In this document: positions 1 to 64,000 of the stretch, one piece after another
How positions within the stretch are numbered: the stretch's first letter is position 1
Layout: the number at the start of each line of letters is the position of its first letter
NCBI RefSeq assembly: GCF_003991135.1
Contig: NZ_CP016379.1
Span: 2,480,001 to 2,544,000 of the forward strand
Origin: Anoxybacter fermentans
Lineage (GTDB): Bacteria; Bacillota; Halanaerobiia; DY22613
Length of the DNA stretch: 64,000 bases
Direction of reading: 5' to 3'
Notes under the pieces: model-generated
Seen by the model: only the letters and a program-made list of their open reading frames with translations
What the model was told of the DNA's origin: nothing
Database searches by the model: none
Program-made: the position numbers and the translations under genes

Positions 1-976
1 GATCTGGTATATAGCTTTTTAAGATTTTTACCTGACCTGTAAGCTCAAAATTTCCCAAAGTAGCAGGGATTACCCATGTCTCTCCTTTAGCCAGCCGATA
101 ATTATCGGTTTTTATCTTTAATTCACCACTTCCCTCTAAAACCATCCAGATCTCGAAACGTTCCGGACTAATCTGGCCTTTCATCCTTTCAACTTTTAAT
201 TCTTCCACTGCAAAATAAGGGCAAGCGGTAAGCAGACGGCTCTGCCATCCATCTTTTTTTAGTATAATTCCGGGATGAGGATTGATACCAGTCCGGTTGA
301 AGTCAATTACTTCTAATGCTTCTTTAATATGTAGTTTACGGGGTTTTCCATCCAACCCTACCCGATTCCAATCATAGACACGATAAGTAGTATCAGAGTT
401 CTGCTGGATCTCAGCAATTCTAACTCCTTCAAGAATAGCATGAATGGTTCCTGCGGGAATATAAAAAGCATCTCCCGGTTTGACAGGTACTTCATTCAAA
501 CATTCATGAAGAGTCCCTTTTTCAATACTTTTAGCAAACTCAGACCGGGTTACTCCAGGCTTTACGCCCATAATTAATTTTGCACCGGGTTCTGCATCCA
601 ATACATACCACATCTCAGTTTTACCCAATTCTCCAGGCTTAACCTGCCTGGCATATTCATCATCAGGGTGAACCTGAACCGAAAGGCGATCACTGGCATC
701 CAGAAATTTGATCAACAAAGGAAAAGGGTCAAACCCTTCCCTGGTTATCCGTTTACCTAAAATTTCTTCAGGATACTTTTGAATGACCTCTTTAAAGGTT
801 TGCCCTGCGAAATCTCCATCCTCCACTATACTCATTTCATCAGGACGACAGGTTAGCTCCCAACTCTCGCCAATAAGCTTTTCTCCGGGCAAATCGCGAC
901 CAAAAGCCTCTTCTAACCAACGTCCGCCCCAGATTTTTTCTTTATAGATTGGTTTACATCTAAATGGATAGACCAC
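1..976 (-). CDS. manA: Mannose-6-phosphate isomerase, class I (3' end outside window)
   Basis: Interconverts mannose-6-phosphate and fructose-6-phosphate in the cytoplasm, feeding GDP-mannose or hexose catabolism. The visible 325 residues carry the zinc-site pattern of cupin-type class I isomerases: Gln101 and His103 in LSVQVHPDDEYA, Glu121 in GKTEMWYVL and His179 in IPAGTIHAI. The start is GTG at 976, placed 7-8 bases after AGGGAG; an upstream in-frame GTG sits inside that ribosome binding site. Family members of the Bacillus type are about 315 residues, so only a few residues are probably missing at the window edge. It follows the racemase gene by 26 bases, so the two are probably cotranscribed. 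Confidence 0.9.
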   Translation of the reverse strand, partial: MVYPFRCKPIYKEKIWGGRWLEEAFGRDLPGEKLIGESWELTCRPDEMSIVEDGDFAGQTFKEVIQKYPEEILGKRITREGFDPFPLLIKFLDASDRLSVQVHPDDEYARQVKPGELGKTEMWYVLDAEPGAKLIMGVKPGVTRSEFAKSIEKGTLHECLNEVPVKPGDAFYIPAGTIHAILEGVRIAEIQQNSDTTYRVYDWNRVGLDGKPRKLHIKEALEVIDFNRTGINPHPGIILKKDGWQSRLLTACPYFAVEELKVERMKGQISPERFEIWMVLEGSGELKIKTDNYRLAKGETWVIPATLGNFELTGQVKILKSYIPD

Positions 977-1002
977 TACTATCACTCCCTGAAATGAATT
1001 TA

Positions 1003-1680
1003 TTATCCTTGAGACAATTCCACCAATTTTTGCGCAAGAATAGCAGTGGGATTAATCAAAACTGGCTCAAGACTTTGATCTTTAGCAATCAATGGTAGTT
1101 CAGTACATCCTAAAATGACACCATCTAACTTTTTACGCTGATTCATCTTTGTAATTATATGATTTAACCGTTCCTGAGGTACTATTTCCCCTCTTTTTAC
1201 ACTATAAATCATTTCCATCAATAATTCCATCTCTTCAGAAGTAGGAAGTACTACTTCTACATCGGTAAGATATTTTTCATAAATTCCGGTCTTAAGAGTT
1301 CCCGTTGTTCCTAAAAGTCCGACAGTCTGAAATTTCCTTTGTCTAACTTCTGCTGCTGTTTCTGCTAGCATATCTACAATCTCAACCTCAAAACCTTCTC
1401 TAATCTCATCAATAAAATAGTGAACAGTATTACAGGGCATTCCTATAATCTCTGCTCCTGCCTCAACCAGGCCCTTAAGCATAGAACGTAAAACAGGGAC
1501 AGGATTTTCACCGCCATAAAGTATTGCCTCTGTTCGGTCCGGGATAGCCGGATTATTATCTACCAGAACCCGTGGGTAATCTGCTTCCCGTTCCACTTTG
1601 CTTAATTTGATAATCCACTGCATAAGATCTACTGTCGCCTGCGGCCCCATTCCACCCAGAATACCAATTATACGTCCCAT
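1003..1680 (-). CDS. Aspartate/glutamate racemase family protein
   Basis: Cofactor-independent amino-acid racemase of the Asp/Glu/hydantoin family, acting in the cytoplasm; aspartate is the likeliest substrate from overall resemblance to aspartate racemases. The two catalytic cysteines of the family are visible: Cys83 in GMPCNTVH and Cys192 in LGCTELP. The N-terminal GILGGMGPQATVDL motif is typical, and 225 residues is the usual length. D-aspartate could serve peptidoglycan cross-bridges, but nothing in the window proves that. It lies directly upstream of manA. Glutamate racemase (MurI) is less likely because of the GGMGPxAT start. Confidence 0.88.
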   Translation of the reverse strand: MGRIIGILGGMGPQATVDLMQWIIKLSKVEREADYPRVLVDNNPAIPDRTEAILYGGENPVPVLRSMLKGLVEAGAEIIGMPCNTVHYFIDEIREGFEVEIVDMLAETAAEVRQRKFQTVGLLGTTGTLKTGIYEKYLTDVEVVLPTSEEMELLMEMIYSVKRGEIVPQERLNHIITKMNQRKKLDGVILGCTELPLIAKDQSLEPVLINPTAILAQKLVELSQG

Positions 1681-1729
1681 TTGCTAACTCCTCCATTTCT
1701 GGTTAAGTAGAGATCCACTCATAGTCTCA

Positions 1730-1962
1730 GGCTGTTGAAAAAGGGGAGGTGCACATAACTTACTCCCACAGAGGAACAAAAAAAACTAAATATAATTTCT
1801 TCCGCTACCGGACGCTCCGCCATCCTGGCTGCGCGTCCTTAAAAGTCAAGGCTTCCGCCCTCCTGGCTTTAAGCCTTGACTTATACGCTTCAGAAATTAT
1901 ATTTAGTTTTTCTGGCAGTGCACGGACAAGTCTCTAAAAAAGAAAGGTTTGTCAACAAGCTC
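1730..1962. repeat. Nested inverted-repeat element, MITE-like
   Basis: Non-coding stretch between the racemase and the O-antigen ligase-like gene with three nested inverted repeats. The outer arms are imperfect (GGCTGTTGA near 1730 against TCAACAAGC near 1953). The middle arms are a perfect 20-base match (1781-1800 and 1892-1911). The inner arms are a perfect 12-base match (1843-1854 and 1871-1882). A CCTGGCT motif is repeated inside. The 60-residue reading frame here simply follows the palindrome and is not a gene. It looks like a small non-autonomous mobile element; no second copy was seen in the window. Confidence 0.5.
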
Positions 1963-1973
1963 TAAAGACCCAT

Positions 1974-3113
1974 TCAGGATCTCTTAAAAGTTTCCTGTTG
2001 AGAAAAATTTTCCTGCTTCCCAAAAGATGGATGATCAACTAATCCTAATAAAAATCCTGAATAAGCAGCAAATAGTTCATTAACCATCACATGGACATAA
2101 AAAGAAATCAAAATAGCAATAATGACTCTTTGAAGTGGTGTCAAACCTTTTAATGCTGCTCTTATAAAAATAAACAATTGCCATCCCCAGAATAAAAGAC
2201 CTCCAATAATTCCCCAACCAATAAAGATGTTTAAATAATTACTATGGGCGCAGGTTACCTCTTTTGTTAGTGAAGCAGGTTTATATTTATCATAAATCTG
2301 GCCAAAATTACCAGGACCTACCCCGAAAAATGGGTGATCTTTTATTATTTCTAACGAGCTTAGCCAAATTTTAATTCTAACACTATGTGCTTTAACATCA
2401 AACGCCGAAAAAAAACGGTGACGGGAAAAATAAGCCAAAATTCCAACTATAGAACCAGCTCCAAGAAGTGCTTTAAAACTATATCTCACAACCAGATATA
2501 ATACAGCAACTAAAGTTCCTACCATAGCTCCTCTTGACGCTGAAATAATTAACCCGCAAATACTTACAATAAACGTAATCACATTTTCAATAACATATTT
2601 TTTCTCTTTCCAGTAAATTAGTAAACTACCTAAAGCCCCAACAACCCCAACCTGAAATAAAAGGCCCAGACTGTTATCAGCTACATATAAGATCTCTCCC
2701 CGTTCACGGGGACCAAATTTATCCAAAATACGGACTTGACCAATCGATAACTCCAGGTTAAATATTTTAGCGATAATAGCAATTATGGAAAGAATCATTA
2801 CTCCCCGAATTAAATCCTGTACAAAGGTTTCCGGGTCCTGGATAACCCATCTCCCTAAAATATAAAGCCAGATGAAAACAAAAGGAATAAAATAACTGGA
2901 TATAGCCACAGATTTGTTAATTGAAAAAACTATACTTATTATTCCAGAAACAGCTAGAAAAAGCCAAAAATATAAATTTGCTTTATCTGATTTAATTTTG
3001 GCAATTAATCCTCGCGTTCTTCTGGCACTTAAATAAATTAAACCAACTAAAGTAAAAACCGGATTTATAGCCAAGGTTAGTCCAGTAAATCTTTCAATCC
3101 AATTTTTTTTCAT
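1974..3113 (-). CDS. O-antigen ligase / polymerase family membrane protein
   Basis: Polytopic inner-membrane protein of about 379 residues with roughly ten hydrophobic segments and the periplasmic loop motif GVGPGNFG followed by HSNYLNIFIGWG, typical of the Wzy/WaaL ligase superfamily. It probably joins O-polysaccharide to lipid A-core or another acceptor. The ATG at 3113 is chosen over one 27 bases upstream because it has GAGG and GGAAGG motifs in front of it. It lies downstream of the two chain-length genes but behind a terminator, so it may have its own promoter. The family does not allow ligase and polymerase to be separated by sequence alone; a Wzy-like protein is encoded elsewhere (16066-17415), which favours ligase here. 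Confidence 0.75.
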   Translation of the reverse strand: MKKNWIERFTGLTLAINPVFTLVGLIYLSARRTRGLIAKIKSDKANLYFWLFLAVSGIISIVFSINKSVAISSYFIPFVFIWLYILGRWVIQDPETFVQDLIRGVMILSIIAIIAKIFNLELSIGQVRILDKFGPRERGEILYVADNSLGLLFQVGVVGALGSLLIYWKEKKYVIENVITFIVSICGLIISASRGAMVGTLVAVLYLVVRYSFKALLGAGSIVGILAYFSRHRFFSAFDVKAHSVRIKIWLSSLEIIKDHPFFGVGPGNFGQIYDKYKPASLTKEVTCAHSNYLNIFIGWGIIGGLLFWGWQLFIFIRAALKGLTPLQRVIIAILISFYVHVMVNELFAAYSGFLLGLVDHPSFGKQENFSQQETFKRS

Positions 3114-3206
3114 ATAGCCTCTATTCACCTTCCTTATCATCCAGATTAATCAGCTGTTATCTTATAATATATTCTCGATTTCAGTAAGATTTCCTTCTAA
3201 AAAAAT

Positions 3207-3226
3207 AAACACCCAGTTGGGTGTTT
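3207..3226 (-). terminator. Rho-independent terminator after the short Wzz gene
   Basis: Perfect 9-bp stem (AAACACCCA / TGGGTGTTT) with a 2-base loop. Read on the minus strand it is followed by a T-rich tract (TATTTTTTT). It lies just after the stop of the chain-length gene at 3232. Confidence 0.85.
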
Positions 3227-3231
3227 TTGAT

Positions 3232-4224
3232 CTAAACAACTGTTTGAGACTGATTTTGTTCTTTCATTGTCTTCACATATTCTAAGAAAAACGCCAGAAA
3301 CACACCAACAAATAATCCAAGAAATCCGGCTAAAAGTACGTTCAATTTTACATTAGGGCTTATGGGGTTGGGATTTGAATATGGAGCAGAAACCACCTGA
3401 AACGGTTCAATGGAACGGTTCGAATATATGGCATTAAACTTTATACGTAATTTATTTAAGTCGTTAAATAACTTATTAGTGTTTACTTCTGTTGCATCCA
3501 GATTTTTGTTGACCTCTGTTAGAATCACTTTATATTCCTCTAAAACCTGTTCTAACAATTTAATCTGATTCTTTAATTTAACAATTTCTAATTTAATATT
3601 TTTTTCTTCCGTCTTAAGATCTGTATAATTTGGGTTTAATTCTTTATATACAAATGTTTTTGGTTCAGTTGTATCTTTTGGTACAACTTCAACCTCAATA
3701 AATTGACTTTCCTTTAAAAGAAGCTTCTTAATTTCCTCTAAATTTTGCTCTTCTTTAGCCAATTTAGTCTGAGTTGTACTGATATCATTTTCTAAAGTAG
3801 CAATTAACCTTGTTCCCTCTTCTTCAATCAATTTTAATCTGGCAATAGTTGTCCATTTTTGCAATAATTGAGGTGCTTTTGAATCAAATGTATGAGTATA
3901 AACAATTTGAACGAGCCCATTTACTTGAGTAAATGAAAGACTATTTTTTAAATCAGGAATATCGGATAGATTCTTTGTAATTACCTGAATTACCTCTGGA
4001 TAAAAAAAGTGAGATTTCAAGTACTCCAATGGAATTTCTTTTTGATCAGGAAGAAAGTTTTCATTTAATCTAATCCACATTTCTGTCTGATACTGTTTGT
4101 CAATAAAAAAAGCACTAAATACATAACTCATTATAACAGATACAAATACAATCCCAATAATCAACATTTTTCTACGATTTAAAGTCTGAAGAAGCTCCCA
4201 AAGATCGATTTCATAAGTTTCCAT
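3232..4224 (-). CDS. Wzz-type chain-length determinant protein (short)
   Basis: Inner-membrane polysaccharide co-polymerase of about 330 residues. It has a TM helix near residues 21-41, a mainly helical periplasmic region with coiled coil around 130-240, and a second TM close to the C-terminus after a proline-rich stretch (SNPNPISPNVK), the classic Wzz layout. No kinase domain is present. The start METYEIDLWELL is preferred over an ATG 27 bases upstream because AGAGGGTGA lies 8-9 bases before it. It probably sets length of the glycan made by the Wzy-like polymerase. Hairpins separate it from both neighbours. Confidence 0.82.
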   Translation of the reverse strand: METYEIDLWELLQTLNRRKMLIIGIVFVSVIMSYVFSAFFIDKQYQTEMWIRLNENFLPDQKEIPLEYLKSHFFYPEVIQVITKNLSDIPDLKNSLSFTQVNGLVQIVYTHTFDSKAPQLLQKWTTIARLKLIEEEGTRLIATLENDISTTQTKLAKEEQNLEEIKKLLLKESQFIEVEVVPKDTTEPKTFVYKELNPNYTDLKTEEKNIKLEIVKLKNQIKLLEQVLEEYKVILTEVNKNLDATEVNTNKLFNDLNKLRIKFNAIYSNRSIEPFQVVSAPYSNPNPISPNVKLNVLLAGFLGLFVGVFLAFFLEYVKTMKEQNQSQTVV

Positions 4225-4322
4225 CAAATAGTTCACCCTCTTCTTATTCAATTAATAAACCTCTTTTTTAAAGTACTACATAAACATCAAAAACCCTCTT
4301 TTATAAAAGAAAATTAAGATAC

Positions 4323-4368
4323 AGGAGGAGAAGTTTTTCATTTTTAAAAAGGAAAAACTTCTCCTCCT
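4323..4368 (-). terminator. Strong hairpin between the two Wzz genes
   Basis: Perfect 17-bp inverted repeat (4323-4339 and 4352-4368) with a 12-base loop, about 20 bases past the stop of the long Wzz gene. The U-tract on the minus strand is weak, so it may act as terminator, as processing site, or as a 3'-end stabiliser letting some transcription pass to the shorter Wzz gene. Confidence 0.65.
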
Positions 4369-4388
4369 AATTATATGACAAATTTCTT

Positions 4389-6167
4389 TCATCCCTTGAT
4401 AATACTAGCATTGACCTCTTTTTCATCTTCTTTCATATACTCTTTCAAAAGGACTATAAACACACCAACCATCAAAGCCAATATTCCAGACATAACTATA
4501 TATAGTTTTGCATTCCTTCCAATAGGTTTTGTTGGTGGAACAGCTTCAGCAATAAATTTTACATCACTGGTTTTCTCTGCTTCGGTGATTCGCGCCTCTT
4601 CTACTTTTTCTGCCAACATATTATAGGTTTTCTGAATGTCATTCACCTGTTGTGTCAATTGTTGTTCTATAATCTCATCCTTCCAGATACGATCTTGCAG
4701 TTCCTTTATCTCCTGCTCTAACGAAGCTCTAAGCTGTTCATAAAAAGCAACCTGAACTTCCAGGGAATCTACATTCAATCCGCTTTGTAATAACCTGGAT
4801 TTAAGATCCTGATATACATTGGCCTGTTCTTCATAAAGCTGTTTGTAATGAGCAAGGTCGGTATTTAGTCTATCTAATGTTTGCTGCCATTGTTTCAATG
4901 TATAATTGAGTTCGTTTATTTCCCTTTCCTTCTGGGCTACTAACTGTTTATAATGTGCAATTTGTTCAGGAATGCTTTGCACCAATACCTCGTCATCTGC
5001 CAACTTGTTCTTTAATTTTTGATAAATGGGATTGACAATCTCATTAGAGAGCTGCAAATCCTGTAAGGCCTTGATTTCTTCCATGCTCAGTAGACTCTGC
5101 CAGAAAGCATCTTCTGTTATTGCTTTTTTCAAGACCCATCTTTCCGGTTCTTTTTCAAGAAGTGATTTTAATTTTTCAATCTCAATTTGTTTTTCCTTTA
5201 ATGTTGCCTCAAGGGATAAGACCTTTTGTTGATAACTCTTTAATTTATCACTCTCTACCGCAATCTTCTGCTGCAATAGATCGAGATCATGCTCTTTCTG
5301 GTATGTAAGTAAGGCTTGCTGAATATTTAAATAATTTTCCCGTGCTTTCTCTAAAATTGGATATTTACCACCTTCCATGGAAGTGCTTAAATCTCCCAAC
5401 CATCTTCCTTCCTTTTCCATACCCGCCAGTGTCTTTTGTAACTGCTGATATTTGGCCTTCTCAGAGCCCAACTGGGTCTTTAAATTCACAAGCATATCGG
5501 TGTATTCAGAGAGACGCTCCATCTTTATATCTAACTCAGCCTTAGCCAGGTCAAGCCGGGCTTTTTCCTTAAACTTTCTCAACTCCTCTTTCACCTGGGT
5601 AAGCTTGCTTTTAGTAACTTCAAATTGGCTCTGGATAACAGTACTAACTTCCTGTACCTCACTTTTTCTTATTTGTTTACTAATCTCCATAAAGTTATTG
5701 GCCCAGGCATTGGCTATATCACTGATCAATTTCGGGTCAGTTCCTTTGACTTTTAAGATCAACACCGGTACATAAATCTCCCGGTTGTTATCGTCAACCT
5801 CATACTGGCCCTGGACAGTGACACTCATCATCCCTTCTAAATCTGAAGGATGAAAAGGTTCACCATTATCATGTTTAAGGTCGAGTTCCTCAATAATCCT
5901 GGCTTTTATATAATCTGTCAATAATAAATTTTTATAAGTTTCAACTGGAAGAGTTGAAACCTGTAAAGAAGTAGTGTATTTGGGAGGCAAAATTAACAAA
6001 GTGGCCCTAGCCTCATACTGTGGTTCGAGCATAAACACACTATAAAACCCAGCCACTAGAACAGCTACAATAAATAATCCAATAATGAACCATTTACCAT
6101 TCCATACTACTTTGATAAGCTTTTTTAAATCTATTTCATATTCATCATAATATCTTTCCTCGCTCAA
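4389..6167 (-). CDS. Wzz/GumC-type chain-length protein with long coiled coil
   Basis: Protein of 592 residues with the Wzz N-terminus (DEYEIDLKKLIKVVWNGKW), a TM helix at about 28-48, a very long periplasmic coiled-coil region (about 150-520) and a C-terminal TM preceded by AVPPTKPIG. No Walker motifs or tyrosine-rich tail, so it is GumC-like without the kinase. The start is TTG at 6167, nine bases after GGAGGG; no better ATG exists. It presumably works with an outer-membrane exporter (Wza-like gene at 28510) or sets O-chain length. Having two Wzz-type proteins of different size suggests two modal chain lengths or two separate glycans. Confidence 0.82.
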   Translation of the reverse strand: MSEERYYDEYEIDLKKLIKVVWNGKWFIIGLFIVAVLVAGFYSVFMLEPQYEARATLLILPPKYTTSLQVSTLPVETYKNLLLTDYIKARIIEELDLKHDNGEPFHPSDLEGMMSVTVQGQYEVDDNNREIYVPVLILKVKGTDPKLISDIANAWANNFMEISKQIRKSEVQEVSTVIQSQFEVTKSKLTQVKEELRKFKEKARLDLAKAELDIKMERLSEYTDMLVNLKTQLGSEKAKYQQLQKTLAGMEKEGRWLGDLSTSMEGGKYPILEKARENYLNIQQALLTYQKEHDLDLLQQKIAVESDKLKSYQQKVLSLEATLKEKQIEIEKLKSLLEKEPERWVLKKAITEDAFWQSLLSMEEIKALQDLQLSNEIVNPIYQKLKNKLADDEVLVQSIPEQIAHYKQLVAQKEREINELNYTLKQWQQTLDRLNTDLAHYKQLYEEQANVYQDLKSRLLQSGLNVDSLEVQVAFYEQLRASLEQEIKELQDRIWKDEIIEQQLTQQVNDIQKTYNMLAEKVEEARITEAEKTSDVKFIAEAVPPTKPIGRNAKLYIVMSGILALMVGVFIVLLKEYMKEDEKEVNASIIKG

Positions 6168-6198
6168 TATTTAATTCCCTCCTTACTTTTATCAGAAA

Positions 6199-6244
6199 AG
6201 GAAGAAAAGTTTTCTCCTTACTAAAAGGAGATTCTTTTCTTCCT
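6199..6244 (-). terminator. Terminator downstream of pgi
   Basis: Inverted repeat AGGAAGAAAAG / CTTTTCTTCCT (6199-6209, 6234-6244) with an inner TCTCCTT/AAGGAGA pairing. It ends 15 bases past the pgi stop. On the minus strand it is followed by TTTTC, a moderate U-tract. Confidence 0.75.
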
Positions 6245-6259
6245 GTCTATATTAAATTA

Positions 6260-7693
6260 TTAAATGATCAATGAGGTATCCTTTTCTGACCTACTTTCAA
6301 ACTCTTCTTTCATCTGTTCATAGCCTTTACGTCCTAAAATTCCGTATGTATAATTTTTACCCAGTTCAACACCTGGTTGATCGAAGGCATTGATATTAAA
6401 AAGCTCTCCGGCAAAAGCAGTTTGTACTTCCAAAAGTTGAATAAGCTGACCTACTGTAAAGGCATTAATTTCTGGAATTATAATAGTACAGTTCAAACGA
6501 TTGTTTTTGGTCAAAGCCATTTCGGTAGCCTGTTTTTCAACGGTAATTAATTCATTCATAGTATGGCCACCAAGATAAGATAATCCATCTATCTCTTTAT
6601 AACCTTCGGGAATGGTAACTTCTTTTCTAAACCGTTTAACTTCAAGGAAAGTAATTACTTTATCAAAAGGACCTTCCATATACAACTGAACCTGAGAGTG
6701 TTGATCTGTTGCTCCCAGAGCTTTTACTGGGGTTGGTCCGACATTTACAACCACGCCTTCTCGATTTAACTTTTTCCCGAGAGATTCTGCCCAGAGTTGA
6801 GCATACCAATCAGCAAAATCTTTTAAAGCTGAAGAATATGGAAGCATAACTGAGATTGTCTTACCATCCTGATAAGCCAGATATTGCAATGTTGCATTGA
6901 GATAAGCTGGATTTTGCCAGATATCTTCATTCTGACAGATCTGATCCATGTATTTTGCTCCTGCCAAAAGTTCACAAATATCTATACCCACAAATGCTGC
7001 TGGTAATAATCCTACAGGACTTAATACAGAAAATCTTCCACCAACATTTTCCGGAATAAAGAAGGTTTTTATTCCCTCAGCTTTCGCTATCTTAATTAAA
7101 TTTCCTCTATCCTTACTGGTGGTAAAGACCAGATGGTCAGTGGCTTTCTCACCCAACTCATCTTCAAGATGCTTTCTAATAATCATATATTGGGTCATGG
7201 TTTCAGCAGTTCCACCAGATTTAGAGATAACATTAAAGAGTGTCTTTTTCACATCAACTTGCTCTAGAAATTCTCCAAACCATTCCGGATCTACATTATC
7301 GAGGACATATAATCTGGGTCTACCCTGACGCAATTCTGCACTTTCGTTATAGTAGAAAGGGTTTAAAGCACGCTGTAAAGCAATCATTCCCAGGGCAGAA
7401 CCGCCAATTCCAAGGACAACAATATTTTCAAACTTACCTTTATTCTCTTCCACATAAGCTAAAATCTCTTCAACTACTTCTTTTTGGTTGTAGGGAAGTT
7501 CCATAAAACCTAACTTGCTAGTCTCTCTGGCTTTAACTAAAGCCTCATGAGCAGCTTTTAACTGATCACTCAACTGCTCAATTCTTTCTTTTGTAAGACC
7601 ATGCTCTTCGCCGACTTGAGCAGCAAACATGTTGTTGACATCCAGACGTATTCTCATCTTTTCTTGCCATTCTTTGTTTTGATAGTAATGCAT
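6260..7693 (-). CDS. pgi: Glucose-6-phosphate isomerase
   Basis: Interconverts glucose-6-phosphate and fructose-6-phosphate in glycolysis and in sugar-nucleotide supply. The protein of 477 residues shows the SIS fold signatures GIGGSALG, SKSGGTAET and the active-site strand TDQHSQVQLYMEGP, then ELGKNYTYG near the C-terminus. Length matches the Bacillus-type enzymes (about 450) rather than the longer E. coli form. The ATG is preceded by GGGAGGGG at 8 bases. It sits 167 bases downstream of galE and ends at a terminator. Together with galE and galU it supplies hexose precursors for the surface polymers encoded nearby. Confidence 0.95.
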   Translation of the reverse strand: MHYYQNKEWQEKMRIRLDVNNMFAAQVGEEHGLTKERIEQLSDQLKAAHEALVKARETSKLGFMELPYNQKEVVEEILAYVEENKGKFENIVVLGIGGSALGMIALQRALNPFYYNESAELRQGRPRLYVLDNVDPEWFGEFLEQVDVKKTLFNVISKSGGTAETMTQYMIIRKHLEDELGEKATDHLVFTTSKDRGNLIKIAKAEGIKTFFIPENVGGRFSVLSPVGLLPAAFVGIDICELLAGAKYMDQICQNEDIWQNPAYLNATLQYLAYQDGKTISVMLPYSSALKDFADWYAQLWAESLGKKLNREGVVVNVGPTPVKALGATDQHSQVQLYMEGPFDKVITFLEVKRFRKEVTIPEGYKEIDGLSYLGGHTMNELITVEKQATEMALTKNNRLNCTIIIPEINAFTVGQLIQLLEVQTAFAGELFNINAFDQPGVELGKNYTYGILGRKGYEQMKEEFESRSEKDTSLII

Positions 7694-7860
7694 CTTTTTC
7701 CCCTCCCTTATATATCATGTATCATACAATTAAATTATTTATCAAGGACAAAAAACCAGGTATCAAATCAATCTATATAGACTATTCGTTAATATTTATC
7801 AATTTCCTTTTTACCTATCAAACTTCATTCACGATAGTCCAAAGGTTTATATTTATTTTT

Positions 7861-8844
7861 TTATTTAAAACCGTCTGGGTTATTCTTATGCCAGTTCCAG
7901 GCTGTTTCAATAATTTTTTGTAAGTCACCATATTGCGGTTTCCACCCCAACTCTTTTCTAGCTTTTGCTGAACTAGCAACCAATATGGCAGGATCACCTG
8001 GTCTCCTCTCAGATTCATTCACCTTAAAATCTCGACCTGTTACTTTTTTAACCATATCAATTACTTCTCGAACCGAATAACCCTCACCATTACCAAGATT
8101 ATATATTTTACTTTCTGATCCTGCCAATAAAGCCTCTAATGCAAGGATATGAGCCTGAGCAAGGTCGCTAACATGAATATAATCTCTAATGCAAGTACCA
8201 TCCCGGGTTGGATAATCTGTTCCAAAAATACTTATTGATTCTCTTTTTCCTAATGCAGTATAGAGAACCAAAGGAATTAAATGAGTTTCGGGAGAATGAT
8301 CTTCTCCAATCTGCCCAGATGGATCAGCACCACTAGCATTAAAATATCTTAATGTAATAAACTTCATACCATATGCGCGATCATAATCTTTTAACATCTC
8401 TTCGATTACTAATTTAGTTCTCCCATAAACATTGGTTGGATTTGTTAGTGTTTCTTCAGTAATTGGAATTCTATCTGGTTCGCCATATACTGCTGCTGTA
8501 GAAGAAAAAACCATATATTTAATTCCATTTTTTCGCATAACTTCAAGTAAATTAATTGCATTTCCTACATTATTCTTATAATATTTTGCAGGGTCTTTCA
8601 TCGATTCACCAACTAAACTATCTGCTGCAAAGTGCATAACCCCTTGAATATCATATTCCCTACAGACATGTTCTAATTTGTCAGTATCATTTAAATCTCC
8701 CACAATTAACTTGCCAGCTAACACTGCCCCACGATGACCTTTTTGTAAATTATCATATACTATAATGTTATGATTAGTTTTAGATAACTCAAGTACCACA
8801 TGACTTCCTATATAACCAGCACCACCAGTAATTAAGACATTCAT
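7861..8844 (-). CDS. galE: UDP-glucose 4-epimerase
   Basis: Short-chain dehydrogenase-type epimerase of 327 residues converting UDP-glucose to UDP-galactose. Visible motifs are the NAD-binding GGAGYIGSH near the N-terminus, SSTAAVYG, and the YGRTK catalytic Tyr-Lys pair. The start MNVLITGG is chosen because AGGGGAGG lies 8-9 bases upstream; an in-frame ATG 36 bases earlier lacks this. A broken IS3 element begins about 70 bases upstream, so the native promoter may have been displaced. Downstream is pgi on the same strand. Confidence 0.95.
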   Translation of the reverse strand: MNVLITGGAGYIGSHVVLELSKTNHNIIVYDNLQKGHRGAVLAGKLIVGDLNDTDKLEHVCREYDIQGVMHFAADSLVGESMKDPAKYYKNNVGNAINLLEVMRKNGIKYMVFSSTAAVYGEPDRIPITEETLTNPTNVYGRTKLVIEEMLKDYDRAYGMKFITLRYFNASGADPSGQIGEDHSPETHLIPLVLYTALGKRESISIFGTDYPTRDGTCIRDYIHVSDLAQAHILALEALLAGSESKIYNLGNGEGYSVREVIDMVKKVTGRDFKVNESERRPGDPAILVASSAKARKELGWKPQYGDLQKIIETAWNWHKNNPDGFK

Positions 8845-8936
8845 TTTTTTTACCTCCCCTGATATTGTCTGTTCCGTCAAATTTTATCCCTTTTTCAAGG
8901 GGCAAAAACTTCGAGCTAACCCCATAATATTGGAGA

Positions 8937-9884
8937 TTATGCTATAAAAGATTCCATTTTCACAGAATTATTTTTAAATGCTTCATAAAACTTTACCGGA
9001 GGCATATTTCGGATACTTCCATGCCTTCTTCTTTCATTATAATACTTCATATAATTACTTACTATGTCATATACTTCCATAAAACTTTTAAACTCATTAC
9101 GACTATAACATTCTTCTTCCAATATTGAACGAAATGCCTCTATATGTGCATTCATATTCGGGGTTTTTACAGGAATTCTTTCATGTTCTATACCTAATTC
9201 CTTACATAAGCTATCAAATTCATGCGAAATAAACTGAGAACCATTATCTGTCCTTACTTTTGGCATGTCCATTCTTTTTACTATACACCTTTTTCTTAAT
9301 GCATTTTTTAAAACTCTACAAGCATCTTTTGCTTTACAAGATAATCCTAAATGATAATCTATTATTGAACGGTCGAAAACGTCTATTAGTGATAGTTGAA
9401 AGAAAGATTGATCAGTTCCATAAATATATCCATATTTTATATCCATTTCCCATAGTTGATTTGGTGAATGTATCTTTTCTCTTTTTGCTAACCGACGAGG
9501 ATACCTTTGTTTAATTTTCCTCTGTGGCCTTAAGATACTCAATTCTTTGCATAGCCTATAAACCTTTTTATGATTAATTTGAAGATCATAGTCTTTTTGA
9601 AGACATACTGTCAGTTTACGATATCCATAAGGAAACCCATCTCCAGCAACCAACTCACATAACCATTTCTTAATTTGCTCATCAGAAATTTTTACATCTT
9701 TCCTGGTAAAGGAGTAACCAGGAATTGGTCTTCCTGAAGGTTTTCTAATACCAGCCTATTCTTTTGGTTTTCTTGTTATGTTCTCATAATATGTAGATGA
9801 AGATAAGCCGACAAAGCCTAAAACCAGGCTGGTCTTATATCCAAGTTCTATCCATTTCTTTGCTATGGCGACTTTGTCGGCTAT
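8937..9884 (-). pseudogene. IS3 transposase orfB with in-frame stop
   Basis: DDE integrase-core transposase in the -1 frame relative to orfA. The catalytic triad is intact: Asp in WEMDIKYG, Asp in RTDNGSQF, Glu in AHIEAFRS. An amber codon (TAG, bases 9756-9758) follows KPKE about 40 codons into the frame. The decayed second copy at 56.7 kb has CAG (Gln) at this position, so this is a simple C-to-T nonsense change. An HTH_21-like region (residues around VAGDGFPYGYRKLT) precedes the catalytic core. A truncated product could still start inside the frame, but the full OrfAB fusion cannot be made without suppression. Confidence 0.85.
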
Positions 9885-10192
9885 TGAGGGTTTACTTTAT
9901 CTCTAAGGTCCCTAAGAATTGCCAGTTCTAATTCTTTCTCAGCGAGAAGTTTTTTCAGCATATCATTCTCAGTACTTACTTTTTCTAATCTTCTCAAAAC
10001 TTCTAAATACTGTTTTTCCTTGTCTCTTGGAAAAGATTCTGTAGAACCTTTTTGACGACTGGATTTAATCCAGCTATAAACAGTTTGCCTTGAAATTTCA
10101 TGGCGACGTGCAACTAATGCAATATTACCAACCAATCGACATTCTTCAATTATTTGCTGTTTGAATTCATCAGAATATTTTTTACGTTTCAT
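9881..10192 (-). CDS. IS3 transposase orfA (DNA-binding helix-turn-helix)
   Basis: Protein of 103 residues starting MKRKKYSDEFKQQII. It has the HTH motif VARRHEISRQTVYSWI followed by a leucine-rich coiled coil (residues about 55-95), the normal OrfA layout. GGGGG lies 8 bases before the ATG at 10192. It ends PQ-stop, with orfB entered by a -1 shift in the overlap, as is usual for IS3 elements. Because orfB has a nonsense codon, this OrfA is probably only a relic or a regulator. Confidence 0.85.
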   Translation of the reverse strand: MKRKKYSDEFKQQIIEECRLVGNIALVARRHEISRQTVYSWIKSSRQKGSTESFPRDKEKQYLEVLRRLEKVSTENDMLKKLLAEKELELAILRDLRDKVNPQ

Positions 10193-10274
10193 GAATAATA
10201 CCCCCTCTATCATTATTATATCATTTTCATACTTTATCTCCAAACCTATTAGGGGGCTATTATTAGGGGGCTAT

Positions 10275-10721
10275 ATAGTATACTACCAGACGGACAAACT
10301 TTACTAATGCCCAAAATCGAAGTAGACACATACTGGACAAGTCTACCCGATGAGCCGGAAGTTATTTATCGAACTTTATAAAAAACATGGCGCCAGCGAG
10401 CAATTTCATAGTGAGATAAAAACAGATTTAGATCTGGAAAGACTGCCGAGCGGCAAATTTGCTACCAACAATCTGATTTTACATCTTGGTGTACTGGCTT
10501 ATAACATATTGCGAATAATAGGCCAAATGATGGTTTGTTCTACGAAAACTCCTTTGCGTAAAAAAGCCCAACGCAGACCTATTAGAACAGTCATTCATAA
10601 TTTGATTTATTTAGCATGTCGTTTGGTTTACCATGCTCGGCAATATAAACTTTCATTTGGGCGTCATAGTCCATGGTTTTTAGTTTTTAAGGAGATTTAT
10701 CAAAAGCTATCTTACGTATGA
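10275..10721 (+). pseudogene. IS1380-family transposase, C-terminal remnant
   Basis: Only the last third of the gene remains. Bases from about 10275 read DGQTLLMPKIEVDTYW then TSLPDEPEVI. The frame then breaks near 10360-10370, and a second frame continues IELYKKHGASEQFHSE, then DLERLPSGKFATNN, which is the conserved end of IS1380-type DDE transposases. So it is both 5'-truncated (at the IS3 border) and frameshifted. The stop codon (TGA at 10719-10721) is made by the first bases of an adjoining fragment of the 220-bp repeat family. Not functional. Confidence 0.8.
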
Positions 10722-10790
10722 TTAAACTGCAAAAAGCTAATTTTGAGCACTATTGAAATTTTTAGTTAAACCATCTTAGTGAGATTTTAA
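10720..10790 (+). repeat. Fragment of the 220-bp inverted-repeat element (left end)
   Basis: Begins GATTAAACTGCAAAAAGC and continues with the GAGC..AGAAATTTTT.. CATCTTAGTGAGATTT pattern seen in the full copies at 29517, 35496 and elsewhere, then diverges. Only the left third survives. It provides the stop codon of the IS1380 remnant, so it probably inserted into that gene's end. Confidence 0.75.
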
Positions 10791-11006
10791 CAAGCAGATA
10801 AAGTTAGAAATTGACTTTTTATGGATCTTTTATAGATTTCGGAAAAAGGTAGTATTTTATTGTCTTTTTTGAGACTAATAAAATAGTAATATATGTTTAT
10901 TAATAATCAAATTACTTTATTGCTATATTTTGTCTTATAGACCTTCATGATGCTTTTCGCATCACCAGCTGAACTATGAAAACTATACTTTGCCCAACAA
11001 TTGTTA

Positions 11007-11012
11007 TATAAT
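11007..11012 (+). promoter_or_regulatory. -10 element for the candidate bridge RNA
   Basis: Perfect TATAAT whose expected start point (about 7 bases downstream) coincides with G11020, the first base of the closing stem of the RNA described next. A matching -35 box is poor (TATACT at 10984). Confidence 0.5.
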
Positions 11013-11019
11013 ATAAATC

Positions 11020-11173
11020 GAAGTTAGAGATAGAGACCGGGTCTAACTGGTACTGTGAGTCCGACTCATAGACGGGTCCGACAACTTACATGTATCACTG
11101 ATTGTCGCTTCCTTTTTTAAGGAAAGCACGCATAATAGATTGTTTTTATAAATTAAGTTGTCACTCTAACTTC
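11020..11173 (+). ncRNA. Candidate IS110 bridge RNA
   Basis: A 154-base segment closed by a perfect 10-bp stem, GAAGTTAGAG (11020-11029) with CTCTAACTTC (11164-11173). Inside, one arm pairs GACC/GGTC (11035-11038 with 11075-11078), GTCTA/TAGAC (11041-11045 with 11069-11073) and TGAGT/ACTCA around a CCG loop, leaving a 10-base one-sided loop. A second arm pairs CGACAA/TTGTCG (11079-11084 with 11102-11107) around a 17-base loop. A third hairpin (CTTCCTT/AAGGAAAG) follows. Known: bridge RNAs of IS110 elements lie in the non-coding end next to the recombinase and have internal loops that pair with target and donor DNA. Which loop does which is not resolved here. Confidence 0.65.
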
Positions 11174-11211
11174 ATTTTTTTTCTTTAATTTTCTTCCGGA
11201 AGGTGATGCAT

Positions 11212-12435
11212 ATGCAAATACTTCATGAAAGATGTTGTGGTCTTGATGTCCACAAAAAAAGTATCACTGCCTGCATCATTACTCCTGAAGGCAAAAAGAT
11301 TAGAACTTTCGGCACCATGACGGCTGATATTTTAGAACTTGTAGACTGGATTAAGCAAAATAAATGCAGCTGTGTGGCAATGGAAAGTACAGGCGTTTAT
11401 TGGAAACCCATCTACAATCTTTTGGAAGTTGAACAGATTGAAACACTTGTTGTAAATGCCAGACATATCAAGGCGGTTCCAGGGCGAAAGACTGATGTTA
11501 AAGATGCTGAATGGATTGCTGAACTTTTGCAATATGGCTTATTAAAAGGCAGCTATATCCCCAGCCGTGAACAAAGAGAACTTCAAGAATTAATTCGCTA
11601 TCGTCGCAGTTTGATTGATGAACGTTCCAGAGAGGTTAACCGGCTTCAAAAAATTTTAGAAGGTGCTAATATCAAACTTTCTTCTGTCGCTACTGATATT
11701 TTGGGCAAATCTGGACGTAAAATGCTTGAACAAATTATCAATAGTGATAAGCCCGATCCAAAAATTATTGCGCAATCAGCAAAAGGTAAACTACGAAATA
11801 AAATACCTCTTTTAGAAAAAGCATTACATGGACTTATTGGACATCATCAAAAAATGATTTTATCTGTCCAACTGAGGCATATTGACTTTTTAGATCAACA
11901 AATTGAAGAGCTTAATCTTGAAATAGAAAGACGCATGCGCCCTTTTGAAGATTGCCTGGAGCTTTTAGATACTATCCCAGGAGTTGGAAGACGCATTGCT
12001 GAACAAATTATTGCAGAAATCGGTGTAGATATGAGTAGATTCCCTTCATCCAAGCATCTGGCATCATGGGCCGGGATAGCTCCAGGCAACAATGAAAGTG
12101 CCGGAAAGCGAAAATCCGGACGAACGACAAAAGGAAATAAGCACCTTCGATCAACATTAGTTGAAGCTGCCAGGTCTGCCTCTCGAACAAAAAATACTTA
12201 TCTTTCCGCCCAATACCGCAGACTTGCCGCCCGCCGCGGGTCTAATCGCGCCTGTATAGCTGTTGCCCACACAATTTTAACAATTGTTTATCACATTTTA
12301 AAGAAAAAACAGCCGTATCAAGAACTTGGTGCCGATTATTTTGAAAAAAGAAAGGAAAGTAAAATTGTAAATAACTTGATTCGTAAATTAGAAAGATTAG
12401 GCTATAGTATTAGCATTAAGAAAAAAAGTGCATAA
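11212..12435 (+). CDS. IS110-family RNA-guided recombinase (transposase)
   Basis: Protein of 407 residues with both IS110 domains. The N-terminal RuvC-like DEDD domain shows Asp12 in GLDVHKKS, Glu58 in AMESTGVYW, and Asp95 and Asp98 in GRKTDVKDAEW. The C-terminal Tnp domain shows LLDTIPGVG, SWAGIAPGNNESAGKRK with the presumed catalytic serine near 295, and a helical tail. A coiled coil lies between (about 130-240). ATG 11212 is chosen because GGAAGG lies 8 bases before it; GTG 11203 overlaps that site. No disruption is seen, so the element is likely still active. Confidence 0.93.
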   Translation: MQILHERCCGLDVHKKSITACIITPEGKKIRTFGTMTADILELVDWIKQNKCSCVAMESTGVYWKPIYNLLEVEQIETLVVNARHIKAVPGRKTDVKDAEWIAELLQYGLLKGSYIPSREQRELQELIRYRRSLIDERSREVNRLQKILEGANIKLSSVATDILGKSGRKMLEQIINSDKPDPKIIAQSAKGKLRNKIPLLEKALHGLIGHHQKMILSVQLRHIDFLDQQIEELNLEIERRMRPFEDCLELLDTIPGVGRRIAEQIIAEIGVDMSRFPSSKHLASWAGIAPGNNESAGKRKSGRTTKGNKHLRSTLVEAARSASRTKNTYLSAQYRRLAARRGSNRACIAVAHTILTIVYHILKKKQPYQELGADYFEKRKESKIVNNLIRKLERLGYSISIKKKSA

Positions 12436-12467
12436 AAAATTTTATATACAAATATAGACCTAGAGTT

Positions 12468-12514
12468 CTGTTAAATTTTGGAATAACAGAACTTAGGAGG
12501 GTTTTTTTTCTTTA
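12468..12514 (+). terminator. Hairpin with T-tract after the IS110 recombinase gene
   Basis: AGTTCTGTTA (about 12470) pairs with TAACAGAACT (about 12488), followed at a short distance by a run of eight T. It would end transcripts leaving the IS110 gene. The right border of the element is probably close by. Confidence 0.5.
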
Positions 12515-12516
12515 AA

Positions 12517-12815
12517 ATTGGTTTTCAGAATAGAATAGATAACTTAATATTGCAGCGTTAGCTATTACTGTTGCTACTACTATTTGAACAAGTTCTTCTA
12601 TACTGGCAAATTTCCATAAACTTTTATAAAATTTAAAGTAGTAAAACACAATTATTTTAATAGTAGTTATAGCCAAAATATTATCTAAGTACTTAGAAAA
12701 ATATTCAGAAGATAAAACCCCCTCAAACCTTAAGTAAAAAGCTAGATAGAAAGCTAAATTTATTAAAATTATGTCTATTATAATGAGATATATGGTTGTT
12801 ATTTTTTTGCATCAT
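12517..12815 (-). pseudogene. CapD/PglF-like dehydratase, N-terminal fragment
   Basis: About 98 codons on the minus strand read IIIDIILINLAFYLAF, LRFEGVL, then IEELVQIVVATVIA before running into the IS110 side. This matches the membrane N-terminus of the intact CapD at 26533-28398 in the same order (CDIVF.. LRFEGTL.. LHELVSIIQGV). The catalytic Rossmann domains are gone. The natural start appears frameshifted in a run of seven A bases near 12810. It lies at the promoter-distal end of the AT-rich glycan block and is probably that block's own capD, cut when the IS110 element arrived. Confidence 0.75.
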
Positions 12816-12973
12816 TAAAATCCCTTTTATAATTTAGTTTTTTAAAAAAACTAATCTTTAAACTGTTTAATCACTTTATTTATCAATAAGGACGTCTTCT
12901 TACTAACCCCTCCACTTCATATATTTCATATTTGACATATACCCTAACTATATGATTAAATTGTTTTTTATAT

Positions 12974-14503
12974 TTATGTATTTGCTGTACTTCTTTTTAA
13001 TTTCTTTTTTAATGCAATCACTATAATATCCACTTCTTCTATCTTCATAAAGTAAATAATGATAAAGTATACTATTGCACCTATACCAATTGAAGTTAAT
13101 AAAGATAAATTAGCACCTATATAGTTTAATAAAATGTTGTAAGAAATTTTAGCAATAAGCCCCATCACCAATGAAGCACATAAGACTTTTATAAATGAAA
13201 TGGTTATGTGCTTCATACCGAATGGGCCTATTTTCTTTCTTAGACTAATAAATAATAATACCGTACAAAATATAGCCGATATACTTGTTGCTAATGCAAG
13301 TCCACCTATACCTAAAAACTTGGATAAAATTATGTTTAAAATGATATTCATAACCATAGCTATAGCTGCATTAATCATAGGTGTCTTTGTGTCTTGTAAA
13401 GAATAAAAGGCTCTTGATAAAACTTCCCTTAAACCAAAACCAATCATACCTATAGAATAAAAGAACAAAGCATAAGAAGTCATAGATATAGCTTGTACAT
13501 CAAATGCACCTCTTCCAAATAACAATCTTACTACCGGCTCTGCAAATATCATAGCTCCTACTGTAGCTGGTAGGACTAATAAGTTGACAGAACTTATAGC
13601 CTCTGCTAAAGATTTTTTTAGTCCGGTCATATTATTTTCTGCAACCATTTTGGAAATCATGGGGTACATAACAGTAACTATAGATAGTACAAATATACCT
13701 TGTACAAATCCATTAAGCCTATTGGCATAGTTAAGAGCTGATATTCCCCCTGTAGCTATCTGAGAAGCTAAGGTTCTATCTACTAAGATATTTATTTGAT
13801 TTACTGATACTCCTATTATTATTGGAAGGGCTATATATGCCATGGTTTTTATATATTCATCTTTTATATTTAAAATAAACTTGTATCTATATCCTTTTTT
13901 ATATGCAAACGGTAATACTAAAAGCAATTGAGATGCGATAGCTATTACGCTACCTATTGATAATACTAAAATATTTGCTTTAGAACTAATAAATATTGAT
14001 AATATTATGAAAAAATTCATTGGAAAACCAACTAATGCCGTTATAGTATAGTCTCCTTTTAGTTGAAGAAACCCATTGAATATATATATAAGGCCTGTAA
14101 AATATATGCCTAGTAAGCTAATCTTTGTAAACTGTACTGCTAATGTTAAAGTTTCTGCTTCAAAACCTGATGCAAACACCTTAACTATTTGATTTGTAAA
14201 TAAAAATCCTAAAATAATTATAACAGTACATATAACTATTAATATGTTTACCAGATTGTTAGTATATCTGTTAGCATCTTCCACTCCATTGTTACTTTCT
14301 ATTTTACTATACATAGGAATATAACCTGTAGATATACCTGTTCCTATGAAAGAAAAAATAACCATGGGTATTGTAATAGATATTAAATAGGCATCACTAA
14401 TGTTTGATGCCCCATAAAAATATGAAAGGGTTATATCCCTAGCAAATCCAAATATTTTAGAGAATATGGTTATTAACATTAAAAGTAATGCAGTTTTTCT
14501 CAT
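12974..14503 (-). CDS. MurJ/MviN-family lipid-linked oligosaccharide flippase
   Basis: Polytopic membrane protein of 509 residues with about 13-14 hydrophobic segments. It carries MurJ family landmarks: TIFSKIFGFARDITLSYFYGAS at the start, DAYLISITIP, and FGRGAFD after the eighth segment. In peptidoglycan synthesis MurJ flips lipid II. Here it is the last gene of a glycan block that lacks any PST-type Wzx, so it probably flips the undecaprenyl-linked repeat unit. GAGG lies 7 bases before the ATG. The AT-rich composition matches its neighbours and not the lipopolysaccharide block. Confidence 0.85.
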   Translation of the reverse strand: MRKTALLLMLITIFSKIFGFARDITLSYFYGASNISDAYLISITIPMVIFSFIGTGISTGYIPMYSKIESNNGVEDANRYTNNLVNILIVICTVIIILGFLFTNQIVKVFASGFEAETLTLAVQFTKISLLGIYFTGLIYIFNGFLQLKGDYTITALVGFPMNFFIILSIFISSKANILVLSIGSVIAIASQLLLVLPFAYKKGYRYKFILNIKDEYIKTMAYIALPIIIGVSVNQINILVDRTLASQIATGGISALNYANRLNGFVQGIFVLSIVTVMYPMISKMVAENNMTGLKKSLAEAISSVNLLVLPATVGAMIFAEPVVRLLFGRGAFDVQAISMTSYALFFYSIGMIGFGLREVLSRAFYSLQDTKTPMINAAIAMVMNIILNIILSKFLGIGGLALATSISAIFCTVLLFISLRKKIGPFGMKHITISFIKVLCASLVMGLIAKISYNILLNYIGANLSLLTSIGIGAIVYFIIIYFMKIEEVDIIVIALKKKLKRSTANT

Positions 14504-14517
14504 TGAATTACCTCATC

Positions 14518-14916
14518 TCATCTTATCAATTTAAAATTAAAATCTTGCTTAATTTTAGTAGTAGATATTCCTGGTGTTCTTGGAAGATATATAACTTCAC
14601 AATATTCCTTTAAAAAATCAAACTTCCCAGTCCAGTCATCTCCCATAACAAATATATCAACTTTATATTCTATAACATCTTTAATCTTTTGTTCCCAACT
14701 TTCTTCAGGTATTACTAAATCTACATACCTAATTGATTCTAATAATGCCTTCCTCTCTTCATATGAAAAATATGATTTTTTACCTTTAATGCTATTAAAA
14801 CTATCAGTTGATAATCCTACAATTAGATAATCTCCTAACTGTTTAGCTCTACGAAGTAAATTAATGTGTCCATAATGTAGTAAATCAAAAGTTCCATACG
14901 TTAAAACTCGCTTCAT
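14518..14916 (-). CDS. tagD: Glycerol-3-phosphate cytidylyltransferase
   Basis: Makes CDP-glycerol from CTP and sn-glycerol-3-phosphate in the cytoplasm. The 132-residue protein has the nucleotidyltransferase motif HYGH (residues 14-17) in GTFDLLHYGHINLL and the ISTTKIKQ motif near 116-123, both diagnostic of this small family. The length is normal. It overlaps the stop of the licD-like gene by four bases (ATGA), so the two are translationally coupled. Together they suggest phosphoglycerol decoration of the surface glycan. A role in teichoic acid is unlikely because no teichoic acid polymerase is nearby. Confidence 0.85.
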   Translation of the reverse strand: MKRVLTYGTFDLLHYGHINLLRRAKQLGDYLIVGLSTDSFNSIKGKKSYFSYEERKALLESIRYVDLVIPEESWEQKIKDVIEYKVDIFVMGDDWTGKFDFLKEYCEVIYLPRTPGISTTKIKQDFNFKLIR

Positions 14917-15758
14917 TCTTCATCACTCCCGAAATCTATTTCTATAATACCATGTCGGTTATATCTTTTATTTTCTGGTGGTGGCTTCATATAATCACCA
15001 TAAAAATGCGTAAGATAACTATGATAATCTTTTGGACACAGAAAATCTTTATTTTCAAATTTAATAGTAGTTAAATCCTTAATCCATTCTCTTTTTATAC
15101 TTTCTTTTTTATAACCATATGAACCTCCGATAGCAACAATCAAATCAGTGTTCATAGTATTATATTTTTTCATTTCCTTTTCTAACAATTTTTTCATTTT
15201 ATTAATTGATATGAATTTAGTTATAAAGTATAAAAATTTATAAATTATTTTTTTTATTTTTCCACCGTCTAGCCACACTTCATATCCAAGTTTAGAGAAT
15301 ATAAGTCTCTTTAATAAATAAATTTTTATACTATGAACTTTTCTTGCAATTAAATTTTCTGGAACATTATCAAATGGAAATATGTCAATATAAATTCCTT
15401 TATGTCCTTCTACTTTAGATGAATTTTTCTCAACAAATCTTGTCCCATTTTTCCTTATTTTCGCAAATGGTTGACCAAAATTAATATCTTCATCCCAAGT
15501 TTGCAAAACATATTTTGATGAAAGTTCTGTTTTAGCAATTGTTATAAATTTTTCATAATCTTCACGCAACATTCCTATATCCATATCATCATCCCAAGGA
15601 ATAAATCCGCCATGCCTAACTGCGCCAAGCAAAGTACCCGCTATTAAAAAATATTTTATATTATATAAATCACAAATTCTTTTTACTTCTAACGCCATTT
15701 CTAATTGAACTCTATGCACTTTATCCAATTGTTTTTGTATTTTTATAACCTCTTCCAT
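14913..15758 (-). CDS. LicD-family phosphotransferase
   Basis: Protein of 281 residues with the LicD core GTLLGAVRHGG followed by IPWDDDMDIGM (residues 41-63), the nucleotidyltransferase-fold metal site. LicD-type proteins transfer phosphocholine or related phosphopolyol groups from a CDP-activated donor to a sugar. Because a CDP-glycerol synthase gene overlaps it, phosphoglycerol is the best guess for the group moved. The start at 15758 is chosen from AAAGGAG 10 bases upstream; an in-frame ATG 48 bases earlier has no such site. It lies inside the AT-rich glycan block. Confidence 0.85.
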   Translation of the reverse strand: MEEVIKIQKQLDKVHRVQLEMALEVKRICDLYNIKYFLIAGTLLGAVRHGGFIPWDDDMDIGMLREDYEKFITIAKTELSSKYVLQTWDEDINFGQPFAKIRKNGTRFVEKNSSKVEGHKGIYIDIFPFDNVPENLIARKVHSIKIYLLKRLIFSKLGYEVWLDGGKIKKIIYKFLYFITKFISINKMKKLLEKEMKKYNTMNTDLIVAIGGSYGYKKESIKREWIKDLTTIKFENKDFLCPKDYHSYLTHFYGDYMKPPPENKRYNRHGIIEIDFGSDEE

Positions 15759-16065
15759 ATTAACATAACTCCTTTCCAGACTTAAAAAATATTCGAGGTA
15801 TCCCATAACACTTTTTAAGTGTAAAACTTATTAATCTAAAATAATAACTAATGGCGATGCTCTTTTATTTCTTCTCCTTCAATATACTTTCATTATTATT
15901 TTCTTTGCTTCCAACACCGATTCAAGCTGAATATTGTTAATCTTTCTTGATTCTTCTTGGTTCACAATCACTACCTTCATTTAAATCTGTCCCTTTCGCT
16001 ATTTAAGTAGTAAGAATTCCATTTGAAACACTAGCAATCCTAAATTTAAATCATGATATATAACT

Positions 16066-17415
16066 TTAATTCACCATACTCTTTATTTTTAATCCATTTA
16101 TCATACTGGCAATGTAGTAGACAATTGCTAAAAAAATAACACCTCTTAAGATAATTATTGGTGAGTAAAGATACCATCTAAAGACAGAACTTATAACATA
16201 TACTGATAAACATTTCTTAAAGCCAACAGTGTCAAAATTTAAACTGTTAATGATCTTCGTATAAATAGTTATTATCAAGGCGGATACAACAACTCCCGCC
16301 CATCCAAGATAAAATTGGAAATGGTAGGGAAGCACTCCACCATTATAGTGATGGTAAAATTTTAAAGTGTATATAGGTAAACTACTATTTTGTATCCTTC
16401 CCCCAAAGAAAATTGATAAGAAGAATTGCTTAAACAGATCTAATCTTTGATTTATTGATAACATCTCTTCAACTTTTAAAAATGTTAACGATGTGAAATA
16501 TGCAGAATATGAAGTATCTAATGCAAACATTCTTGTTTGTATGTTATTAATAACTCCTTTTATAGCATCTATCGAAAGGTTTAACATGGTACGCTCCTGT
16601 CCAATTAATGACATCATAATAAAACCTACTAGCACAAACGGGATCAATCTAGAGATTTTTGTCTTATATGCATAGAACATTATAAAATATAAAAGAATTA
16701 ATTGAAGCCCAATTATCCTTCCGCCAAAAAAGAAATTTTGTAATGCAAATAATACTAAAATTATTGATAAAATCATTTTAGAATACTTGTTCTTGGCTGT
16801 AAAATAAAATCCAACAATGAAAAAAATTAAACTGTATTCATACAATGGACTTGGCCTTCCTCTAACTCCTAAAACATCAGGTCTGTCAAATTGAAAAATT
16901 AAAATATATAGTAATATTAACCCTATTCCCAATGTGAGTAAGTGTACATTATGAGGATTTTTGTTGATAAACATATTTTCCTTAATAAATAAGGGTTTTA
17001 TATGTGTAGGCATAAAAATTATCAATGACAATAAAAATAAAAAAAGTATATTTACACCTATATGAGAAACAGGATCATTTGAAAAAGACGTGAAATAACT
17101 AGAAGACAGTTTATTAATATAGTTTGGCATTATAATGCTGTAATTAAAATATGCTAGTATGGAATACAAGACAAATAGGTTAATGTTTTTCCTTACATGA
17201 ATTACTAAATAAACAGATAAAACAAGCACAGACCAAGCGATTATCTGAGAACTGTTTTGAGAAAATCCATTAGCGGTATTCAATAAGAAAATACTAGTAA
17301 ATATAAGAATAACGATATATTTAACAAAAGCCCTTATACTTAATGAAAACATATATCTAGATTTTCTATTGTTAGTGTGCTTCTGAACCTCCGTGATATT
17401 ATTTATGCTTACCAT
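16066..17415 (-). CDS. Wzy-like O-antigen / capsule repeat-unit polymerase
   Basis: Integral membrane protein of about 449 residues with 10-12 hydrophobic segments and a large loop around residues 285-355, the general layout of oligosaccharide repeat-unit polymerases. These proteins have low sequence conservation, so the assignment depends on topology and position between glycosyltransferase and licD genes. It would polymerise the repeat units flipped by the MurJ-like protein. ATG 17415 is preferred over a GTG that sits too near the AAAGGAGGTG ribosome site. The 300 bases downstream, before licD, show no convincing gene. Confidence 0.75.
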   Translation of the reverse strand: MVSINNITEVQKHTNNRKSRYMFSLSIRAFVKYIVILIFTSIFLLNTANGFSQNSSQIIAWSVLVLSVYLVIHVRKNINLFVLYSILAYFNYSIIMPNYINKLSSSYFTSFSNDPVSHIGVNILFLFLLSLIIFMPTHIKPLFIKENMFINKNPHNVHLLTLGIGLILLYILIFQFDRPDVLGVRGRPSPLYEYSLIFFIVGFYFTAKNKYSKMILSIILVLFALQNFFFGGRIIGLQLILLYFIMFYAYKTKISRLIPFVLVGFIMMSLIGQERTMLNLSIDAIKGVINNIQTRMFALDTSYSAYFTSLTFLKVEEMLSINQRLDLFKQFFLSIFFGGRIQNSSLPIYTLKFYHHYNGGVLPYHFQFYLGWAGVVVSALIITIYTKIINSLNFDTVGFKKCLSVYVISSVFRWYLYSPIIILRGVIFLAIVYYIASMINGLKIKSMVN

Positions 17416-17440
17416 ATTTTCTAGCACACCTCCTTTTATT

Positions 17441-18646
17441 TCATTTCTTTATCTGAAAATACAACTCTAAATATTTCTTAAAATTGTCTTTTTTGTTATA
17501 CAAAGCTTTAGCCTTTTCTACACATTGTCGTGAATAACTTGATTTACTTTGTCCTTTTATTTTTCTAATAGTATATATCAATTCATCTATGTTTCCTTTC
17601 TGTACAACAAAGCCACAGTTTTCATCTACACTCTCTTTACTGCCACCTGTATTAAATGTAATAACTGGTGTACCACATGCTAATGCCTCTAGATTAGTTG
17701 TAGGAAAATTGTCTTCTAAAGTAGGATTTATAAAAACATCTGCTGCTGAATAAATCTCTACTAATTCTCTGACATTATTTGTTCTAGTTATTCCTATTAT
17801 ATTATTTGGAAGTTTATTTTTTTGCTTTTCTGTTAATCCTACCATTACTATAACTTCATCTTTTTTTATTTTCTTTGATAACTCAATAAAGTACTTGTAG
17901 CCTTTTCTATGTTCCCAAACACTTGCTACACCTAATATTATAAATTTATTTTCCAAATTATATTTTTTTCTAAAATTACTTGCTGTTGGTTTGAAAACTT
18001 CTAAATCTATTCCATTATTTATAACTTTAACTGGATATTCTTCTAAAAACGATTGTTTAACTAAACCTGCAAGCCAATTTGAAGGAGTGACAATGGTCAT
18101 ATTTTTAACTCCTGTAAAAATTTCTTTTTTCTTATTATAATTATTTTTTGAGTTATCTAATAATATACTTGAGGGATAACCTTTCTTTTGAGGACAACTA
18201 TAACAAATAGTTTTCCATTTATCGCAACCAACATAATCAAAATATGCACAATGTCCTGTAAAAGCCCAGCAATCGTGAAGAGTCCAAACAACTGGTTTAT
18301 TAGCTTTCTTTAAATATTTAAAAAGCAACTCAATATTTATATAATATCCATGAATATTGTGTAAATGGATTATATCTGGATTTAATTTCTCAACTTTATT
18401 GAGAAATTCTGCAGTGGCTTTTCTTGATCCAAACCCATGTTTATCAAATAATCTAGTTTTAACTACATGCATATAGTTATCGAATTTACTCCCTATTCTT
18501 ATCGAAGTATCACAGCCTCGAGCTTCGTCTCTACCATAAGCTATATAGCTTTCATGTCCATTTTCTATTAAAATATTATGTATATCTGTTGCTATTCGCC
18601 CAGTACTTCCTATACCACAAACAGAATTAATCTGTAATACTTTCAT
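17441..18646 (-). CDS. Glycosyltransferase family 4
   Basis: GT-B fold sugar transferase of about 401 residues acting at the cytoplasmic face of the membrane. The N-terminal domain has GIGSTGRIATDI and LHNIHGYYIN, and a cysteine-rich patch (HDCWAFTGHCAYF... CYSCPQK) found in one GT4 subgroup. The C-terminal domain has PTLEDNFPTTNLEALACGTPV with the EX7E-type donor site. The ATG follows GGAGG by 7 bases. The acceptor and donor sugar cannot be told from the sequence. It follows capG by one base and is clearly in the same operon. Confidence 0.88.
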   Translation of the reverse strand: MKVLQINSVCGIGSTGRIATDIHNILIENGHESYIAYGRDEARGCDTSIRIGSKFDNYMHVVKTRLFDKHGFGSRKATAEFLNKVEKLNPDIIHLHNIHGYYINIELLFKYLKKANKPVVWTLHDCWAFTGHCAYFDYVGCDKWKTICYSCPQKKGYPSSILLDNSKNNYNKKKEIFTGVKNMTIVTPSNWLAGLVKQSFLEEYPVKVINNGIDLEVFKPTASNFRKKYNLENKFIILGVASVWEHRKGYKYFIELSKKIKKDEVIVMVGLTEKQKNKLPNNIIGITRTNNVRELVEIYSAADVFINPTLEDNFPTTNLEALACGTPVITFNTGGSKESVDENCGFVVQKGNIDELIYTIRKIKGQSKSSYSRQCVEKAKALYNKKDNFKKYLELYFQIKK

Positions 18647-18647
18647 T

Positions 18648-19772
18648 TTATTTCCTCCAAACAAACTTATCTACTATCTTTGAATAACTCTGTATAATTT
18701 TAACAACCTTCACCGATACATTATCATCCATATAGTCAGTTGCAAGAACAGTTTTTTCTTTATTTTCCCACATTGCTCGACTTAATTCAACAGCTTGCAC
18801 AATGTCCTTCTCAGTAATACCTCCTATTATAACAGTTCCTTTATCTAATACCTCTGGCCTTTCTGTAGATGTTCTAATTAACACTCCTGGAAAACCAAGT
18901 ATAGCTGACTCTTCAGATAATGTACCACTATCAGATAATACACAAAAAGCATTTAACTGTAATTTATTGTAATCGAAAAATCCAAAAGGTTTAAATTGCC
19001 TTATTAATGGATGAAATTTAAATTCTCTCTCCTCAATCTTTTTCCAGCTTCTTGGATGGGTAGAGTAGATAATTGGTAATTGATATTTTTCAGCAATTTG
19101 ATTAAGTGCATTCATTAATGAGAAAAAATTTTTTTCATTATCAATATTCTCTTCTCTATGTGCAGAAACTAATATATATTTTCCTGTTTCAAGTCCTAGC
19201 TCTTCAAGTACTTTACTCTGTTCTATCTTCTCTTTATTCTTATAAAGAACCTCTGTCATAGGCGATCCTGTAACAAATATATGATCTTTTCTTATTCCTT
19301 CTGAAAGAAGATATCTTCTACTATGCTCTGTATAAGGTAAATTAATATCTGATATATGATCTACTATCTTTCTATTGATTTCCTCTGGTACATTTTGGTC
19401 AAAACATCTATTTCCTGCTTCCATATGGAATATTGGTATCTTAAGTCTTTTTGCAGGAATTGCACATAATGCAGAATTTGTATCTCCAAGTATTAATAGT
19501 GCATCAGGTTTTTCTTTTAATAATACTTCATAGGATTTTGCAATTATATTCCCTATAGTTTCACCTAAATGTTTTCCTGCTACATTTAAATAATAATCAG
19601 GTTCTCTTAATCCTAGTTCTTCAAAAAACACTTGATTAAGTGTATAATCCCAATTTTGCCCTGTATGTACTAATACATGATTAAAATATTTATCGCATGC
19701 TTTAATAACTTCCGATAATCTTATAATTTCAGGTCTTGTACCTACTATTGTCATTACTTTCATTTTTTCCAT
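18648..19772 (-). CDS. capG: UDP-sugar 2-epimerase, CapG/FnlC type (UDP-FucNAc synthesis)
   Basis: Protein of 374 residues of the UDP-GlcNAc 2-epimerase fold. Motifs visible: VGTRPEIIR, LGDTNSALCA, HREENIDN and SDSGTLSEESAILGFPGV. Taken alone it could be WecB, but it directly follows capE and capF homologues. In that setting the third enzyme inverts C-2 of UDP-N-acetyl-L-talosamine to give UDP-N-acetyl-L-fucosamine. GGAGG lies 10 bases before the ATG. The three genes have tight spacing typical of a transferred cassette. Confidence 0.85.
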   Translation of the reverse strand: MEKMKVMTIVGTRPEIIRLSEVIKACDKYFNHVLVHTGQNWDYTLNQVFFEELGLREPDYYLNVAGKHLGETIGNIIAKSYEVLLKEKPDALLILGDTNSALCAIPAKRLKIPIFHMEAGNRCFDQNVPEEINRKIVDHISDINLPYTEHSRRYLLSEGIRKDHIFVTGSPMTEVLYKNKEKIEQSKVLEELGLETGKYILVSAHREENIDNEKNFFSLMNALNQIAEKYQLPIIYSTHPRSWKKIEEREFKFHPLIRQFKPFGFFDYNKLQLNAFCVLSDSGTLSEESAILGFPGVLIRTSTERPEVLDKGTVIIGGITEKDIVQAVELSRAMWENKEKTVLATDYMDDNVSVKVVKIIQSYSKIVDKFVWRK

Positions 19773-19777
19773 CAGTA

Positions 19778-20887
19778 CTAAACCTCCAAATAATATGTAT
19801 CTGGTTTTTCCGGATTAAAAATTTCACTTGCCCAGAAAAGTGTTATAACATCTTCTTCACCTATATTTTCAATGGAATGTGTATATCCCGTAGGAATATC
19901 AACAACTTCAGGTATATCACCACTTACTCTGTATTCTATTACTTCATCACTGTCAATTTTTCTAAATCTAATAATAGCTTCACCTTGTATAACAAGAAAT
20001 TTTTCAGCTTTTGTATGATGCCAATGGTTACCTCTTGTGATTCCAGGTTTAGTTTTAGAAATAAATATTTGACCAAAGCTTTGAGATTTAATAAATTCTG
20101 CAAGCCATCCTCTATTATCTTCATTTTTCTTCAGTTTATATGAAAATTTATCTTTCGGTAAATAGGATAAATATGTACCATATAATGCTCTGTCGAATTC
20201 ATCTTCTAAAGCTGGCATTACTAATGTTTCTCTATTATTTTTAAAGGAATATATTTTTTCAGCAAGCTCTCCTAATTTAATTTTATATGTTTTTGATACT
20301 TTGCAAAAATCACCATCTCTTGTTTCTTTACCATCTAAAGCAGATATAAATTCGTTTACTACGTCATCTATATAACATAGTGTAAGTTCTGTATTTGGAT
20401 CATGTATTTCAATTTCTAAATTTCTTGCTATATTGTAACAAAATGTTGCTACTACAGAATTATAATTAGGTCTACACCATTTACCAAAAAGATTTGGTAA
20501 TCTATATACTAATACTCTTACACCTGTTTCCTTACCATAAGCAAAAACTAAATCTTCCCCTGCTTTTTTGCTTCTTCCATAGGGATTATCCCTTTCAGCT
20601 TGTATAGATGATGTAATGAGTATTGGAGCTTTATTATTATGTTTTTTTAGTAGTTCTAATAACTCTGAAGTAAATCCAAAATTTCCTTCCATAAATTCTT
20701 CTTCATTTTTTGGGCGATTTACACCTGCTAAATGAAACACAAATTCACATTCTTTTGCATACTTATCTAAAAGAGACTTATCAGTATTTCTATCAAATTC
20801 AAGAATATCTGTATATCCTTTATTTTTTAATTCTGCTACAAGATTTCTCCCAACAAAACCTTTTGAACCAGTAACCAATATTTTCAT
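19778..20887 (-). CDS. capF: CapF/FnlB bifunctional epimerase-reductase with cupin domain
   Basis: Protein of 369 residues, the size of Staphylococcus CapF. Residues 1-240 form an SDR domain starting MKILVTGSKGFVGRNL with TSSIQAERDNPYGRSKK holding the Tyr-Lys pair. Residues about 250-369 form a cupin with HWHHTKAEKFLVIQGEA binding the metal. The cupin part epimerises C-3 and the SDR part reduces C-4 of the capE product. ATG 20887 is preceded by TTGGAG; the frame extends upstream into capE's end without a ribosome site. Middle step of UDP-L-FucNAc synthesis. Confidence 0.92.
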   Translation of the reverse strand: MKILVTGSKGFVGRNLVAELKNKGYTDILEFDRNTDKSLLDKYAKECEFVFHLAGVNRPKNEEEFMEGNFGFTSELLELLKKHNNKAPILITSSIQAERDNPYGRSKKAGEDLVFAYGKETGVRVLVYRLPNLFGKWCRPNYNSVVATFCYNIARNLEIEIHDPNTELTLCYIDDVVNEFISALDGKETRDGDFCKVSKTYKIKLGELAEKIYSFKNNRETLVMPALEDEFDRALYGTYLSYLPKDKFSYKLKKNEDNRGWLAEFIKSQSFGQIFISKTKPGITRGNHWHHTKAEKFLVIQGEAIIRFRKIDSDEVIEYRVSGDIPEVVDIPTGYTHSIENIGEEDVITLFWASEIFNPEKPDTYYLEV

Positions 20888-20924
20888 TTTATGCTCCAAC
20901 CTTTCAATTTTTAAATTATTAATA

Positions 20925-21971
20925 TTATTCGAAAGAAATAGCAACCTCTCTTGCGTTAAAAGTACTTTGTAACTCTTGTTTTATAAAATCTAATTTTAGT
21001 AGCTTTTCTTTTATTTGTTCAACATTCAAAATCTCTGTATTATGAGAGTTATATTCTTTGTATTCAGATAACTTTTTATTACCCTCAACAAAATACTTAT
21101 CGTAATTTAAATCGCGGTTATCAGCAGGCACTCTGAAAAATTTCCCTAAATCCTCAGCCACTAAATACTCTTCTTTTGTAAGAAGAGTTTCATAAAGTTT
21201 CTCACCATGACGAGTACCAATAATTTTTATTTCATTGTCTGCATCAAAAATTTCTTTTATAGCTTGGGCAAGGTCTCCTATTCTAGCTGCTGGAGCCTTT
21301 TGGACCATGATATCTCCTGATTTTGCGTTTTTAAAAGCATATATAACCAGTTCTACTGCTTCATCAATGCTCATTAAAAACCTAGTCATATTCGGATCTG
21401 TAACCGTTAGAGGTTGTCCACTCTTAATTTGCTGAACAAAAAGTGGAATAACAGAACCCCTTGAAGCCATAACATTACCATACCGTGTACCACAAATAAG
21501 GGTTTTATCAGGAGATACTGTTCTTGATTTAGCAATAAATACTTTTTCCATCATTGCTTTAGAAATACCCATAGCATTTATTGGGTATGCTGCTTTATCT
21601 GTTGATAGGCAAATTACTTTTTTTACTCCTAATTCTATAGCTGCAGTAAGTACATTATCAGTACCGATTACATTTGTTTTTACTGCTTCCATTGGAAAGA
21701 ATTCACATGATGGAACTTGTTTTAAAGCTGCTGCATGAAATACATAATCTACTCCATACATTGCATTTTTTATACTTGATAGGTCTCTTACATCTCCAAT
21801 GTAAAACTTAATCTTGTCATTTTTGTAAAATTTCCTCATGTCATCTTGCTTTTTTTCATCACGGGAGAAAACTCTGATTTCACCTATATCAGTATTTAAA
21901 AATCTTTTTAAAACAGCATTACCAAAAGTTCCTGTACCACCTGTTATAAGTAAAGTTTTATCTTTAAACAT
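20925..21971 (-). CDS. capE: UDP-GlcNAc 4,6-dehydratase / 5-epimerase, CapE/FnlA type
   Basis: SDR enzyme of 348 residues that starts UDP-L-FucNAc synthesis from UDP-GlcNAc. It begins MFKDKTLLITGGTGTFGNAV, has the GDVRD and HAAALKQVP motifs of inverting 4,6-dehydratases, and STDKAAYPINAMGISK, where Met takes the place of the usual SDR tyrosine. It lacks N-terminal TM segments, unlike CapD at 26533. GGAGGTG precedes the ATG. capE, capF and capG are adjacent and in pathway order. Confidence 0.92.
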   Translation of the reverse strand: MFKDKTLLITGGTGTFGNAVLKRFLNTDIGEIRVFSRDEKKQDDMRKFYKNDKIKFYIGDVRDLSSIKNAMYGVDYVFHAAALKQVPSCEFFPMEAVKTNVIGTDNVLTAAIELGVKKVICLSTDKAAYPINAMGISKAMMEKVFIAKSRTVSPDKTLICGTRYGNVMASRGSVIPLFVQQIKSGQPLTVTDPNMTRFLMSIDEAVELVIYAFKNAKSGDIMVQKAPAARIGDLAQAIKEIFDADNEIKIIGTRHGEKLYETLLTKEEYLVAEDLGKFFRVPADNRDLNYDKYFVEGNKKLSEYKEYNSHNTEILNVEQIKEKLLKLDFIKQELQSTFNAREVAISFE

Positions 21972-21995
21972 TTCTTATTTCACCTCCAATATCTA

Positions 21996-23222
21996 TTAAT
22001 CATTTATTATATTAACTATCATCTTATAATACATTTCTGTGCAAATACGTCTTTCATAAAAATTTCTAAACATTTTTTTAGCATTTTGTCCATAAATTTT
22101 TAACTTGTTATTGTTATTTTTGAATTCTAAAATTAACTTTTCTAGACCTTCAACATCCCCTTGTAAAACACTTCCACCTGAATTATATTTATGTAGATTC
22201 CTAGCAATATCGGTATCCTTTGACATTATAGCTAATACAGGTTTTCCAGCAGCTAAATACCCGTATGTTTTACTAGGTACCCCTAGTCCCTCCACACCTT
22301 TTGCAAGGCTTACTAAACAAACATCTGAAATTTTAAGTACATCCGCATAATCATTTCCTAATAAAAAACCATACACTTTAGCATTTTGAATTTTGTTATC
22401 CTTTATATAATTTTTTACATAATTTACCTTATTACCATGTCCAGTAAATAGAAATAATATATCTTTATCATTTTTAAACCTATTTACACATTGAAGAATT
22501 GTTTCTATATCTTGACAAGTACCCATATTCCCACTATATAGTACTATAAATGACCACTCTTCTCTTAATTTCTTAAATTCTTTGTTATTAACATCATTTG
22601 AATTTATTATTTTCTCTTCACTATACCAATTAGGAATAACTTTAATTATTTCAGGTTTTATTGCAATACCGTGATCGATCATATAACTTTTCATCTCATT
22701 ACTAAGAGCTATTACTCTTGAAGCATGTCCATATACTTTTCGATTGATATAATGCATTAATTTTTCAACTACACTACCCTTTTTAATTGCACCTAGTATT
22801 AGAGCATTATCTGGATATACATCAAACGCTACAAACACAAACTTTGTTTTTGATAAACGAGATATAAAATATGGTATTAACGGCAATATGGGTGGATTAG
22901 AATATACTAATATACATTTATATTTAAATAAACTAGGTAGTCTTAATAATATAGAGATAAAAAACGAAAAGAAATTGATTATTCTTCCAATTTTTGTCTT
23001 ATTGTTAAACTGAGCATACTTAACTCTATTGATATTTATTCCTTTATAATTTTCCTTTTTTGGTACTTTATCACCATCAAAATACTCATTGGGATAACCA
23101 CATAATACATCTACACTCAGCCCTTTTTTAACTAAATCTTCAGCTAATTCCGTTGGTAAAGTTGCTGATGAAACGTATTCTGGATAGAAATATTGACACA
23201 TTATAAGTAAATCTTTCTTCAT
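21996..23222 (-). CDS. Glycosyltransferase family 4, WbuB-like (probable FucNAc transferase)
   Basis: Protein of 408 residues that starts LLIMCQYFYPEYVSSA with a following TLPTELAEDLVKKG, the N-terminus seen in WbuB-type transferases. It has SNPPILPLIPY, AFDVYPDNALILG and a C-terminal donor site around SLAKGVEGLGVPSKTYGYLA. WbuB homologues transfer L-FucNAc and are often beside the UDP-L-FucNAc genes, as here. It would add the second sugar on the lipid carrier after the initiating transferase. Specificity is inferred from context only. AAAGGTG precedes the ATG. Confidence 0.82.
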   Translation of the reverse strand: MKKDLLIMCQYFYPEYVSSATLPTELAEDLVKKGLSVDVLCGYPNEYFDGDKVPKKENYKGININRVKYAQFNNKTKIGRIINFFSFFISILLRLPSLFKYKCILVYSNPPILPLIPYFISRLSKTKFVFVAFDVYPDNALILGAIKKGSVVEKLMHYINRKVYGHASRVIALSNEMKSYMIDHGIAIKPEIIKVIPNWYSEEKIINSNDVNNKEFKKLREEWSFIVLYSGNMGTCQDIETILQCVNRFKNDKDILFLFTGHGNKVNYVKNYIKDNKIQNAKVYGFLLGNDYADVLKISDVCLVSLAKGVEGLGVPSKTYGYLAAGKPVLAIMSKDTDIARNLHKYNSGGSVLQGDVEGLEKLILEFKNNNNKLKIYGQNAKKMFRNFYERRICTEMYYKMIVNIIND

Positions 23223-23241
23223 AATCTAACACCTTTTCTTA

Positions 23242-24108
23242 TTATTTCTTTTCACAAATCTCAAGCGATTTCTTTAAGTCAGCAACACAATATTTAAAAT
23301 CTTCATATGATGATAAATCTAAATCAAAAACTAAATTTCCAAAAACCTTATTAAGCACCTTTACTCGTCTTCCAAAAAGTTTAATTCCAAAAGCTAAAAC
23401 TCTAGATAAATATATATTTTTAGAATTCTCTTTTGCTATTAATTTAACCAGCTCAGAAGTATTAACATATTCCTTATTCTGTGGAAAGAACAATCCACGA
23501 TCTTGATTATCTATTAGTAATCTTATGAATTCAGATAAATTGTCTATGAAAATCATACTCCTCTTATTATTTACTAATGGAAATACTGGGATTTTCATCA
23601 CAAGTTTCTTCAATCGAGTATAATTGCCTGGACAATTCGGTCCATATACCATTGGAGCTCTTATAATAACAATACGAAAGTGTTCATCTTCTATTTTTTT
23701 CAATTCATTTTCAGCTTCTAATTTACTTTTTCCATAGAAAGTATTAGGATTACATTGAGTATTTTTAGTTACTACAACGTCTTCTCCAATTTTCCCATTA
23801 AGTCCATATACTGACATACTACTCATGAAAATAAATTGTTTTACTCCTTCTTCTTTAGCTTTTTTAGCCACTTCAACTGTTAAATCTCTATTTATTTTAT
23901 AATATATATCTTCCATTTCTGATTTTTCCTTTTTATGAACAATAGCAGCTACGTGAAATAGAATATCATACTTAGAAAAATCTTTGTTTTTCCATTCATC
24001 ATTTCTCAAAGAAATGGAATCTACACTATATTTATCTGGCCATTGACTTAACCATCTTTTCAAATTCATACCAACATAACTTTTATTACCTGTTATTAAA
24101 ATCCTCAT
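23242..24108 (-). CDS. NAD-dependent SDR, 4-keto-sugar reductase/epimerase (WbpV/WreQ-like)
   Basis: Short-chain dehydrogenase of 288 residues: MRILITGNKSYVGMNL nucleotide site, HVAAIVHKK, SSMSVYG and YGKSKLEAE with the Tyr-Lys pair. It resembles enzymes that reduce UDP-4-keto-6-deoxy-GlcNAc to UDP-QuiNAc or UDP-FucNAc, the sugars used by many initiating transferases. It lies directly after such a transferase, and a CapD-type 4,6-dehydratase (26533) is the nearest upstream intact gene, which supports that reaction. A plain UDP-hexose 4-epimerase is possible. The ATG at 24108 follows GGTGG by 10 bases. Confidence 0.75.
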   Translation of the reverse strand: MRILITGNKSYVGMNLKRWLSQWPDKYSVDSISLRNDEWKNKDFSKYDILFHVAAIVHKKEKSEMEDIYYKINRDLTVEVAKKAKEEGVKQFIFMSSMSVYGLNGKIGEDVVVTKNTQCNPNTFYGKSKLEAENELKKIEDEHFRIVIIRAPMVYGPNCPGNYTRLKKLVMKIPVFPLVNNKRSMIFIDNLSEFIRLLIDNQDRGLFFPQNKEYVNTSELVKLIAKENSKNIYLSRVLAFGIKLFGRRVKVLNKVFGNLVFDLDLSSYEDFKYCVADLKKSLEICEKK

Positions 24109-24171
24109 CAAAACAGTTCCACCTCGAAACTTATTTTCAATCTACATATGCTATTTAAAAATAAATAATTT

Positions 24172-24774
24172 TTATTTTGCTTCTACTTCACTAGCTCCCT
24201 CTTTAACTCCTTCACTTCTAATCACACTAAATATGGTTTTAAAAAATATCTTCACATCAAAACCAAAACTCATTCTTTCAACATACTCTCCATCATATTT
24301 AGCTTTAATATCTATTGGTAATTCATCTCTGCCATTTATCTGAGCCCAACCTGTAAGTCCTGGGTATATATCATTGGCTCCATATTTATCCCTTTCTTCT
24401 ATCAAGTCATACTGATTCCACAATGCTGGTCGAGGACCTATTATACTCATTTCTCCCTTCAGTATGTTTATAATCTGAGGCAGTTCATCAAGGCTTGTTT
24501 TTCTAAGAAACTTACCTACTCTTGTTATAAACATTTCTGGGTTCTTCAGCATATGAGTTGGTATATCTTTTGGAGTATCTGTTCTCATTGTCCTAAATTT
24601 TAATATATAGAAGTGCTTCTTATTCTTGCCCACACGTTTTTGTTTGAATAATACTGGTCCTTTAGAATCTAACTTAATAAGAACTGCTATGATTAGAAAA
24701 ATTGGCCAAAGTATAATCATTGCTATAAGTGATAAAGTAAAATCCAATATTCTCTTTACATATTTCCTATACAT
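24172..24774 (-). CDS. Initiating sugar-1-phosphate transferase (PglC-type)
   Basis: Monotopic membrane phosphoglycosyltransferase of 200 residues that puts the first sugar phosphate on undecaprenyl phosphate. One membrane-entering helix (about 10-32) is followed by FKQKRVG, KFRTMR, TSLDELPQIINIL and GEMSIIGPRPA with the catalytic Asp-Glu pair, then PGLTGWAQINGRD. The short form without extra TM helices is the PglC/WbaP-catalytic type. It is the first intact gene of the AT-rich block (transcribed right to left). GGAGG precedes the ATG. Likely substrate is UDP-QuiNAc or UDP-FucNAc. Confidence 0.9.
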   Translation of the reverse strand: MYRKYVKRILDFTLSLIAMIILWPIFLIIAVLIKLDSKGPVLFKQKRVGKNKKHFYILKFRTMRTDTPKDIPTHMLKNPEMFITRVGKFLRKTSLDELPQIINILKGEMSIIGPRPALWNQYDLIEERDKYGANDIYPGLTGWAQINGRDELPIDIKAKYDGEYVERMSFGFDVKIFFKTIFSVIRSEGVKEGASEVEAK

Positions 24775-26532
24775 TACTTCTAACCTCCAGTTTATCCACT
24801 TGCTACAAAACTGCTACAAATACACGTCAAACTCAGTAATTTCAATGCTTTTAGCACATTTTTAACGCTAAAATTCATCAAATTTCAACACTTCAAAACC
24901 ACTTAAGCACATTTATATTACTGTATCTTACGCTTTCACATTCTCTCAACCACAGATTTCAACATATGATAGGTTCTCTTTGATAGCTTGTTCATTTCTT
25001 GATTCAAAGGTTTTTATTATACTGAAATCTCTTGAAAGAAGGGTTTTTTCTGGATTGATACAACTTGTTTCATTTTGTAGTGGCAGTTATCCAACCCTTT
25101 TTCACATATGCTTTTAACCATTTTGTATTGCTCTTTTCTGAGGAACTCCTCCGAAATATCTGAATACATTTAGGCTGTTTAATACCATCTATACCTTCGG
25201 TGGATTTTTCTTTATCTTCCCTGCATACCTTTTTACTGTTATGTCAGATAAGACCCTAATTTCAAGGGTTATTAAATCTTAAAATCCTTGGTATAAGCTG
25301 TAAATTTATATAAACAGGGTTAAGCTCTTCACTTTCATTTTTAGATTGCTTAAATCTGTTATATTCAACTTTGTTTTCTCCTGTGCTATTCCCTGCATAA
25401 GGAGATCATCGGTGATTGATTTGGTAGTTATAAGAGTCCTCGGCTGATTTTCAAGTTCTGCCTGTGCTCTTGTCAGAGAAGCCCTGGTTTCCTGCTCATC
25501 TACTTCCAGGTTTACCAGCTGGGTTTTGAACTGTGTGAGCTGGTCTATCTTTGAGTTTATTTCCTGCTGAAGCTCGTTTACTCCCCTGGGTTGCTCTGTC
25601 AAGGTTTTGCTTTTCTTCATTAAGTCTTTCTTTTAAAAACCAGGCCGAGTTTGTTTTGATGCATTAGGAGTCTGTTTCTTGTTTACTATTACTTTATTTT
25701 TCAACAACATTATTCAACATCATTTTACAAATTCCTTCTTTTGAAAAGAAAAAATTTATTAAAAATCGCTTAGTGGTTTCTTCAGTTACTGTCTCCTCTG
25801 CTCCCTCTTCTTGCTAGTTTGCACTGTCTCCATCAATACTTACCATGTGTGTTTCTGCATCATATTCAACATTTGCACCGAAAATTTCATTTAAAAATCT
25901 CAGAGGCACGAAAGTCCTGTTACTTATTACATCAGGTGTTATATCTATTTCCACGAGCTCGCCATTTACCAGTGCTACCGCTATCTATTATTTTTTCTCA
26001 TTATATAACTGTTCTACCCGTGTTCTTCCTTGACATCCCATTTGTTGTTATAATTTATCATCATAACAATATTTTGAATAATGCATCTTCAATCTCTTCA
26101 GGAAATCCAACAGATACTAAATACCTAGTTTGTCCATCTATAACTTCTTCTCTACATCCTCGAATGTCAGTTGCACCGCTAAGATTTCTGATAGCTTTAA
26201 TAAAAATTACTATAAAAAGTTAAAACCCGTCAGCAGTAACTAAAGGAATTTTAGGAAGAGGAAAAATGGAGCTATGCCAAACTCCTGCATAAGCAATCAA
26301 TGGCTTATCGCATATATTGGTGTTCGGGCGGGTTCTAAGAAACCATTTCCTCCATATTTATTTAGCCAATGAACAATACTGGTCCCCATTTACATGCTGC
26401 ATTGATCACATTTTCAATAAAAGTCCACGAAAAATTTTGCGCAATCATGGAGATGTTGACTGGTTGTTTATTTTCCTCTAAATAATCTTTGTTAACACCA
26501 ACATTAAATATCCTCCTGACATATGTTTAAGC
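24775..26532 (-). pseudogene. Zone of gene wreckage between the glycan block and capD
   Basis: No intact gene, but several minus-strand scraps. (a) 25017-25169 reads about 50 codons starting MYSDISEEFLRKEQ, unrecognised. (b) 25306-25620 is a Wzz-like piece (see next entry). (c) About 25825-25980 reads NGELVEIDITPDVISN then RTFVPLRFLNEIFGANV, a copper-amine-oxidase-N / stalk-type domain ending at a stop. (d) About 26060-26200 reads SGATDIRGCREEVIDG then QTRYLVSVGFPEEIED, unrecognised. (e) About 26370-26510 is a short open stretch. This is probably what is left of genes lost or broken when the glycan block was exchanged. Confidence 0.6.
25306..25620 (-). pseudogene. Fragment of a Wzz/GumC-type chain-length protein
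   Basis: About 104 codons of coiled-coil sequence with RGVNELQQEINSKIDQL and RAQAELENQPRTLITTKSIT, which resembles the periplasmic coil of large chain-length proteins of Firmicutes. Both TM regions are missing, and the frame ends after about 20 unrelated residues. It is distinct from the two intact Wzz genes at 3232 and 4389, so it may derive from an older polysaccharide locus at this site. Not expected to function. Confidence 0.55.
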
Positions 26533-28398
26533 TTATATTATATTTTTTTTATATAAAACTGATTCATGTAACCTATCAGGTTTAAAAGTAGCAACTAATT
26601 TAACCAAAGTTTTTAGCAAATAATCAGAAATAGATGAAGCAATTATTTGTTCCATTTGCTCTAGAGCTTCTCGTAACAACTTTGACTCAAACTCATCCAT
26701 TTTTGCAATTAAAATACGTTCGTGTTTTGTAGCTAAAGTTTCTTCTTTGTCAGACAAAAGCTCTTCATATAGTTTCTCTCCCGGACGTAATCCGGTGATT
26801 TTTATTTCAATATCCTCCCCAACTTTCAAACCTGAAAGCTCAATCAAATCACGAGCCAGATCAATTATTTTCACCGGTTTACCCATATCCAGAACAAAAA
26901 CTTCACCACCCTGGCCCAAAGCTCCTGCCTGAATTACCAATTGACTTGCTTCAGGAATGGTCATAAAATAACGGGTAATCTCAGGATGAGTTACTGTAAC
27001 AGGTCCTCCCTGTGCTATTTGCTTTTTGAATAAAGGAATTACACTTCCGCGGCTCCCCAAAACATTCCCAAATCGAACTGCGACAAATTTAGTCTTACTC
27101 CTTTTATTAATATCCTGAATAATCATTTCTGCAACACGTTTGGTAGCTCCCATGACATTAGTTGGATTTACCGCTTTATCTGTAGAAATCATTACAAAAC
27201 GTTCAACTCCAAATTCATCTGCTGCCAAAGCCACGTTACGTGTGCCAAATATATTATTTTTAACAGCTTCTTCAGGATTATATTCCATCAAAGGTACATG
27301 TTTATGTGCTGCTGCATGGAAAACTACATCTGGCCTATATTTCTTAAATACCTGCCGTAATCTGGGCATATCACGAATACTTCCGATAACCGGAATAATA
27401 TTTAAATGTTTATATCGTTCTTTTAATTCCAACTCGATGTCATAGACATTATTTTCACTGATATCAAAAATGATCAATTTTTCCGGATCAAATCTAGCAA
27501 CCTGTCTACAGAGTTCTGACCCTATAGAACCTCCACCACCTGTAATTAAAACAGTTTTTCCTGTCAAATATGCAGCAACTTCTTCCATATTAATTTTAAC
27601 CGGTTCTCGCCCTAAAAGATCTTCTACCTGAACTTCACGAATCTGATTTAAACTTACATCACCATTAATAATTTCATAAACACCAGGCAAAATACGAACA
27701 GTAACATTATTATTTTTACTACATAACTTATGTATTTCTCGAATTTCCTTACCAGATGCAGAAGGAATAGCAATAATTACTTCATCCACATTATACCGCT
27801 TAATGATATATGGTATCTTATTCCTATTCCCCAATACCCGCACACCGTGAATCTCTAAGTTTAATTTGGCAGGATCATCATCAATAAAACCAACAATTCT
27901 GGTATTTAACTCTTTATGTTTTTTATACTCTTTTAAAACCATCTCTCCTGCATCACCAGCGCCAACAATCAAAACCCTTTTAGCATTCTGGCTTGCAGCT
28001 ACAGGACCAGAATACTCTTTCCAAATTCTCAAGAAAAATCTCGAACCACCAATTAACATGATGGTCGTCATCCAGTCCAGAATAATTATACTTCTAGGGA
28101 AAGAAACCCTGAAAAAGAATACATATCCTACCAGGATCACACTACCTAAGGTAACTCCCTGAATAATGGAAACTAACTCATGTAAGTTTGCATAACGCCA
28201 GACTTTTTTATATAAATTACTGAAAATAAAAGCGCCAATCTTAAATACAGTAATTGGAATAATTAATGGACCATACAACTTCCAAAATCCATTTGGGAGA
28301 GTACCCTCAAAACGTAAAATAAAGCTTAATAATAACGATATTTGTATAAACACTATATCACAAATTAACAACAACATTTGTTTTTTATTCAGTTTCAC
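26533..28398 (-). CDS. capD: Membrane-anchored UDP-GlcNAc 4,6-dehydratase (CapD/WbpM/PglF family)
   Basis: Protein of 621 residues: four TM helices (about 8-120), a first Rossmann domain with GAGDAGEMVLKEY (about 147), and the catalytic SDR domain from VLITGGGGSIGSELCRQ (about 289). The motif STDKAVNPTNVMGATKR carries Met in place of the SDR Tyr, as in WbpM. The product is UDP-4-keto-6-deoxy-GlcNAc, precursor of QuiNAc, FucNAc or diamino sugars. The start is GTG at 28398, seven bases after GGGAGGG. It can supply the 4-reductase and initiating transferase downstream, whose own capD copy is truncated at 12517. Confidence 0.92.
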   Translation of the reverse strand: MKLNKKQMLLLICDIVFIQISLLLSFILRFEGTLPNGFWKLYGPLIIPITVFKIGAFIFSNLYKKVWRYANLHELVSIIQGVTLGSVILVGYVFFFRVSFPRSIIILDWMTTIMLIGGSRFFLRIWKEYSGPVAASQNAKRVLIVGAGDAGEMVLKEYKKHKELNTRIVGFIDDDPAKLNLEIHGVRVLGNRNKIPYIIKRYNVDEVIIAIPSASGKEIREIHKLCSKNNNVTVRILPGVYEIINGDVSLNQIREVQVEDLLGREPVKINMEEVAAYLTGKTVLITGGGGSIGSELCRQVARFDPEKLIIFDISENNVYDIELELKERYKHLNIIPVIGSIRDMPRLRQVFKKYRPDVVFHAAAHKHVPLMEYNPEEAVKNNIFGTRNVALAADEFGVERFVMISTDKAVNPTNVMGATKRVAEMIIQDINKRSKTKFVAVRFGNVLGSRGSVIPLFKKQIAQGGPVTVTHPEITRYFMTIPEASQLVIQAGALGQGGEVFVLDMGKPVKIIDLARDLIELSGLKVGEDIEIKITGLRPGEKLYEELLSDKEETLATKHERILIAKMDEFESKLLREALEQMEQIIASSISDYLLKTLVKLVATFKPDRLHESVLYKKNII

Positions 28399-28509
28399 TT
28401 TTTTACCCTCCCAACTTTAACTCTTATTTATTTTTTCATTAAAACAAAATCTTACCTCACAAACTTCACATCATCATTTTCTGAGTCAAAATAACCCATC
28501 CTTGCTCTC

Positions 28510-29394
28510 TTACCAATTAACAATCAGATCATGAATTATCTTTATACCTGCTGCATATGTGAAAACCTTTTCCCAATCTATAGACCTGGTCTCCTCAACC
28601 TGAATAATATCGCCATCCTGCAAGTAAATTATAGCATCTTCAGCTTTATGTTCAAGGTAATCTTCCAGATTTATAACTTCCACATCAACTGAACCTTGCC
28701 GATGGATAATCTTTACCCCCTTTAAGTCAGCCCGTTCTGTTGGACCTCCAGCCATAGCTAAAACATCTGCTGGAGTAGTCTTTTTACCAATTACATAACT
28801 CCCTGGTTTCTTAACCTCCCCAAAAATATATACTTCTCTGATACCATAGGGAACATAAATTACATCACCGGATTTTAAAACATAGTTTTGATAGCCACCT
28901 TCGCGTAATAGCCTGTCTACATCTATTTTAATTACCGTTTCTTTTCTTGTAAGACTCACCTCTTCTAAAAGAGCCTGTTTCTCATCAATCCCTGCCATAG
29001 CCAACACTTCCAAAAGTCTACTATTTCGCCTGACTTTAAATACTCCAGGCCTCATCACTGCTCCCAACACACTTACTTCAGTTGGTCTAAATTCTACAAC
29101 AGAAATAGTAACTTGAGGTGAGTTAATATATTTTTTTAATAGAGACTCTATTTTACTCTGCAATTCTCCAGGAGTCAGATCCTCAGCTTTCACTTCACCA
29201 ACCAGAGGAACGGATATATATCCATCAGGTCGAATGACAAGTTTTCTATTTAAATCTGGATGATTCCATACTGAAAATTCAATAACATCTTCAGCACTGA
29301 GAAGATACCCAGGTTCATCTGCAATTGAACCGAACTGAATAACTAAAACACATATAACTGCCAAAAATATAGCTCGCCTCAATTTTTTTGACAT
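28510..29394 (-). CDS. Wza-like polysaccharide export protein (Poly_export + SLBB)
   Basis: Protein of about 294 residues with a signal peptide (KKLRRAIFLAVICVLVIQFGSIA), then a Poly_export domain (YLLSAEDVIEFSVWNHPDLN... DGYISVPLVGEV) and two SLBB domains (VLGAVMRPGVFKV near 125; IFGEVKKPGSYVI near 200). It lacks a lipobox cysteine after the signal. Such proteins form the outer-membrane or periplasmic export channel for capsule. ATG 29394 has GGAG 8 bases upstream; an ATG 60 bases earlier would hide the signal peptide. Partner chain-length proteins are at 3232 and 4389. Confidence 0.88.
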   Translation of the reverse strand: MSKKLRRAIFLAVICVLVIQFGSIADEPGYLLSAEDVIEFSVWNHPDLNRKLVIRPDGYISVPLVGEVKAEDLTPGELQSKIESLLKKYINSPQVTISVVEFRPTEVSVLGAVMRPGVFKVRRNSRLLEVLAMAGIDEKQALLEEVSLTRKETVIKIDVDRLLREGGYQNYVLKSGDVIYVPYGIREVYIFGEVKKPGSYVIGKKTTPADVLAMAGGPTERADLKGVKIIHRQGSVDVEVINLEDYLEHKAEDAIIYLQDGDIIQVEETRSIDWEKVFTYAAGIKIIHDLIVNW

Positions 29395-29516
29395 CTTTTT
29401 CACTCCAATCGTCCACTTTTTAATTATTCGCGAAATCCGACAGATATCCTTCAAATTAACCCAAAAAAACTAAATTTAACACTACCTTTAGATATACTTT
29501 GCATTTTTAGATTTAT

Positions 29517-29738
29517 GATTATACTGCAAAAAGCTAATTTAGAGCGACATAGAAATTTTTCGCCAAATCATCTTAGCGAGATTTCCGACGAAATAAGGCC
29601 TCATCACAGGAGGTGATGAGCTAATCAAGGGCCAGGAGGGCCCTTTGAGTCAGAGAGCCTTATTTCGGCGGAAATCGAGCCTTAGATGATTCGAAAAATT
29701 TCTCATGAAGCGAAAAATTAGCTTTTTGCAGTAAAATC
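29517..29738 (+). repeat. 220-bp inverted-repeat element, copy A (complete)
   Basis: A 222-bp element with ends GATTATACTGCAAAAAGC and the inverse of GATTTTACTGCAAAAAGC. It is flanked on both sides by ATTTAT (29511-29516 and 29739-29744), a 6-bp target duplication. It contains no gene; the interior is strongly self-complementary, with CTCATCAC..GTGATGAG and a GGGCC..GGCCC palindrome. The right duplication overlaps the last base of the LptD-like stop codon. See copies B, C, D, F and fragments. Confidence 0.88.
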
Positions 29739-29743
29739 ATTTA

Positions 29744-31147
29744 TTAATATTTTAACCGAACTCCCATCTCAATAAAAAGGTCTATAAAATCTACTTCGGC
29801 TTTCAGGTCAAAACAATCATAAGCACGTACCACTCTCATCTGACCCAGTGTATACTCTTTACTTTCAAGACTATACTGTCCCTTAAGTTCCAGATCCCAT
29901 CCTTCATCTAATTCATTCCTATAATGATACATAAGTCTTCCTTCCACATATTCTTCCTTTGTATATTCATCAAATTCTGCCGGTAATATTACTCCCCAGC
30001 GATCGGTACGACCATAACCCAATCTCAAATTCCACCTTTTACCTAACGAAGATTGCACCCAAATATTCGATTTGCTTTTACCGGCAATCCCATAGTTGTC
30101 TACCCGGACATGGGTAGGGTTAAAAGACCATCCCAGCTTTGTCTGGCCCAACATATACTGATCACTAAAAGAAGTTGTTATATATAATTTATTTAACTCT
30201 GCTGTTGTTGTTTTTTCCGTGACCTTCGTCACACCTGTCATAATACTGTAATCTATACCAAATAAATTTAATTTAGGTGAATTCACTTCCAAAATCGGAG
30301 TTATTTTTCCCGAAGGATTACGGGATACATTGATCTTAGAATGCCAGCCATTTTTTAAATAGCCAAAATAGACTTCCTCATCATTCTTCCAACTCCAATT
30401 CACACTACCCCTGAATCCTTCTTTATTTTGGCGCCAGTTCAAAATCAAATTACCTGCCCACTCCTGATCATACTCTACTCCTCCACCGAGAGCAAAACCA
30501 TACCCAATCAAATAATTTCCATTTAATTCTGCTGTCCACTCCTGGTCATAATCTGCTCCAGCATTCAAAATAAGTTTTTCTCCCCTTTTATAATTTCCTT
30601 TAACCTTAAAACTAACATCTCCTGTTGTTGTAGCTTCTAAAACTGTTTCTGCGTATAAATCAGATGAAAAATCGTAAAAACCTTTGATCCGAATTCCAGC
30701 TCCTTTTTCTCCTGAATAAAAAATTTCTGGAAACCAGTTAGGAAACCGGTATTCACCATCACGATATTTAAGGACCAGATTCATTGGAAGAGGAAAAACT
30801 ATTTTTCCAATCTTCACCTTAACACCTGAGAAGATAATCTTTTCCTCAGGATAAAACTTAACCCCTTTTGCTATTATCAGATAATGAGGAGATTCCTTCT
30901 TACACCCGGTAAAAGATACGTGATTGAAAAAATATTTCTTTGTATCCAAATCCAGATATAGTTCATCGCCTTTCATATATTTATCATCTAACCATAACTC
31001 AAACCCATCTTTTGCTGTAAGATACTCCCCATCCCACTCAATCTCTCCTGCATCCAGAATAAGTTCTGCTTCCCCAGCATATCCAATGGTAGTAAAGAAT
31101 ATGCACCAAAAGATAATATAAGTCAATATGTTTAGTTTCAATTTCAT
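29744..31147 (-). CDS. LptD-like outer-membrane beta-barrel protein (OstA N-domain)
   Basis: Protein of 467 residues with a signal peptide (residues 1-24). A short periplasmic OstA-like jellyroll (LILDAGEIEWDGEYLTAKDG... GDELYLDLDTKKYFF) is followed by about 300 residues of alternating amphipathic strands rich in Tyr, Trp and Gly, ending VRLKY. This is the plan of LptD, which inserts LPS in the outer leaflet, but it is much shorter than the roughly 780-residue proteobacterial form. AAGGAG precedes the ATG. The neighbouring genes serve glycan export, and lptA, lptB, lptC and lptF lie at 37.6-40.4 kb. No LptE was seen. Confidence 0.72.
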   Translation of the reverse strand: MKLKLNILTYIIFWCIFFTTIGYAGEAELILDAGEIEWDGEYLTAKDGFELWLDDKYMKGDELYLDLDTKKYFFNHVSFTGCKKESPHYLIIAKGVKFYPEEKIIFSGVKVKIGKIVFPLPMNLVLKYRDGEYRFPNWFPEIFYSGEKGAGIRIKGFYDFSSDLYAETVLEATTTGDVSFKVKGNYKRGEKLILNAGADYDQEWTAELNGNYLIGYGFALGGGVEYDQEWAGNLILNWRQNKEGFRGSVNWSWKNDEEVYFGYLKNGWHSKINVSRNPSGKITPILEVNSPKLNLFGIDYSIMTGVTKVTEKTTTAELNKLYITTSFSDQYMLGQTKLGWSFNPTHVRVDNYGIAGKSKSNIWVQSSLGKRWNLRLGYGRTDRWGVILPAEFDEYTKEEYVEGRLMYHYRNELDEGWDLELKGQYSLESKEYTLGQMRVVRAYDCFDLKAEVDFIDLFIEMGVRLKY

Positions 31148-31227
31148 AGACTATTCTCCTTCAAATAAAGATTTATCATTTTATTCGCTAAATATATTCT
31201 TTCTTCCTCCAAGCAAATTCTGCCACA

Positions 31228-31258
31228 CAAAAAAACTGAGATGTATAATCACCTCAGT
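31228..31258 (-). terminator. Terminator after the 371-residue barrel gene
   Basis: Stem ACTGAG / CTCAGT (31235-31240, 31253-31258) with a 12-base loop. On the minus strand it is followed directly by seven T bases. It overlaps the last base of the stop codon of the gene at 31258. Confidence 0.8.
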
Positions 31259-32373
31259 CAAAATCGAATCTCTAATCTGGCTTCCGCCCTGGTCTCATCA
31301 TTTACTTCTACTTCTTCAGGTAAAAACCATTTATATTGAAATTGCAGTGATGAATTTTCAGCAAAGTTCAGATCCAAACCCAGATCTAAAGTTGATCTTA
31401 AAAAGCCATCAGAATTCCCCTCATTTTCCATCTGATAGGTAGCATTTAATGCCTTACTTTTGTCACCTAACTGAAGGCTAAATACCGCCTTTTTTGAACT
31501 AACTTCTTCCCCCTTCTCATTCATCAAAATATAATCTGCTGATAATCTGGAAAATTCGTTGGGATGCAATGCTAACCCCAATTGTTTAATAATAACATCA
31601 TCTGGACTATTTTCCTGATCCAGACTGGTAAGCCATACAGGAAAAATTGAAGATTCTATAGGTCTGTTTGTACTGGAAATGATACCATATGCTGCATTAA
31701 AACTGGCAAATGACCCGGGATTATAAGCCAGGTTTAGCATCTTTTCGGTTCTGGTAACTCCCTCATCTTCCAAAGCTTTTTTATAATCTGCATTTACAAT
31801 TACTCCGGGTAAAATATTCACCTCTAAACCGGCATTTCTTGTTATAAATCTAGATCCATCATTTAAAATCAAATCTTTTTCTGTTTTTAAATCTTCTAAA
31901 GCATCATACCCATAAAATAATGTAAAACCATTTAACAACCTACTTTGAGCCTCAATAGTATATCCTGATATTTGAAAATCAAAAAGCTCTTCAGGTTCTT
32001 TTTTTTCATATAATACAAGATCCATTAAATTTGGGGAAAGCAAGCTGTATTGACCGATAATATTCCCTTTCTGGGTCTTTAGAATTGGAATTCCACTATT
32101 AAAAGAAATATCAATCACACCAGGATTATAATTTTCTACACCAAGATATTTGATATCAGGTTGAATCAATATTGGATAATAGTGAAAAAGGGAAAGACCA
32201 TCTTCAAGCTGGCTACTATGTACTTCATCACTATTTTTCTCTTGATAAGACTGTAAAAATGCTTCTGAAACTTCAAAAAGACTCTCCTCAGCCAGGATGT
32301 GTGGTGAGATCATAAAAAACCAAACAAGAAGCAGTATCAAAATTTGCCACATAATCTGATTTCTTTTTCTCAT
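31258..32373 (-). CDS. Predicted outer-membrane beta-barrel protein, function unknown
   Basis: Protein of about 371 residues with an N-terminal signal (MWQILILLLVWFFMISPHILA) and then repeated amphipathic beta strands. It ends EARLEIRF; a C-terminal Phe is the usual signal for insertion by BamA. I do not recognise a family. Its place between the OmpM porin and the LptD-like gene, with terminators on each side, suggests an envelope protein with its own transcription unit. ATG 32373 follows GGGGG by 8 bases. Confidence 0.65.
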   Translation of the reverse strand: MRKRNQIMWQILILLLVWFFMISPHILAEESLFEVSEAFLQSYQEKNSDEVHSSQLEDGLSLFHYYPILIQPDIKYLGVENYNPGVIDISFNSGIPILKTQKGNIIGQYSLLSPNLMDLVLYEKKEPEELFDFQISGYTIEAQSRLLNGFTLFYGYDALEDLKTEKDLILNDGSRFITRNAGLEVNILPGVIVNADYKKALEDEGVTRTEKMLNLAYNPGSFASFNAAYGIISSTNRPIESSIFPVWLTSLDQENSPDDVIIKQLGLALHPNEFSRLSADYILMNEKGEEVSSKKAVFSLQLGDKSKALNATYQMENEGNSDGFLRSTLDLGLDLNFAENSSLQFQYKWFLPEEVEVNDETRAEARLEIRF

Positions 32374-32468
32374 CCACACAACCCCCTCTCATATACGAAA
32401 ATTACTACCTCATACATTAAAATATTTCTATGTATAAACACAAAATCCTGCTTTGAAATTCAAACAAA

Positions 32469-32502
32469 AAATATCCTCCAGGATAAACCCTGGAGGATAT
32501 TT
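32469..32502 (-). terminator. Terminator of the ompM gene
   Basis: Perfect 14-bp stem (32469-32482, 32489-32502) with a 6-base loop. On the minus strand it is followed by a TTTTTTG tract. It lies 15 bases past the stop, consistent with a highly expressed single-gene unit. Confidence 0.92.
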
Positions 32503-32516
32503 AAGTCAAAGTTAGA

Positions 32517-35048
32517 TTAGAAGTCGATGCTGAGACCAGCAGTAATTTGTTCTGCAGTGTAGTTAGCATTTTCAATCTTTTCAACTACATCAACTAAGAT
32601 TGGGTGATCTTTGTAACCATAACCCTCGAAGTTAATGTTGGTGTAGTTCAGAGTAGCCTTAACACTATCAGTAATAGCGTAGGTCAGACCAGCGTTGAAC
32701 TCTTTCTTCACACCAACAAGTTCCCCAGTGGATTGTACATCGATACCGTGGTTAGCATATTCATAACCAGCGTTCAGAGTCAGAGCATTGATAGTCTTGG
32801 TTACATCTACACCCAGATCATAGTTGAAGTTATCAGTGTTGTTCAGCAGCTTGAAGTTAGCAACAGTATCAATATCTACACCAGCAACAGTATAAGCTTC
32901 TGGATCAATAGAAGCAGTTACGGTCAGATCACCATCAAGTACTTTTTCAACATCAGCTTTGAAGATGCTATATTCTGCACCAGCGGTCAGAACAGTCACA
33001 TCTTTAATTACATCATGAGTGAGACCAGCAGTCAGAATATCGCCAGCATACTCAACAGCATACTTGTGAGTACTTAATTGGTTATTTCCACCTAATTCAT
33101 AGGTGTAGTCAGCTTTTACAGTTACACCAGGTACGAAGCTGTTCCAAACCAGATTTGCATAAACGTTATTAGCTTCGTCATCAGCTTTCCAAACGGTCTT
33201 TTCTAGCTTATTGCCATACTTATCATATTGATAGTATTTTACGCCACCAACTTCTGCAATATCATAGTCGGTTTCCTCATTACCGTATACTTTGTCAGCA
33301 GCATAATCTTCATATTGATCGTAAACATAACCAGCGGTTACATCAATGCCCAGAATGTTTTTAACAACCTCAACATTACGCTTCTGACGGGAAGCTTCAC
33401 TACCATCATCACGATTCCGCAGTTCTTGACTGAAGCTTGCAGTGACATCAAAACCAAACAGGTCGTAATTACCTACTTCAACACCAAAACTCATAATATT
33501 TTCCTTTACAAGATTTTCCTCCACTTTAATGCCATTGTAATATTTAATATTCTCGTAGCTACCGCTCAGAGTAACAGGACCAACTGGCAGTTTAGCACTT
33601 ACATCATAACCAGCTTTATCTTCGATATCTGCTAAGATACCTGAGAAATCTTTATCAATCAGTCTGTAACCAGCAGCCAACTCCAGATTACCCAGAGTAG
33701 TAGTACCAGTTACACGGAATAATTTGTTCTTGAACTCTCTATCGCTAACTGCGAAAGTAGTAGTCAGATCGATACCAGCTACATCATAACCGGACTCGAT
33801 ACCTGCAACGAACTTACCATCTTTTACAAATTGACCTTCAGAGTTCGCAGCAAAACCTACGAATGCAGTTGCATCCAGTACACCTAAACCTTGCTTAACA
33901 GCCAAAATATCAGATACAGTATAATCAACTATAGGCAATCCTTCTTTATCATCAGTGTTAACTATAATATCTTCAGCTACACCGTCTCCATTAACATCGT
34001 AGGTAGCAGGTACACCAGGATCACTAGGAGCAACAATTGTTCTTTTTACATTTAAATCTGGTACACCTTGCTTATTACGAGCTAATACATAAATGTTGTC
34101 ACCAGCTGTTACAACTACACCATCATAAGTCTTATCAGCATCACCCAGCAAGAAGTCTACCAGGGTAACTTCCTGATCGTTAGCAATTTCAGCAGTCAGT
34201 TCATCAGTTGTAACAGTAGCGGAGAAACTGTCAATATTCAGATCTAAAGTATCATCATAACCGGTTTTCGCTTCAACTGCTGGATCATAACCATCGTCTG
34301 CACTAATACTCCAGGTACCAAATACATCAGCAGTACCAGTAAGAGCAACATCAACACTTACAGGACCTTTGTTAATAGCGATACCCAGATCCAGAGTTTG
34401 CTCGAAAGTATCATTATCAGTAACAAATACATCAGATCCAGTATCAAATGGATTGGTGTAAGGAGTAGCACCTTCTAAGTTAGTTTTGGTAAAGTTTACA
34501 CCATAGCTACCATTGAACTTAACGGTTTCCAGATCTTCAACACGGCCTTCCAGTTTTGCAATACGGTCTTCCATAACATCCAGCCTAGCACCGATAGACT
34601 CCAGCTCAAACCTAAACTCCATAACCAGAGCTTCAACGATACCAGCTACTTCTTCAGCTTGAGCTTCAGTTAAGCTATCTGGTTGCTTAACAACAACTTC
34701 TGGCTTGTTCTTAGCCATCAGGCTCTTAAAGATAGCGATTACGTCTTCTGCTTGCCCAGCAGTCAGACCATTTTCCAAAGCTTCAACTTGCTCAGCCAGA
34801 AGTGCTCTTTCTTGAGCTACAGCGTCAAGAATACGAGCTACTATAACAGCAATCTCATAACGGGTTAAAGTCTTCTTACCCTTAAAAGTACCATCTGGGT
34901 AACCAGTAATGATACCGCTAGAAACTACTTTATTCAATGCATCATATGCCCAGTGGCTTGCAGGAACATCGCTAAATGGGCCAGCCATTACTGGAGCAGC
35001 TAATGCAAAAACAACAGCCAGAGTAACTAATAAAGCTATTCTCTTCAT
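32517..35048 (-). CDS. OmpM-type porin with S-layer-homology domain
   Basis: Protein of 843 residues: signal peptide (1-23, ending PVMAG), one SLH domain (FSDVPASHWAYDALNKVV.. ITGYPDGTFKGKKTLTRYE, about 24-75), a coiled coil (about 80-175, ending ARLDVMEDRIAKLEGRVEDL), then a large beta-barrel ending ITAGLSIDF. Known OmpM proteins of diderm Firmicutes bind secondary cell-wall polymer or peptidoglycan with the SLH domain and anchor the outer membrane. ATG 35048 follows GGGGGAG by 9 bases. Composition is richer in GC and in preferred codons than in neighbours, as expected for an abundant protein. Confidence 0.9.
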   Translation of the reverse strand: MKRIALLVTLAVVFALAAPVMAGPFSDVPASHWAYDALNKVVSSGIITGYPDGTFKGKKTLTRYEIAVIVARILDAVAQERALLAEQVEALENGLTAGQAEDVIAIFKSLMAKNKPEVVVKQPDSLTEAQAEEVAGIVEALVMEFRFELESIGARLDVMEDRIAKLEGRVEDLETVKFNGSYGVNFTKTNLEGATPYTNPFDTGSDVFVTDNDTFEQTLDLGIAINKGPVSVDVALTGTADVFGTWSISADDGYDPAVEAKTGYDDTLDLNIDSFSATVTTDELTAEIANDQEVTLVDFLLGDADKTYDGVVVTAGDNIYVLARNKQGVPDLNVKRTIVAPSDPGVPATYDVNGDGVAEDIIVNTDDKEGLPIVDYTVSDILAVKQGLGVLDATAFVGFAANSEGQFVKDGKFVAGIESGYDVAGIDLTTTFAVSDREFKNKLFRVTGTTTLGNLELAAGYRLIDKDFSGILADIEDKAGYDVSAKLPVGPVTLSGSYENIKYYNGIKVEENLVKENIMSFGVEVGNYDLFGFDVTASFSQELRNRDDGSEASRQKRNVEVVKNILGIDVTAGYVYDQYEDYAADKVYGNEETDYDIAEVGGVKYYQYDKYGNKLEKTVWKADDEANNVYANLVWNSFVPGVTVKADYTYELGGNNQLSTHKYAVEYAGDILTAGLTHDVIKDVTVLTAGAEYSIFKADVEKVLDGDLTVTASIDPEAYTVAGVDIDTVANFKLLNNTDNFNYDLGVDVTKTINALTLNAGYEYANHGIDVQSTGELVGVKKEFNAGLTYAITDSVKATLNYTNINFEGYGYKDHPILVDVVEKIENANYTAEQITAGLSIDF

Positions 35049-35059
35049 TGTCACTTTCT

Positions 35060-35480
35060 CCCCCTTGATTGTTTAAATTTTTAAAGTTAAATTCACTAAG
35101 CTGTGGTTCTTAAGACAAACTGATCGAGTGGAAAATCTTTGAGTGAGTTTCCTTGTTTCCTCACCCAATCTTTCCTCACTCTCTCAATTGTCAAAGAACC
35201 AGTTTATAAGTTTTAAATTATCATTCACATCACTCGCGGCAATCTCAGGGTACACCTCCTTTCTCCGCTGAATCAATGTGAATGATAAACCTGATACCTT
35301 CTTTAAATTCACATATATATTTCTCTATTTCTAAGTAATCTCCTGCCTGTCTACTGTTATATGTTTATTCCAATTTTAGTTCTTTTATGACGGAGAATTG
35401 ATAATCAATAATTTTTTTCACATTTACTTATAATACACTTCATTTAAGTTCGCCAAAACTCTTAAATCTCCTGCTTAAAA
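35060..35480 (-). promoter_or_regulatory. Long leader of ompM with an 11-bp inverted repeat
   Basis: More than 400 bases without a gene upstream of ompM. It contains an inverted repeat ATCATTCACAT (35220-35230) and ATGTGAATGAT (35276-35286). On the minus strand the loop exposes GAAAGGAGGTG, a strong ribosome-binding sequence, but no frame of useful length follows (a start-stop ATGTGA is seen). TTGACA occurs about 20 bases after the second arm on the minus strand. It may be a regulatory leader or mRNA stabiliser. Confidence 0.4.
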
Positions 35481-35495
35481 TTCAAATTATTTAAT

Positions 35496-35716
35496 GATTA
35501 AACTGCAAAAAGCTAATTTTGAGCGCCATAGAAATTTTTCGCCAAATCATCTTAGCGAGATTTCCGACGAAATAAGGCCTCATCACAGGAGGTGATGAGC
35601 TAATCAAGGGCCAAGAGGGCTCTTTGATTAGGAAGTCTTATTTCGGCGGGAATCGAGCTTTAGATGATTCGAAAAATTTCTCAAGAAGCGAAAAATTTGC
35701 TTTTTGCAGTAAAATC
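35496..35716 (+). repeat. 220-bp inverted-repeat element, copy B (complete)
   Basis: A 221-bp copy with ends GATTAAACTGCAAAAAGC and the inverse of GATTTTACTGCAAAAAGC. It is flanked by ATTTAAT at 35489-35495 and 35717-35723, a 7-bp (or longer by chance) target duplication. Same orientation as copy A and nearly the same sequence, which points to recent spread. It lies between the ompM leader and the end of the YqgF-like gene. Confidence 0.88.
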
Positions 35717-35812
35717 ATTTAATTCAATGATTTCACTGCAAAACTATAGTGACATAACATAATAAACATATTCGCTAAACCCTACAAAATTCCTTCCCCA
35801 TTAATAAAAATT

Positions 35813-36223
35813 TTATTTACCTATTTGTGGCATTTCTCCTAGATAACGTTTTAAAAGAACAATAGCTACTAGATCATCGATAGGTTTAGAAGGAGTTTGA
35901 AGTGAAAGAGGTATCAACTTTCTCCATCCCCTGGGAGGATTTAGATCAAAATAGATTTTTCTTGCTTCCAGAGTAGAATATGCCTCATCAACCAACACTA
36001 TTTTATAATCAAACCCCATTTTTTTAAGCTCTGCCTGAAAACTTTTTGAAAAGGTTCCATCTCCCAAAAGCAGGGTTTTTAAAGAATACTTCTCCTCCCA
36101 CTCAATAAATCTTTTAGCAAAATTCCGAGTAGGTACAATATCATGATAAATAACAGCCCGGGTCAGCGGATCATAAATAGCTACACCGGTTTTCTCTCTA
36201 CCAGGATCAATCGACAAAATCAT
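35813..36223 (-). CDS. YqgF/RuvX-like RNase H-fold nuclease
   Basis: Protein of 136 residues with MILSIDPGREKTGVAIYD (first catalytic Asp), VDEAYSTLEAR (Glu) and PIDDLVAIVLLKRYL (last Asp), the RNase H-fold pattern of YqgF/RuvX. The family matures 16S rRNA or resolves junctions, but this lineage lacks the usual KRIGVA motif and could be a divergent paralogue. Its ATG overlaps the stop of the DUF3084 gene (CCATGA), so the two are translationally coupled. It is the last gene of the lpt-linked operon. Confidence 0.7.
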   Translation of the reverse strand: MILSIDPGREKTGVAIYDPLTRAVIYHDIVPTRNFAKRFIEWEEKYSLKTLLLGDGTFSKSFQAELKKMGFDYKIVLVDEAYSTLEARKIYFDLNPPRGWRKLIPLSLQTPSKPIDDLVAIVLLKRYLGEMPQIGK

Positions 36224-37560
36224 GGTTCAACCCCCACCGGTGATACGTCAAATTTTAAATTATCAGTAGAAAGTAATCTTTCATCTCGCCAGATATCTTT
36301 TGTAGCTTTAATGGTAATTTTTACCTTTCCGTGCATTTGTTTAATGGTCTCCACAATTGTATAAAAATCCACAAAACCTATTTTCCCTACCTCACCTTCT
36401 GGATTGGGCAAAAGTCCTCTTTCTTGTGACCGTTTGTTTACTTCATTTAAAAGATCAACAATTTCCCGCTCAATAGCAGACGGATCCTGCTTAGAATCAA
36501 TCACCTTTTGAGCAATAACCTCATCTTTCTTATAAACCCTATAGTTTTCCTCCCAAAATATATGCGCATCAATAATATCGTTGATTAAAATATTTTTATC
36601 TGCATAAATCCCAACCAGAATCTTTTCAGAGGAAGTATCTACTAAAGCCTTTGCAACTTCAAAAAGTTCTGCACCAGGTAAAAGAATGCTTTTACCAGTT
36701 TCCTCATCAATCTTTACTTTCCGCATCTGGGCCAGTTTATTGGCACGGTCCAAATAATCATTTATGACCTTTTCAATCTCTGCAGGCGTGGCACCTGGAA
36801 TTGTATCTAAAGAATCCAGATAGATTAGTTCACCTTTACGGTAAACAATATCTTTAGTTTCATAACCTAAAGATTGTTTCTGGTAATGTAAGGACTTTAA
36901 CTGGTAATGTACAACCTCTCTGGTTAATTCTTCTGTTCTCTCAGTTAACTCATTAACCCGTTCATTTAATACCTTAACATAATCCTGTAAAGAATCTACT
37001 TCTGCTTCCAAACTCATCTTTTGTTTTTCTAACTCATTTTTCTGATGTTCTAAGTTTTTTAGCTTCTGCTCCAATGAAACTTTACTCTTTCTTAATTCCA
37101 TCGTGGTTTTAGAAAGGGTATCATAATCTTCTTGCGCCTTCTTTAAACGACTCTCCAATTGTTCATATTCTAACTGTTTTTGTTCCAACTCAGTCTGAAA
37201 TTGGTCTTTCTGTTTGCGAATATTATCCAATAAGTTCTGAGTATAATTAATCTCATTTTCCATTTCTTTTAAGCGCTGGTCTTTTTCAAAAACCTGTCGG
37301 TTCAAATAATTTAATTCTTCAACTAACTCCTGCATATTAAAAACAGCCATACGTACACCGCTAGAAGCAAGCATCAAAAGAGTGATGGAAATGATGGCAA
37401 TAAGGATTCCAGTCAAAATAGTAATAATCATTGAAGTATATTTCGGGCGAATACCAAAGATGGACAACCGCTTTTTACCCACCTTCATACCAATCTGGTC
37501 ACCCAGATATGCAATAAGTCCACTGACAACGATTAACGCAAAAATTAGAAAGCGGAGCAT
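36220..37560 (-). CDS. DUF3084 membrane-anchored coiled-coil protein
   Basis: Protein of 446 residues: two TM helices (about 2-22 and 42-65), a long coiled coil (about 75-225) and a mixed alpha/beta C-terminal domain with IYLDSLDTIPGATPAEIEKV and ILVGIYADKNILIND. This matches the domain of unknown function DUF3084. No biochemical role is established to my knowledge. Its placement directly after the LptF/G-type permease and overlapping the YqgF-like gene hints at an envelope role. The ribosome binding site before the only usable ATG is weak. Confidence 0.75.
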   Translation of the reverse strand: MLRFLIFALIVVSGLIAYLGDQIGMKVGKKRLSIFGIRPKYTSMIITILTGILIAIISITLLMLASSGVRMAVFNMQELVEELNYLNRQVFEKDQRLKEMENEINYTQNLLDNIRKQKDQFQTELEQKQLEYEQLESRLKKAQEDYDTLSKTTMELRKSKVSLEQKLKNLEHQKNELEKQKMSLEAEVDSLQDYVKVLNERVNELTERTEELTREVVHYQLKSLHYQKQSLGYETKDIVYRKGELIYLDSLDTIPGATPAEIEKVINDYLDRANKLAQMRKVKIDEETGKSILLPGAELFEVAKALVDTSSEKILVGIYADKNILINDIIDAHIFWEENYRVYKKDEVIAQKVIDSKQDPSAIEREIVDLLNEVNKRSQERGLLPNPEGEVGKIGFVDFYTIVETIKQMHGKVKITIKATKDIWRDERLLSTDNLKFDVSPVGVEP

Positions 37561-37591
37561 CCAGGGTATTCACCACCTTTCATTCCAATCC

Positions 37592-38689
37592 TTAACGGGA
37601 TGCTTTATAAATCAAACAGATTCCCACCAGAGCAAAAATAACATTAGGCAACCAGGCCCCTAAAATAGGAGAGATGGTACCGGCCTGCCCCAATGCGCCT
37701 CCCATAGTTAAAACTACATAATAAATAAATATCACAATAATACTTAAACCCAGTCCTATAGATGAACCGGAACGGTTAGGTTGCAAGCCTAAAGGTGCTC
37801 CTATAAGGGCAAAAATAAAACACGAAAAAGGAATAGCAAATCTTTGATAGTACTCAACCAAAAGTTTATTTACATTCCGTCCATCCTTTTGATAAATATT
37901 AATCAATTCCTTTAACTCGGCTGCTGTCATTTCCTCAGATTTTTTGCTGGATAGAGCAATTTTCTTAGGAGAACGATCAATCTTTTTCATTTCCAGTTCT
38001 TTAAACTCTGCCTTTATAACAGGTTGATCATCGTTGGGAAAATAATAAGTTTTCCCATCAAAAAAGACCCATTGTCTCTCCAACCACCTGGCTTTTCGGG
38101 CTTCGATAATGGAGACAATTCTTTTATTCTCAAAATCCTGAAAATAGACATCAGATAAAGTCCCGGTATCGCCATCAAAACTTTTAGCATAAAGTATATA
38201 ATCCGGCATTCCCGTTTTATAATCAATTGGGGTAAATGACAGATAGCGTTGAACAGAAGGAAGCCTGGTTTTATACCTAAATTCCCATTCCAACCGTCTG
38301 GTTTCAAAATTTGTAAAAGGAACAATCTTTTCATTTATATATATAGTCAAAAAACTGACCAAAATCCCAACAATCAAAACAGGAATAACCAGCCGTATAA
38401 AACTAACCCCTCCTGCTTTGAAGGCAATAATCTCACTGCTACTTGACATCCGACCAAAAGCCAGCAATGTAGCCAGGAGAGTTGACATGGGAAATGTAAG
38501 GACAATAATTCCGGGTAATTGCAGTAATAAAATTTTCCCTGCCAGATTTACAGGCATATTCCAATCAACAATATACCTGGCAATCTTAAATAATAAATTG
38601 GTACCGATCATAATACTGCCAAAAGCTGCAACACCAAAAAAGAATGGCCCGGCAAGTTCTGTAAGGACATACCAATCTATACGCTTCAT
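37592..38689 (-). CDS. LptF/LptG-family LPS export permease
   Basis: Inner-membrane part of the LptB2FG exporter, about 365 residues. TM helices lie at about 15-35, 55-75 and 100-120, then a periplasmic beta-jellyroll (about 125-265), then three more TM helices. The first line MKRIDWYVLTELAGPFFFG and PLGLQPNRSGSSIGLGLSI before TM5 are typical of YjgP/YjgQ proteins. Only one such gene is present here; in many diderm Firmicutes a single protein may serve for both subunits as a homodimer. GAGGTG lies 6 bases before ATG 38689. It starts within 12 bases of the lptB stop. Confidence 0.9.
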   Translation of the reverse strand: MKRIDWYVLTELAGPFFFGVAAFGSIMIGTNLLFKIARYIVDWNMPVNLAGKILLLQLPGIIVLTFPMSTLLATLLAFGRMSSSSEIIAFKAGGVSFIRLVIPVLIVGILVSFLTIYINEKIVPFTNFETRRLEWEFRYKTRLPSVQRYLSFTPIDYKTGMPDYILYAKSFDGDTGTLSDVYFQDFENKRIVSIIEARKARWLERQWVFFDGKTYYFPNDDQPVIKAEFKELEMKKIDRSPKKIALSSKKSEEMTAAELKELINIYQKDGRNVNKLLVEYYQRFAIPFSCFIFALIGAPLGLQPNRSGSSIGLGLSIIVIFIYYVVLTMGGALGQAGTISPILGAWLPNVIFALVGICLIYKASR

Positions 38690-38699
38690 AAAAGACACC

Positions 38700-39419
38700 T
38701 CACAGAGTAAACCTTTCACCTAGATAAAATTTCCGGGCAATCTCGCTTTTGGCAATCTCTTCAGAAGAACCGGAGATCAAAATTTTTCCTTCATGCATAA
38801 TATAAGCCCGATCAGTAATAGATAGAGTTTCCCGTACACTATGGTCGGTAATCAATACCCCTAACCCCTTCTCTTTAAGATGGGCAATAATATCCTGAAT
38901 ATCACTTACAGCAATGGGGTCAACACCGGCAAAAGGTTCATCTAAAAGAATAAATGAAGGATTTGTGGCCAAAGCTCTGGCAATCTCCACTCTCCTTCTC
39001 TCTCCTCCAGAAAGGCTTGCTCCTTTTTGCTTACGAACATGTTCTATGTGAAATTCTTTAAGAAGGGTTTCCAACCGTTCTCTCTGTTCTTCTTTAGGGC
39101 AATTGACCACTTCCAAAATGGAAAGAATATTTTCCTCTACTGTCATCTTCCGAAAGATAGACGGTTCCTGGGCCAGATAACCGATCCCCAACCTGGCACG
39201 ACGATGCATCGGCAGACGGGTAATATCTTTACCATCAAGAAAAATTTTTCCGTCATTTGCTTTAACCAATCCCACAATCATATAAAAGGTCGTCGTTTTT
39301 CCGGCCCCATTGGGCCCCAATAGTCCAACAATCTCACCACGGGCTACTTTAAAGTTGACACCATCCACAACCTTTCTTTTACCATATTTTTTTACCAGAT
39401 TGGTTGCCAAAATAGTCAT
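38700..39419 (-). CDS. lptB: LPS export ABC transporter ATPase LptB
   Basis: Cytoplasmic ATPase of 239 residues that powers extraction of LPS from the inner membrane. Walker [12 protein letters not shown]-loop region [18 protein letters not shown], signature LSGGERRR and Walker [14 protein letters not shown] followed by the switch His in ITDHSVRET are all present. The phrase [12 protein letters not shown] is characteristic of LptB among ABC ATPases. Neighbours are lptA upstream and the permease downstream. AAGGAG precedes the ATG by 10 bases. Confidence 0.97.
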
Positions 39420-39433
39420 TACAAATCGACTCC

Positions 39434-39877
39434 TTATTTACCTGTCAAATTTATTTTTAACTTTGCTTTCTTTACTCTTAATACTTCTGTCTTTAGATCA
39501 TAAGTAACAATAGCACCTCTAATAATCTGATCATCCCGAAGAATCTCCACATCACCTGTCATAGTGAGTAATTCATTTTCTAAATCAAATTCCAGTTTTT
39601 GAGCAGTACCTTTCAAATTTTGAGCAGACAGTTTAACCTGACCTTCAACTCTGATTATACCTACCTTCTCATTATAGGTCAATTTATGTCCTTCAATTTT
39701 AACATCCCTATAAAGAGCCAACACATTCCCAATAACTTCAACATCTCCACTTTGGGTATCAATATTAAGTTCATCACCTTCAATAATGGCCTGAGACTCC
39801 TGGATTTGATCAGCATTTACCTGCCAGACTACTAAAAATATGATACTTATAATCAGTAAAATTGCATTTTTTTTCAT
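39434..39877 (-). CDS. lptA: LptA/OstA periplasmic LPS-binding protein
   Basis: Protein of 147 residues with a signal peptide ([21 protein letters not shown]) and one OstA-type jellyroll made of repeated strands such as [23 protein letters not shown] and [15 protein letters not shown]. It forms the periplasmic bridge between LptC and LptD. It is slightly shorter than the E. coli protein (185). The ATG at 39877 overlaps the end of lptC by two bases and follows GGGTGG. Confidence 0.9.
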
Positions 39878-39878
39878 C

Positions 39879-40436
39879 TTAACCACCCTTTTTTATAATC
39901 AATCTTGGTCGACCTGAAAAATGTATTTTTTTTAATTGAAAATCAGAACTCAACTCTTCAGCCTCAATCTGAAAATCCTGGCTCTCAAAAAAGATAGAAC
40001 CCCGGCCTTGAAAATAGCCCTGATTTAGATCAATATTTGCTTTATTCATCATAAGTTGATATTCTCCTGCCTGAAAAGTAATAGGTCCATTTAAATAAAC
40101 CACTCCATCCTTAGTTGTCATCCAACCTTCTTCAGTAAAAAAATGCTGTAAAACCTGACCACGATCTATAAGAACCGCTTCAAGTCCTTCAAAATTCAGA
40201 TTATCATTTGTTTTTTGTACAATCCTCTTTAAAGTGGCATCCATCTGATATCTATTTTCCCGGCCAAAATAAGTTAGTTTTAAGTCTTTAAATCCTTTTT
40301 CAGGGATCTCTTCAACCGGTGAATCATTTATCGGATCTTCAAGTTTATCCATTTTAGTCTGAATTATCCTTTCAAGAAAAAAAGCCCCGCCGAAAATACA
40401 AACTACAAGCAGGATTAACAAATATTTCTTATCCAA
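39879..40436 (-). CDS. lptC: LptC-like LPS export protein
   Basis: Bitopic protein of 185 residues: one TM helix at about 4-21, then a periplasmic beta-jellyroll with RYQMDATLKRI, GVVYLNGPITFQAG and RGSIFFESQDFQIEAEEL. It receives LPS from the permease and hands it to LptA. The start is TTG at 40436, 9 bases after GGGGAGG; no ATG fits. It begins the lptC-lptA-lptB-lptF operon, which ends with the YqgF-like gene. Confidence 0.85.
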   Translation of the reverse strand: MDKKYLLILLVVCIFGGAFFLERIIQTKMDKLEDPINDSPVEEIPEKGFKDLKLTYFGRENRYQMDATLKRIVQKTNDNLNFEGLEAVLIDRGQVLQHFFTEEGWMTTKDGVVYLNGPITFQAGEYQLMMNKANIDLNQGYFQGRGSIFFESQDFQIEAEELSSDFQLKKIHFSGRPRLIIKKGG

Positions 40437-40547
40437 AAAAATACCTCCCCTCCTTTTTTTATTTTCTAGATAAATACTAGATTTCCTTTAAGTAATCTCT
40501 GGAGAGGCTGGATAAAATATAAAAACTTCTTAAACCCGTCTTATACC

Positions 40548-40722
40548 AATTAAATTTTGAGCGACATAGAAATTTTTCGTTAAACCATCTTAGTGAGATT
40601 TCAGTCGAAATAAGGCCTCATCACAGGATGTGATGAGCTAATCAAAGACCAGGAGGGCCCGTTTCGATAGTTCGAAAAATTTCTTCATAAAACGAAAAAT
40701 TAGCTTTTTGCAGTAAAAATCA
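40548..40722 (+). repeat. 220-bp inverted-repeat element, copy C (decayed)
   Basis: Shares the interior GAGCGACATAGAAATTTTTCG and the right end TTAGCTTTTTGCAGT with copies A and B. It has lost most of the left terminal repeat and about 40 bases in the right half. No target duplication remains. It occupies most of the gap between galU and lptC, which otherwise holds only the galU terminator. Confidence 0.75.
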
Positions 40723-40742
40723 TAACTTATTTCTTTAAAAGA

Positions 40743-40763
40743 AACCCCGTTTTTAACGGGGTT
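40743..40763 (-). terminator. Terminator of galU
   Basis: Perfect 9-bp stem (AACCCCGTT / AACGGGGTT) overlapping the galU stop codon, followed on the minus strand by TCTTTT. Confidence 0.85.
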
Positions 40764-41634
40764 ATAATGTCTTAACTATCTCTTTTAAATAAGATGCAAA
40801 CGAATCTTTCAATTCAGGCCGCATCAATGCAAGCTCTACCGTAGCTTCCAAAAAACCCTGTATATTCCCAACATCATAACGTTTGCCTTCACAGACAAAA
40901 CCATAAACCTGTTGGGTTTGATTTAAAATTTTTATAGCATCTGTCAATTGAATCTCATTATCCTTACCGGGAGGCAAGCTCTCAAGAATGTCAAAAATTT
41001 CAGGAGGTAAAATATAACGTCCTATTACGGCCAGATTTGATGGTGCTTCTTCTGGAGACGGTTTTTCAACCATATCTTTGACCCTATATAGGTTTTCATT
41101 CACCTGTTCTGCATCCAAAATACCATAACTGGAAACATCTTCTTTCGGAACTCGACTTACAGCAAGAATTGCTCCTTTATATTGATCATACATCTTCATC
41201 ATCTGTCCTATAGCAGGAGTTTTACCCACTATTACATCATCACCCAGTAAAACTGCAAAAGGGGAATTTCCTACATGGAGTCTGGCACAATAAATAGCAT
41301 GTCCCAACCCCAACGGCTCTTTCTGACGAACATAATGTATGCGAACCATCTCAGAAATCTGCTGAACCTCTTTTAATAAATCAAACTTACCCCTTTTTTC
41401 CAGAGTATATTCTAACTCAAAGGATTTATCAAAATGATCTTCAATGGCACGCTTGCCACGCCCAGTAATAATAATTATATCCTCAATTCCCGCTTCTACA
41501 GCTTCTTCAATTATGTATTGAATGGTGGGTTTATCTACTAAAGGAAGCATCTCCTTTGGTTGCGCTTTGGTAGCAGGTAGAAATCGTGTCCCAAGCCCGG
41601 CTGCCGGGATTACAGCAGTCTTAATTTTCAACAT
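40762..41634 (-). CDS. galU: UTP-glucose-1-phosphate uridylyltransferase
   Basis: Makes UDP-glucose, the substrate of GalE and a donor for glycan synthesis. The 290-residue protein has the GalU signature PAAGLGTRFLPATKA with PKEMLPLVDKP next, then LGDDVIVG (metal site) and RVKDMVEKP. Length is typical. GGAGG lies 5 bases before the ATG. It sits 70 bases after the LpxB-related gene on the same strand and ends at its own terminator, so it probably closes that operon. Confidence 0.96.
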   Translation of the reverse strand: MLKIKTAVIPAAGLGTRFLPATKAQPKEMLPLVDKPTIQYIIEEAVEAGIEDIIIITGRGKRAIEDHFDKSFELEYTLEKRGKFDLLKEVQQISEMVRIHYVRQKEPLGLGHAIYCARLHVGNSPFAVLLGDDVIVGKTPAIGQMMKMYDQYKGAILAVSRVPKEDVSSYGILDAEQVNENLYRVKDMVEKPSPEEAPSNLAVIGRYILPPEIFDILESLPPGKDNEIQLTDAIKILNQTQQVYGFVCEGKRYDVGNIQGFLEATVELALMRPELKDSFASYLKEIVKTL

Positions 41635-41703
41635 TATCTCCTCCTTGAATCTTTTTTCTTAGCCATTCGACACAAAAGAAAAAATTCCTCCTTTTAAGCC
41701 AAT

Positions 41704-42894
41704 TTACATCTTATAACCCAGCTGCTTTAAAATCAATTCAGACATACGACTAATACCACCCCGGGGTCCCATCCTTTCCTGACCAATTCGCCCCATCTTT
41801 TCATATCTTTCACGATCATGGAGGATAACCAGAAGTTCTGTAGCAACCTTTTTTGGATCCGGTTCAACTACAGATATACTATCTCCTAACAGTTTCTTCT
41901 GTGCTTTGACAAATTTTTTATTGAATTGAGGGCCATTACCCGGGAAAGTTACGAGAGGTTTACCCATCCCCACAGCCTGTTCATTGGCTGTTCCTGCAAG
42001 ACCAATAAATATATCACTTTTTTCTAAAACATCACCAAAAAAGCCTTTTGTTAATTTAACAATAGTTCCTTTAGGAGAAACTAATACTGCAATAACTCCC
42101 CCGGCCTGTTGATCCTGAGTTAATTGCATGGACCAACCTATTTCATTGACAGCTCTCTCTAAACGGTCTAAAGAAAGCTGATTCGCAAGAGCTGTCAAAT
42201 ATTCCATCTTCTCCACCTTCAAAATTTCCAGTTGCTCAACTATCTTTAAAATCATCTTCATATTTTGATAAGCTTCTTCACGACTCCCAGGTAAAATCCC
42301 TACAACCTTTGCTCCTTTGCTAATCCCAAAATCTTTACCTTTCACCTGAAAACTATCCATCATAGCATTACCAACAAACCGGGCCGGAACTCCTGATTTT
42401 TTAAGAACATAAGCAGTCTTCTCATCCCGTGGTAAAACTAAAGAAGCATATTTGCGCATCAGTTTTTTTTCAATCCCATAGTGACCACTGATATATTCAG
42501 ATTTCGCCGTTGGAATAAAGATTGTAGGTTTTTTAACAAATAATCCTGCCAGAATAATTAAAAGAACATCTCCAACACAGATAACCGCATCTATCTCTTT
42601 GCGAATCCGACGTAGTGTTAAAATCTGGTTATAAGTGAGACTGAGAATACCTCCCTTTAAATCTTTTATAAAATTTTTTAAACTTTGACGCATAAAACCC
42701 CCGGAAGGCAAATTTTTTAAAGGACCAAGAAGTTTTATCGGCAACTCTTTATAAGCATGGCCCTCACCAACAATGGGAAGCACACTGACTTTGAGACTTT
42801 TTTCTTTTTTGAGCAAATCCTTTAAAATGGCAGCAGCTATAATATCTTCACCATGACCGTTACTTAAAACCAAAATTGAATAAGCTTTTGGCAT
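41704..42894 (-). CDS. Lipid-A-disaccharide synthase-related glycosyltransferase (first LpxB paralogue)
   Basis: GT-B fold protein of about 396 residues starting YSILVLSNGHGEDIIAAAI, with VVGILPGSREEA and a C-terminal GLAGTANEQAVGMGKPLV then FPGNGPQF. This fits the LpxB-related group (lipid-A-disaccharide synthase-related protein) and not LpxB proper. Its true acceptor is unknown. ATG 42894 lies two bases after the msbA stop and follows GGGGG. A frame extends upstream into msbA without support. It is one of three LpxB-type genes in 6.3 kb. Confidence 0.8.
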   Translation of the reverse strand: MPKAYSILVLSNGHGEDIIAAAILKDLLKKEKSLKVSVLPIVGEGHAYKELPIKLLGPLKNLPSGGFMRQSLKNFIKDLKGGILSLTYNQILTLRRIRKEIDAVICVGDVLLIILAGLFVKKPTIFIPTAKSEYISGHYGIEKKLMRKYASLVLPRDEKTAYVLKKSGVPARFVGNAMMDSFQVKGKDFGISKGAKVVGILPGSREEAYQNMKMILKIVEQLEILKVEKMEYLTALANQLSLDRLERAVNEIGWSMQLTQDQQAGGVIAVLVSPKGTIVKLTKGFFGDVLEKSDIFIGLAGTANEQAVGMGKPLVTFPGNGPQFNKKFVKAQKKLLGDSISVVEPDPKKVATELLVILHDRERYEKMGRIGQERMGPRGGISRMSELILKQLGYKM

Positions 42895-42895
42895 A

Positions 42896-44638
42896 TTAAA
42901 TGCCCCCTTTATTTTTTTGCTGGGCCTTATAAAGTCGATAATAATAACCTTTTTTCTCAAGCAATTCTTTATGGGTTCCCATTTCCACAATCCGACCTTT
43001 ATCTAACACTACAATAAGATCAGCATTAACAATAGTTGACAACCGATGAGCAATTACAAAAGTAGTCCTATTGGCCATTACCTCCTGTAAAGCTTCCTGA
43101 ACCAACAACTCTGAGGCTGTATCTAGAGCAGAAGTAGCTTCATCGAGAATCAATATTCTAGGATCAGCCAGAATTGCTCTCGCAATGGCAATCCGCTGTC
43201 TTTGACCACCCGATAAAGATTGGCCTCTTTCACCCACCATTGTCTCATATCCTTTGCTAAATTTGGTTATAAAATCATGGGCATTGGCGCGTTTTGCTGC
43301 CATAACAATCTCTTCCATACTGGCATCCGGTTTGCCATATGCGATATTATAGGCAATAGTTCCTTTAAAAAGGATAGTTTCCTGGGGAACTATAGCAATC
43401 TGCTGCCGTAAAGAATCAATTGTGACATCCCGTATATCATAACCATCAATGGTGATTTTACCGGAAGTAGGATCATAGAATCTCGGGATTAGATTTACTA
43501 AAGATGTCTTACCTGCTCCACTTTCACCAACAAAAGCAACTACCTGACCAGGTTTAACCTCTAAACAAATATCCTTTAAAACCTCCTCCTCTTCAGCCTG
43601 ATAACGTAGGGAAACATGGTGAAATTTCACATACCCCTTGATAGGCGGCAGCTCAACTGCATTCTCTTTTTCTCTAATAAACTCTTTCACATCCAGAATT
43701 TCAAAAATCCTCTCTAATGCACCTAAGGCCCTATGAACCAGACTCAAATCTCGGCTAATTAGCTTTAATGGAGTAACCAAAATAGCCATATATGTCATAA
43801 ATCCTACCAATTGACCGGTAGTTAAGTTGCCACGAATTACTTCCCGACTACCATACCAGAAAATTGTTACAATACCAACAGCAGATATTAACTCAATAAC
43901 AGGGGTCATAGTTGCCATTATCTGTACTGCCTTCATCCCAGCAGAAAAATTTTTACATAAAGCATCGTTAAAACGCTCAATTTCATCCTCTTCTCTAGAA
44001 AATGCTTTAACAATCCGGATTGAAGAAAAATTTTCCTGTACTATAGTAGTAATATCTGACATATGAGATTGGATCTTGCCGCTGGTTTTCCGCATTTTGG
44101 CTCCAAATTTACTGATGGCAATAGCTATAAAAGGAATTATAGTCATAGTAAAGGCAGCAAGCTTCCAATGGATTACAAAAGCCATTATAACTGCTCCAAT
44201 TACTATAATGGGTTGTCCGATAAGGCCGGGTAAAGCCAGAGTCACACTATTTTCTACCACCTGAATATCATTGGTGACTCTAGAAATTAATTCCCCAACC
44301 CGCATCTTTTGATGAAAAGCAAGGGAAAGATACTGTAAATGCTTATAAAGTTCCATTCTTAGCTTTAAAACCACCCTTTGTCCAACATAAGCCAGAAGAT
44401 ATACCTGACCATAATGAAAAATACCTTTAAAAAAATATAAGACAAGAAAACCTATTACCACCAGATTCAGAGAATTTAAATCTCTAACATTAGAATTGGT
44501 AAGTAAATCAATAAAGTTTTCTAGAAGTTTTGGAATAATAAGATTAGCAACCGAAACCAGCACAAGACACAACATTCCAAGAAACAATTTCAGTTTCAAA
44601 GATTCAAAATAGCGAAAAAAGCGGCGATATAAATTCAC
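42896..44638 (-). CDS. msbA: MsbA-like lipid exporter (ABC half-transporter)
   Basis: ABC half-transporter of about 580 residues with six TM helices (1-315) and a nucleotide-binding domain (about 335-570): Walker A GESGAGKTSL, LSGGQRQRIAIARAIL signature and ILILDEATSALD. Within an lpx/lpt gene block its likely role is flipping lipid A-core across the inner membrane. The start is taken as GTG 44638, seven bases after AAGGAGG; an ATG 45 bases upstream has no ribosome site. The divergent plus-strand GT2 gene begins 64 bases away, so the gap must hold promoters for both. Confidence 0.88.
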   Translation of the reverse strand: MNLYRRFFRYFESLKLKLFLGMLCLVLVSVANLIIPKLLENFIDLLTNSNVRDLNSLNLVVIGFLVLYFFKGIFHYGQVYLLAYVGQRVVLKLRMELYKHLQYLSLAFHQKMRVGELISRVTNDIQVVENSVTLALPGLIGQPIIVIGAVIMAFVIHWKLAAFTMTIIPFIAIAISKFGAKMRKTSGKIQSHMSDITTIVQENFSSIRIVKAFSREEDEIERFNDALCKNFSAGMKAVQIMATMTPVIELISAVGIVTIFWYGSREVIRGNLTTGQLVGFMTYMAILVTPLKLISRDLSLVHRALGALERIFEILDVKEFIREKENAVELPPIKGYVKFHHVSLRYQAEEEEVLKDICLEVKPGQVVAFVGESGAGKTSLVNLIPRFYDPTSGKITIDGYDIRDVTIDSLRQQIAIVPQETILFKGTIAYNIAYGKPDASMEEIVMAAKRANAHDFITKFSKGYETMVGERGQSLSGGQRQRIAIARAILADPRILILDEATSALDTASELLVQEALQEVMANRTTFVIAHRLSTIVNADLIVVLDKGRIVEMGTHKELLEKKGYYYRLYKAQQKNKGGI

Positions 44639-44702
44639 GGTAATCCTCCTTATTAGACTATAAAATAAACTCAGTTCATTCATTAAGAAAGGAAGTATTC
44701 AA

Positions 44703-45602
44703 ATGATTAAGGCCAGTGTTATAATCCCAACTTATAACCGAAAAGCTATTTTAGAAAAAACCCTAAAAGCTATAACTGATCAATCTGTACCCAATGAAAT
44801 TTATGAAGTTATAGTCATTGATGATGGTTCAACCGATGGTACTAAGGAGATGGTAAAAAAATTTAATCACCGGATAAGATATATTTATCAGGAAAATAAG
44901 GGCAGAGCTGCTGCCCGCAATCACGGAATTCGAATAGCCAGAGGTGAAATTATAATCTTTATTGATAGTGATATCGTAGTTAACCATACTTTTGTCGAAG
45001 CTCATTTACAGAAACATCAAAAACATGAAAAGGCTATCGTCAATGGTTTAGTGATCAATACTTCTAATTTTGAAGATCCCCGCAGTGAGAAAAGGAAACT
45101 TACTGATTATTCCCGGGCCTCATTTGCCACAGGTAATTCTTCTGTAAGAAAAAAATACCTTCTAAAAGCAGGACTCTTTGATGAGGAGTTCAACCAGTAT
45201 GGTTGGGAAGATTTAGAGTTAGGCCATCGCCTTTTAGCATTAGGATTGATTAAAATTAAGGCCAACGATGCCATCGGCTATCACTATAATCCGCCTGTAT
45301 CATTAGACCATTTACCCCATATGCTAAAAAAAGAATGGGAACGGGGTAAGATGGCAGTTCTCTTTTTTCATAAAAACCCAACCCTGCGCACCAGATTGAC
45401 AACCCTTTATGCCCCACCATTTTTCTACTTAGAACGTTTGATAAATTTAGGCGGGTGGCCTGACTGGCAAATGACTGAAAAAATTATGGAATGGCTTAAA
45501 AAGTCCGGACGAAAAAATTTATTTAAATTCCTGGCCCAATTCAAATTGATCCATGCTTATTTTAAAGGCATGAGGGAAGGTCAGCGCGAATTTCAGAAAT
45601 AA
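44703..45602 (+). CDS. Glycosyltransferase family 2
   Basis: GT-A fold sugar transferase of 299 residues: VIIPTYNRKAILEKT, IDDGSTDGT, GRAAARNHGI, FIDSDIVV (DXD-type metal site) and YGWEDLELGHRLL. Substrate unknown; the position inside the lipid A block suggests a core or inner-glycan sugar. It is the only plus-strand gene between 12.4 and 55 kb. It starts beside msbA (divergent) and its 3' end overlaps the last 41 bases of the convergent LpxB-like gene at 45562. AAAGGAAG precedes the ATG. Confidence 0.88.
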   Translation: MIKASVIIPTYNRKAILEKTLKAITDQSVPNEIYEVIVIDDGSTDGTKEMVKKFNHRIRYIYQENKGRAAARNHGIRIARGEIIIFIDSDIVVNHTFVEAHLQKHQKHEKAIVNGLVINTSNFEDPRSEKRKLTDYSRASFATGNSSVRKKYLLKAGLFDEEFNQYGWEDLELGHRLLALGLIKIKANDAIGYHYNPPVSLDHLPHMLKKEWERGKMAVLFFHKNPTLRTRLTTLYAPPFFYLERLINLGGWPDWQMTEKIMEWLKKSGRKNLFKFLAQFKLIHAYFKGMREGQREFQK

Positions 45603-46788
45603 TTCGCTCTGAGGCCTTCTCTTCTTTTTTATACTTTTTCAACTTATCCTTAATGGTCAAAAGTTCTGAATCTATTACTTCCATAGTCCGCTCAGCGATC
45701 ATTTCAGGAGTCAAAACACCTTTAAGTTCGGGTAAAATCTCATCACCCAAAGAGCGATTTACTGGAGAAACATACAAAAACTTTTGAACCAATTTGGGAA
45801 TAACTACCTTCCGTTTTAAAAATGGCCCCAATAAAGGAATTTGACCGATAAGACCGATAATCCCCGGTAATGGAATCAACTCAGGCCAATTCAATGGTAA
45901 AATGACCAGAGTCGGAACTCCCATTGCCGCCAATTCTACATTGTTAGTACCGGGCAAAGCAAAAGCTAATTGGCTTACCTGCATGGTATTATAAGAACTA
46001 CCGCGATAAATGAGAAATCGGTGCTCGAAAACTTTTAATTCTACCAATTCCTCCACATCTGTCAATTTCAACTCCCAGGATAAATCCTTAGCTTCGTCTA
46101 AAAAACTCCGGATATTGTCCAGAGTAATAAATGGAGCCAATGTAATAAGAGGTTTAATTCTTTTCTTTTTATTTTTTAAATAAATCACAGCTTTCAAAAA
46201 AAGAGGAAAAGATTCTTTAACTTCATGAGGTCTGCTGCCAGGAAAGATATTTAAAACCAGATCTTTAGAATCTAACCCCAATAACTGCTCCATCTCTTCT
46301 CTGGAAAGGTCTGGTTTTACTGCATCCAACATCAGATCTCCTACAGGACGAAGATGTTCTTTTTTTACACCTTTCCTTTCTAAGCGAGCTGCTACTTTCA
46401 ATGAAGGGACAAAAAAAAGACGAATCCTATCAGAAAAACCAGCGTCACGTTCGCTGTAAGCATAAACAGGATATTTGAACCTTTTACCCAACATTACTGC
46501 ATGTCCCAAATCTCCTCCTAAAAATAGAACAAAACCCTCCTCACCGGGTTTAAAACCCCTGGGTTTTCGCCGAAAAATCATATATTTAATATATTCACGT
46601 GGTCCAAAAACCTGATCTACTTCATCAAAACTCTCCACCACCGGAACTTCTCTACCGCTGGCAAATGTACAGGGAGGAATAAAAACTGTAATCCTGGACT
46701 CAGGCCATTCTTTTTTAATGGCCTTAACCATTGGCTTAACCCAGGCAGAAACTTCACCCGGACTATTAGTAGTAAGAATCACATCCAT
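45562..46788 (-). CDS. LpxB-like glycosyltransferase paralogue, function unknown
   Basis: Protein of 408 residues starting MDVILTTNSPGEVSAWVKP, with NIFPGSRPHEVKESFPLF and LAFALPGTNNVELAAMGVP, in line with the GSR and donor-site motifs of LpxB. The middle contains YRGSSYNTMQVSQLAF. It differs from the bona fide LpxB next door (46803). It may add a second sugar to lipid A, or be an unrelated lipid glycosyltransferase. GGGGG lies 9 bases before the ATG. It is 14 bases after the lpxB stop, in the same operon, and its 3' end overlaps the opposing GT2 gene. Confidence 0.72.
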   Translation of the reverse strand: MDVILTTNSPGEVSAWVKPMVKAIKKEWPESRITVFIPPCTFASGREVPVVESFDEVDQVFGPREYIKYMIFRRKPRGFKPGEEGFVLFLGGDLGHAVMLGKRFKYPVYAYSERDAGFSDRIRLFFVPSLKVAARLERKGVKKEHLRPVGDLMLDAVKPDLSREEMEQLLGLDSKDLVLNIFPGSRPHEVKESFPLFLKAVIYLKNKKKRIKPLITLAPFITLDNIRSFLDEAKDLSWELKLTDVEELVELKVFEHRFLIYRGSSYNTMQVSQLAFALPGTNNVELAAMGVPTLVILPLNWPELIPLPGIIGLIGQIPLLGPFLKRKVVIPKLVQKFLYVSPVNRSLGDEILPELKGVLTPEMIAERTMEVIDSELLTIKDKLKKYKKEEKASERIISEIRADLPSCL

Positions 46789-46802
46789 AATGATAATCCC
46801 CC

Positions 46803-47960
46803 TTACTTTTCTCCAGCGGTGTTTTCCTCTAATGTCCTTAAAATCAGATCAGCTACCCGTTCAACTGCTCCTTTGGCCCCTAAAGCTGTACGAACTTTAG
46901 CCAACTCATCCTCTATCTCTTCTTTTTTTGCCCGATTCTCTAATATCTCAAAGGCAGCCCGGGCCAGATTCTCCCCAGTAACATTCCTCTGCAGAAATTC
47001 AGGAACTATCTCTTTTCCTGCAATTATATTGGGCAAACCAACAAACTTAACTTTCGCCAATAGTTTACCCAAAAAATACGTGCTCAATGAAGTCTTATAT
47101 GCAATAATCATGGGAACTTTAAGACAGGCTGCTTCTAAAGTTGCAGTTCCCGATGCACATAAAATCAGTTCTGCATTATCCATCACTTCATAGGCATGAC
47201 CGATAGTCAAATATAATGGAAGTTCATTAGCCGCATCTTTTATGATGGAAGTAACCAGATCCTTAAAGACAGGTGAAGCCAAAGGTAACACAAAACGAAT
47301 TTGCGGCATCCTTTTATGGATTAGCCGTGCTGCTTCAATCATTGGCGGCAGTAAAGATAAAATCTCACCTTTACGACTCCCGGGCAGTAAACCAATAATA
47401 GGATCAGTCTCTTTTAAACCTAAGAAATTACGGAATTCCTCTGAAGACATCGTAGGTGATACAAAATCCAACAGTGGATGTCCTACAAAAGTAACATCAG
47501 CACCTGCCTTTTTATAGACATCTACTTCCATAGGAAAAACAGCGGCAATTTTTGCCCCCCATTTTGCCATCTTATAAGCACGCCATTCGCCCCAGACCCA
47601 TGCTGAAGGACTAAAATAATTGACCACCGGCACACCCTTTTTCTGTCCTATCTTTGCCATTTTCATATTAAAGCCCGAGTAATCTACTAAAAAAAGAAGA
47701 TCTGGCTTCTCTTCATCAATTACTCGGCTTAACATGTCCAATAGCTGATAAAATTTACGCAAATGTTTTAAAGCCTCAACAAAGCCAATAGTACTAAGCT
47801 GGGTGGGGTCAAAGAGAATTTTAACTCCCTCTTTTAGCATCTCTTTTCCCCCCATCCCTATAAATGACAAATCTGACCTTTTCTTTTTAAGAACACGAAT
47901 TACCCGGGCTGCCTGCATATCGCCGGAAACTTCACCAGCAACAACCATAATTTTAAACAT
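46803..47960 (-). CDS. lpxB: Lipid-A-disaccharide synthase
   Basis: Peripheral membrane GT19 enzyme of 385 residues joining UDP-2,3-diacylglucosamine and lipid X. N-terminus KIMVVAGEVSGDMQAARVI, then FIGMGGKEM, DYSGFNMKMA, SPSAWVWGEWRA, LLPGSRKGEI and ASGTATLEAACLKVPMIIAYK all match LpxB proper. ATG 47960 follows GAGGTG, and the GTG inside that site is rejected. It begins just before or at the lpxI stop region (ATGAGGTGATTGATATG), so the two are coupled. Confidence 0.95.
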   Translation of the reverse strand: MFKIMVVAGEVSGDMQAARVIRVLKKKRSDLSFIGMGGKEMLKEGVKILFDPTQLSTIGFVEALKHLRKFYQLLDMLSRVIDEEKPDLLFLVDYSGFNMKMAKIGQKKGVPVVNYFSPSAWVWGEWRAYKMAKWGAKIAAVFPMEVDVYKKAGADVTFVGHPLLDFVSPTMSSEEFRNFLGLKETDPIIGLLPGSRKGEILSLLPPMIEAARLIHKRMPQIRFVLPLASPVFKDLVTSIIKDAANELPLYLTIGHAYEVMDNAELILCASGTATLEAACLKVPMIIAYKTSLSTYFLGKLLAKVKFVGLPNIIAGKEIVPEFLQRNVTGENLARAAFEILENRAKKEEIEDELAKVRTALGAKGAVERVADLILRTLEENTAGEK

Positions 47961-47965
47961 ATCAA

Positions 47966-48772
47966 TCACCTCATTGCCACAACGGCAATCCCATTTTCAT
48001 TAGCCAATTCAAGAACTTCCTTTTGCTGGATAAAGAAAGTTCGGTCTGCTTCAACTACTAATCCCCTTGCACCAACAGCAACCAGATTCTTCATAGTGGT
48101 CAATCCAATGGTTGGAATATCAAAGCGGAAATCCTGCCTGGGTTTGCTGACTTTGGCTACTACAGCTCCCCGGGCCAACTCACCACTTCTTAATATAGCC
48201 CGATCTGTTCCCTCAATAGCTTCTACAGCAATCACTGCTCCATCCTTGACCACTACCGTTTGACCAATATCTAAACGTCCAATCTCCTTGGCCATCTTAA
48301 AACCAAATTGCATATCATTAAGAAGATCTGGACTTAAATTCAATTCAGGAGTAAGATTACCTTCACGGGCAATAAATTCCTCCATATAAGTGGTCTGTTT
48401 AAGAAACTGAATTCCTTCATTAGCAAGTTCTTCTACTAAAGCCAACAAAATAGCGTCATCATTCTTTTCTTTTAAATTCTTAAGTAGATTCAAAAGACGT
48501 TCATCCATCTTCAGACCTTGATAAAGCTGCACTTTCTGAACTTTACCCAACATTATTGCATTTTCAATCTTTTCTTTTTTTAAAGTTTCAATAATCTGAT
48601 TGAGTTCTCCTATACTTATTTGATAATAGCAATGGGAATATTTTTTCAGCTCATCTTCTTTCGTTTCCGGCGTAATACCAATGGTTACTACCTGAACTCC
48701 TTTTTTTTGAGCATTCCTAGCCCAGAGAACAGGCAGCATCCCGTAACCAGCAATCAATCCAATCCGTCTCAT
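47966..48772 (-). CDS. lpxI: UDP-2,3-diacylglucosamine pyrophosphatase LpxI
   Basis: Hydrolyses UDP-2,3-diacylglucosamine to lipid X in the cytoplasm, the step done by LpxH in E. coli. The 268-residue protein has the DUF1009/LpxI pattern: IGLIAGYGMLPVLWARNAQ at the start, MLGKVQKVQLYQGLKMDER in the middle and VVKDGAVIAVEAIEGTDRAI then KVSKPRQDFRFDIPTIG toward the end. It lies between lpxA and lpxB as is usual in LpxI users. GGGAGG is 6-7 bases before the ATG. Confidence 0.94.
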   Translation of the reverse strand: MRRIGLIAGYGMLPVLWARNAQKKGVQVVTIGITPETKEDELKKYSHCYYQISIGELNQIIETLKKEKIENAIMLGKVQKVQLYQGLKMDERLLNLLKNLKEKNDDAILLALVEELANEGIQFLKQTTYMEEFIAREGNLTPELNLSPDLLNDMQFGFKMAKEIGRLDIGQTVVVKDGAVIAVEAIEGTDRAILRSGELARGAVVAKVSKPRQDFRFDIPTIGLTTMKNLVAVGARGLVVEADRTFFIQQKEVLELANENGIAVVAMR

Positions 48773-48783
48773 GTCAAACCTCC

Positions 48784-49596
48784 CTAACGAACTATACCAC
48801 GGGTTGCATTCCGTAAAAATCTTAAGAAATGTTCAATCTCAGGACTGGTCTCTAATTCCTGATCCATCCTTTCAATAGCCTGAGAAATATTCAAATCTGA
48901 ACGGTATAAAATTTTGTAAGCTCGCTTAATCTCCTGTCTTAACTCAGGAGAGATACCATTACGACGCAAACCAACTACATTAATACCTGCTACACGGGCA
49001 GGATGACCATCGACAATAATATAAGGTGGTACATCTTTAACAACTTTAGTATGGGCCCCGACCATAGCCATTTTACCAATGCGCACAAACTGATGAATCC
49101 CCGCTAAACCGGCAATTACAGCATGATCTTCCACAATTACATGACCTGCTAAATTGGCTGCATTGGACATAATTATATGATTACCCAACTGGCAATCATG
49201 GGCAACATGACAATAGGCCATGATAAGATTATTATTACCAATCCGGGTCTCCCCTCCACCGTTTTCAGTACCACGATTAATGGTTACATATTCCCGAATG
49301 GTATTATTATCCCCAATAAATAAATAGGATTTTTCACCATGAAACTTTAAATCCTGTGGTTCCAATCCAATGGATGCACCAAAGAAAATTTTATTATTAC
49401 AACCTATTTTGGTCCATCCATCAATTACAACATGAGGCCCAATCTTTGTATTATCACCAATTTCTACATTCGGCCCAATAATGCTATAAGGGCCAATCTC
49501 CACATTTTTTCCTATCTTGGCCCCGGGATGTACTATTGCTGTTTCATGTATTTTGGCCATATGAACAACATTATCTTTCGGTTTTACTTTTTTCAT
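48784..49596 (-). CDS. lpxA: UDP-N-acetylglucosamine acyltransferase
   Basis: First enzyme of lipid A synthesis, moving a hydroxyacyl chain from ACP to O-3 of UDP-GlcNAc. The 270-residue protein is a left-handed beta-helix of hexapeptide repeats (IHETAIVHPGAKIG.. VEIGPYSIIGPNVEIG) with the catalytic His in AYCHVAHDCQLGNHIIM, and HQFVRIGKMAMVGAHTKV. A helical C-terminus follows. The ATG at 49596 follows GGAGG; it adds about 12 residues over the common family start, and the inner ATG has no ribosome site. Confidence 0.95.
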   Translation of the reverse strand: MKKVKPKDNVVHMAKIHETAIVHPGAKIGKNVEIGPYSIIGPNVEIGDNTKIGPHVVIDGWTKIGCNNKIFFGASIGLEPQDLKFHGEKSYLFIGDNNTIREYVTINRGTENGGGETRIGNNNLIMAYCHVAHDCQLGNHIIMSNAANLAGHVIVEDHAVIAGLAGIHQFVRIGKMAMVGAHTKVVKDVPPYIIVDGHPARVAGINVVGLRRNGISPELRQEIKRAYKILYRSDLNISQAIERMDQELETSPEIEHFLRFLRNATRGIVR

Positions 49597-49660
49597 TTTG
49601 CTTCCTCCTCATTTGTTTCTATAAAAACAAGTGACCTGGATTTTGACGGGAGCATAAACC

Positions 49661-50098
49661 TTAAACTATTGCTTCTTCTACAACAGTAAACATTAATTCA
49701 CCCTCTGCAACTATTTCTCCATCAACCAGGGCACGACAATAAACTTTGGCAATATTCCGTCTCAATTTAAGCATTTCAGACTCGATACGAAGTTGGTCGC
49801 CCGGTACAACAGGTTTGCGAAATTTCACCTTATCAATTCCTGTGAAATAAGGGAGCTGGCGAGAGGATTTATGTTTGTCTAAAAGCATAAAACCGCTGAC
49901 CTGTGCCATAGCTTCTACAATTAATACACCAGGCATCACTGGATGATCTGGATAATGTCCCTGGAAAAAAGCTTCATTAATAGTCACATTTTTGATACCT
50001 ACTACTCGAACACCCTCTTCCAACTCCAATATCCGGTCCACCAAAATAAATGGATAACGGTGAGGAAGTAAATCCATAATTTCTTTTATCTTTAACAT
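49661..50098 (-). CDS. fabZ: (3R)-hydroxyacyl-ACP dehydratase FabZ
   Basis: Dehydrates beta-hydroxyacyl-ACP in fatty acid elongation; it competes with LpxA for the same acyl-ACP, which explains the linkage. The 145-residue hot-dog-fold protein has [14 protein letters not shown] and the active-site helix [20 protein letters not shown]. The ATG overlaps the end of lpxC by seven bases. In some bacteria LpxC and FabZ are fused; here they are separate and overlapping. Confidence 0.95.
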
Positions 50099-50944
50099 CT
50101 GCCTGCCTCCTGTTGCAAAAATATTTTTTTAGAAAGCTCTGCATTTAAACTATGACCTGATTTAATACCGATAAAGTGCCCATAAACCCGCCCATTTACT
50201 GCCAGGTCACCAATTAAATCTAAAACCTTGTGCCTGACAAACTCATCTTTAAAGCGTAATGGATTAACTGTGTCCTCATCATCAATTAAAACAGCATTAT
50301 CTAAACTTCCACCAAGGGCAAGACCTCTTTTATGAAGCATCTCAACCTCCCGGGCAAAACCCAAAGGTTCTGGCTGGAGCAATCTCCTTTAAAAATACTT
50401 CACTGTTGATCTCATAATCAACATATTGGGTTCCAATAACCGGGTGATTATATGATAATGTGTAACTAATCCGTAACCCATCATAAGGTAAAGCTACAAG
50501 AGTGGCATCATTGTCTCTGACAAAGATAGGTTCTGTAATCTTAATCACTCGTCTTTTTTTGGACTGTTTTATAAGTCCAGCTTCTTTAAATAAATCCATA
50601 AAAACAACAGCACTTCCATCAGTAACAGGAGGTTCTCCTGCATCCAGTTCAACAATTAAATTATCTATACCGGTCATAGATATCGCAGCCATTAAATGTT
50701 CGATAGTATGAATATACCAATTTTCTTCTATAGAACCGATTGAAGTACACCGTTTAGTAGAAACAATATTCATAGGTGAAACCTTAATCATAGGTTTTTG
50801 AGGTAAATCTACCCTTCGAAAACAGATCCCTGTATCCTCAGGTGCAGGCAAGCAGGTCATTTTTACATCCTCTCCAGTGTGTAACCCAATCCCTGTATAG
50901 GTAACTGTTTTTGCAATAGTCTGCTGCAAATCCGTCCAGTCCAC
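50092..50944 (-). pseudogene. lpxC: LpxC deacetylase gene with one-base frameshift
   Basis: Committed step of lipid A synthesis, a zinc deacetylase. The first frame (from GTG 50944, GGAG 8 bases upstream) gives IEHLMAA with the zinc histidine region HTIEHL, and ELDAGEPPVTDGSA. It leaves the normal reading after PARTFGF at 50356-50359, where four T bases (minus strand) stand where three would keep frame, and stops at CPGG. The second frame resumes AREVEMLHKRGLALGGSLDNA and holds FVRHKVLDLIGDL (His, Asp) and SGHSLN (His). Together the frames make a full-length protein of about 283 residues with all catalytic residues. Could be a sequence error, a fresh mutation, or a frameshifting site. Confidence 0.85.
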
Positions 50945-51059
50945 AGACTTCGCTCCTCTCTATATTCAAATAAGCATACAAATAGACATAATATTATTCA
51001 ATAAATTTCACCTTATCTCCTGCTAAACTTATAAGATTTTTATAAAAAGTCCATACAAA

Positions 51060-51791
51060 TTATTGATATTCAATCATCTCTTTATAGCGCCGTCCCACCC
51101 AGGATTTAGGGGCTTTAAAAATTGTTTCAGGACTGCCTTCTTCTACAATAACGCCCTGGTCCATGAGAACAATTCTATTGGCAACCCGGCGGGCAAAAGC
51201 TACTTCATGGGTCACAATCAAAAGTGACTTATCTTTTTGTCTGGTCAACTCTTCCATAACTTTCAACACTTCCCCGACCAGAATCGGGTCAAGGGACGCT
51301 GTCGGTTCATCTAAGAGCATAAGATCCGGGTCTAAGGCCAGAGCACGGGCAATAGCTACCCGCTGCTGCTGGCCGCCACTTAATTCCGCCGGTTTAGAAT
51401 GAATAAAATTCTTTAACTCAACCTGTTCTAAAACCCGGATTGCCCTCTCTTCAGCTTCTTTTGGTTTTAAACCCCATTTTATAAGCCCCAACATTACATT
51501 TTGGAGAACTGTAAGTCGATTAATTAGATTAAAGTTTTGAAAAACGAAACCAATATCCTTTCTTAGCTTTAGAAGTTCTTTTTCATTTAGCTGATGGACA
51601 GGAATTCCTTTATAAATAATCTCTCCTGAATCCGGTTCAGTTAAACGATTTATACAGCGGATAAGAGTAGACTTCCCGCATCCGCTCGGTCCCATAATAA
51701 CTACAGTTTCACCGGTATTAACAGTAAGATTAATCCCCTTTAAAACCTGGTGTGAACCATATGATTTTTTTAAATTAATGACCTTTAACAT
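51060..51791 (-). CDS. ABC transporter ATP-binding protein (GlnQ/FtsE-like)
   Basis: Cytoplasmic ATPase of 243 residues with Walker A GPSGCGKSTLIRCIN, Q-loop GFVFQNFNLI, signature LSGGQQQRVAIARALA, Walker B LMLLDEPTASLDP and switch His in VTHEVAFARRVA. By overall likeness it belongs with polar amino-acid uptake ATPases (GlnQ), but no permease or binding-protein gene is beside it. The nearest gene upstream on the same strand is the 1+3-TM membrane protein at 52090. Removing the repeat element D that sits between leaves about 70 bases, so they were probably an operon. Confidence 0.9.
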   Translation of the reverse strand: MLKVINLKKSYGSHQVLKGINLTVNTGETVVIMGPSGCGKSTLIRCINRLTEPDSGEIIYKGIPVHQLNEKELLKLRKDIGFVFQNFNLINRLTVLQNVMLGLIKWGLKPKEAEERAIRVLEQVELKNFIHSKPAELSGGQQQRVAIARALALDPDLMLLDEPTASLDPILVGEVLKVMEELTRQKDKSLLIVTHEVAFARRVANRIVLMDQGVIVEEGSPETIFKAPKSWVGRRYKEMIEYQ

Positions 51792-51863
51792 CGCTCATCA
51801 CTCTCTTTAAATCTTTCTATTATAACTATTTTTACCACTTAACCAGAAATCAATTATATCAAT

Positions 51864-52084
51864 GGTTATACTGCAAAAAGTTAATTTTTCGCTTAAGGAG
51901 AAATTTTTCAAACCATCTAAAACTCGATTTCAGTCGAAATAAGGCTCCCTAATCAAAGGACCCTCCTGCCCCTTGATTAACTCATCACCTCTTGTGATGA
52001 GGCCTTATTTCGACTTCAATCTCGCTAAGATGGTTTAACGAAAAATTTCAATAGCGCTCAAAATTAGCTTTTTACAGTTTAATC
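51864..52084 (-). repeat. 220-bp inverted-repeat element, copy D (complete, inverted)
   Basis: A 221-bp copy in the opposite orientation to A and B. Ends are GGTTATACTGCAAAAAG and the inverse of GATTAAACTGTAAAAAGC. It is flanked by ATCAAT at 51858-51863 and 52085-52090, a 6-bp target duplication. The right duplicate touches the stop codon of the gene at 52090, so the element sits between that gene and the ATPase gene downstream. Confidence 0.88.
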
Positions 52085-52089
52085 ATCAA

Positions 52090-54570
52090 TTACTTAAAAA
52101 TCAGGTTTCTACGATTTAATAGATAGAGAATTCCAGGTTTACCGGCCGGAATCACAATTTGACGCAAAATCTCCGTTAAATTAAAACCTAAAGCTTCCCC
52201 GGCTATATACTCTTTTTTATCTACCGGATTGATCCGGTCCGTCATAAGAGCAATAACAAGGCCCATAATCGCACCAATCCAGGCGCCGGGATGATTTTCA
52301 ATATACGGCAGTTGTCCATTGGTAAGACGGAAAATCAACTCTAAAGTTAAACTTCCCATAATCATCCCAAAAAGGACCTCTGAATTTATAATTCTTACAA
52401 TAAAAGCCTGCTTCTTTCTTTTCCTAAGTTCTTTAATCACTGACATAATCCCTGACAAATCCAACATTAAAACCAGCATTATAAGAACTACTGCAACCAT
52501 AGCGGTAATTGTCTCCCGTACTTCAGAAATAATTCTTAAAAACTCACCCCGTACATTGGGTTGTACAATTCCTGCATCCATACTAAAAACTGAAATAGTT
52601 GATTGACCCACTACTTCCATAACAAAAGGTTCAATAGATTTGATATTTAAATCTGCCGGAACCAGAATCAAAATCTGCTCACCTGGAATAATCTGACCGG
52701 ACATATACTTTTCTATCAACTTAATGGCTCTGGTCACTTCTTCATCTCTTAGGTTCGGCAAAGTATCACTAATATAATTCAGCTCTTTGATAATAGCTTC
52801 TACATCCGATTCCTGAATCTTTTCTAAACTCTCTTTAAAACCCTGAATTTCCTGGCTCATCTTTTTATCGTCCAGACGATCCAGATATTCAAGGGTTGTT
52901 TTACTACCTGAAATAAGCCGATCCAGAATGTCGGTCACAGAACTGGTATTGTTATTTAAAAGATCTCCGCTTATTACCATCTGTTCTAACTTTTCTAAGT
53001 CACTGCGCCAATCAGAAATTTGACGCAAAATAGGATTGTATTCATTTAACCTTTTAAGAATTTCACCGGTGTTGTTACGCAGAGCCAGCTGCAACTTAGA
53101 AGCTACATCTACTGCTTGATCCAGCTCTTTGCTGTAACTCTCACTTAAACCAAAATCATTTTTCAAAATTTCCACCTGGCCCTGAAATTGGCCCAATTCA
53201 TAGTCGATACGGACAATCTCTTTTTGGGCCCACTCCATTTTGGAAGCAAACTCTTCTGCCGTATTAACTATGGCTAACAGTTGACCGATAAAATTTTGAA
53301 CCTTTGACAAATCTAGTTGATTTAGTTTATTCCTTATCTCTTCTACTTTAGCCTGACCTTCTTTTAAAATCTTTTGAACTTCCTTAATTTCAGCCAGAGT
53401 ATCATTATAAATCTCTAAAGCTTTTAATGCTTCTCCCGTCATTCCGTATAACTTAGAAAAGATTTGATCTAAATGAGGTAAAACTTTAGCCAGTTCATCA
53501 GCGGCATATTTCAAATCTTCCCGCGGACTTTTGATCCTGGCCTCACCCAAAAAGGCAGCTATCTTGCCCTTAGCATCCAGTTTATATACTCCTTTAGACT
53601 GGATATCTGTCACATTACCTTCCACAATCAATGCTTGAATCTCTTTATCATTAACCTCTGTAACCTGAAGTTTTAAGTCCATTGGTGTAGCATCTTCACC
53701 TACTTTAAGTCCTGAACGTCCCGGGCCAGGCATAATCAGATAATCATCCTTATGAATGACAAAATCCCAATCAGGTGATACTGGAATGGTGATAACCGTT
53801 GCATATTGAAGTAAAAATTTCTTCATCTCCAACATGGTATTAACCAGATACTGCTGATCATCCACCTCATTGGTAGTCAGGTTTTTGGCAAAAGCCAGGT
53901 TATATTTATCCTTTAACTCAGTCGCCAACTTCTCCCCCATAGAAATAACATCCACTGGCCCGTTGTCAATGGGAAATCTGACCTCCAGAACCTGATATTG
54001 TTTCAAAAACTTTTTCACTTCTTCTGTAACGTAATCAATATCTTTGGGGGAGTTCAGCATCAGGTCAATCCCCGAACTCCCAACAGGGTATGTGAAATGA
54101 ACTCCCTTAATATCAGCTAGCTTTTGTTCAAATTCTTCCAAAAGTCCCCGCGGAACTCCCCTGATTGTAACCCGGGGCTCAGACATCATTGTCACACCAA
54201 CAAGTCCTGTTACATTGGAAAAATAACTGCTCATCTTCATAAAATATTCTCTTGTTTTATATTTATCATCCAGGCTTACAAAAAAGTTGGTTTTTCCAGC
54301 AATGGTTACACCCTGCTCAACTTTAGAACCGGGCAGTTTAACCCGTAAAATATCCCGTATCTGGGCCAAAGCAGAGCGCCTTGTCTCCCGGTTAACTGTT
54401 AAAAGCAGGTCATACTCACCATAATCACCGATTAATCCGGTAACAGTATTTCCAAAGTAATTATCTGCCATATAACCTGCTGCCATTGCTATTGCCGATC
54501 CAACTAAAACCACAACCAGAAAATGTACTATCAAATCACGGCTAAAACCTGATCTCAGTAAATATAGCAT
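52090..54570 (-). CDS. Unrecognised membrane protein with 1+3 TM layout and long coiled coil
   Basis: Protein of about 826 residues. One N-terminal TM helix (about 13-33) is followed by about 650 extracytoplasmic residues: first mixed alpha/beta (DYGEYDLLLTVNRETRR..), then coiled coil (about 350-600). Three C-terminal TM helices follow (about 680-705, 725-745, 760-780) and a short tail. This 1+3 layout is that of FtsX/MacB-type ABC permeases that pass force from an ATPase to periplasmic partners. I do not recognise the family by sequence. The ATPase at 51060 is the likely partner. ATG 54570 follows GGGAGGGAG by 9 bases. Confidence 0.7.
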   Translation of the reverse strand: MLYLLRSGFSRDLIVHFLVVVLVGSAIAMAAGYMADNYFGNTVTGLIGDYGEYDLLLTVNRETRRSALAQIRDILRVKLPGSKVEQGVTIAGKTNFFVSLDDKYKTREYFMKMSSYFSNVTGLVGVTMMSEPRVTIRGVPRGLLEEFEQKLADIKGVHFTYPVGSSGIDLMLNSPKDIDYVTEEVKKFLKQYQVLEVRFPIDNGPVDVISMGEKLATELKDKYNLAFAKNLTTNEVDDQQYLVNTMLEMKKFLLQYATVITIPVSPDWDFVIHKDDYLIMPGPGRSGLKVGEDATPMDLKLQVTEVNDKEIQALIVEGNVTDIQSKGVYKLDAKGKIAAFLGEARIKSPREDLKYAADELAKVLPHLDQIFSKLYGMTGEALKALEIYNDTLAEIKEVQKILKEGQAKVEEIRNKLNQLDLSKVQNFIGQLLAIVNTAEEFASKMEWAQKEIVRIDYELGQFQGQVEILKNDFGLSESYSKELDQAVDVASKLQLALRNNTGEILKRLNEYNPILRQISDWRSDLEKLEQMVISGDLLNNNTSSVTDILDRLISGSKTTLEYLDRLDDKKMSQEIQGFKESLEKIQESDVEAIIKELNYISDTLPNLRDEEVTRAIKLIEKYMSGQIIPGEQILILVPADLNIKSIEPFVMEVVGQSTISVFSMDAGIVQPNVRGEFLRIISEVRETITAMVAVVLIMLVLMLDLSGIMSVIKELRKRKKQAFIVRIINSEVLFGMIMGSLTLELIFRLTNGQLPYIENHPGAWIGAIMGLVIALMTDRINPVDKKEYIAGEALGFNLTEILRQIVIPAGKPGILYLLNRRNLIFK

Positions 54571-54991
54571 CGACTTTTTCTCCCTCCCTCTGTCCATATA
54601 TTAGTATAACATTTTTTCAATTATCAGTAAATAACATGTGTGAATGTAAATCATGGCATATAATTTACGTTTTTTCGCATTCTATTATAACTTAGCTACA
54701 CTTATTATACCATGATTTTTAAAAAGGACAGATGTTAGTTTGTTCCAAAGATGAGGCCTTATTTCGACTGAAATTTCACTAAGATGGTTAACAAAAGTGC
54801 ACTTCTTTTTTTAAAAAAATTAGAGTAAAAACCCTTTATTGGCAAGTTTTTTGGTACTTTCCTTTCCGATTTCTAAATTTAATACTGTTTTCTTAGTTTA
54901 GAAAATTTTAAAAAATGTCAAAATTAAAAGGAATTATTTTCTTTTAATCGAATTACATATTTATTAAGAAAAGATAGGAGGGATAAATAAG
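54571..54991. other. Intergenic region between divergent genes
   Basis: About 420 AT-rich bases between the minus-strand membrane protein gene and the plus-strand lipoprotein gene. It must hold promoters for both, but I see no single convincing -35/-10 pair. A fragment of the 220-bp repeat family is at 54750-54795; otherwise nothing notable. Confidence 0.5.
54750..54795 (-). repeat. Fragment of the 220-bp inverted-repeat element
   Basis: GATGAGGCCTTATTTCGACT and ATTTCACTAAGATGGTTAAC match the right half of copy D. No ends remain. Confidence 0.65.
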
Positions 54992-55714
54992 ATGAAACGG
55001 CAACTACGTATAATAACATTTATTTTTATTCTTTTGCTTCTAGGTTTAACAGGTTGTAGTGATTTCCTTTCAGATATAACTTCTATCACTAAAAAATTTT
55101 CTAGTGATCAAAATATAGAATTAAATATAATATTTGGGGTATTACATTTCGCTGATAGTCGTTTCCAATATGCTGCACAATTATATTTTAAAGAAGGTGA
55201 AAACATACATTCTGCCACAATTATAGATCCATATGGAACTTCTCATGATTTATATTATGAAAACGGAAGATACCATTGTTGGTGGAATGAAAATAATTTT
55301 AAATCAGGTACCTGGAAGTTACAAGTCAAAATAAATGATCAGGTTATAATTAATGAATTCAAAATCGAAAATGATAAGCTTCCTGATAGACCTACACTAA
55401 TTCATCCAATTAACTTCGAAAAAGTTAACAATACAACCCCTGTTTTTAGATATGAAATTCCAGATAATATAAATAAAGCTTATATTAGAATAGTGGATGA
55501 GGAAACAGGCAAAGAATTAGAATGGCTAAAAATTCCTAACCTACAAAATGAATATAAAATTCCAGAAGGGATATTAGAAAACCAAAAACAGTATAAATGG
55601 CGGGTTCATACTGTAACAGAGTATAAATGGCCTGTTCATACTATGACAGGTATTGATATATTTATTCATTATGAATGTCTAAGTGATTTTGAAACATTTC
55701 AAGTTGAAAAGTAG
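54992..55714 (+). CDS. Predicted lipoprotein with fibronectin-like C-terminal domain
   Basis: Protein of 240 residues: signal sequence with lipobox LTGC (Cys22), an N-terminal domain of unknown type (SATIIDPYGTSHDLYYENGR and YHCWWNENNFKSGTWKL), then a beta-sandwich stretch (DRPTLIHPINFEKVNNTTP.. IRIVDEETGKELEW.. QYKWRV) of the kind seen in fibronectin-III-like domains. Near the C-terminus a 9-10 residue unit is repeated (YKWRVHTVTE, YKWPVHTMTG). GGAGGG is 9 bases before the ATG. It opens the plus-strand cluster of unknown function. It would sit in the inner or outer membrane. Confidence 0.7.
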   Translation: MKRQLRIITFIFILLLLGLTGCSDFLSDITSITKKFSSDQNIELNIIFGVLHFADSRFQYAAQLYFKEGENIHSATIIDPYGTSHDLYYENGRYHCWWNENNFKSGTWKLQVKINDQVIINEFKIENDKLPDRPTLIHPINFEKVNNTTPVFRYEIPDNINKAYIRIVDEETGKELEWLKIPNLQNEYKIPEGILENQKQYKWRVHTVTEYKWPVHTMTGIDIFIHYECLSDFETFQVEK

Positions 55715-55782
55715 GAAAAACTTTTGTATGACAATTAAATGCCTGGTAATGTTGAACACTGAATTTTAATTTTAGACATATA

Positions 55783-55788
55783 ATTTAT
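55783..55788 (+). other. Empty insertion site corresponding to repeat copy F
   Basis: Single ATTTAT within a duplicated segment whose other copy (59352-59583) has ATTTAT, the 220-bp element, then ATTTAT again. It shows the pre-insertion state. Confidence 0.85.
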
Positions 55789-55894
55789 TAGAATTTTCCT
55801 CTGAGAGAATTAAAATATTTGTACTACCAGGAAAAAAGCTGGTTAAATTTTCATCTAACTAAACAGAACGAACAAGTTCAAGGAGGGATTTTTT

Positions 55895-56143
55895 ATGAAC
55901 AAAATTGCTTTTATATTTGCCAATATTCTATTCTTTTTTGGTTTAACAATCATTGTATTGATCAATTTTACACAAAGAATTTTACCTAAAATTGGGTACA
56001 TGGTTTTTCTAATGACAAAATCCGGTTCATATACAGCTGAAGAATATGTTGTTAGTTTTCCGGTATTAAATTTAATCGCTGTTGTATGTATAGTATTAGG
56101 CTTAATGGTTTCCATTATATGCTATTTAAAAGCAACAAAATAA
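55895..56143 (+). CDS. Small two-TM membrane protein, copy 1
   Basis: Protein of 82 residues with two hydrophobic helices (about 4-25 and 55-77) and a polar middle (QRILPKIGY.. TKSGSYTAEEYVVS). No family recognised. AAGGAGG lies 8 bases before the ATG, and a clear terminator follows at 56234, so it looks like a real expressed gene. It is 79/82 identical to the copy at 59702. Both copies carry the same scar of the secreted-protein gene behind the stop codon. Confidence 0.7.
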   Translation: MNKIAFIFANILFFFGLTIIVLINFTQRILPKIGYMVFLMTKSGSYTAEEYVVSFPVLNLIAVVCIVLGLMVSIICYLKATK

Positions 56144-56215
56144 TGTTTATAGGTATGAAGATGTATCAGATTATCTTGAGGGTAAACCAGATGAAATTAG
56201 CATTTATTAATTCAT
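56144..56215 (+). pseudogene. Scar: 3' end of a secreted-protein gene (copy 1)
   Basis: Directly after the small membrane protein stop, the bases read Y-RYEDVSDYLEGKPDEISIY-stop. This matches the C-terminus of the protein encoded at 57276-57758 (YWYEDVPDYLEGMADEISI). Only about 20 codons remain. Confidence 0.75.
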
Positions 56216-56233
56216 TAGAAACATAGATTAGAG

Positions 56234-56260
56234 AAAGGGGCTGTCTCAATAGCCCCTTTT
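56234..56260 (+). terminator. Terminator after small membrane protein copy 1
   Basis: Perfect 9-bp stem AAAGGGGCT / AGCCCCTTT with an 8-base loop and TTTT. The same hairpin, with one extra base, follows copy 2 at 60036. Confidence 0.88.
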
Positions 56261-56271
56261 AAAATTTTATT

Positions 56272-56320
56272 AAAAAGAGGTGGTGTTTGTGCAAATTTTA
56301 AAAGAACAACACCTCTTTTT
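56272..56320 (+). terminator. Hairpin upstream of the decayed IS3 copy
   Basis: 16-bp stem with one mismatch (56272-56287 and 56305-56320), ending in five T. It may be a second terminator or a relic of an element end. Confidence 0.5.
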
Positions 56321-56339
56321 ATTGTTTAAGAACAAGGGA

Positions 56340-57140
56340 GCATTTGCTAGATAAAAATTATAACAGTTCTGATGAATTTAAACAACAAATAATAGAAGAA
56401 TGTCAATTGGTTGGTAATATTGAATTGGTTACACGTCGCCATGAAATTTCAAAGCAAACTGTTTATAGCTGAATTAAATCCAGTCGACAAAAAGGTTCTG
56501 CAGAATCTCTTCCAAAAAACAAAGAAAAATAGTATCTGGAAGTTTTAAAAATATTAGAAAAAGTAAGTACTGAGAATGATATGCCTAAAAGACTTCTTGC
56601 TGAGAAAGGAATTAGAGCTAGCAATTCTTAGAGATAAAGTAAACCCTCAATAGCCGAACAAAGAAATGGATAGAACCTGGATATAAGACCAACCTGGTTT
56701 TAGGCTTTGTCAGCTCATATTATGAGAACATAGCAAGAAAATCAAAAGAACAGGCTGGTATTAGAAAACCTCAGGAAGACCAATTCCAGGTTATACCTTT
56801 ACCAGTAAAGGTATAAAAATCTCTGATGAGCAAATTAAGGAATGAGTATGTGAGTTGGTTGCTAGAGATGGGTTTCCTTATGGATATCGTAAACTGACGG
56901 TATGTCTTCAGGAAAACTATGATCTTCAAATTAATCATAAAAAGGTTTATAAGCTTTGCAAAGAGTTGAATATCTTAAAACAAAAGCATCCTCTTCGGTT
57001 AGCAAAAAGAGAAAAGATATATTCAACAGATCAACTATGGAAAGAAAAAGACATGAAAATATCCGAAATATGGCTCCAGCAAAATTTTATGAAGCATTTA
57101 AAAGTAATTCTGCAAAAAAAACTTTGATGGTTTAACATGG
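56340..57140 (+). pseudogene. Decayed IS3-family element (second copy)
   Basis: Homologue of the element at 8917-10273. orfA remnant reads DEFKQQIIEECQLVGNIEL and HEISKQTVYS then a stop, with further stops. orfB remnant (about 56650-57130) reads DGFPYGYRKLTVCLQENYD but jumps from the LAKREKI region straight to the RNMAPAKFYEAFKSNS tail, so most of the catalytic core (about 0.5 kb) is deleted. It preserves CAG where the other copy has the TAG nonsense codon. Confidence 0.85.
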
Positions 57141-57192
57141 TATTAAGTATATGCAGACCAGAAAAAAATTATGGGAAAATTCAAAATAATAC

Positions 57193-57221
57193 TTTACATA
57201 GTCAATAAAATATATTATAAT
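57193..57221 (+). promoter_or_regulatory. Sigma-A-type promoter of the secreted-protein gene
   Basis: TTTACA (57193-57198), 17-base spacer, TATAAT (57216-57221). This is the best promoter match in the window. It lies 55 bases before the ATG of the secreted protein. Confidence 0.75.
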
Positions 57222-57227
57222 AAAACT

Positions 57228-57241
57228 GTAACTGCAGTTAC
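57228..57241. promoter_or_regulatory. Perfect 14-bp palindrome at the transcription start (operator?)
   Basis: GTAACTGCAGTTAC lies 6 bases after the -10 box, exactly over the expected start point. A repressor bound here would block initiation. No regulator gene is in sight. Confidence 0.55.
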
Positions 57242-57275
57242 AAAAAATTACAAAAAAAATATTGGGGTGATAATA

Positions 57276-57758
57276 ATGAGAAAAACTTTAACTATTTCCA
57301 TTATGGCATTGATGATGGTATTAGTTATGGGGTTTGCTGCTAATGCAGGTACCTGGGAAATTACTTCTCACTACATGTATCATTACACTACTAGTTGGGA
57401 TGCAGTGCAGTCCTACTACAATTATTCATACACTCAAACAGATTCTATAGACTATACATATACAGATACTAAATATGTTGAAGTTAGTGCTAAAGCTGGT
57501 TTGTCTGATGTAGTAGAGGCAGAAGTTGGGTTCACTGCAGGCCAATCTATTACTAAATCTTACAATTTCCATGTAAGCATTGCCCCAAGAACTAAGAGGA
57601 CTCTATATTGCCGTTGGGTTATAGAGCATCACTATGGTTTGGCAGACTATTATAATGATTGGTGGAATCCATTTGATGGTTCCGATGAGTATAATGTTTA
57701 CTGGTATGAAGATGTACCAGATTATCTTGAAGGTATGGCAGATGAAATTAGCATCTAA
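57276..57758 (+). CDS. Secreted protein of unknown function
   Basis: Protein of 160 residues. Signal peptide MRKTLTISIMALMMVLVMGF with AANAG cleavage gives a mature chain of about 137 residues, very rich in Tyr, Ser, Thr and Trp (SHYMYHYTTSWDAVQSYYN; DYTYTDTKYVEVSAKAG). A central beta-rich segment (VVEAEVGFTAGQSITKSYNF and HVSIAPRTKRTLYCRWV) recalls the amphipathic strands of small pore-forming or adhesive proteins, but I cannot name a family. GGGGTGA is 7-9 bases before the ATG. It has its own strong promoter and palindrome, and a TolC-like gene follows. Two scars of its 3' end occur nearby. Confidence 0.7.
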   Translation: MRKTLTISIMALMMVLVMGFAANAGTWEITSHYMYHYTTSWDAVQSYYNYSYTQTDSIDYTYTDTKYVEVSAKAGLSDVVEAEVGFTAGQSITKSYNFHVSIAPRTKRTLYCRWVIEHHYGLADYYNDWWNPFDGSDEYNVYWYEDVPDYLEGMADEISI

Positions 57759-57787
57759 AAAACAAGGTAAGATTTAAGATTAGATTA

Positions 57788-57819
57788 AATAAGATCAGAC
57801 CTTTAGGTCTGGTCTTATT
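57788..57819 (+). terminator. Terminator between the secreted-protein and TolC-like genes
   Basis: Stem AATAAGA-CAGACC / GGTCTG-TCTTATT with a TTTA loop, then ATTTTTT. It may be partial, giving much more of the secreted protein than of the TolC-like protein. Confidence 0.85.
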
Positions 57820-57841
57820 AATTTTTTAAAGGAGGAAAACT

Positions 57842-59170
57842 ATGAAAAAATACAAAATAATATTAATACTGATTATATTAATTTTATCTGGAGTTAATTT
57901 ACAGGCCAAAGAGGTTATTACTTTGAATCTAGATAAGATGGTAAGACAAGTTTTAGAAAATCCCCCAACTTCGTCGCGTTTAAGCATGTTATATTTGGAA
58001 TTAACAAAACCAAACGAGAATATTACCGGGATGTTGCTTCCAAAAGTAAATTTAAAGGTGAATGAAACAATTGGTGACTTAAATGATTTAAGCTATCAAT
58101 GTATATTAAGTGGAGATTTATCCGACTTTTTATTAACAAAAAAAAGAATCAAATATCAACAATTGTTATTACAAAAACATTATTTAGACTTGACAAATGC
58201 TAAAAAAGAATTAGTATTATCTTTCGTTTATCCATATTTAATGATTGTTGAAGTAGATCAAAATAAAAAAATTCTTGCTAAAATTAAAGATAACAATGAA
58301 AAATATTTTAAATTTATTGAAGAAAAAGGCACACTAGGTCAGATAGATCCACTTTTATATAAAATGGCTAAATTAACTAATTATAAATTTAGAAACTTAT
58401 GCGAAGAACAGGAAAGGGAATACACTTCATTGCAGAAAGAATTGATGTATTTGTTGAACTATGAGGATACTGCCGACCTACAACTTGTCATACTAGAAGA
58501 CTTATTTAAAGTTCAGAAACAATATGATTTAGAGGGTTACTGGACGCAAAAAGTATTAGACGAAATTGTTGCTAAACATCCAGAAGTTCAAGCTGAAAAA
58601 ATTGAAATTGAAATTAACAAATTAAGCAAAGAAATAGATGATCTTAACAAAAAGGTACCCGATTTACAATATAACCTTCAGATTTCCTATAATCATCAAA
58701 CTGGATATATGTGGAACTGGAATGTATCTACAATCTGGGAATGGGATTCTCTGCTAAATGGAACAAGATTGAACCTTTCTGTTAACCAAACTAATCGGCA
58801 AATTAATTTCAGTTTAAATGAGCGGCAGGGACATAATTCGGTTAATGTTGATCACAAAAAATTAATTTTAGCTAGTGAAAATAATTTAAAGACGAAAAAA
58901 TATTTGGTGGAAAATAAATACAGAAAAATTATCAACAATTTAATATCAACAGAAAAAATGTTAGAAATAATAAAGCAAAATAAAGAGATTATAGAAGAAC
59001 AGTTAAGGCAGGTTGAACAAATGCCAGAGAGTGTTCAAAAATATTTAGATCTTATGGAACTAAATCTAGAGTACGCTACTGTGTGCATTTCATATAATTC
59101 GCAATTTCGTAACTACCTTTACTCACAATTTCAGTTAAAATTAGCTTCAGACCAGATTAAGTTCTGGTAA
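57842..59170 (+). CDS. TolC-like outer-membrane efflux family protein
   Basis: Protein of 442 residues with a signal peptide (KKYKIILILIILILSGVNLQA) and the OEP plan. It has an N-terminal LNLDKMVRQVLENPP, long helical regions (about 95-200 and 320-430), a DPLLYKMAKL motif like the TolC second-helix start, and a strand-rich middle (NLQISYNHQTGYMWNWNVS). TolC-type trimers form a channel through the outer membrane and periplasm. No inner-membrane partner is in the window. Its place 20 bases after the terminator of the secreted-protein gene suggests a link in export, not proven. AAAGGAGG precedes the ATG. Confidence 0.75.
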   Translation: MKKYKIILILIILILSGVNLQAKEVITLNLDKMVRQVLENPPTSSRLSMLYLELTKPNENITGMLLPKVNLKVNETIGDLNDLSYQCILSGDLSDFLLTKKRIKYQQLLLQKHYLDLTNAKKELVLSFVYPYLMIVEVDQNKKILAKIKDNNEKYFKFIEEKGTLGQIDPLLYKMAKLTNYKFRNLCEEQEREYTSLQKELMYLLNYEDTADLQLVILEDLFKVQKQYDLEGYWTQKVLDEIVAKHPEVQAEKIEIEINKLSKEIDDLNKKVPDLQYNLQISYNHQTGYMWNWNVSTIWEWDSLLNGTRLNLSVNQTNRQINFSLNERQGHNSVNVDHKKLILASENNLKTKKYLVENKYRKIINNLISTEKMLEIIKQNKEIIEEQLRQVEQMPESVQKYLDLMELNLEYATVCISYNSQFRNYLYSQFQLKLASDQIKFW

Positions 59171-59357
59171 AATTTTCTTGATGTGATTCCTTTGGGATTA
59201 TCAGTTTATTTATGATGTTTGAATTAAGAAAAATGATTGAATTGATGTTTACATTTCCTCCAATTGTATTTTATAATAGTCCAAATGCTCTTTACCTTAA
59301 TAAAGAGCTTCAAAAACATTTGGAACATTAAATTTTAATTTTAAACATATAATTTAT

Positions 59358-59577
59358 GGTCAAACTGCAAAAAGCTAATTTTTCGCTTTTTGAGAAATTT
59401 TTCGAATCATCTAAAGCTCGATTTCCGCCGAAATAAGGCTTCCTAATCAAAGGGCCCTCCTGGCCCTTGATTAGCTCATCAATCCTCAGATGAAGCCTTA
59501 TTTCGTCGGAAATCTCGCTAAGATAATTTGACGAAAAATTTCTATGTCGCTCAAAATTAGCTTTTTGCAGTAAAATC
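59358..59577 (-). repeat. 220-bp inverted-repeat element, copy F (complete, inverted)
   Basis: A 220-bp copy flanked by ATTTAT (59352-59357 and 59578-59583). It lies inside the second copy of a duplicated segment; the first copy (around 55783) lacks it and has one ATTTAT. It fills the gap between the TolC-like gene and small membrane protein copy 2. Confidence 0.92.
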
Positions 59578-59701
59578 ATTTATTAGAATTTTCTTCTCGG
59601 AGAATTGAAATTTTGGTTTGAAATATTCTACTTCCAGGAAAAAGGCTGGTTAAATTTTCATCTAACTAAACAGAACGAACAAGTTTAAGGAGGAATTTTT
59701 T

Positions 59702-59950
59702 ATGAATAAAATTGCTTTTATATTTGCCAATATTCTATTCTTTTTTGGTTTAACAATCATTGTATTGATCAATTTTACACAAAGAATTTTACCTAAAATT
59801 GGGTACATGGTTTTTATAATGTCAAAATCTGGTTCATATACTGCTGAAAAATATGTTGTTAGTTTTCCGGTATTAAATTTAATCGCTGTTGTATGTATAG
59901 TATTAGGCTTAATGGTTTCCATTATATGCTATTTAAAAGCAACAAAATGA
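59702..59950 (+). CDS. Small two-TM membrane protein, copy 2
   Basis: Protein of 82 residues that differs from copy 1 (55895) at three positions (FIMSKSG for FLMTKSG; EKY for EEY). Two TM helices with a polar middle. AAGGAGG precedes the ATG. Upstream and downstream flanks are also duplicated, including the secreted-protein scar and terminator. Conservation of the frame after duplication, with mostly mild substitutions, suggests that the protein is used. Function unknown. Confidence 0.7.
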   Translation: MNKIAFIFANILFFFGLTIIVLINFTQRILPKIGYMVFIMSKSGSYTAEKYVVSFPVLNLIAVVCIVLGLMVSIICYLKATK

Positions 59951-60016
59951 TGTTTATAGGTATGAAGATGTATCAGATTATCTTGAGGGTAAAGCAGATG
60001 AAGTTAATATTTATTA
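59951..60016 (+). pseudogene. Scar: 3' end of a secreted-protein gene (copy 2)
   Basis: Reads RYEDVSDYLEGKADEVNIY-stop after the small membrane protein stop. Same junction as in copy 1, so the fusion is older than the duplication. Confidence 0.72.
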
Positions 60017-60035
60017 GAAGCATAGATTAGTAGAG

Positions 60036-60064
60036 AAAGGGGACTGTCTCAATAGCCCCTTTTA
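60036..60064 (+). terminator. Terminator after small membrane protein copy 2
   Basis: AAAGGGG-A-CT / AGCCCCTTTT hairpin, equal to the one at 56234 apart from one inserted base. Confidence 0.82.
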
Positions 60065-60090
60065 AAATTTTATTAAAAAAATGAAGTAAT

Positions 60091-60150
60091 ATCGAACTTT
60101 AGATGGTTCGAAAAATTTCACTGTGAAGCGAAAAATTAGCTTTGTGCAGT
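60091..60150 (+). repeat. Fragment of the 220-bp inverted-repeat element (right end)
   Basis: Matches the right end of copies A and B (TTTAGATGGTTCGAAAAATT then GAAGCGAAAAATTAGCTTTG) and stops in GTGCAGT. It follows the duplicated segment directly. Confidence 0.7.
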
Positions 60151-60238
60151 GCCTGAAGGGCATTTTGTTCTTTTACATAATCAAAACTCTGGCCTTTCTA
60201 CACAAACTTACAAAATTTACATTGAAAATGACGATGAT

Positions 60239-61066
60239 GTCAAGAATTTTGTGTAAATAAATTCTCAAGACCTATAACGCTCTTTGAAAAGTTAAGGTTA
60301 GAAGTTCGTTTTGTTCATTCCACCAACTTTGAGTAATTTTAGGGTAAATTTGTCCCCATTTATTACAAAATTCCTCTAATGCCTTTCTGACATATTCCAT
60401 GTCAGGAGCAGTATAAATGGTTTTTAAATCTTCTGTTATCTCGTTTACATGCTTTTTACGTACTTTAGTTATAGTGTTTCTAACCTTATGCACAATACAC
60501 CGTTGTACGTCAGCTTTTCTTCTAAAGCAACATCTGTTAAATTGCTGACAGAGGATGCGCTATATTTGGTACCGTACATTTTTTCAATAGTTTCAGCAAT
60601 ATCTCTAGTACTGAGACCTTTGGCATACATGTTAATAATCATTTCTTCCAACTAGTTATCATAACACTGATAAGGTTCAAAAAGAACAGTTTTAAATTCA
60701 CCATTTCGATCTCGTGGTACCTTTAAATCCTGAATATTAACATATTTAGTTTTAAGGCTGCGAGTATAATAACCATTGCGACTATTACCTGAATTTTTAT
60801 CTTTAGGGTCATATTTTTCATAATTTAAAAACTCAGTCAGTTCAGCCTTGAGGAGTTTTTGAATAAATTCTTTAATCAAATCAGTTAATAAACTATCTAA
60901 ATTTACTTGACCTGCCAATAACTTTTGAAGTATATTATTCATAAGTGGAATCCTACTTTAGGTTGAAATTTTTGTTTGGCAAACAATTACTTCAACTTTC
61001 CAAAGAGGATTCCTTTTTTATTTATGTGAGATCTCACAAAGGTCATTTACACAAAATATTATACAC
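60239..61066 (-). mobile_element. IS256-family element, internally deleted
   Basis: About 830 bp bounded by inverted repeats containing ATTTTGTGTAAAT (60246-60258) and ATTTACACAAAAT (61045-61057). A complete IS256 is about 1.3 kb. The transposase is in three broken pieces. The N-terminus (60652-60942) reads LLTDLIKEFIQKLLKAELTE and NSGNSRNGYYTRSLKTKYV. Next is a piece with MYAKGLSTRDIAETIEKMYG (60469-60651), and last a piece with VRKALEEFCNKWGQIYPKI (60272-60493). The core with the DDE residues is missing. A second copy starts at 63829 in the opposite orientation. Confidence 0.85.
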
Positions 61067-61119
61067 TACTTATTCATTTAATTTTGTATCTTAATATTTT
61101 GCAAATAACATAATAAACA

Positions 61120-61268
61120 TTGACATACTAAATATATATCTATATTCTATATAATGTTATTACAATTATGATTCGACATACTTTAATTTCGGACAATTTA
61201 GTTCCGCAATCTTTATGCTAAAACAAAGGACTTACAATTAAGAGATAATATGTAAGTCCTTTGTTTTT
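61120..61268 (+). ncRNA. Candidate small RNA (promoter to terminator without a gene)
   Basis: TTGACA (61120-61125), 17-base spacer, TATTCT (61143-61148), then a transcript of about 115 bases ending in a 15-bp hairpin (61222-61236 / 61251-61265) with a run of T. No ribosome binding site or useful frame inside. The -10 box is only a 4/6 match. Confidence 0.35.
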
Positions 61269-61712
61269 TACTTTTATAGCCTATCAACCTTACTACTTAC
61301 TACTTAACCCTTAATATTGTATATAAAATATATGTTTATAGTAAAATTAAAGTTTTGTTGTATTTTTCAATGTTTTAAAACAATTTTAGAGCGACAAAAT
61401 TAAAAATCAAACTTAAGCCTTAGTCTTTCAATACTTAATCCTGTTATTTAAAAAAATTCTTGACTTTAAATTAAAAATTTGTATAATACATTATATCCAA
61501 GAGATGTACTATTGATTAGAATACCTTTTTATTATTCATTTGTTGGAGTTTTAATTCTAATTGTTTTGTTTTTAATTTTTCAATTTCTAACTTAAATGCC
61601 TTATTATGTACATCTTGGATAATAATGATATATCAAAACACAAAAATACTCACCTCTACATTCATTCTTTTGAAATGTCAAATAAACAACGTAAACATGA
61701 AGGCTTATATGC

Positions 61713-61747
61713 AAAAGAAGCAGTTGTTTAAAAACTGCTTCTTTTTT
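61713..61747 (+). terminator. Orphan terminator
   Basis: AAAAGAAGCAGTT / AACTGCTTCTTTT hairpin followed by TTG and a T-rich stretch on the plus strand. No intact plus-strand gene precedes it. Confidence 0.75.
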
Positions 61748-61902
61748 GTTGTTTTTTTAATATATTCAATTGATTTTTTATTATGTTTTCTCAAAATTAC
61801 AAAAGAAAAGAACTTGAAAATATATTTTTTAAAACTTCTTTAAATATTTTTTAATTAATGTCTTTTTCATAAGTTTTTGTTTTTATTTTTTTAAACAACA
61901 TA

Positions 61903-61950
61903 AAACAAGAAGTTTCCTACTTACTTTATTGAAGTGGAAACTTCTTGTTT
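61903..61950 (-). terminator. Terminator of the chemotaxis receptor gene
   Basis: Perfect 15-bp stem (61903-61917, 61936-61950) just past the stop at 61958, followed on the minus strand by TATG and T-rich sequence. Confidence 0.8.
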
Positions 61951-61957
61951 CTTATTA

Positions 61958-63721
61958 TTAAATACTAAATTTACTTACAGTTTTCATTAAGCCTTCTGCT
62001 ACTGAACTTAAGTTTTGAGCTGTGGATGCCACCTCTTCTGATGATGCAGTAAGTTCCTCGGAAGATGCTGCTACTTCTTCTGTGGCTGCTGAATTTTCTT
62101 CTGCTACAGCACTTGCACTTTCTACTTTTTCTATTACAATATCTTTTTTATCTACAATTCCTTGCATAGCCTTATATGTTTCTTCCATGTAAGGAGCGAT
62201 TTTTTCTATAGATTCTAATATGTCATCAAAGGATTTTAATGTTTTGCTTAAAATATCTACTTGTTCATTTACAAGACTTTTGACATCATTTGATGTACGG
62301 ATGACTTCATCTGTATCTTTTGCAGTAGATGATACCAAATGTGCAATTTTTTCCGTAGACTGCTTTGATTCTTCAGCAAGTTTTCTTATTTCTTCTGCTA
62401 CTACTGCAAAGCCCCTACCATGTTCTCCTGCCCTTGCTGCCTCGATGGCTGCATTCAGTGCAAGAAGGTTAGTTTGTTCTGATATGGCTGATATAATTTC
62501 TGTTATACCACCTATTTCTTTTACAGAATTTGTTAGCATTTCTACTCTTTCAACTACTATTTCAAAGGCTTTTCTTATATCTTCTATAGATTTTTCCAGT
62601 TTGTCTATTTCTTTTTTGCCTATATCAGCTCTAGATGCAGTGTTTTTGGTTTCATCTGATACATTTTTTAAAGTTTCATATGCATATTCAATGCTACTTG
62701 TTACATCTTTCATTGCATTGGCTATATCTGTTAAATCTTGTGCCTGACTATTTGATCCTTCTGCTACATGCTGCATAGTTGATGCCAATTCCTGTAAAGA
62801 TGCCGACATTTCTTCTGATGCAGCAGAAAGACTTTCTGATTGTGATGATAAATTGTCTGCATTTTCTTTGATTTCACCAACAATTTCCTTTTGTGATAAA
62901 ACCAATTTTTTAAAGCTTTCTTGTATTTTTCCTATTTCATCACTTGATGTAATATCTATGTCTATATTTAGATTACCATTTGCAACTTCTTGCATAATTT
63001 CTGACAATTCGTTAAGTGGATTAAGTTTTCTATTAAGGAACCATATAATAAGTGCAGAACCAACTATTAGATTTATTATTGATATTGTAAGTACGATATT
63101 AAGAACTTTTCTTGCTGGTCTATAAAAGTCTTCATCATAAGCACCAACATTTATAAACCAATCCCAAGGGGCAAAATAAGCAACAGCATTAGTTTTTGGA
63201 CGCATCTCTTTCTCACCGGGATTTTGCCAATAAAAATGTATAATACCATTATTTTTAGGATTTTTACCTTCTTCAATTATAAGATTAACTATATTGTTGC
63301 CTTTTGGATCAACTATTTTAGATATATCTTCTCCTTCTTTATATGGATGCATCATTTCTACTCCTTGGCTATTTATAGCATACATATAAGCCCCTATATT
63401 TAATTCTAATTTATCATTTTGACCTCTAGTTTTTCCGTCTTCCTTTTTAGGGTTTAACATCTTAGATTTAAATATTTCTTGTGCTTCTTCTCTTGTTATT
63501 TTTCCCTCTTGGACTTGTTTTTCTAATGCTTCCATGAAAGCAATACCCATGTTTATTTTATTTTTTAATGCTGTTTCTCCTAAATTTGAAAATGCTTTTT
63601 TAGATACTCTGTAAGTAGCAAAACCTAAAATAGACATACTAATTAAAATTACTGCAACGAACATGAAAACTAATGTTGTTTTAATACTTTTTGCACCTAT
63701 TATTTTTCTTAGTTTTTTCAT
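61958..63721 (-). CDS. Methyl-accepting chemotaxis protein with Cache sensor
   Basis: Receptor of 587 residues: TM1 (about 14-36), an extracellular single-Cache-type domain (about 40-200, with [19 protein letters not shown] and [14 protein letters not shown]), TM2 (about 207-229), HAMP (about 230-285) and a cytoplasmic signalling coiled coil whose tip reads [18 protein letters not shown] then [17 protein letters not shown]. It passes ligand binding to CheA/CheW. GGGAGG precedes the ATG. No other chemotaxis gene is in the window. It lies between two IS256 copies and is AT-rich, so it may be a passenger. Confidence 0.95.
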
Positions 63722-63895
63722 TATCCATATCCTCCCTACACATTTTTAGTCTTTTGAATTTTTATTTTAAATGTTTTATAATAAAAATCATTTGTTAAAT
63801 TTGATTTATCTCCCTTTTTTTCTTAGTAGTGTATAATATTTTGTGTAAATGACTTTTGTGAGATCTCACATTTGTGAGATCTCACATAAATAAAA

Positions 63896-63966
63896 AAGAG
63901 AATCCTCTTTGAAAGGTTGAAGTAATTGTTTGCCAAACAAAAATTTCAACCTAAAGTAGGATTCCA
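63896..63966 (+). promoter_or_regulatory. Leader hairpin of the IS256 transposase gene
   Basis: Long imperfect stem: GAATCCT pairs with AGGATTC, AGGTTGAA with TTCAACCT, and TTGTTTG with CAAACAA at the tip. It ends 4 bases before the ATG and would cover the translation start region. The same structure lies at 60947-61016 in the other copy. Confidence 0.65.
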
Positions 63967-63969
63967 CTT

Positions 63970-64000
63970 ATGAATAGTATACTTCAAAAGTTATTGGCAG
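63970..64000 (+). CDS. IS256-family transposase, first 10 codons
   Basis: ATG at 63970 gives MNSILQKLLA, which matches MNNILQKLLA, the start of the broken copy at 60942. The rest lies beyond the window, so integrity is unknown. Confidence 0.75.
   Translation, partial: MNSILQKLLA

What the first reader, a model, noticed from the sequence alone, without database searches (positions are those of the whole stretch)
11020..11173. Closed-stem RNA with two internal loops upstream of an IS110 recombinase: a probable bridge RNA
Seen: a perfect 10-bp closing stem at the two ends (11020-11029 / 11164-11173), inner arms with a 10-base one-sided loop and a 17-base apical loop, a third hairpin, and a TATAAT box whose start point falls on the first base of the closing stem. 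Known: IS110 elements use a bridge RNA from the non-coding end next to the recombinase to choose target and donor DNA. Inferred: this is that RNA for an apparently intact element. The recombinase keeps its DEDD residues and the SAG serine motif, so the pair may be a usable, uncharacterised system.
Basis: partly seen in the sequence, partly recalled or inferred. Interest (0 to 1): 0.72.

Follow-up and report, generated by a model that had tools for sequence, protein, structure and literature searches.

The report
Bridge RNA of an IS110 element
The sequence is the guide ("bridge") RNA of an IS110-type jumping element, shown by matching changes in about 50 related elements; it is a known kind of RNA-guided recombination system, but its two target guides lie in the order reported for a different branch (IS1111).

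Summary
Confirmed: 11020-11173 is the bridge RNA of an IS110-family element (about 10941-12533, core dinucleotide AG at both ends). A covariance model built from 48 homologous elements, without this one or its sister copies, finds exactly 11019-11174 (E 1.9e-23; next best in the window 3.7). In those homologues 26 of 30 pairs change on both sides. Across 52 elements the five RNA bases before the guide's AG equal the left flank of each insertion (4.56 of 5; z 18.8), and a second guide equals the element's own right end (z 11.3). The right-target guide lies 5' of the left-target guide (z 7.0; exact in a 40%-identical Rhodococcus relative). That is the published IS1111 order, although the RNA lies upstream of the recombinase as in IS110; the ends carry a concordantly changing 7-bp inverted repeat. 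The window copy is the only one of three with an intact gene, but its guides mismatch its own sites by one base each and its right-target guide does not match, so activity is unproven. New variant within a known kind; moderate interest.

The parts
10941..12533 (+). IS110-family element as a circle would hold it (left end after the left core, through the right core); 1593 bp
   Evidence: Ends shared with two other copies in the genome (about 90% identical) and with three 165-bp mini-elements, with different flanks outside; same end motifs in 52 homologous elements
10934..10938 (+). left target flank CTTAT
   Evidence: outside the shared element; compared with the guide
10939..10940 (+). left core dinucleotide AG
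10949..10963 (+). left-end hairpin GATGC-TTTTC-GCATC
   Evidence: position conserved in homologues as CCGC..GCGG-type hairpins
10977..10983 (+). left copy of the sub-terminal inverted repeat, TGAAAAC
   Evidence: pairs with GTTTTCA at 12521-12527; the seventh base is complementary in 36 of 37 non-redundant elements (T/A 27, C/G 8, A/T 1)
11007..11012 (+). TATAAT, putative -10 box of the RNA
   Evidence: 21 of 52 elements have at least 5 of 6 matches upstream of the closing stem; shuffled mean 7.9, maximum 16
11019..11174 (+). bridge RNA (extent matched by the covariance model)
   Evidence: R1 built without this lineage: 95.7 bits, E 1.9e-23
11020..11029 (+). closing stem, 5' arm
11164..11173 (+). 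closing stem, 3' arm
11035..11078 (+). target-binding loop, closed by GACC (11035-11038) / GGUC (11075-11078)
   Evidence: sister copies have GGUC/GACC: two pairs changed on both sides between copies that are 90% identical
11041..11048 (+). right-target guide (RTG) GUCUAACU ending in the core complement CU
   Evidence: position set by the family test, z 7.0, 0 of 20000 permutations; in the window copy itself it does not match the right flank (0 of 6)
11065..11071 (+). left-target guide (LTG) CUCAU + core AG
   Evidence: family match 4.56 of 5, z 18.8; own flank CTTAT, 4 of 5
11072..11073 (+). handshake-like dinucleotide AC
   Evidence: equals the first two bases of the element's left end in 43 of 52 elements, including the rare types AT, TG, CT, TC
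11080..11162 (+). donor-binding loop, closed by GACAACUU/AAGUUGUC
   Evidence: helix 4: all 6 pairs with changes on both sides, 93% of cells paired
11107..11127 (+). stem-loop of the donor-binding loop
   Evidence: helix 5: 97.5% of cells paired
11131..11138 (+). left-donor guide (LDG) CAUAAU + core AG
   Evidence: family match 5.72 of 6, z 11.3; own right end CAGAAT, 5 of 6
11212..12435 (+). IS110 recombinase, 407 aa, DEDD (D12, E58, D95, D98) and catalytic-serine motif ESAG (S296)
   Evidence: PF01548 4.2e-38, PF02371 5.9e-27; NF033542 319 bits; IS621 8wt6 E 1.7e-17; residues invariant
12521..12527 (+). right copy of the sub-terminal inverted repeat, GTTTTCA
12522..12531 (+). left donor (element right end) TTTTCAGAAT
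12532..12533 (+). right core dinucleotide AG

Best explanation
11020-11173 is the bridge RNA (seekRNA) of an IS110-family insertion sequence, transcribed ahead of the recombinase gene. A 10-bp closing stem holds two domains. In the target-binding loop, a 5' guide (RTG) pairs with the top strand right of the core and a 3' guide (LTG) pairs with the bottom strand left of it, both including the core AG. In the donor-binding loop, the 3' guide (LDG) pairs with the element's own right end. The DEDD recombinase uses this RNA to bring the circular element and the target together and exchange strands at AG. Shown here by computation: conserved RNA, structure, ends, core, LTG, LDG, RTG and their order. 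Inferred from the IS621 and ISEc21/IS1111 work: RNA-protein binding, circle formation, catalysis. Not found: the right-donor guide. Activity of this copy is unknown.
For: Model R1, built from 48 homologues without this lineage, hits 11019-11174 at E 1.9e-23 and only the three copies in the whole genome. 26 of 30 pairs have changes on both sides, 0 of 500 shuffles reach this, and sliding the partners destroys it. LTG versus left flank: 81-98% identity per position, z 8.6-10.8 each, and the best of 2240 placements. LDG versus right end z 11.3, RTG versus right flank z 7.0. Out-of-family test: in a Rhodococcus element with 39.7% identical recombinase, the model places the RNA upstream of the gene, and LTG+core+2 (ATATCAGTT) and RTG+core (AGAGTGA) match its flanks exactly. 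Recombinase aligns with IS621 and ISCro4, with DEDD and the serine kept.
Against: The window copy itself fits its own sites imperfectly: LTG 4 of 5, LDG 5 of 6, RTG 0 of 6 without a gap. No right-donor guide was found by covariation. The LDG test, unlike LTG and RTG, is partly confounded by common descent. No RNA-seq; the -10 box is only partly conserved.
Confidence: 0.96

Rival explanations
1. A decaying element: the RNA is a genuine bridge RNA by descent, but this copy no longer transposes because its guides have drifted from its donor and target.
For: One mismatch each in LTG and LDG, none in sister copy c3; the three copies are 90.5-96.3% identical, so no recent burst; the two sisters have stop codons.
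Against: The window gene is fully open with all catalytic residues; the closing stem is perfect, and the target-loop stem differs from the sisters by paired changes on both sides (G-C to A-U, U-A to C-G), which suggests continued selection; single guide mismatches are also seen in other family members.
Confidence: 0.45
2. A structured 5' leader that only regulates the recombinase mRNA (attenuator or translation control), not a guide.
For: It lies 38 nt upstream of the gene on the same strand.
Against: The loop segments follow the genomic flank of each separate insertion (z 18.8) and the element ends (z 11.3), which a leader has no reason to do; no Rfam leader family matches.
Confidence: 0.02
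3. Chance inverted repeat near a transposase.
For: Perfect 10-bp stems of this span are common in this A+T-rich window.
Against: Exact hit by an independently built model and covariation.
Confidence: 0.005

Closest known systems
IS621 bridge RNA and recombinase (IS110 group, Piv clade; PMC11208160, PMC11208158)
   Same: RNA upstream of the recombinase in the left end; [quoted passage not shown] guides include the core dinucleotide; a handshake dinucleotide 3' of the 3' guide; DEDD plus serine recombinase (E 1.7e-17).
   Different: Core AG, not CT. Guide order is reversed: RTG then LTG here, LTG then RTG in IS621; LDG is on the 3' side here, 5' side in IS621. A closing stem wraps both loops here instead of a separate 5' stem-loop. 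Recombinase is 407 aa against about 328.
ISEc21 seekRNA (IS110 family; PMC11187229)
   Same: Upstream non-coding region; [quoted passage not shown]
   Different: In ISEc21 the top-strand match lies 3' of the bottom-strand match; here it lies 5'. ISEc21 transposases belong to a 345-385 aa group.
IS1111 elements ISEc11, ISPa11, ISKpn4, ISPst6 (PMC11187229; PMC11208160)
   Same: Top-strand match 5' of the bottom-strand match; a sub-terminal inverted repeat of 7 bp that changes concordantly at both ends.
   Different: In IS1111 the RNA lies downstream of the gene and the transposase has 330-350 aa; here it lies upstream and the protein has 407 aa.
IS110 subgroup with 395-455 aa transposases, which includes IS110 itself (PMC11187229)
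   Same: Protein length and upstream non-coding region; probably the subgroup this element belongs to (inference from length).
   Different: No guide order is given in the text of either paper for this subgroup. ISPpu10, ISAar29 and ISHne5 were drawn in Fig. 6d of PMC11208160, but figures are not held here, so their order could not be compared.

Membership tests
IS110-family element | DEDD RuvC-like domain plus Transposase_20 domain with catalytic serine | tested here: met
   PF01548 and PF02371, NF033542 above its cut-off, D12/E58/D95/D98/S296 invariant
IS110-family element | Element ends defined, with a short core shared by target and donor and no longer target duplication | tested here: met
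   AG at both junctions in three copies and 52 homologues; no empty site of the same locus was available
Bridge RNA | Structured RNA in the non-coding end, conserved by compensatory change | tested here: met
Bridge RNA | Target-binding loop whose guides follow the insertion site | tested here: met
   LTG z 18.8, RTG z 7.0 in the family; in the window copy LTG 4 of 5, RTG not matching
Bridge RNA | Donor-binding loop with left and right donor guides | tested here: inconclusive
   Left donor guide met (z 11.3); right donor guide not identified
Bridge RNA | Binds the recombinase and is needed for recombination | not testable with these tools
   needs RNP purification or a recombination assay
IS110 group in the narrow sense (IS621, ISEc21) | RNA upstream of the recombinase gene | tested here: met
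   same in homologues and in the Rhodococcus and Citrobacter relatives
IS110 group in the narrow sense (IS621, ISEc21) | Bottom-strand guide (LTG) 5' of top-strand guide (RTG) | tested here: not met
   RTG lies 5' of LTG
IS1111 group | Top-strand guide 5' of bottom-strand guide | tested here: met
IS1111 group | Sub-terminal inverted repeats of 7-17 bp | tested here: met
   TGAAAAY/RTTTTCA, concordant in 36 of 37; placed unevenly, about 36 nt and 4 nt from the core
IS1111 group | RNA downstream of the gene, in the right end | tested here: not met
   RNA is upstream
IS1111 group | Recombinase groups with IS1111 in a protein tree | not tested

The most novel reading that the evidence does not exclude
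This subfamily (long IS110 recombinases, found in Bacillota, Actinomycetota and probably Enterobacterales) is a third arrangement of bridge-RNA systems: RNA upstream as in IS110, but both loops with the guide order of IS1111, a concordant sub-terminal inverted repeat and a handshake guide in mirror position. This would mean that RNA location and guide order are separate traits, and that the two groups are not split by a single translocation of the RNA.
Probability: 0.4. Interest if true: 0.6.

Novelty: new variant of a known kind. Interest (0 to 1): 0.42.

Why it matters
Bridge RNAs are among the newest classes of programmable recombination guides, and the published texts tie guide order to the side on which the RNA lies (upstream in IS110, downstream in IS1111). 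This family breaks that tie and gives an aligned set of about 50 elements with known targets, donors, core and RNA, so the rules for reprogramming the guides of a Bacillota-type system can be read off and tested. The own genome also holds 165-bp mini-elements with the same donor ends, a natural test of whether a bridge RNA can move other DNA in trans.

Tried and rejected
Column-wise scan of guide against target on the first alignment missed part of the LTG and all of the RTG because a gap column split the guide; repeated with ungapped anchors. Reading 10934-10992 as a host repeat that the element targets was rejected: the motif occurs in the genome only at ends of this element family and its mini-elements, and copy c2 lacks it next to its body only because another element of about 1.7 kb sits just inside its left end. 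An alternative RTG on the 3' side of LTG (IS621 order) gave no signal. A right-donor guide was sought without success; the only clear link of the RNA to the left end is the handshake dinucleotide. A one-base bulge would let the window RTG pair with TAGA of its right flank, but with three related copies this cannot be tested. Rfam has no matching family. In the Citrobacter relative the R1 match is weak (E 0.0026) and the right junction was not found, so it is not used for guide order.

Full report
What was claimed and what is in the sequence. The closing stem GAAGTTAGAG/CTCTAACTTC is at 11020-11029/11164-11173, TATAAT is at 11007-11012, and the gene downstream is an IS110 recombinase. A perfect 10-bp stem of that span is not rare in this A+T-rich window (55 such 10-mer matches, 10-23 in shuffles), so the stem alone proves nothing. 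The whole 154 nt folds better than shuffles (z -4.0). The case rests on relatives.

Element ends. The host genome (one contig, 3.56 Mb) has two further full copies, 90.5-90.8% identical to the window copy and 96.3% to each other; both have stop codons in the gene. Comparison of the flanks of the copies puts the left junction at ...GTCTTAT-AG-ACCTTCATGATGC (core 10939-10940) and the right junction at ...GTTTTCAGAAT-AG-AATAGATAAC (core 12532-12533). Copy c2 seemed to lack the left end; it is 1.7 kb away because another element has inserted just inside it, between two copies of TGAAC.

Relatives. A search of species genomes gave 505 confirmed relatives, of which 80 loci (57-72% identical) were fetched. 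Fifty-two non-redundant elements, window lineage included, have the same left end (AG-NNNNN-CATG, a hairpin, TGAAAAY), the same kind of RNA region, and where the contig allows the right end (RTTTTCANNNNAG). The sub-terminal inverted repeat TGAAAAY/RTTTTCA changes concordantly in 36 of 37.

RNA structure. On 48 homologues without the window lineage, the strongest covarying columns define a target-loop hairpin, the donor-loop stem, the donor stem-loop and parts of the closing stem. With the 30-pair structure so derived (plus the target-loop stem seen in the consensus fold), 89.4% of cells are paired, 26 pairs have changes on both sides, and none of 500 shuffles reaches any of the five measures; sliding the 3' partners by one base halves the pairing. 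The structure was derived on the same alignment, which favours it, but the covariance model then finds the unseen window RNA from first to last position at E 1.9e-23, with the next best match in 64 kb at 3.7, and in the whole genome only the three copies. Between the window and its sisters the target-loop stem changed from GGUC/GACC to GACC/GGUC, two pairs on both sides.

Guides. For each element the RNA bases before the AG of the target loop were compared with the bases before the AG of the left flank. The match is 81-98% at each of five positions, 4.56 of 5 on average against 1.72 when RNA and flank are dealt out anew (z 18.8, 0 of 20000), and shifting by one base abolishes it. In an unguided scan this is the best of 2240 placements. 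Flanks are host DNA at separate insertion points, so common descent of the elements does not explain this. The same comparison of the donor-loop guide with the element's right end gives 5.72 of 6 against 4.42 (z 11.3); descent contributes here. The right flank is matched in the complementary sense by bases that end in CU just before the target-loop hairpin: 3.03 of 6 against 1.77 (z 7.0, 0 of 20000), and this place is the best of 1568 in the unguided scan (z 4.8). The two bases after the LTG core equal the first two bases of the element's left end in 43 of 52, rare types included; this is the place and role of the handshake guide of IS621 (PMC11208158), in mirror image.

Out-of-family test. 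The model, built only from close relatives, places an RNA upstream of a Rhodococcus recombinase of 39.7% identity (E 2.6e-7) and a Citrobacter one of 30.9% (E 0.0026). In Rhodococcus the predicted LTG with core and handshake, ATATCAGTT, occurs once in the 196 nt upstream, at the expected left junction, and the predicted RTG with core, AGAGTGA, occurs once in the 200 nt downstream of the gene, directly after TTTTCGGGTC at the expected right junction (chance 0 and 7 in 10000). So the guide assignment and the order hold outside the set from which they were inferred.

What it works like and what it is. It is an IS110-family bridge-RNA system. Within that, the text of the primary papers gives LTG (bottom-strand match) 5' and RTG (top-strand match) 3' for IS621 and ISEc21, whose RNA is upstream, and the reverse for IS1111 elements, whose RNA is downstream (PMC11208160; PMC11187229). 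The present family has the RNA upstream and the reverse order, with the donor guide mirrored in the same way, and a 7-bp inverted repeat of the sort used to define IS1111. Whether this was already drawn for ISPpu10, ISAar29 or ISHne5 could not be checked, since figures are not held. Two further searches of the held literature found no paper on guide order in this subgroup.

State of the window copy. The gene is open and keeps D12, E58, D95, D98 and S296. Its LTG (CUCAU) has one mismatch to its flank (CTTAT), its LDG (CAUAAU) one to its right end (CAGAAT), and its RTG does not match its right flank. Copy c3 has perfect LTG and LDG but a broken gene. Either the window copy is drifting, or one mismatch is tolerated as in other elements (for example L098, which shows the same LTG mismatch). 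No sign of recent movement of the full element was seen; the 165-bp mini-elements with the same ends are 98-99% identical to each other, which suggests more recent movement, possibly by this recombinase in trans (inference).

Noticed in passing
G000:C1:1686261-1686428, 2715559-2715725, 3229822-3229989 (L157, L156, L158): Three 165-bp mini-elements, 98-99% identical, with both ends of the IS110 element (AG-ACCCTCATGATGC..., sub-terminal repeat extended to about 15 bp, TTTTCAGAAT-AG) and no recombinase or bridge RNA: candidate non-autonomous IS110 derivatives moved in trans. Partial relatives at 1725169, 2678731 and 271479.
   Followed up: partly
G000:C1:1777058-1778798 (L042): Another mobile element of about 1.7 kb sits just inside the left end of IS110 copy c2, flanked by a TGAAC duplication and with ends GAGTATTTTGCG / CGCAAAAAGCTT.
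   Followed up: no
window 8937-10243 and 10350-10721: An IS3-type two-frame transposase (9881-10243 and 8937-9653, minus strand) lies next to a fragment of a transposase-like reading frame (10350-10721): an IS-rich patch directly left of the IS110 element.
   Followed up: no
window 10717-10774; L048; L044: A repeat (CTGCAAAAAGCTAATTTTGAGC...CTTAGTGAGATTT) recurs at about 1724.9 kb and near 3195.5 kb of the genome, beside other element remnants.
   Followed up: no
L065, L058 right ends; L105, L067 left flanks: Several homologous elements sit directly against the end of another copy (right end followed by a second left end, or inserted into TTTTCAGGGT-AG), so tandem insertion into the own donor end seems common in this family.
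   Followed up: no

Follow-up and report, generated by a model that had tools for sequence, protein, structure and literature searches.

The window, which denotes the whole stretch of 64,000 nucleotides analysed, contains on its minus strand the gene of a permease-like protein that is largely periplasmic and is referred to as BIG in the following (52090..54570), and next to it the gene of an ABC ATPase (51060..51791; 243 aa). The reading frame of BIG is open to 54597 and, read from its first ATG (52090-54597), comprises 835 aa. Since a GGAGGGAG-type site is located 9 bases upstream of the ATG at 54570, the 826 aa given in the initial annotation represent the best-supported length. All residue numbers used here are those of an 829-aa version starting at 54579.

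The two genes are separated by 298 bases, which include a MITE-like mobile repeat (about 51862..52088, no strand assigned). This element carries 27-nt terminal inverted repeats (85%), is not part of the system, and occurs in near-full copies at 29512-29748, 35491-35719 and 59356-59579 of the window. The two genes lie 56 bases apart in the nearest relative (G001), with no match to the repeat between them; as proposed before, the repeat is a recent insertion. The earlier description of the system as split by the repeat holds in so far as the two genes are separated, whereas neither of them is broken.

Outside the ABC pair, the neighbouring gene on the minus strand is lpxC, read in two overlapping frames (50092..50944), followed by fabZ, lpxA, lpxI and lpxB as the next genes of the same cluster (46803..50098, minus strand). 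Genes for LptF/G and, at the position of LptB, for an ATPase are likewise present in the window. The place of the pair inside this conserved outer-membrane/LPS gene cluster went unseen in the initial annotation.

Domain layout of BIG

BIG is conserved over its full length, with about 30% identity between classes, which is well beyond what chance would give. No Pfam or NCBIfam model scores above its cut-off, and the view of an uncharacterised ABC-type pair was retained. According to hydropathy and predicted structure, the protein starts with a TM at residues 16-34 (54478..54534; predicted helix 12-50). It is followed in the predicted structure by two ferredoxin-like beta-alpha-beta-beta-alpha-beta domains (residues 51-205; 53965..54429) and a helix plus beta domain (residues 206-350; 53530..53964). 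The ferredoxin-like region shows a length of 152-155 residues in all 63 aligned members, and a structure comparison of the predicted model with the ACT fold resulted in a Z of 10.2 over 78 residues (rmsd 2.5).

The long periplasmic coiled coil noticed before corresponds to a predicted hairpin at residues 352-606 (52762..53526) with its tip near 477-480, modelled with a low confidence (pLDDT about 53-78). Across the family the hairpin comprises 137-257 residues in total and its length is typical of the clade, with arms of about 70, 98 and 120 residues (half of the coiled-coil length), which would reach about 10-18 nm if straight. A reading of these lengths as heptad steps was dropped, since they are clade-typical, not strictly multiples of seven.

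Three C-terminal TM helices are located at residues 676-783 (52231..52554), again based on hydropathy and predicted structure. At a hydropathy threshold of 1.5 the N-terminal TM and two C-terminal TMs are clear, while the third C-terminal one (about 764-783) stays below 1.5, yet forms a helix in both AlphaFold models. Altogether, four TMs are predicted, arranged as one TM, a large ectodomain and three TMs, the last being weak by hydropathy.

The ATPase, its linkage to BIG and the distribution of the pair

The ATPase carries Walker A, LSGGQ, Walker B and H-switch motifs, and profiles, linkage and tree identify it as a GlnQ-lineage ATPase dedicated to BIG. Its closest NCBIfam models are GlnQ/HisP/ArtP; GlnQ scores best with 255.8 bits, which is below the equivalog cut-off of 379, followed by DevA (195.8), LolD (189.3) and FtsE (183.9). 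For the linkage count, 84 distinct BIG genes from Halanaerobiia, Negativicutes, Limnochordia and unnamed Bacillota were collected, 79 of them with at least 900 bp downstream. In 78 of these 79 loci the next gene, in the same orientation and at a median distance of 19 bp, encodes an orthologous ATPase; the automatic count was 77, to which one locus with a BIG overlapping its ATPase (L128) was added. The only BIG without such a neighbour (L122) is an extra copy. The BIG-adjacent ATPases form a single clan in the tree (80/80 against 20 paralogues, support 1.0), a split that is exact once LptB is left out; when included as the outgroup, LptB is placed with the BIG-adjacent ATPases. All 20 fetched non-BIG paralogues, by comparison, adjoin GlnP-like permeases. 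The initial annotation had proposed that the two proteins belong together, and this is confirmed: in relatives the orthologous ATPases are found beside BIG, as a clan of their own, instead of beside amino-acid permeases, and a BIG without an ATPase neighbour is a single case.

Presence and absence follow the same pattern. The orthologous ATPase was detected in 27 of 28 BIG-containing relatives and in 0 of 33 relatives without BIG, at a cut-off between 276.8 and 245.8 bits that was chosen after the gap was seen. The 28 genomes leave out coiled-coil-only matches (G038, G052, G054) and secondary matches as well as the weak G036, in which the C-terminal region matches over 37 positions (E 5.7e-4). 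In the 13 lpxC loci fetched from genomes without BIG, the region upstream of lpxC contains neither gene, two of these loci (L202, L207) extending little in this direction. Thus, gene order, tree and co-occurrence show that BIG and its ATPase were inherited, duplicated and lost together, and the pair is an ancient unit.

The pair is widespread in outer-membraned Firmicutes, where it precedes the lpx genes and frequently has lptA/lptC as neighbours. Downstream, lpx/fabZ genes occur in 68 of the 73 loci with room; upstream, LptF/G, LptA/LptC, LptD-like or lipid A acyltransferase genes are found. In many Halanaerobiia and Limnochordia the pair is located directly 3' of lptC/lptA and directly 5' of lpxC or fabZ, and some Negativicutes carry second copies away from lpx genes. 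Neither a substrate-binding protein among the named neighbours nor a recurring division or hydrolase gene among the recognised neighbours was found in the BIG loci read. Since 29 of 56 LpxC-containing genomes live without the pair, it is not universally needed. Conversely, lpxC was undetectable in 7 of 20 genomes with BIG, most of them outside Halanaerobiia. MlaE was found in none of the 61 relatives searched, and together with BIG in 12 of 26 other BIG-containing genomes.

The C-terminus of BIG and the proposed role of the pair

The alignment of 63 members revealed an EAA-type coupling loop with a conserved C-terminal tail at residues 788-828 (52096..52218), in which E790, A793, G798, I804, P811, P815 and G816 are invariant. 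In type I importer permeases the spacing of this loop is E-A-A-x3-G-x9-I-x-L-P. BIG follows it with A793, G798 and P811 in 63/63 and I808 in 62/63 members (G+10=I, G+13=P), while the first E of the motif is substituted and E790 stands two residues before. The protein ends 18 residues past P811, the last proline of the loop, so that the two TM helices that follow in importer permeases, and with them a 5-6 TM core, are absent.

Pfam family PF00528 (BPD_transp_1) matches 27 of the 63 C-terminal domains at E<=0.01, with a best value of 3.5e-06. The gathering score of 26.4 bits was not reached (17.8-21.4 bits for four members, 10.2 for the BIG of the window, no match for two), and the BIG of the window itself matches weakly (E 0.61). 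The region of homology shared with type I permeases is confined to about 35-90 residues. The best PDB sequence matches are PotC (E 0.01) and MetI (E 0.04). In a comparison with 3343 ORFs, a set enriched in permeases (67 type I, 12 FtsX-domain ORFs), the 21 best non-BIG matches to the motor end were all type I permeases, the top one being GlnP-like. The FtsX domain PF02687 was reported for none of the 63 C-terminal domains at E<=0.01 and is not among the 25 most frequent families at E<=0.1 (25 BIG members); MlaE (PF02405) was likewise listed for 0/63. With hhalign, 8.4% was obtained for the genome's own FtsX-domain proteins versus 92% for type I permeases.

Foldseek found nothing significant for the C-terminal model (best E 0.82), and PDB fold searches with the large model were dominated by coiled coils and uninformative on the remainder. 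The VIA comparison gave Z values of 4.8 for HrtB (rmsd 3.9, 99 aligned), 3.9 for FtsX (rmsd 3.7, 81 aligned), 4.1 for MalF and 4.0 for PotC, none of them significant and the type VII proteins scoring level with the type I permeases, and a fold missing from this comparison is no evidence of absence. The 1+3 TM plan recognised in the initial annotation and the ferredoxin-like ectodomain resemble MacB/RND in layout. Membership in the FtsX/MacB (type VII) family, however, is not supported by the profile searches, in which the motor end matches type I importer permeases as far as the end of the EAA loop. Since the C-terminus matches these permeases, with GlnP nearest, and the ATPase is GlnQ-type, BIG resembles an amino-acid-importer permease that was cut short and joined to a periplasmic arm similar to those of MacB/RND.

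The sequences show that the pair at the head of the lpx cluster, by lpt or lipid A genes, combines an EAA loop like that of GlnP with a motor of the GlnQ type. The pair probably helps to build or supply the outer membrane. Our leading interpretation, held tentatively, is that BIG and the ATPase could make up, as its two subunits, a dedicated ABC machine for outer-membrane biogenesis in diderm Firmicutes, which would most likely move an envelope lipid. A BIG dimer would offer its C-terminal EAA loops as docking sites for two ATPases, and ATP binding and hydrolysis would shift the TM helices. This movement could be passed to the ferredoxin-like domains and to the hairpin, which would extend across the periplasm, its coiled coils serving as a conduit or arm between the membranes. 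The absence of the last two TM helices of an importer makes it unlikely that a small solute is imported. The cargo would rather be a phospholipid, or a lipid that occurs in outer membranes of both kinds, those with LPS and those without; such a lipid is favoured over LPS alone because of the BIG-containing genomes without detectable lpxC, which weaken an LPS-only role. A replacement of Mla was considered in view of the absence of MlaE from all relatives searched. As MlaE coexists with BIG elsewhere, the pair is not simply an Mla substitute.

Among the alternatives, a regulator resembling FtsEX is unlikely but has to be taken seriously. Here, nothing would be transported, and the ATPase would send a conformational signal via BIG to a partner in the periplasm or outer membrane (a cell-wall hydrolase or the Lpt or Bam machinery). 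The 1+3 TM plan with its big ectodomain and long coiled coil would fit, as would the operon with outer-membrane genes, in which no substrate-binding protein was recognised among the named neighbours, and the missing helices past the EAA loop make a substrate path doubtful. This is opposed by the ferredoxin-like domains, which resemble RND and MacB and thus pumps, and by the lack of a recurring division or hydrolase gene among the neighbours recognised in the loci read. The position between lptC/lptA and lpxC or fabZ could also indicate an accessory ATPase of the Lpt bridge, aiding the exit of LPS from the inner membrane. Genomes with BIG and no detectable lpxC, 29 LpxC-containing relatives without BIG, the LptF/G and LptB-position ATPase already encoded in the window and the second copies that certain Negativicutes carry outside the lpx region render this improbable.

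A type VII permease (MacB/FtsX/LolC) for tripartite efflux or lipoprotein release would explain the TM order, the ectodomain between TM1 and TM2 and the ferredoxin-like domains, but is quite improbable considering the absence of PF02687 from the families reported for the 63 members, the hhalign values and an ATPase scoring best with amino-acid ATPases, above DevA, LolD and FtsE. Finally, the GlnQ-like ATPase could belong to an ordinary amino-acid importer and adjoin an unrelated coiled-coil protein by chance. This explanation is hardly credible: the EAA loop lies within BIG itself, the paralogues beside GlnP-like permeases fall outside the clan, and linkage and co-loss of the pair refute it.

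Going beyond the envelope-lipid machine favoured here, the pair might represent a new architectural ABC type, in which an amino-acid-importer core cut after the EAA loop and an RND/MacB-like arm form an ATP-driven, periplasm-spanning lipid bridge. Such a bridge would go back to the ancestor shared by diderm Firmicutes, would serve their outer membranes whether or not these contain LPS, and would have a coiled coil matched to the periplasm of the respective clade; this extended view is speculative and rather doubtful. Lipid passage across the periplasm, including that of phospholipids, is poorly known, and diderm Firmicutes serve to infer the ancestral outer membrane. The data suggest that, once part of the channel has been lost, the motor of an importer can find a new use in powering a device in the periplasm. 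The pair offers a direct genetic handle, as it is carried by cultured Sporomusa, Pelosinus and Orenia and missing from many LpxC-containing relatives. In the excerpt of a survey of the diderm-Firmicute outer-membrane cluster, it is not singled out, the new outer-membrane-related genes described there being those present in all genomes (PMC5007114).

Comparison with known systems

With type I importers of polar amino acids (GlnPQ, ArtQN, HisQMP) the pair has the GlnQ-lineage ATPase in common, and the C-terminal helices and EAA loop of BIG can be aligned with GlnP, PotC, MetI and PstC. In contrast to these importers, BIG carries about 620 additional periplasmic residues as well as an extra TM at the N-terminus, lacks the two TMs after the EAA loop and is encoded with outer-membrane biogenesis genes. 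With type VII systems (MacB, FtsEX, LolCDE, YbbAP) it shares the 1+3 TM order, the ectodomain between TM1 and TM2 and the ferredoxin-like domains, and as in FtsEX and LolCDE the ATPase is a separate subunit. However, BIG has no FtsX domain, and its coupling motif is the EAA loop at the very C-terminus. While MacB relies on a separate adaptor, BIG has its coiled-coil hairpin built into the permease.

Ferredoxin-like porter domains with a built-in coiled-coil hairpin are also a feature of MmpL4/MmpL5, mycobacterial RND transporters of lipids and drugs. RND/MmpL proteins have a 12-TM proton-driven core, which is missing from BIG with its four predicted TMs and an ABC motor instead. MmpL5 was the first row of the Foldseek search with BIG (E 2.6e-05, prob 0.63, TM 0.07), and since the TM-scores are very low, the likeness is one of layout only. 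In the excerpted description, MmpS5L5 is a trimer with a coiled-coil tube (PMC12501195). For Veillonella, the excerpted account of MlaFED with its long MlaD presents an ABC system encoded in the diderm-Firmicute outer-membrane cluster and proposed to form a trans-envelope bridge (PMC10665443). BIG differs from it in having no MlaE match, and on the basis of that excerpt the likeness consists in an ABC system within the same outer-membrane cluster and in the proposed bridge.

The gene pair and its surroundings

The genome of A. fermentans consists of one contig of 3.56 Mb, and on the (-) strand of the window lies the outer-membrane cluster that is conserved in diderm Firmicutes, with genes for RuvX-like, DUF3084, LptF/G, an ABC ATPase in the LptB position, LptA, LptC, MsbA-like, LpxB, LpxI, LpxA, FabZ and LpxC proteins. 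Its upstream end holds the genes of a large 826-aa protein (BIG, 52090-54570, (-); residues are numbered on an 829-aa version starting at 54579) and of a GlnQ-type ABC ATPase (51060-51791, (-)). Further along the cluster, an 845-aa SLH-domain protein (32517-35054, (-)) was observed, which we take by its context to be an OmpM-like outer-membrane tether. The lpxC gene (50092-50944, (-)) showed two overlapping frames, one of 200 aa and a 96-aa ORF, and PF03331 matched it in two separate stretches, one of which contains a stop; most copies of the relatives (61 genomes including A. fermentans) gave a single match. This split is a frameshift, which is either genuine or an assembly error. The cluster was already surveyed for diderm Firmicutes in PMC5007114.

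The gap between BIG and the ATPase gene amounts to 298 bases in the window and 56 bases in the nearest relative. In the window it contains a MITE-like repeat of about 227 bases with terminal inverted repeats (51862-52088). Further copies of this repeat (about 225 bases) lie at 29512-29748, 35491-35719 and 59356-59579, with a partial one at 40553-40715, and it also adjoins many other genes of the genome.

BIG and the ATPase form one unit. From 99 loci (27, plus 72 from a scan of genome contigs), 84 distinct BIG genes were obtained by merging duplicates on the last 100 residues, and 79 of them had at least 900 bases downstream. The ATPase gene came next on the same strand in 78 of these 79 (77 by script, L128 by inspection), with a median gap of 19 bases, the sole exception being L122, an additional copy in Anaerospora. 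A tree placed the 80 BIG-adjacent ATPases, including the window copy, in one clan with a support of 1.0 against 20 paralogues, all of which adjoin a GlnP-like permease. The ATPase search over the 61 relatives was bimodal: 27 matches reached at least 276.8 bits, every one in a genome with BIG, and no other match exceeded 245.8 bits. In the 28th genome with BIG (G053), which lacked a matched ATPase, the BIG gene lies on a 3.5-kb contig ending within it. Both genes were missing upstream of lpxC in 13 loci of genomes without BIG, the upstream sequence being short in two.

Distribution and lipid genes

Judged by sequence, BIG is a separate family; the window protein gave no match above cut-off in Pfam or NCBIfam, and the genome holds one copy. 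With profile A2, built from 63 sequences, BIG was found in 28 of the 61 relatives, own genome counted and weak or coiled-coil-only matches removed first, and in 54 of 150 genomes of Pelosinus's class. It was also present in 67 of the 72 genomes that share a class with the 'Peptococcaceae bacterium 1109' record, a class taken to be Limnochordia. The 72 contig-scan loci include Sporomusa, Pelosinus, Anaerospora, Propionispora, Orenia, Natroniella and Limnochordia MAGs. Many genomes of Pelosinus's class carry two BIG matches, and at five loci of Sporomusa-like Negativicutes (L071, L080, L091, L122, L126) the BIG copy is distant from lpx genes, with the ATPase next in four.

Where 2.6 kb or more of downstream sequence was available (73 loci), lpx or fabZ genes followed the pair in 68, and lpxC itself in 53. 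Upstream, the examples profiled showed LptA/LptC-like, LptF/G or LptD-like genes, or LpxD with a YjbH-like protein and a lipid A acyltransferase. LpxC was found in 56 of the 61 relatives, 27 of these also having BIG, and MlaE (PF02405) in none of the 61; the LPS diderms among them seem to be without Mla altogether. In 7 of 20 BIG-carrying genomes reached via the contig scan lpxC was undetected, which is provisional since these are mostly metagenome assemblies; several of their loci show the order BIG-ATPase-fabZ-lpxB-like instead. LpxC was undetected in six Limnochordia-like genomes (G070-G074, G084; loci L109, L123, L102, L106, L112, L121), whose loci hold LptB-, LptF/G- and LptA/C-like genes and an LpxB-like gene; the lipid of their outer membrane may be a different one. 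In one group without BIG (f4/g5), a subtilase-type protease gene was seen near lpxC (L211, 11036-12271).

Anatomy and coupling end of BIG

The AlphaFold model from 25 sequences (pLDDT 77, pTM 0.44) predicts that the N-terminal TM is followed by two beta-alpha-beta-beta-alpha-beta units (residues 55-201) and then by a beta domain. After these come a coiled-coil hairpin spanning 352-606, whose tip is at 477-480, and a small beta-alpha-beta unit; three TM helices and the helices of the C-terminal tail complete the chain. The first of the two units resembles an ACT domain (Z 10.2, 78 residues, 2.5 A). MmpL5 and AcrB occupied Foldseek rows 1, 3 and 4 with TM-scores below 0.1, and the comparison is therefore limited to layout. 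Across all 63 members, the length ranges from 152 to 155 residues for the first ectodomain and from 67 to 71 for the small C-terminal one, while the middle domain is more variable (127-210). The coiled coil falls into three groups of 137-160, 197-198 or 220-257 residues; lengths set by clade in this way would suit a spanning element, but could also result from relatedness alone.

Conservation is strong over the last 40 residues, with E790, A793, G798, I804, P811, P815 and G816 invariant in 63/63, a spacing which we take to be that of the EAA loop, the coupling loop of type I importer permeases. PF00528, the type I permease domain, matched 27 of the 63 members at E<=0.01, the NCBIfam matches listed were PstC (14), PotC (8) and ArtQ (4), and neither an FtsX nor an MlaE match was listed for any member in the profile search. 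Against PDB sequences the BIG profile found PotC first (E 0.01, 91 columns over the last TMs and the loop) and MetI second, and the 21 best non-BIG matches among 3343 ORFs were all type I permeases, GlnP-like ones on top. With hhalign, the genome's own sets gave 92% for type I and 8% for FtsX; the 13 best single targets were type I permeases, and several oligopeptide-type permeases stayed below 2%. Structure comparisons of the C-terminal model were non-significant: type I permeases made up 10 of 19 Foldseek rows (best E 0.82), and type I and type VII scored alike in the VIA comparison. Altogether, there is good support for homology between BIG and type I permeases in the EAA loop and the helix or helices preceding it; for the fold as a whole, homology is unproven.

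Proposed role and known systems

The GlnQ-like ATPase and the GlnP-like coupling end point to a polar amino-acid importer as the probable source of both motor parts. This ancestor would have been truncated behind its EAA loop, and a TM and a large periplasmic part would have been added. The task of the pair is most likely lipid-related, since it lies in the outer-membrane cluster, also occurs where lpxC was undetected and has a long arm; the main rival would be a purely regulatory task.

The initial annotation had placed BIG on the FtsX/MacB plan. Its force-to-periplasm mode is retained, while the family membership was given up on the FtsX results of the profile search and hhalign. By analogy, the pair is taken as a putative ABC machine acting like MacB or FtsEX, outside their family. 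In a published classification, each subunit of a type I permease has 5-6 TMs or more, against four in MacB (PMC8386196). BIG shares the TM number of MacB; with type I permeases it shares the coupling motif but differs in the number of TMs.
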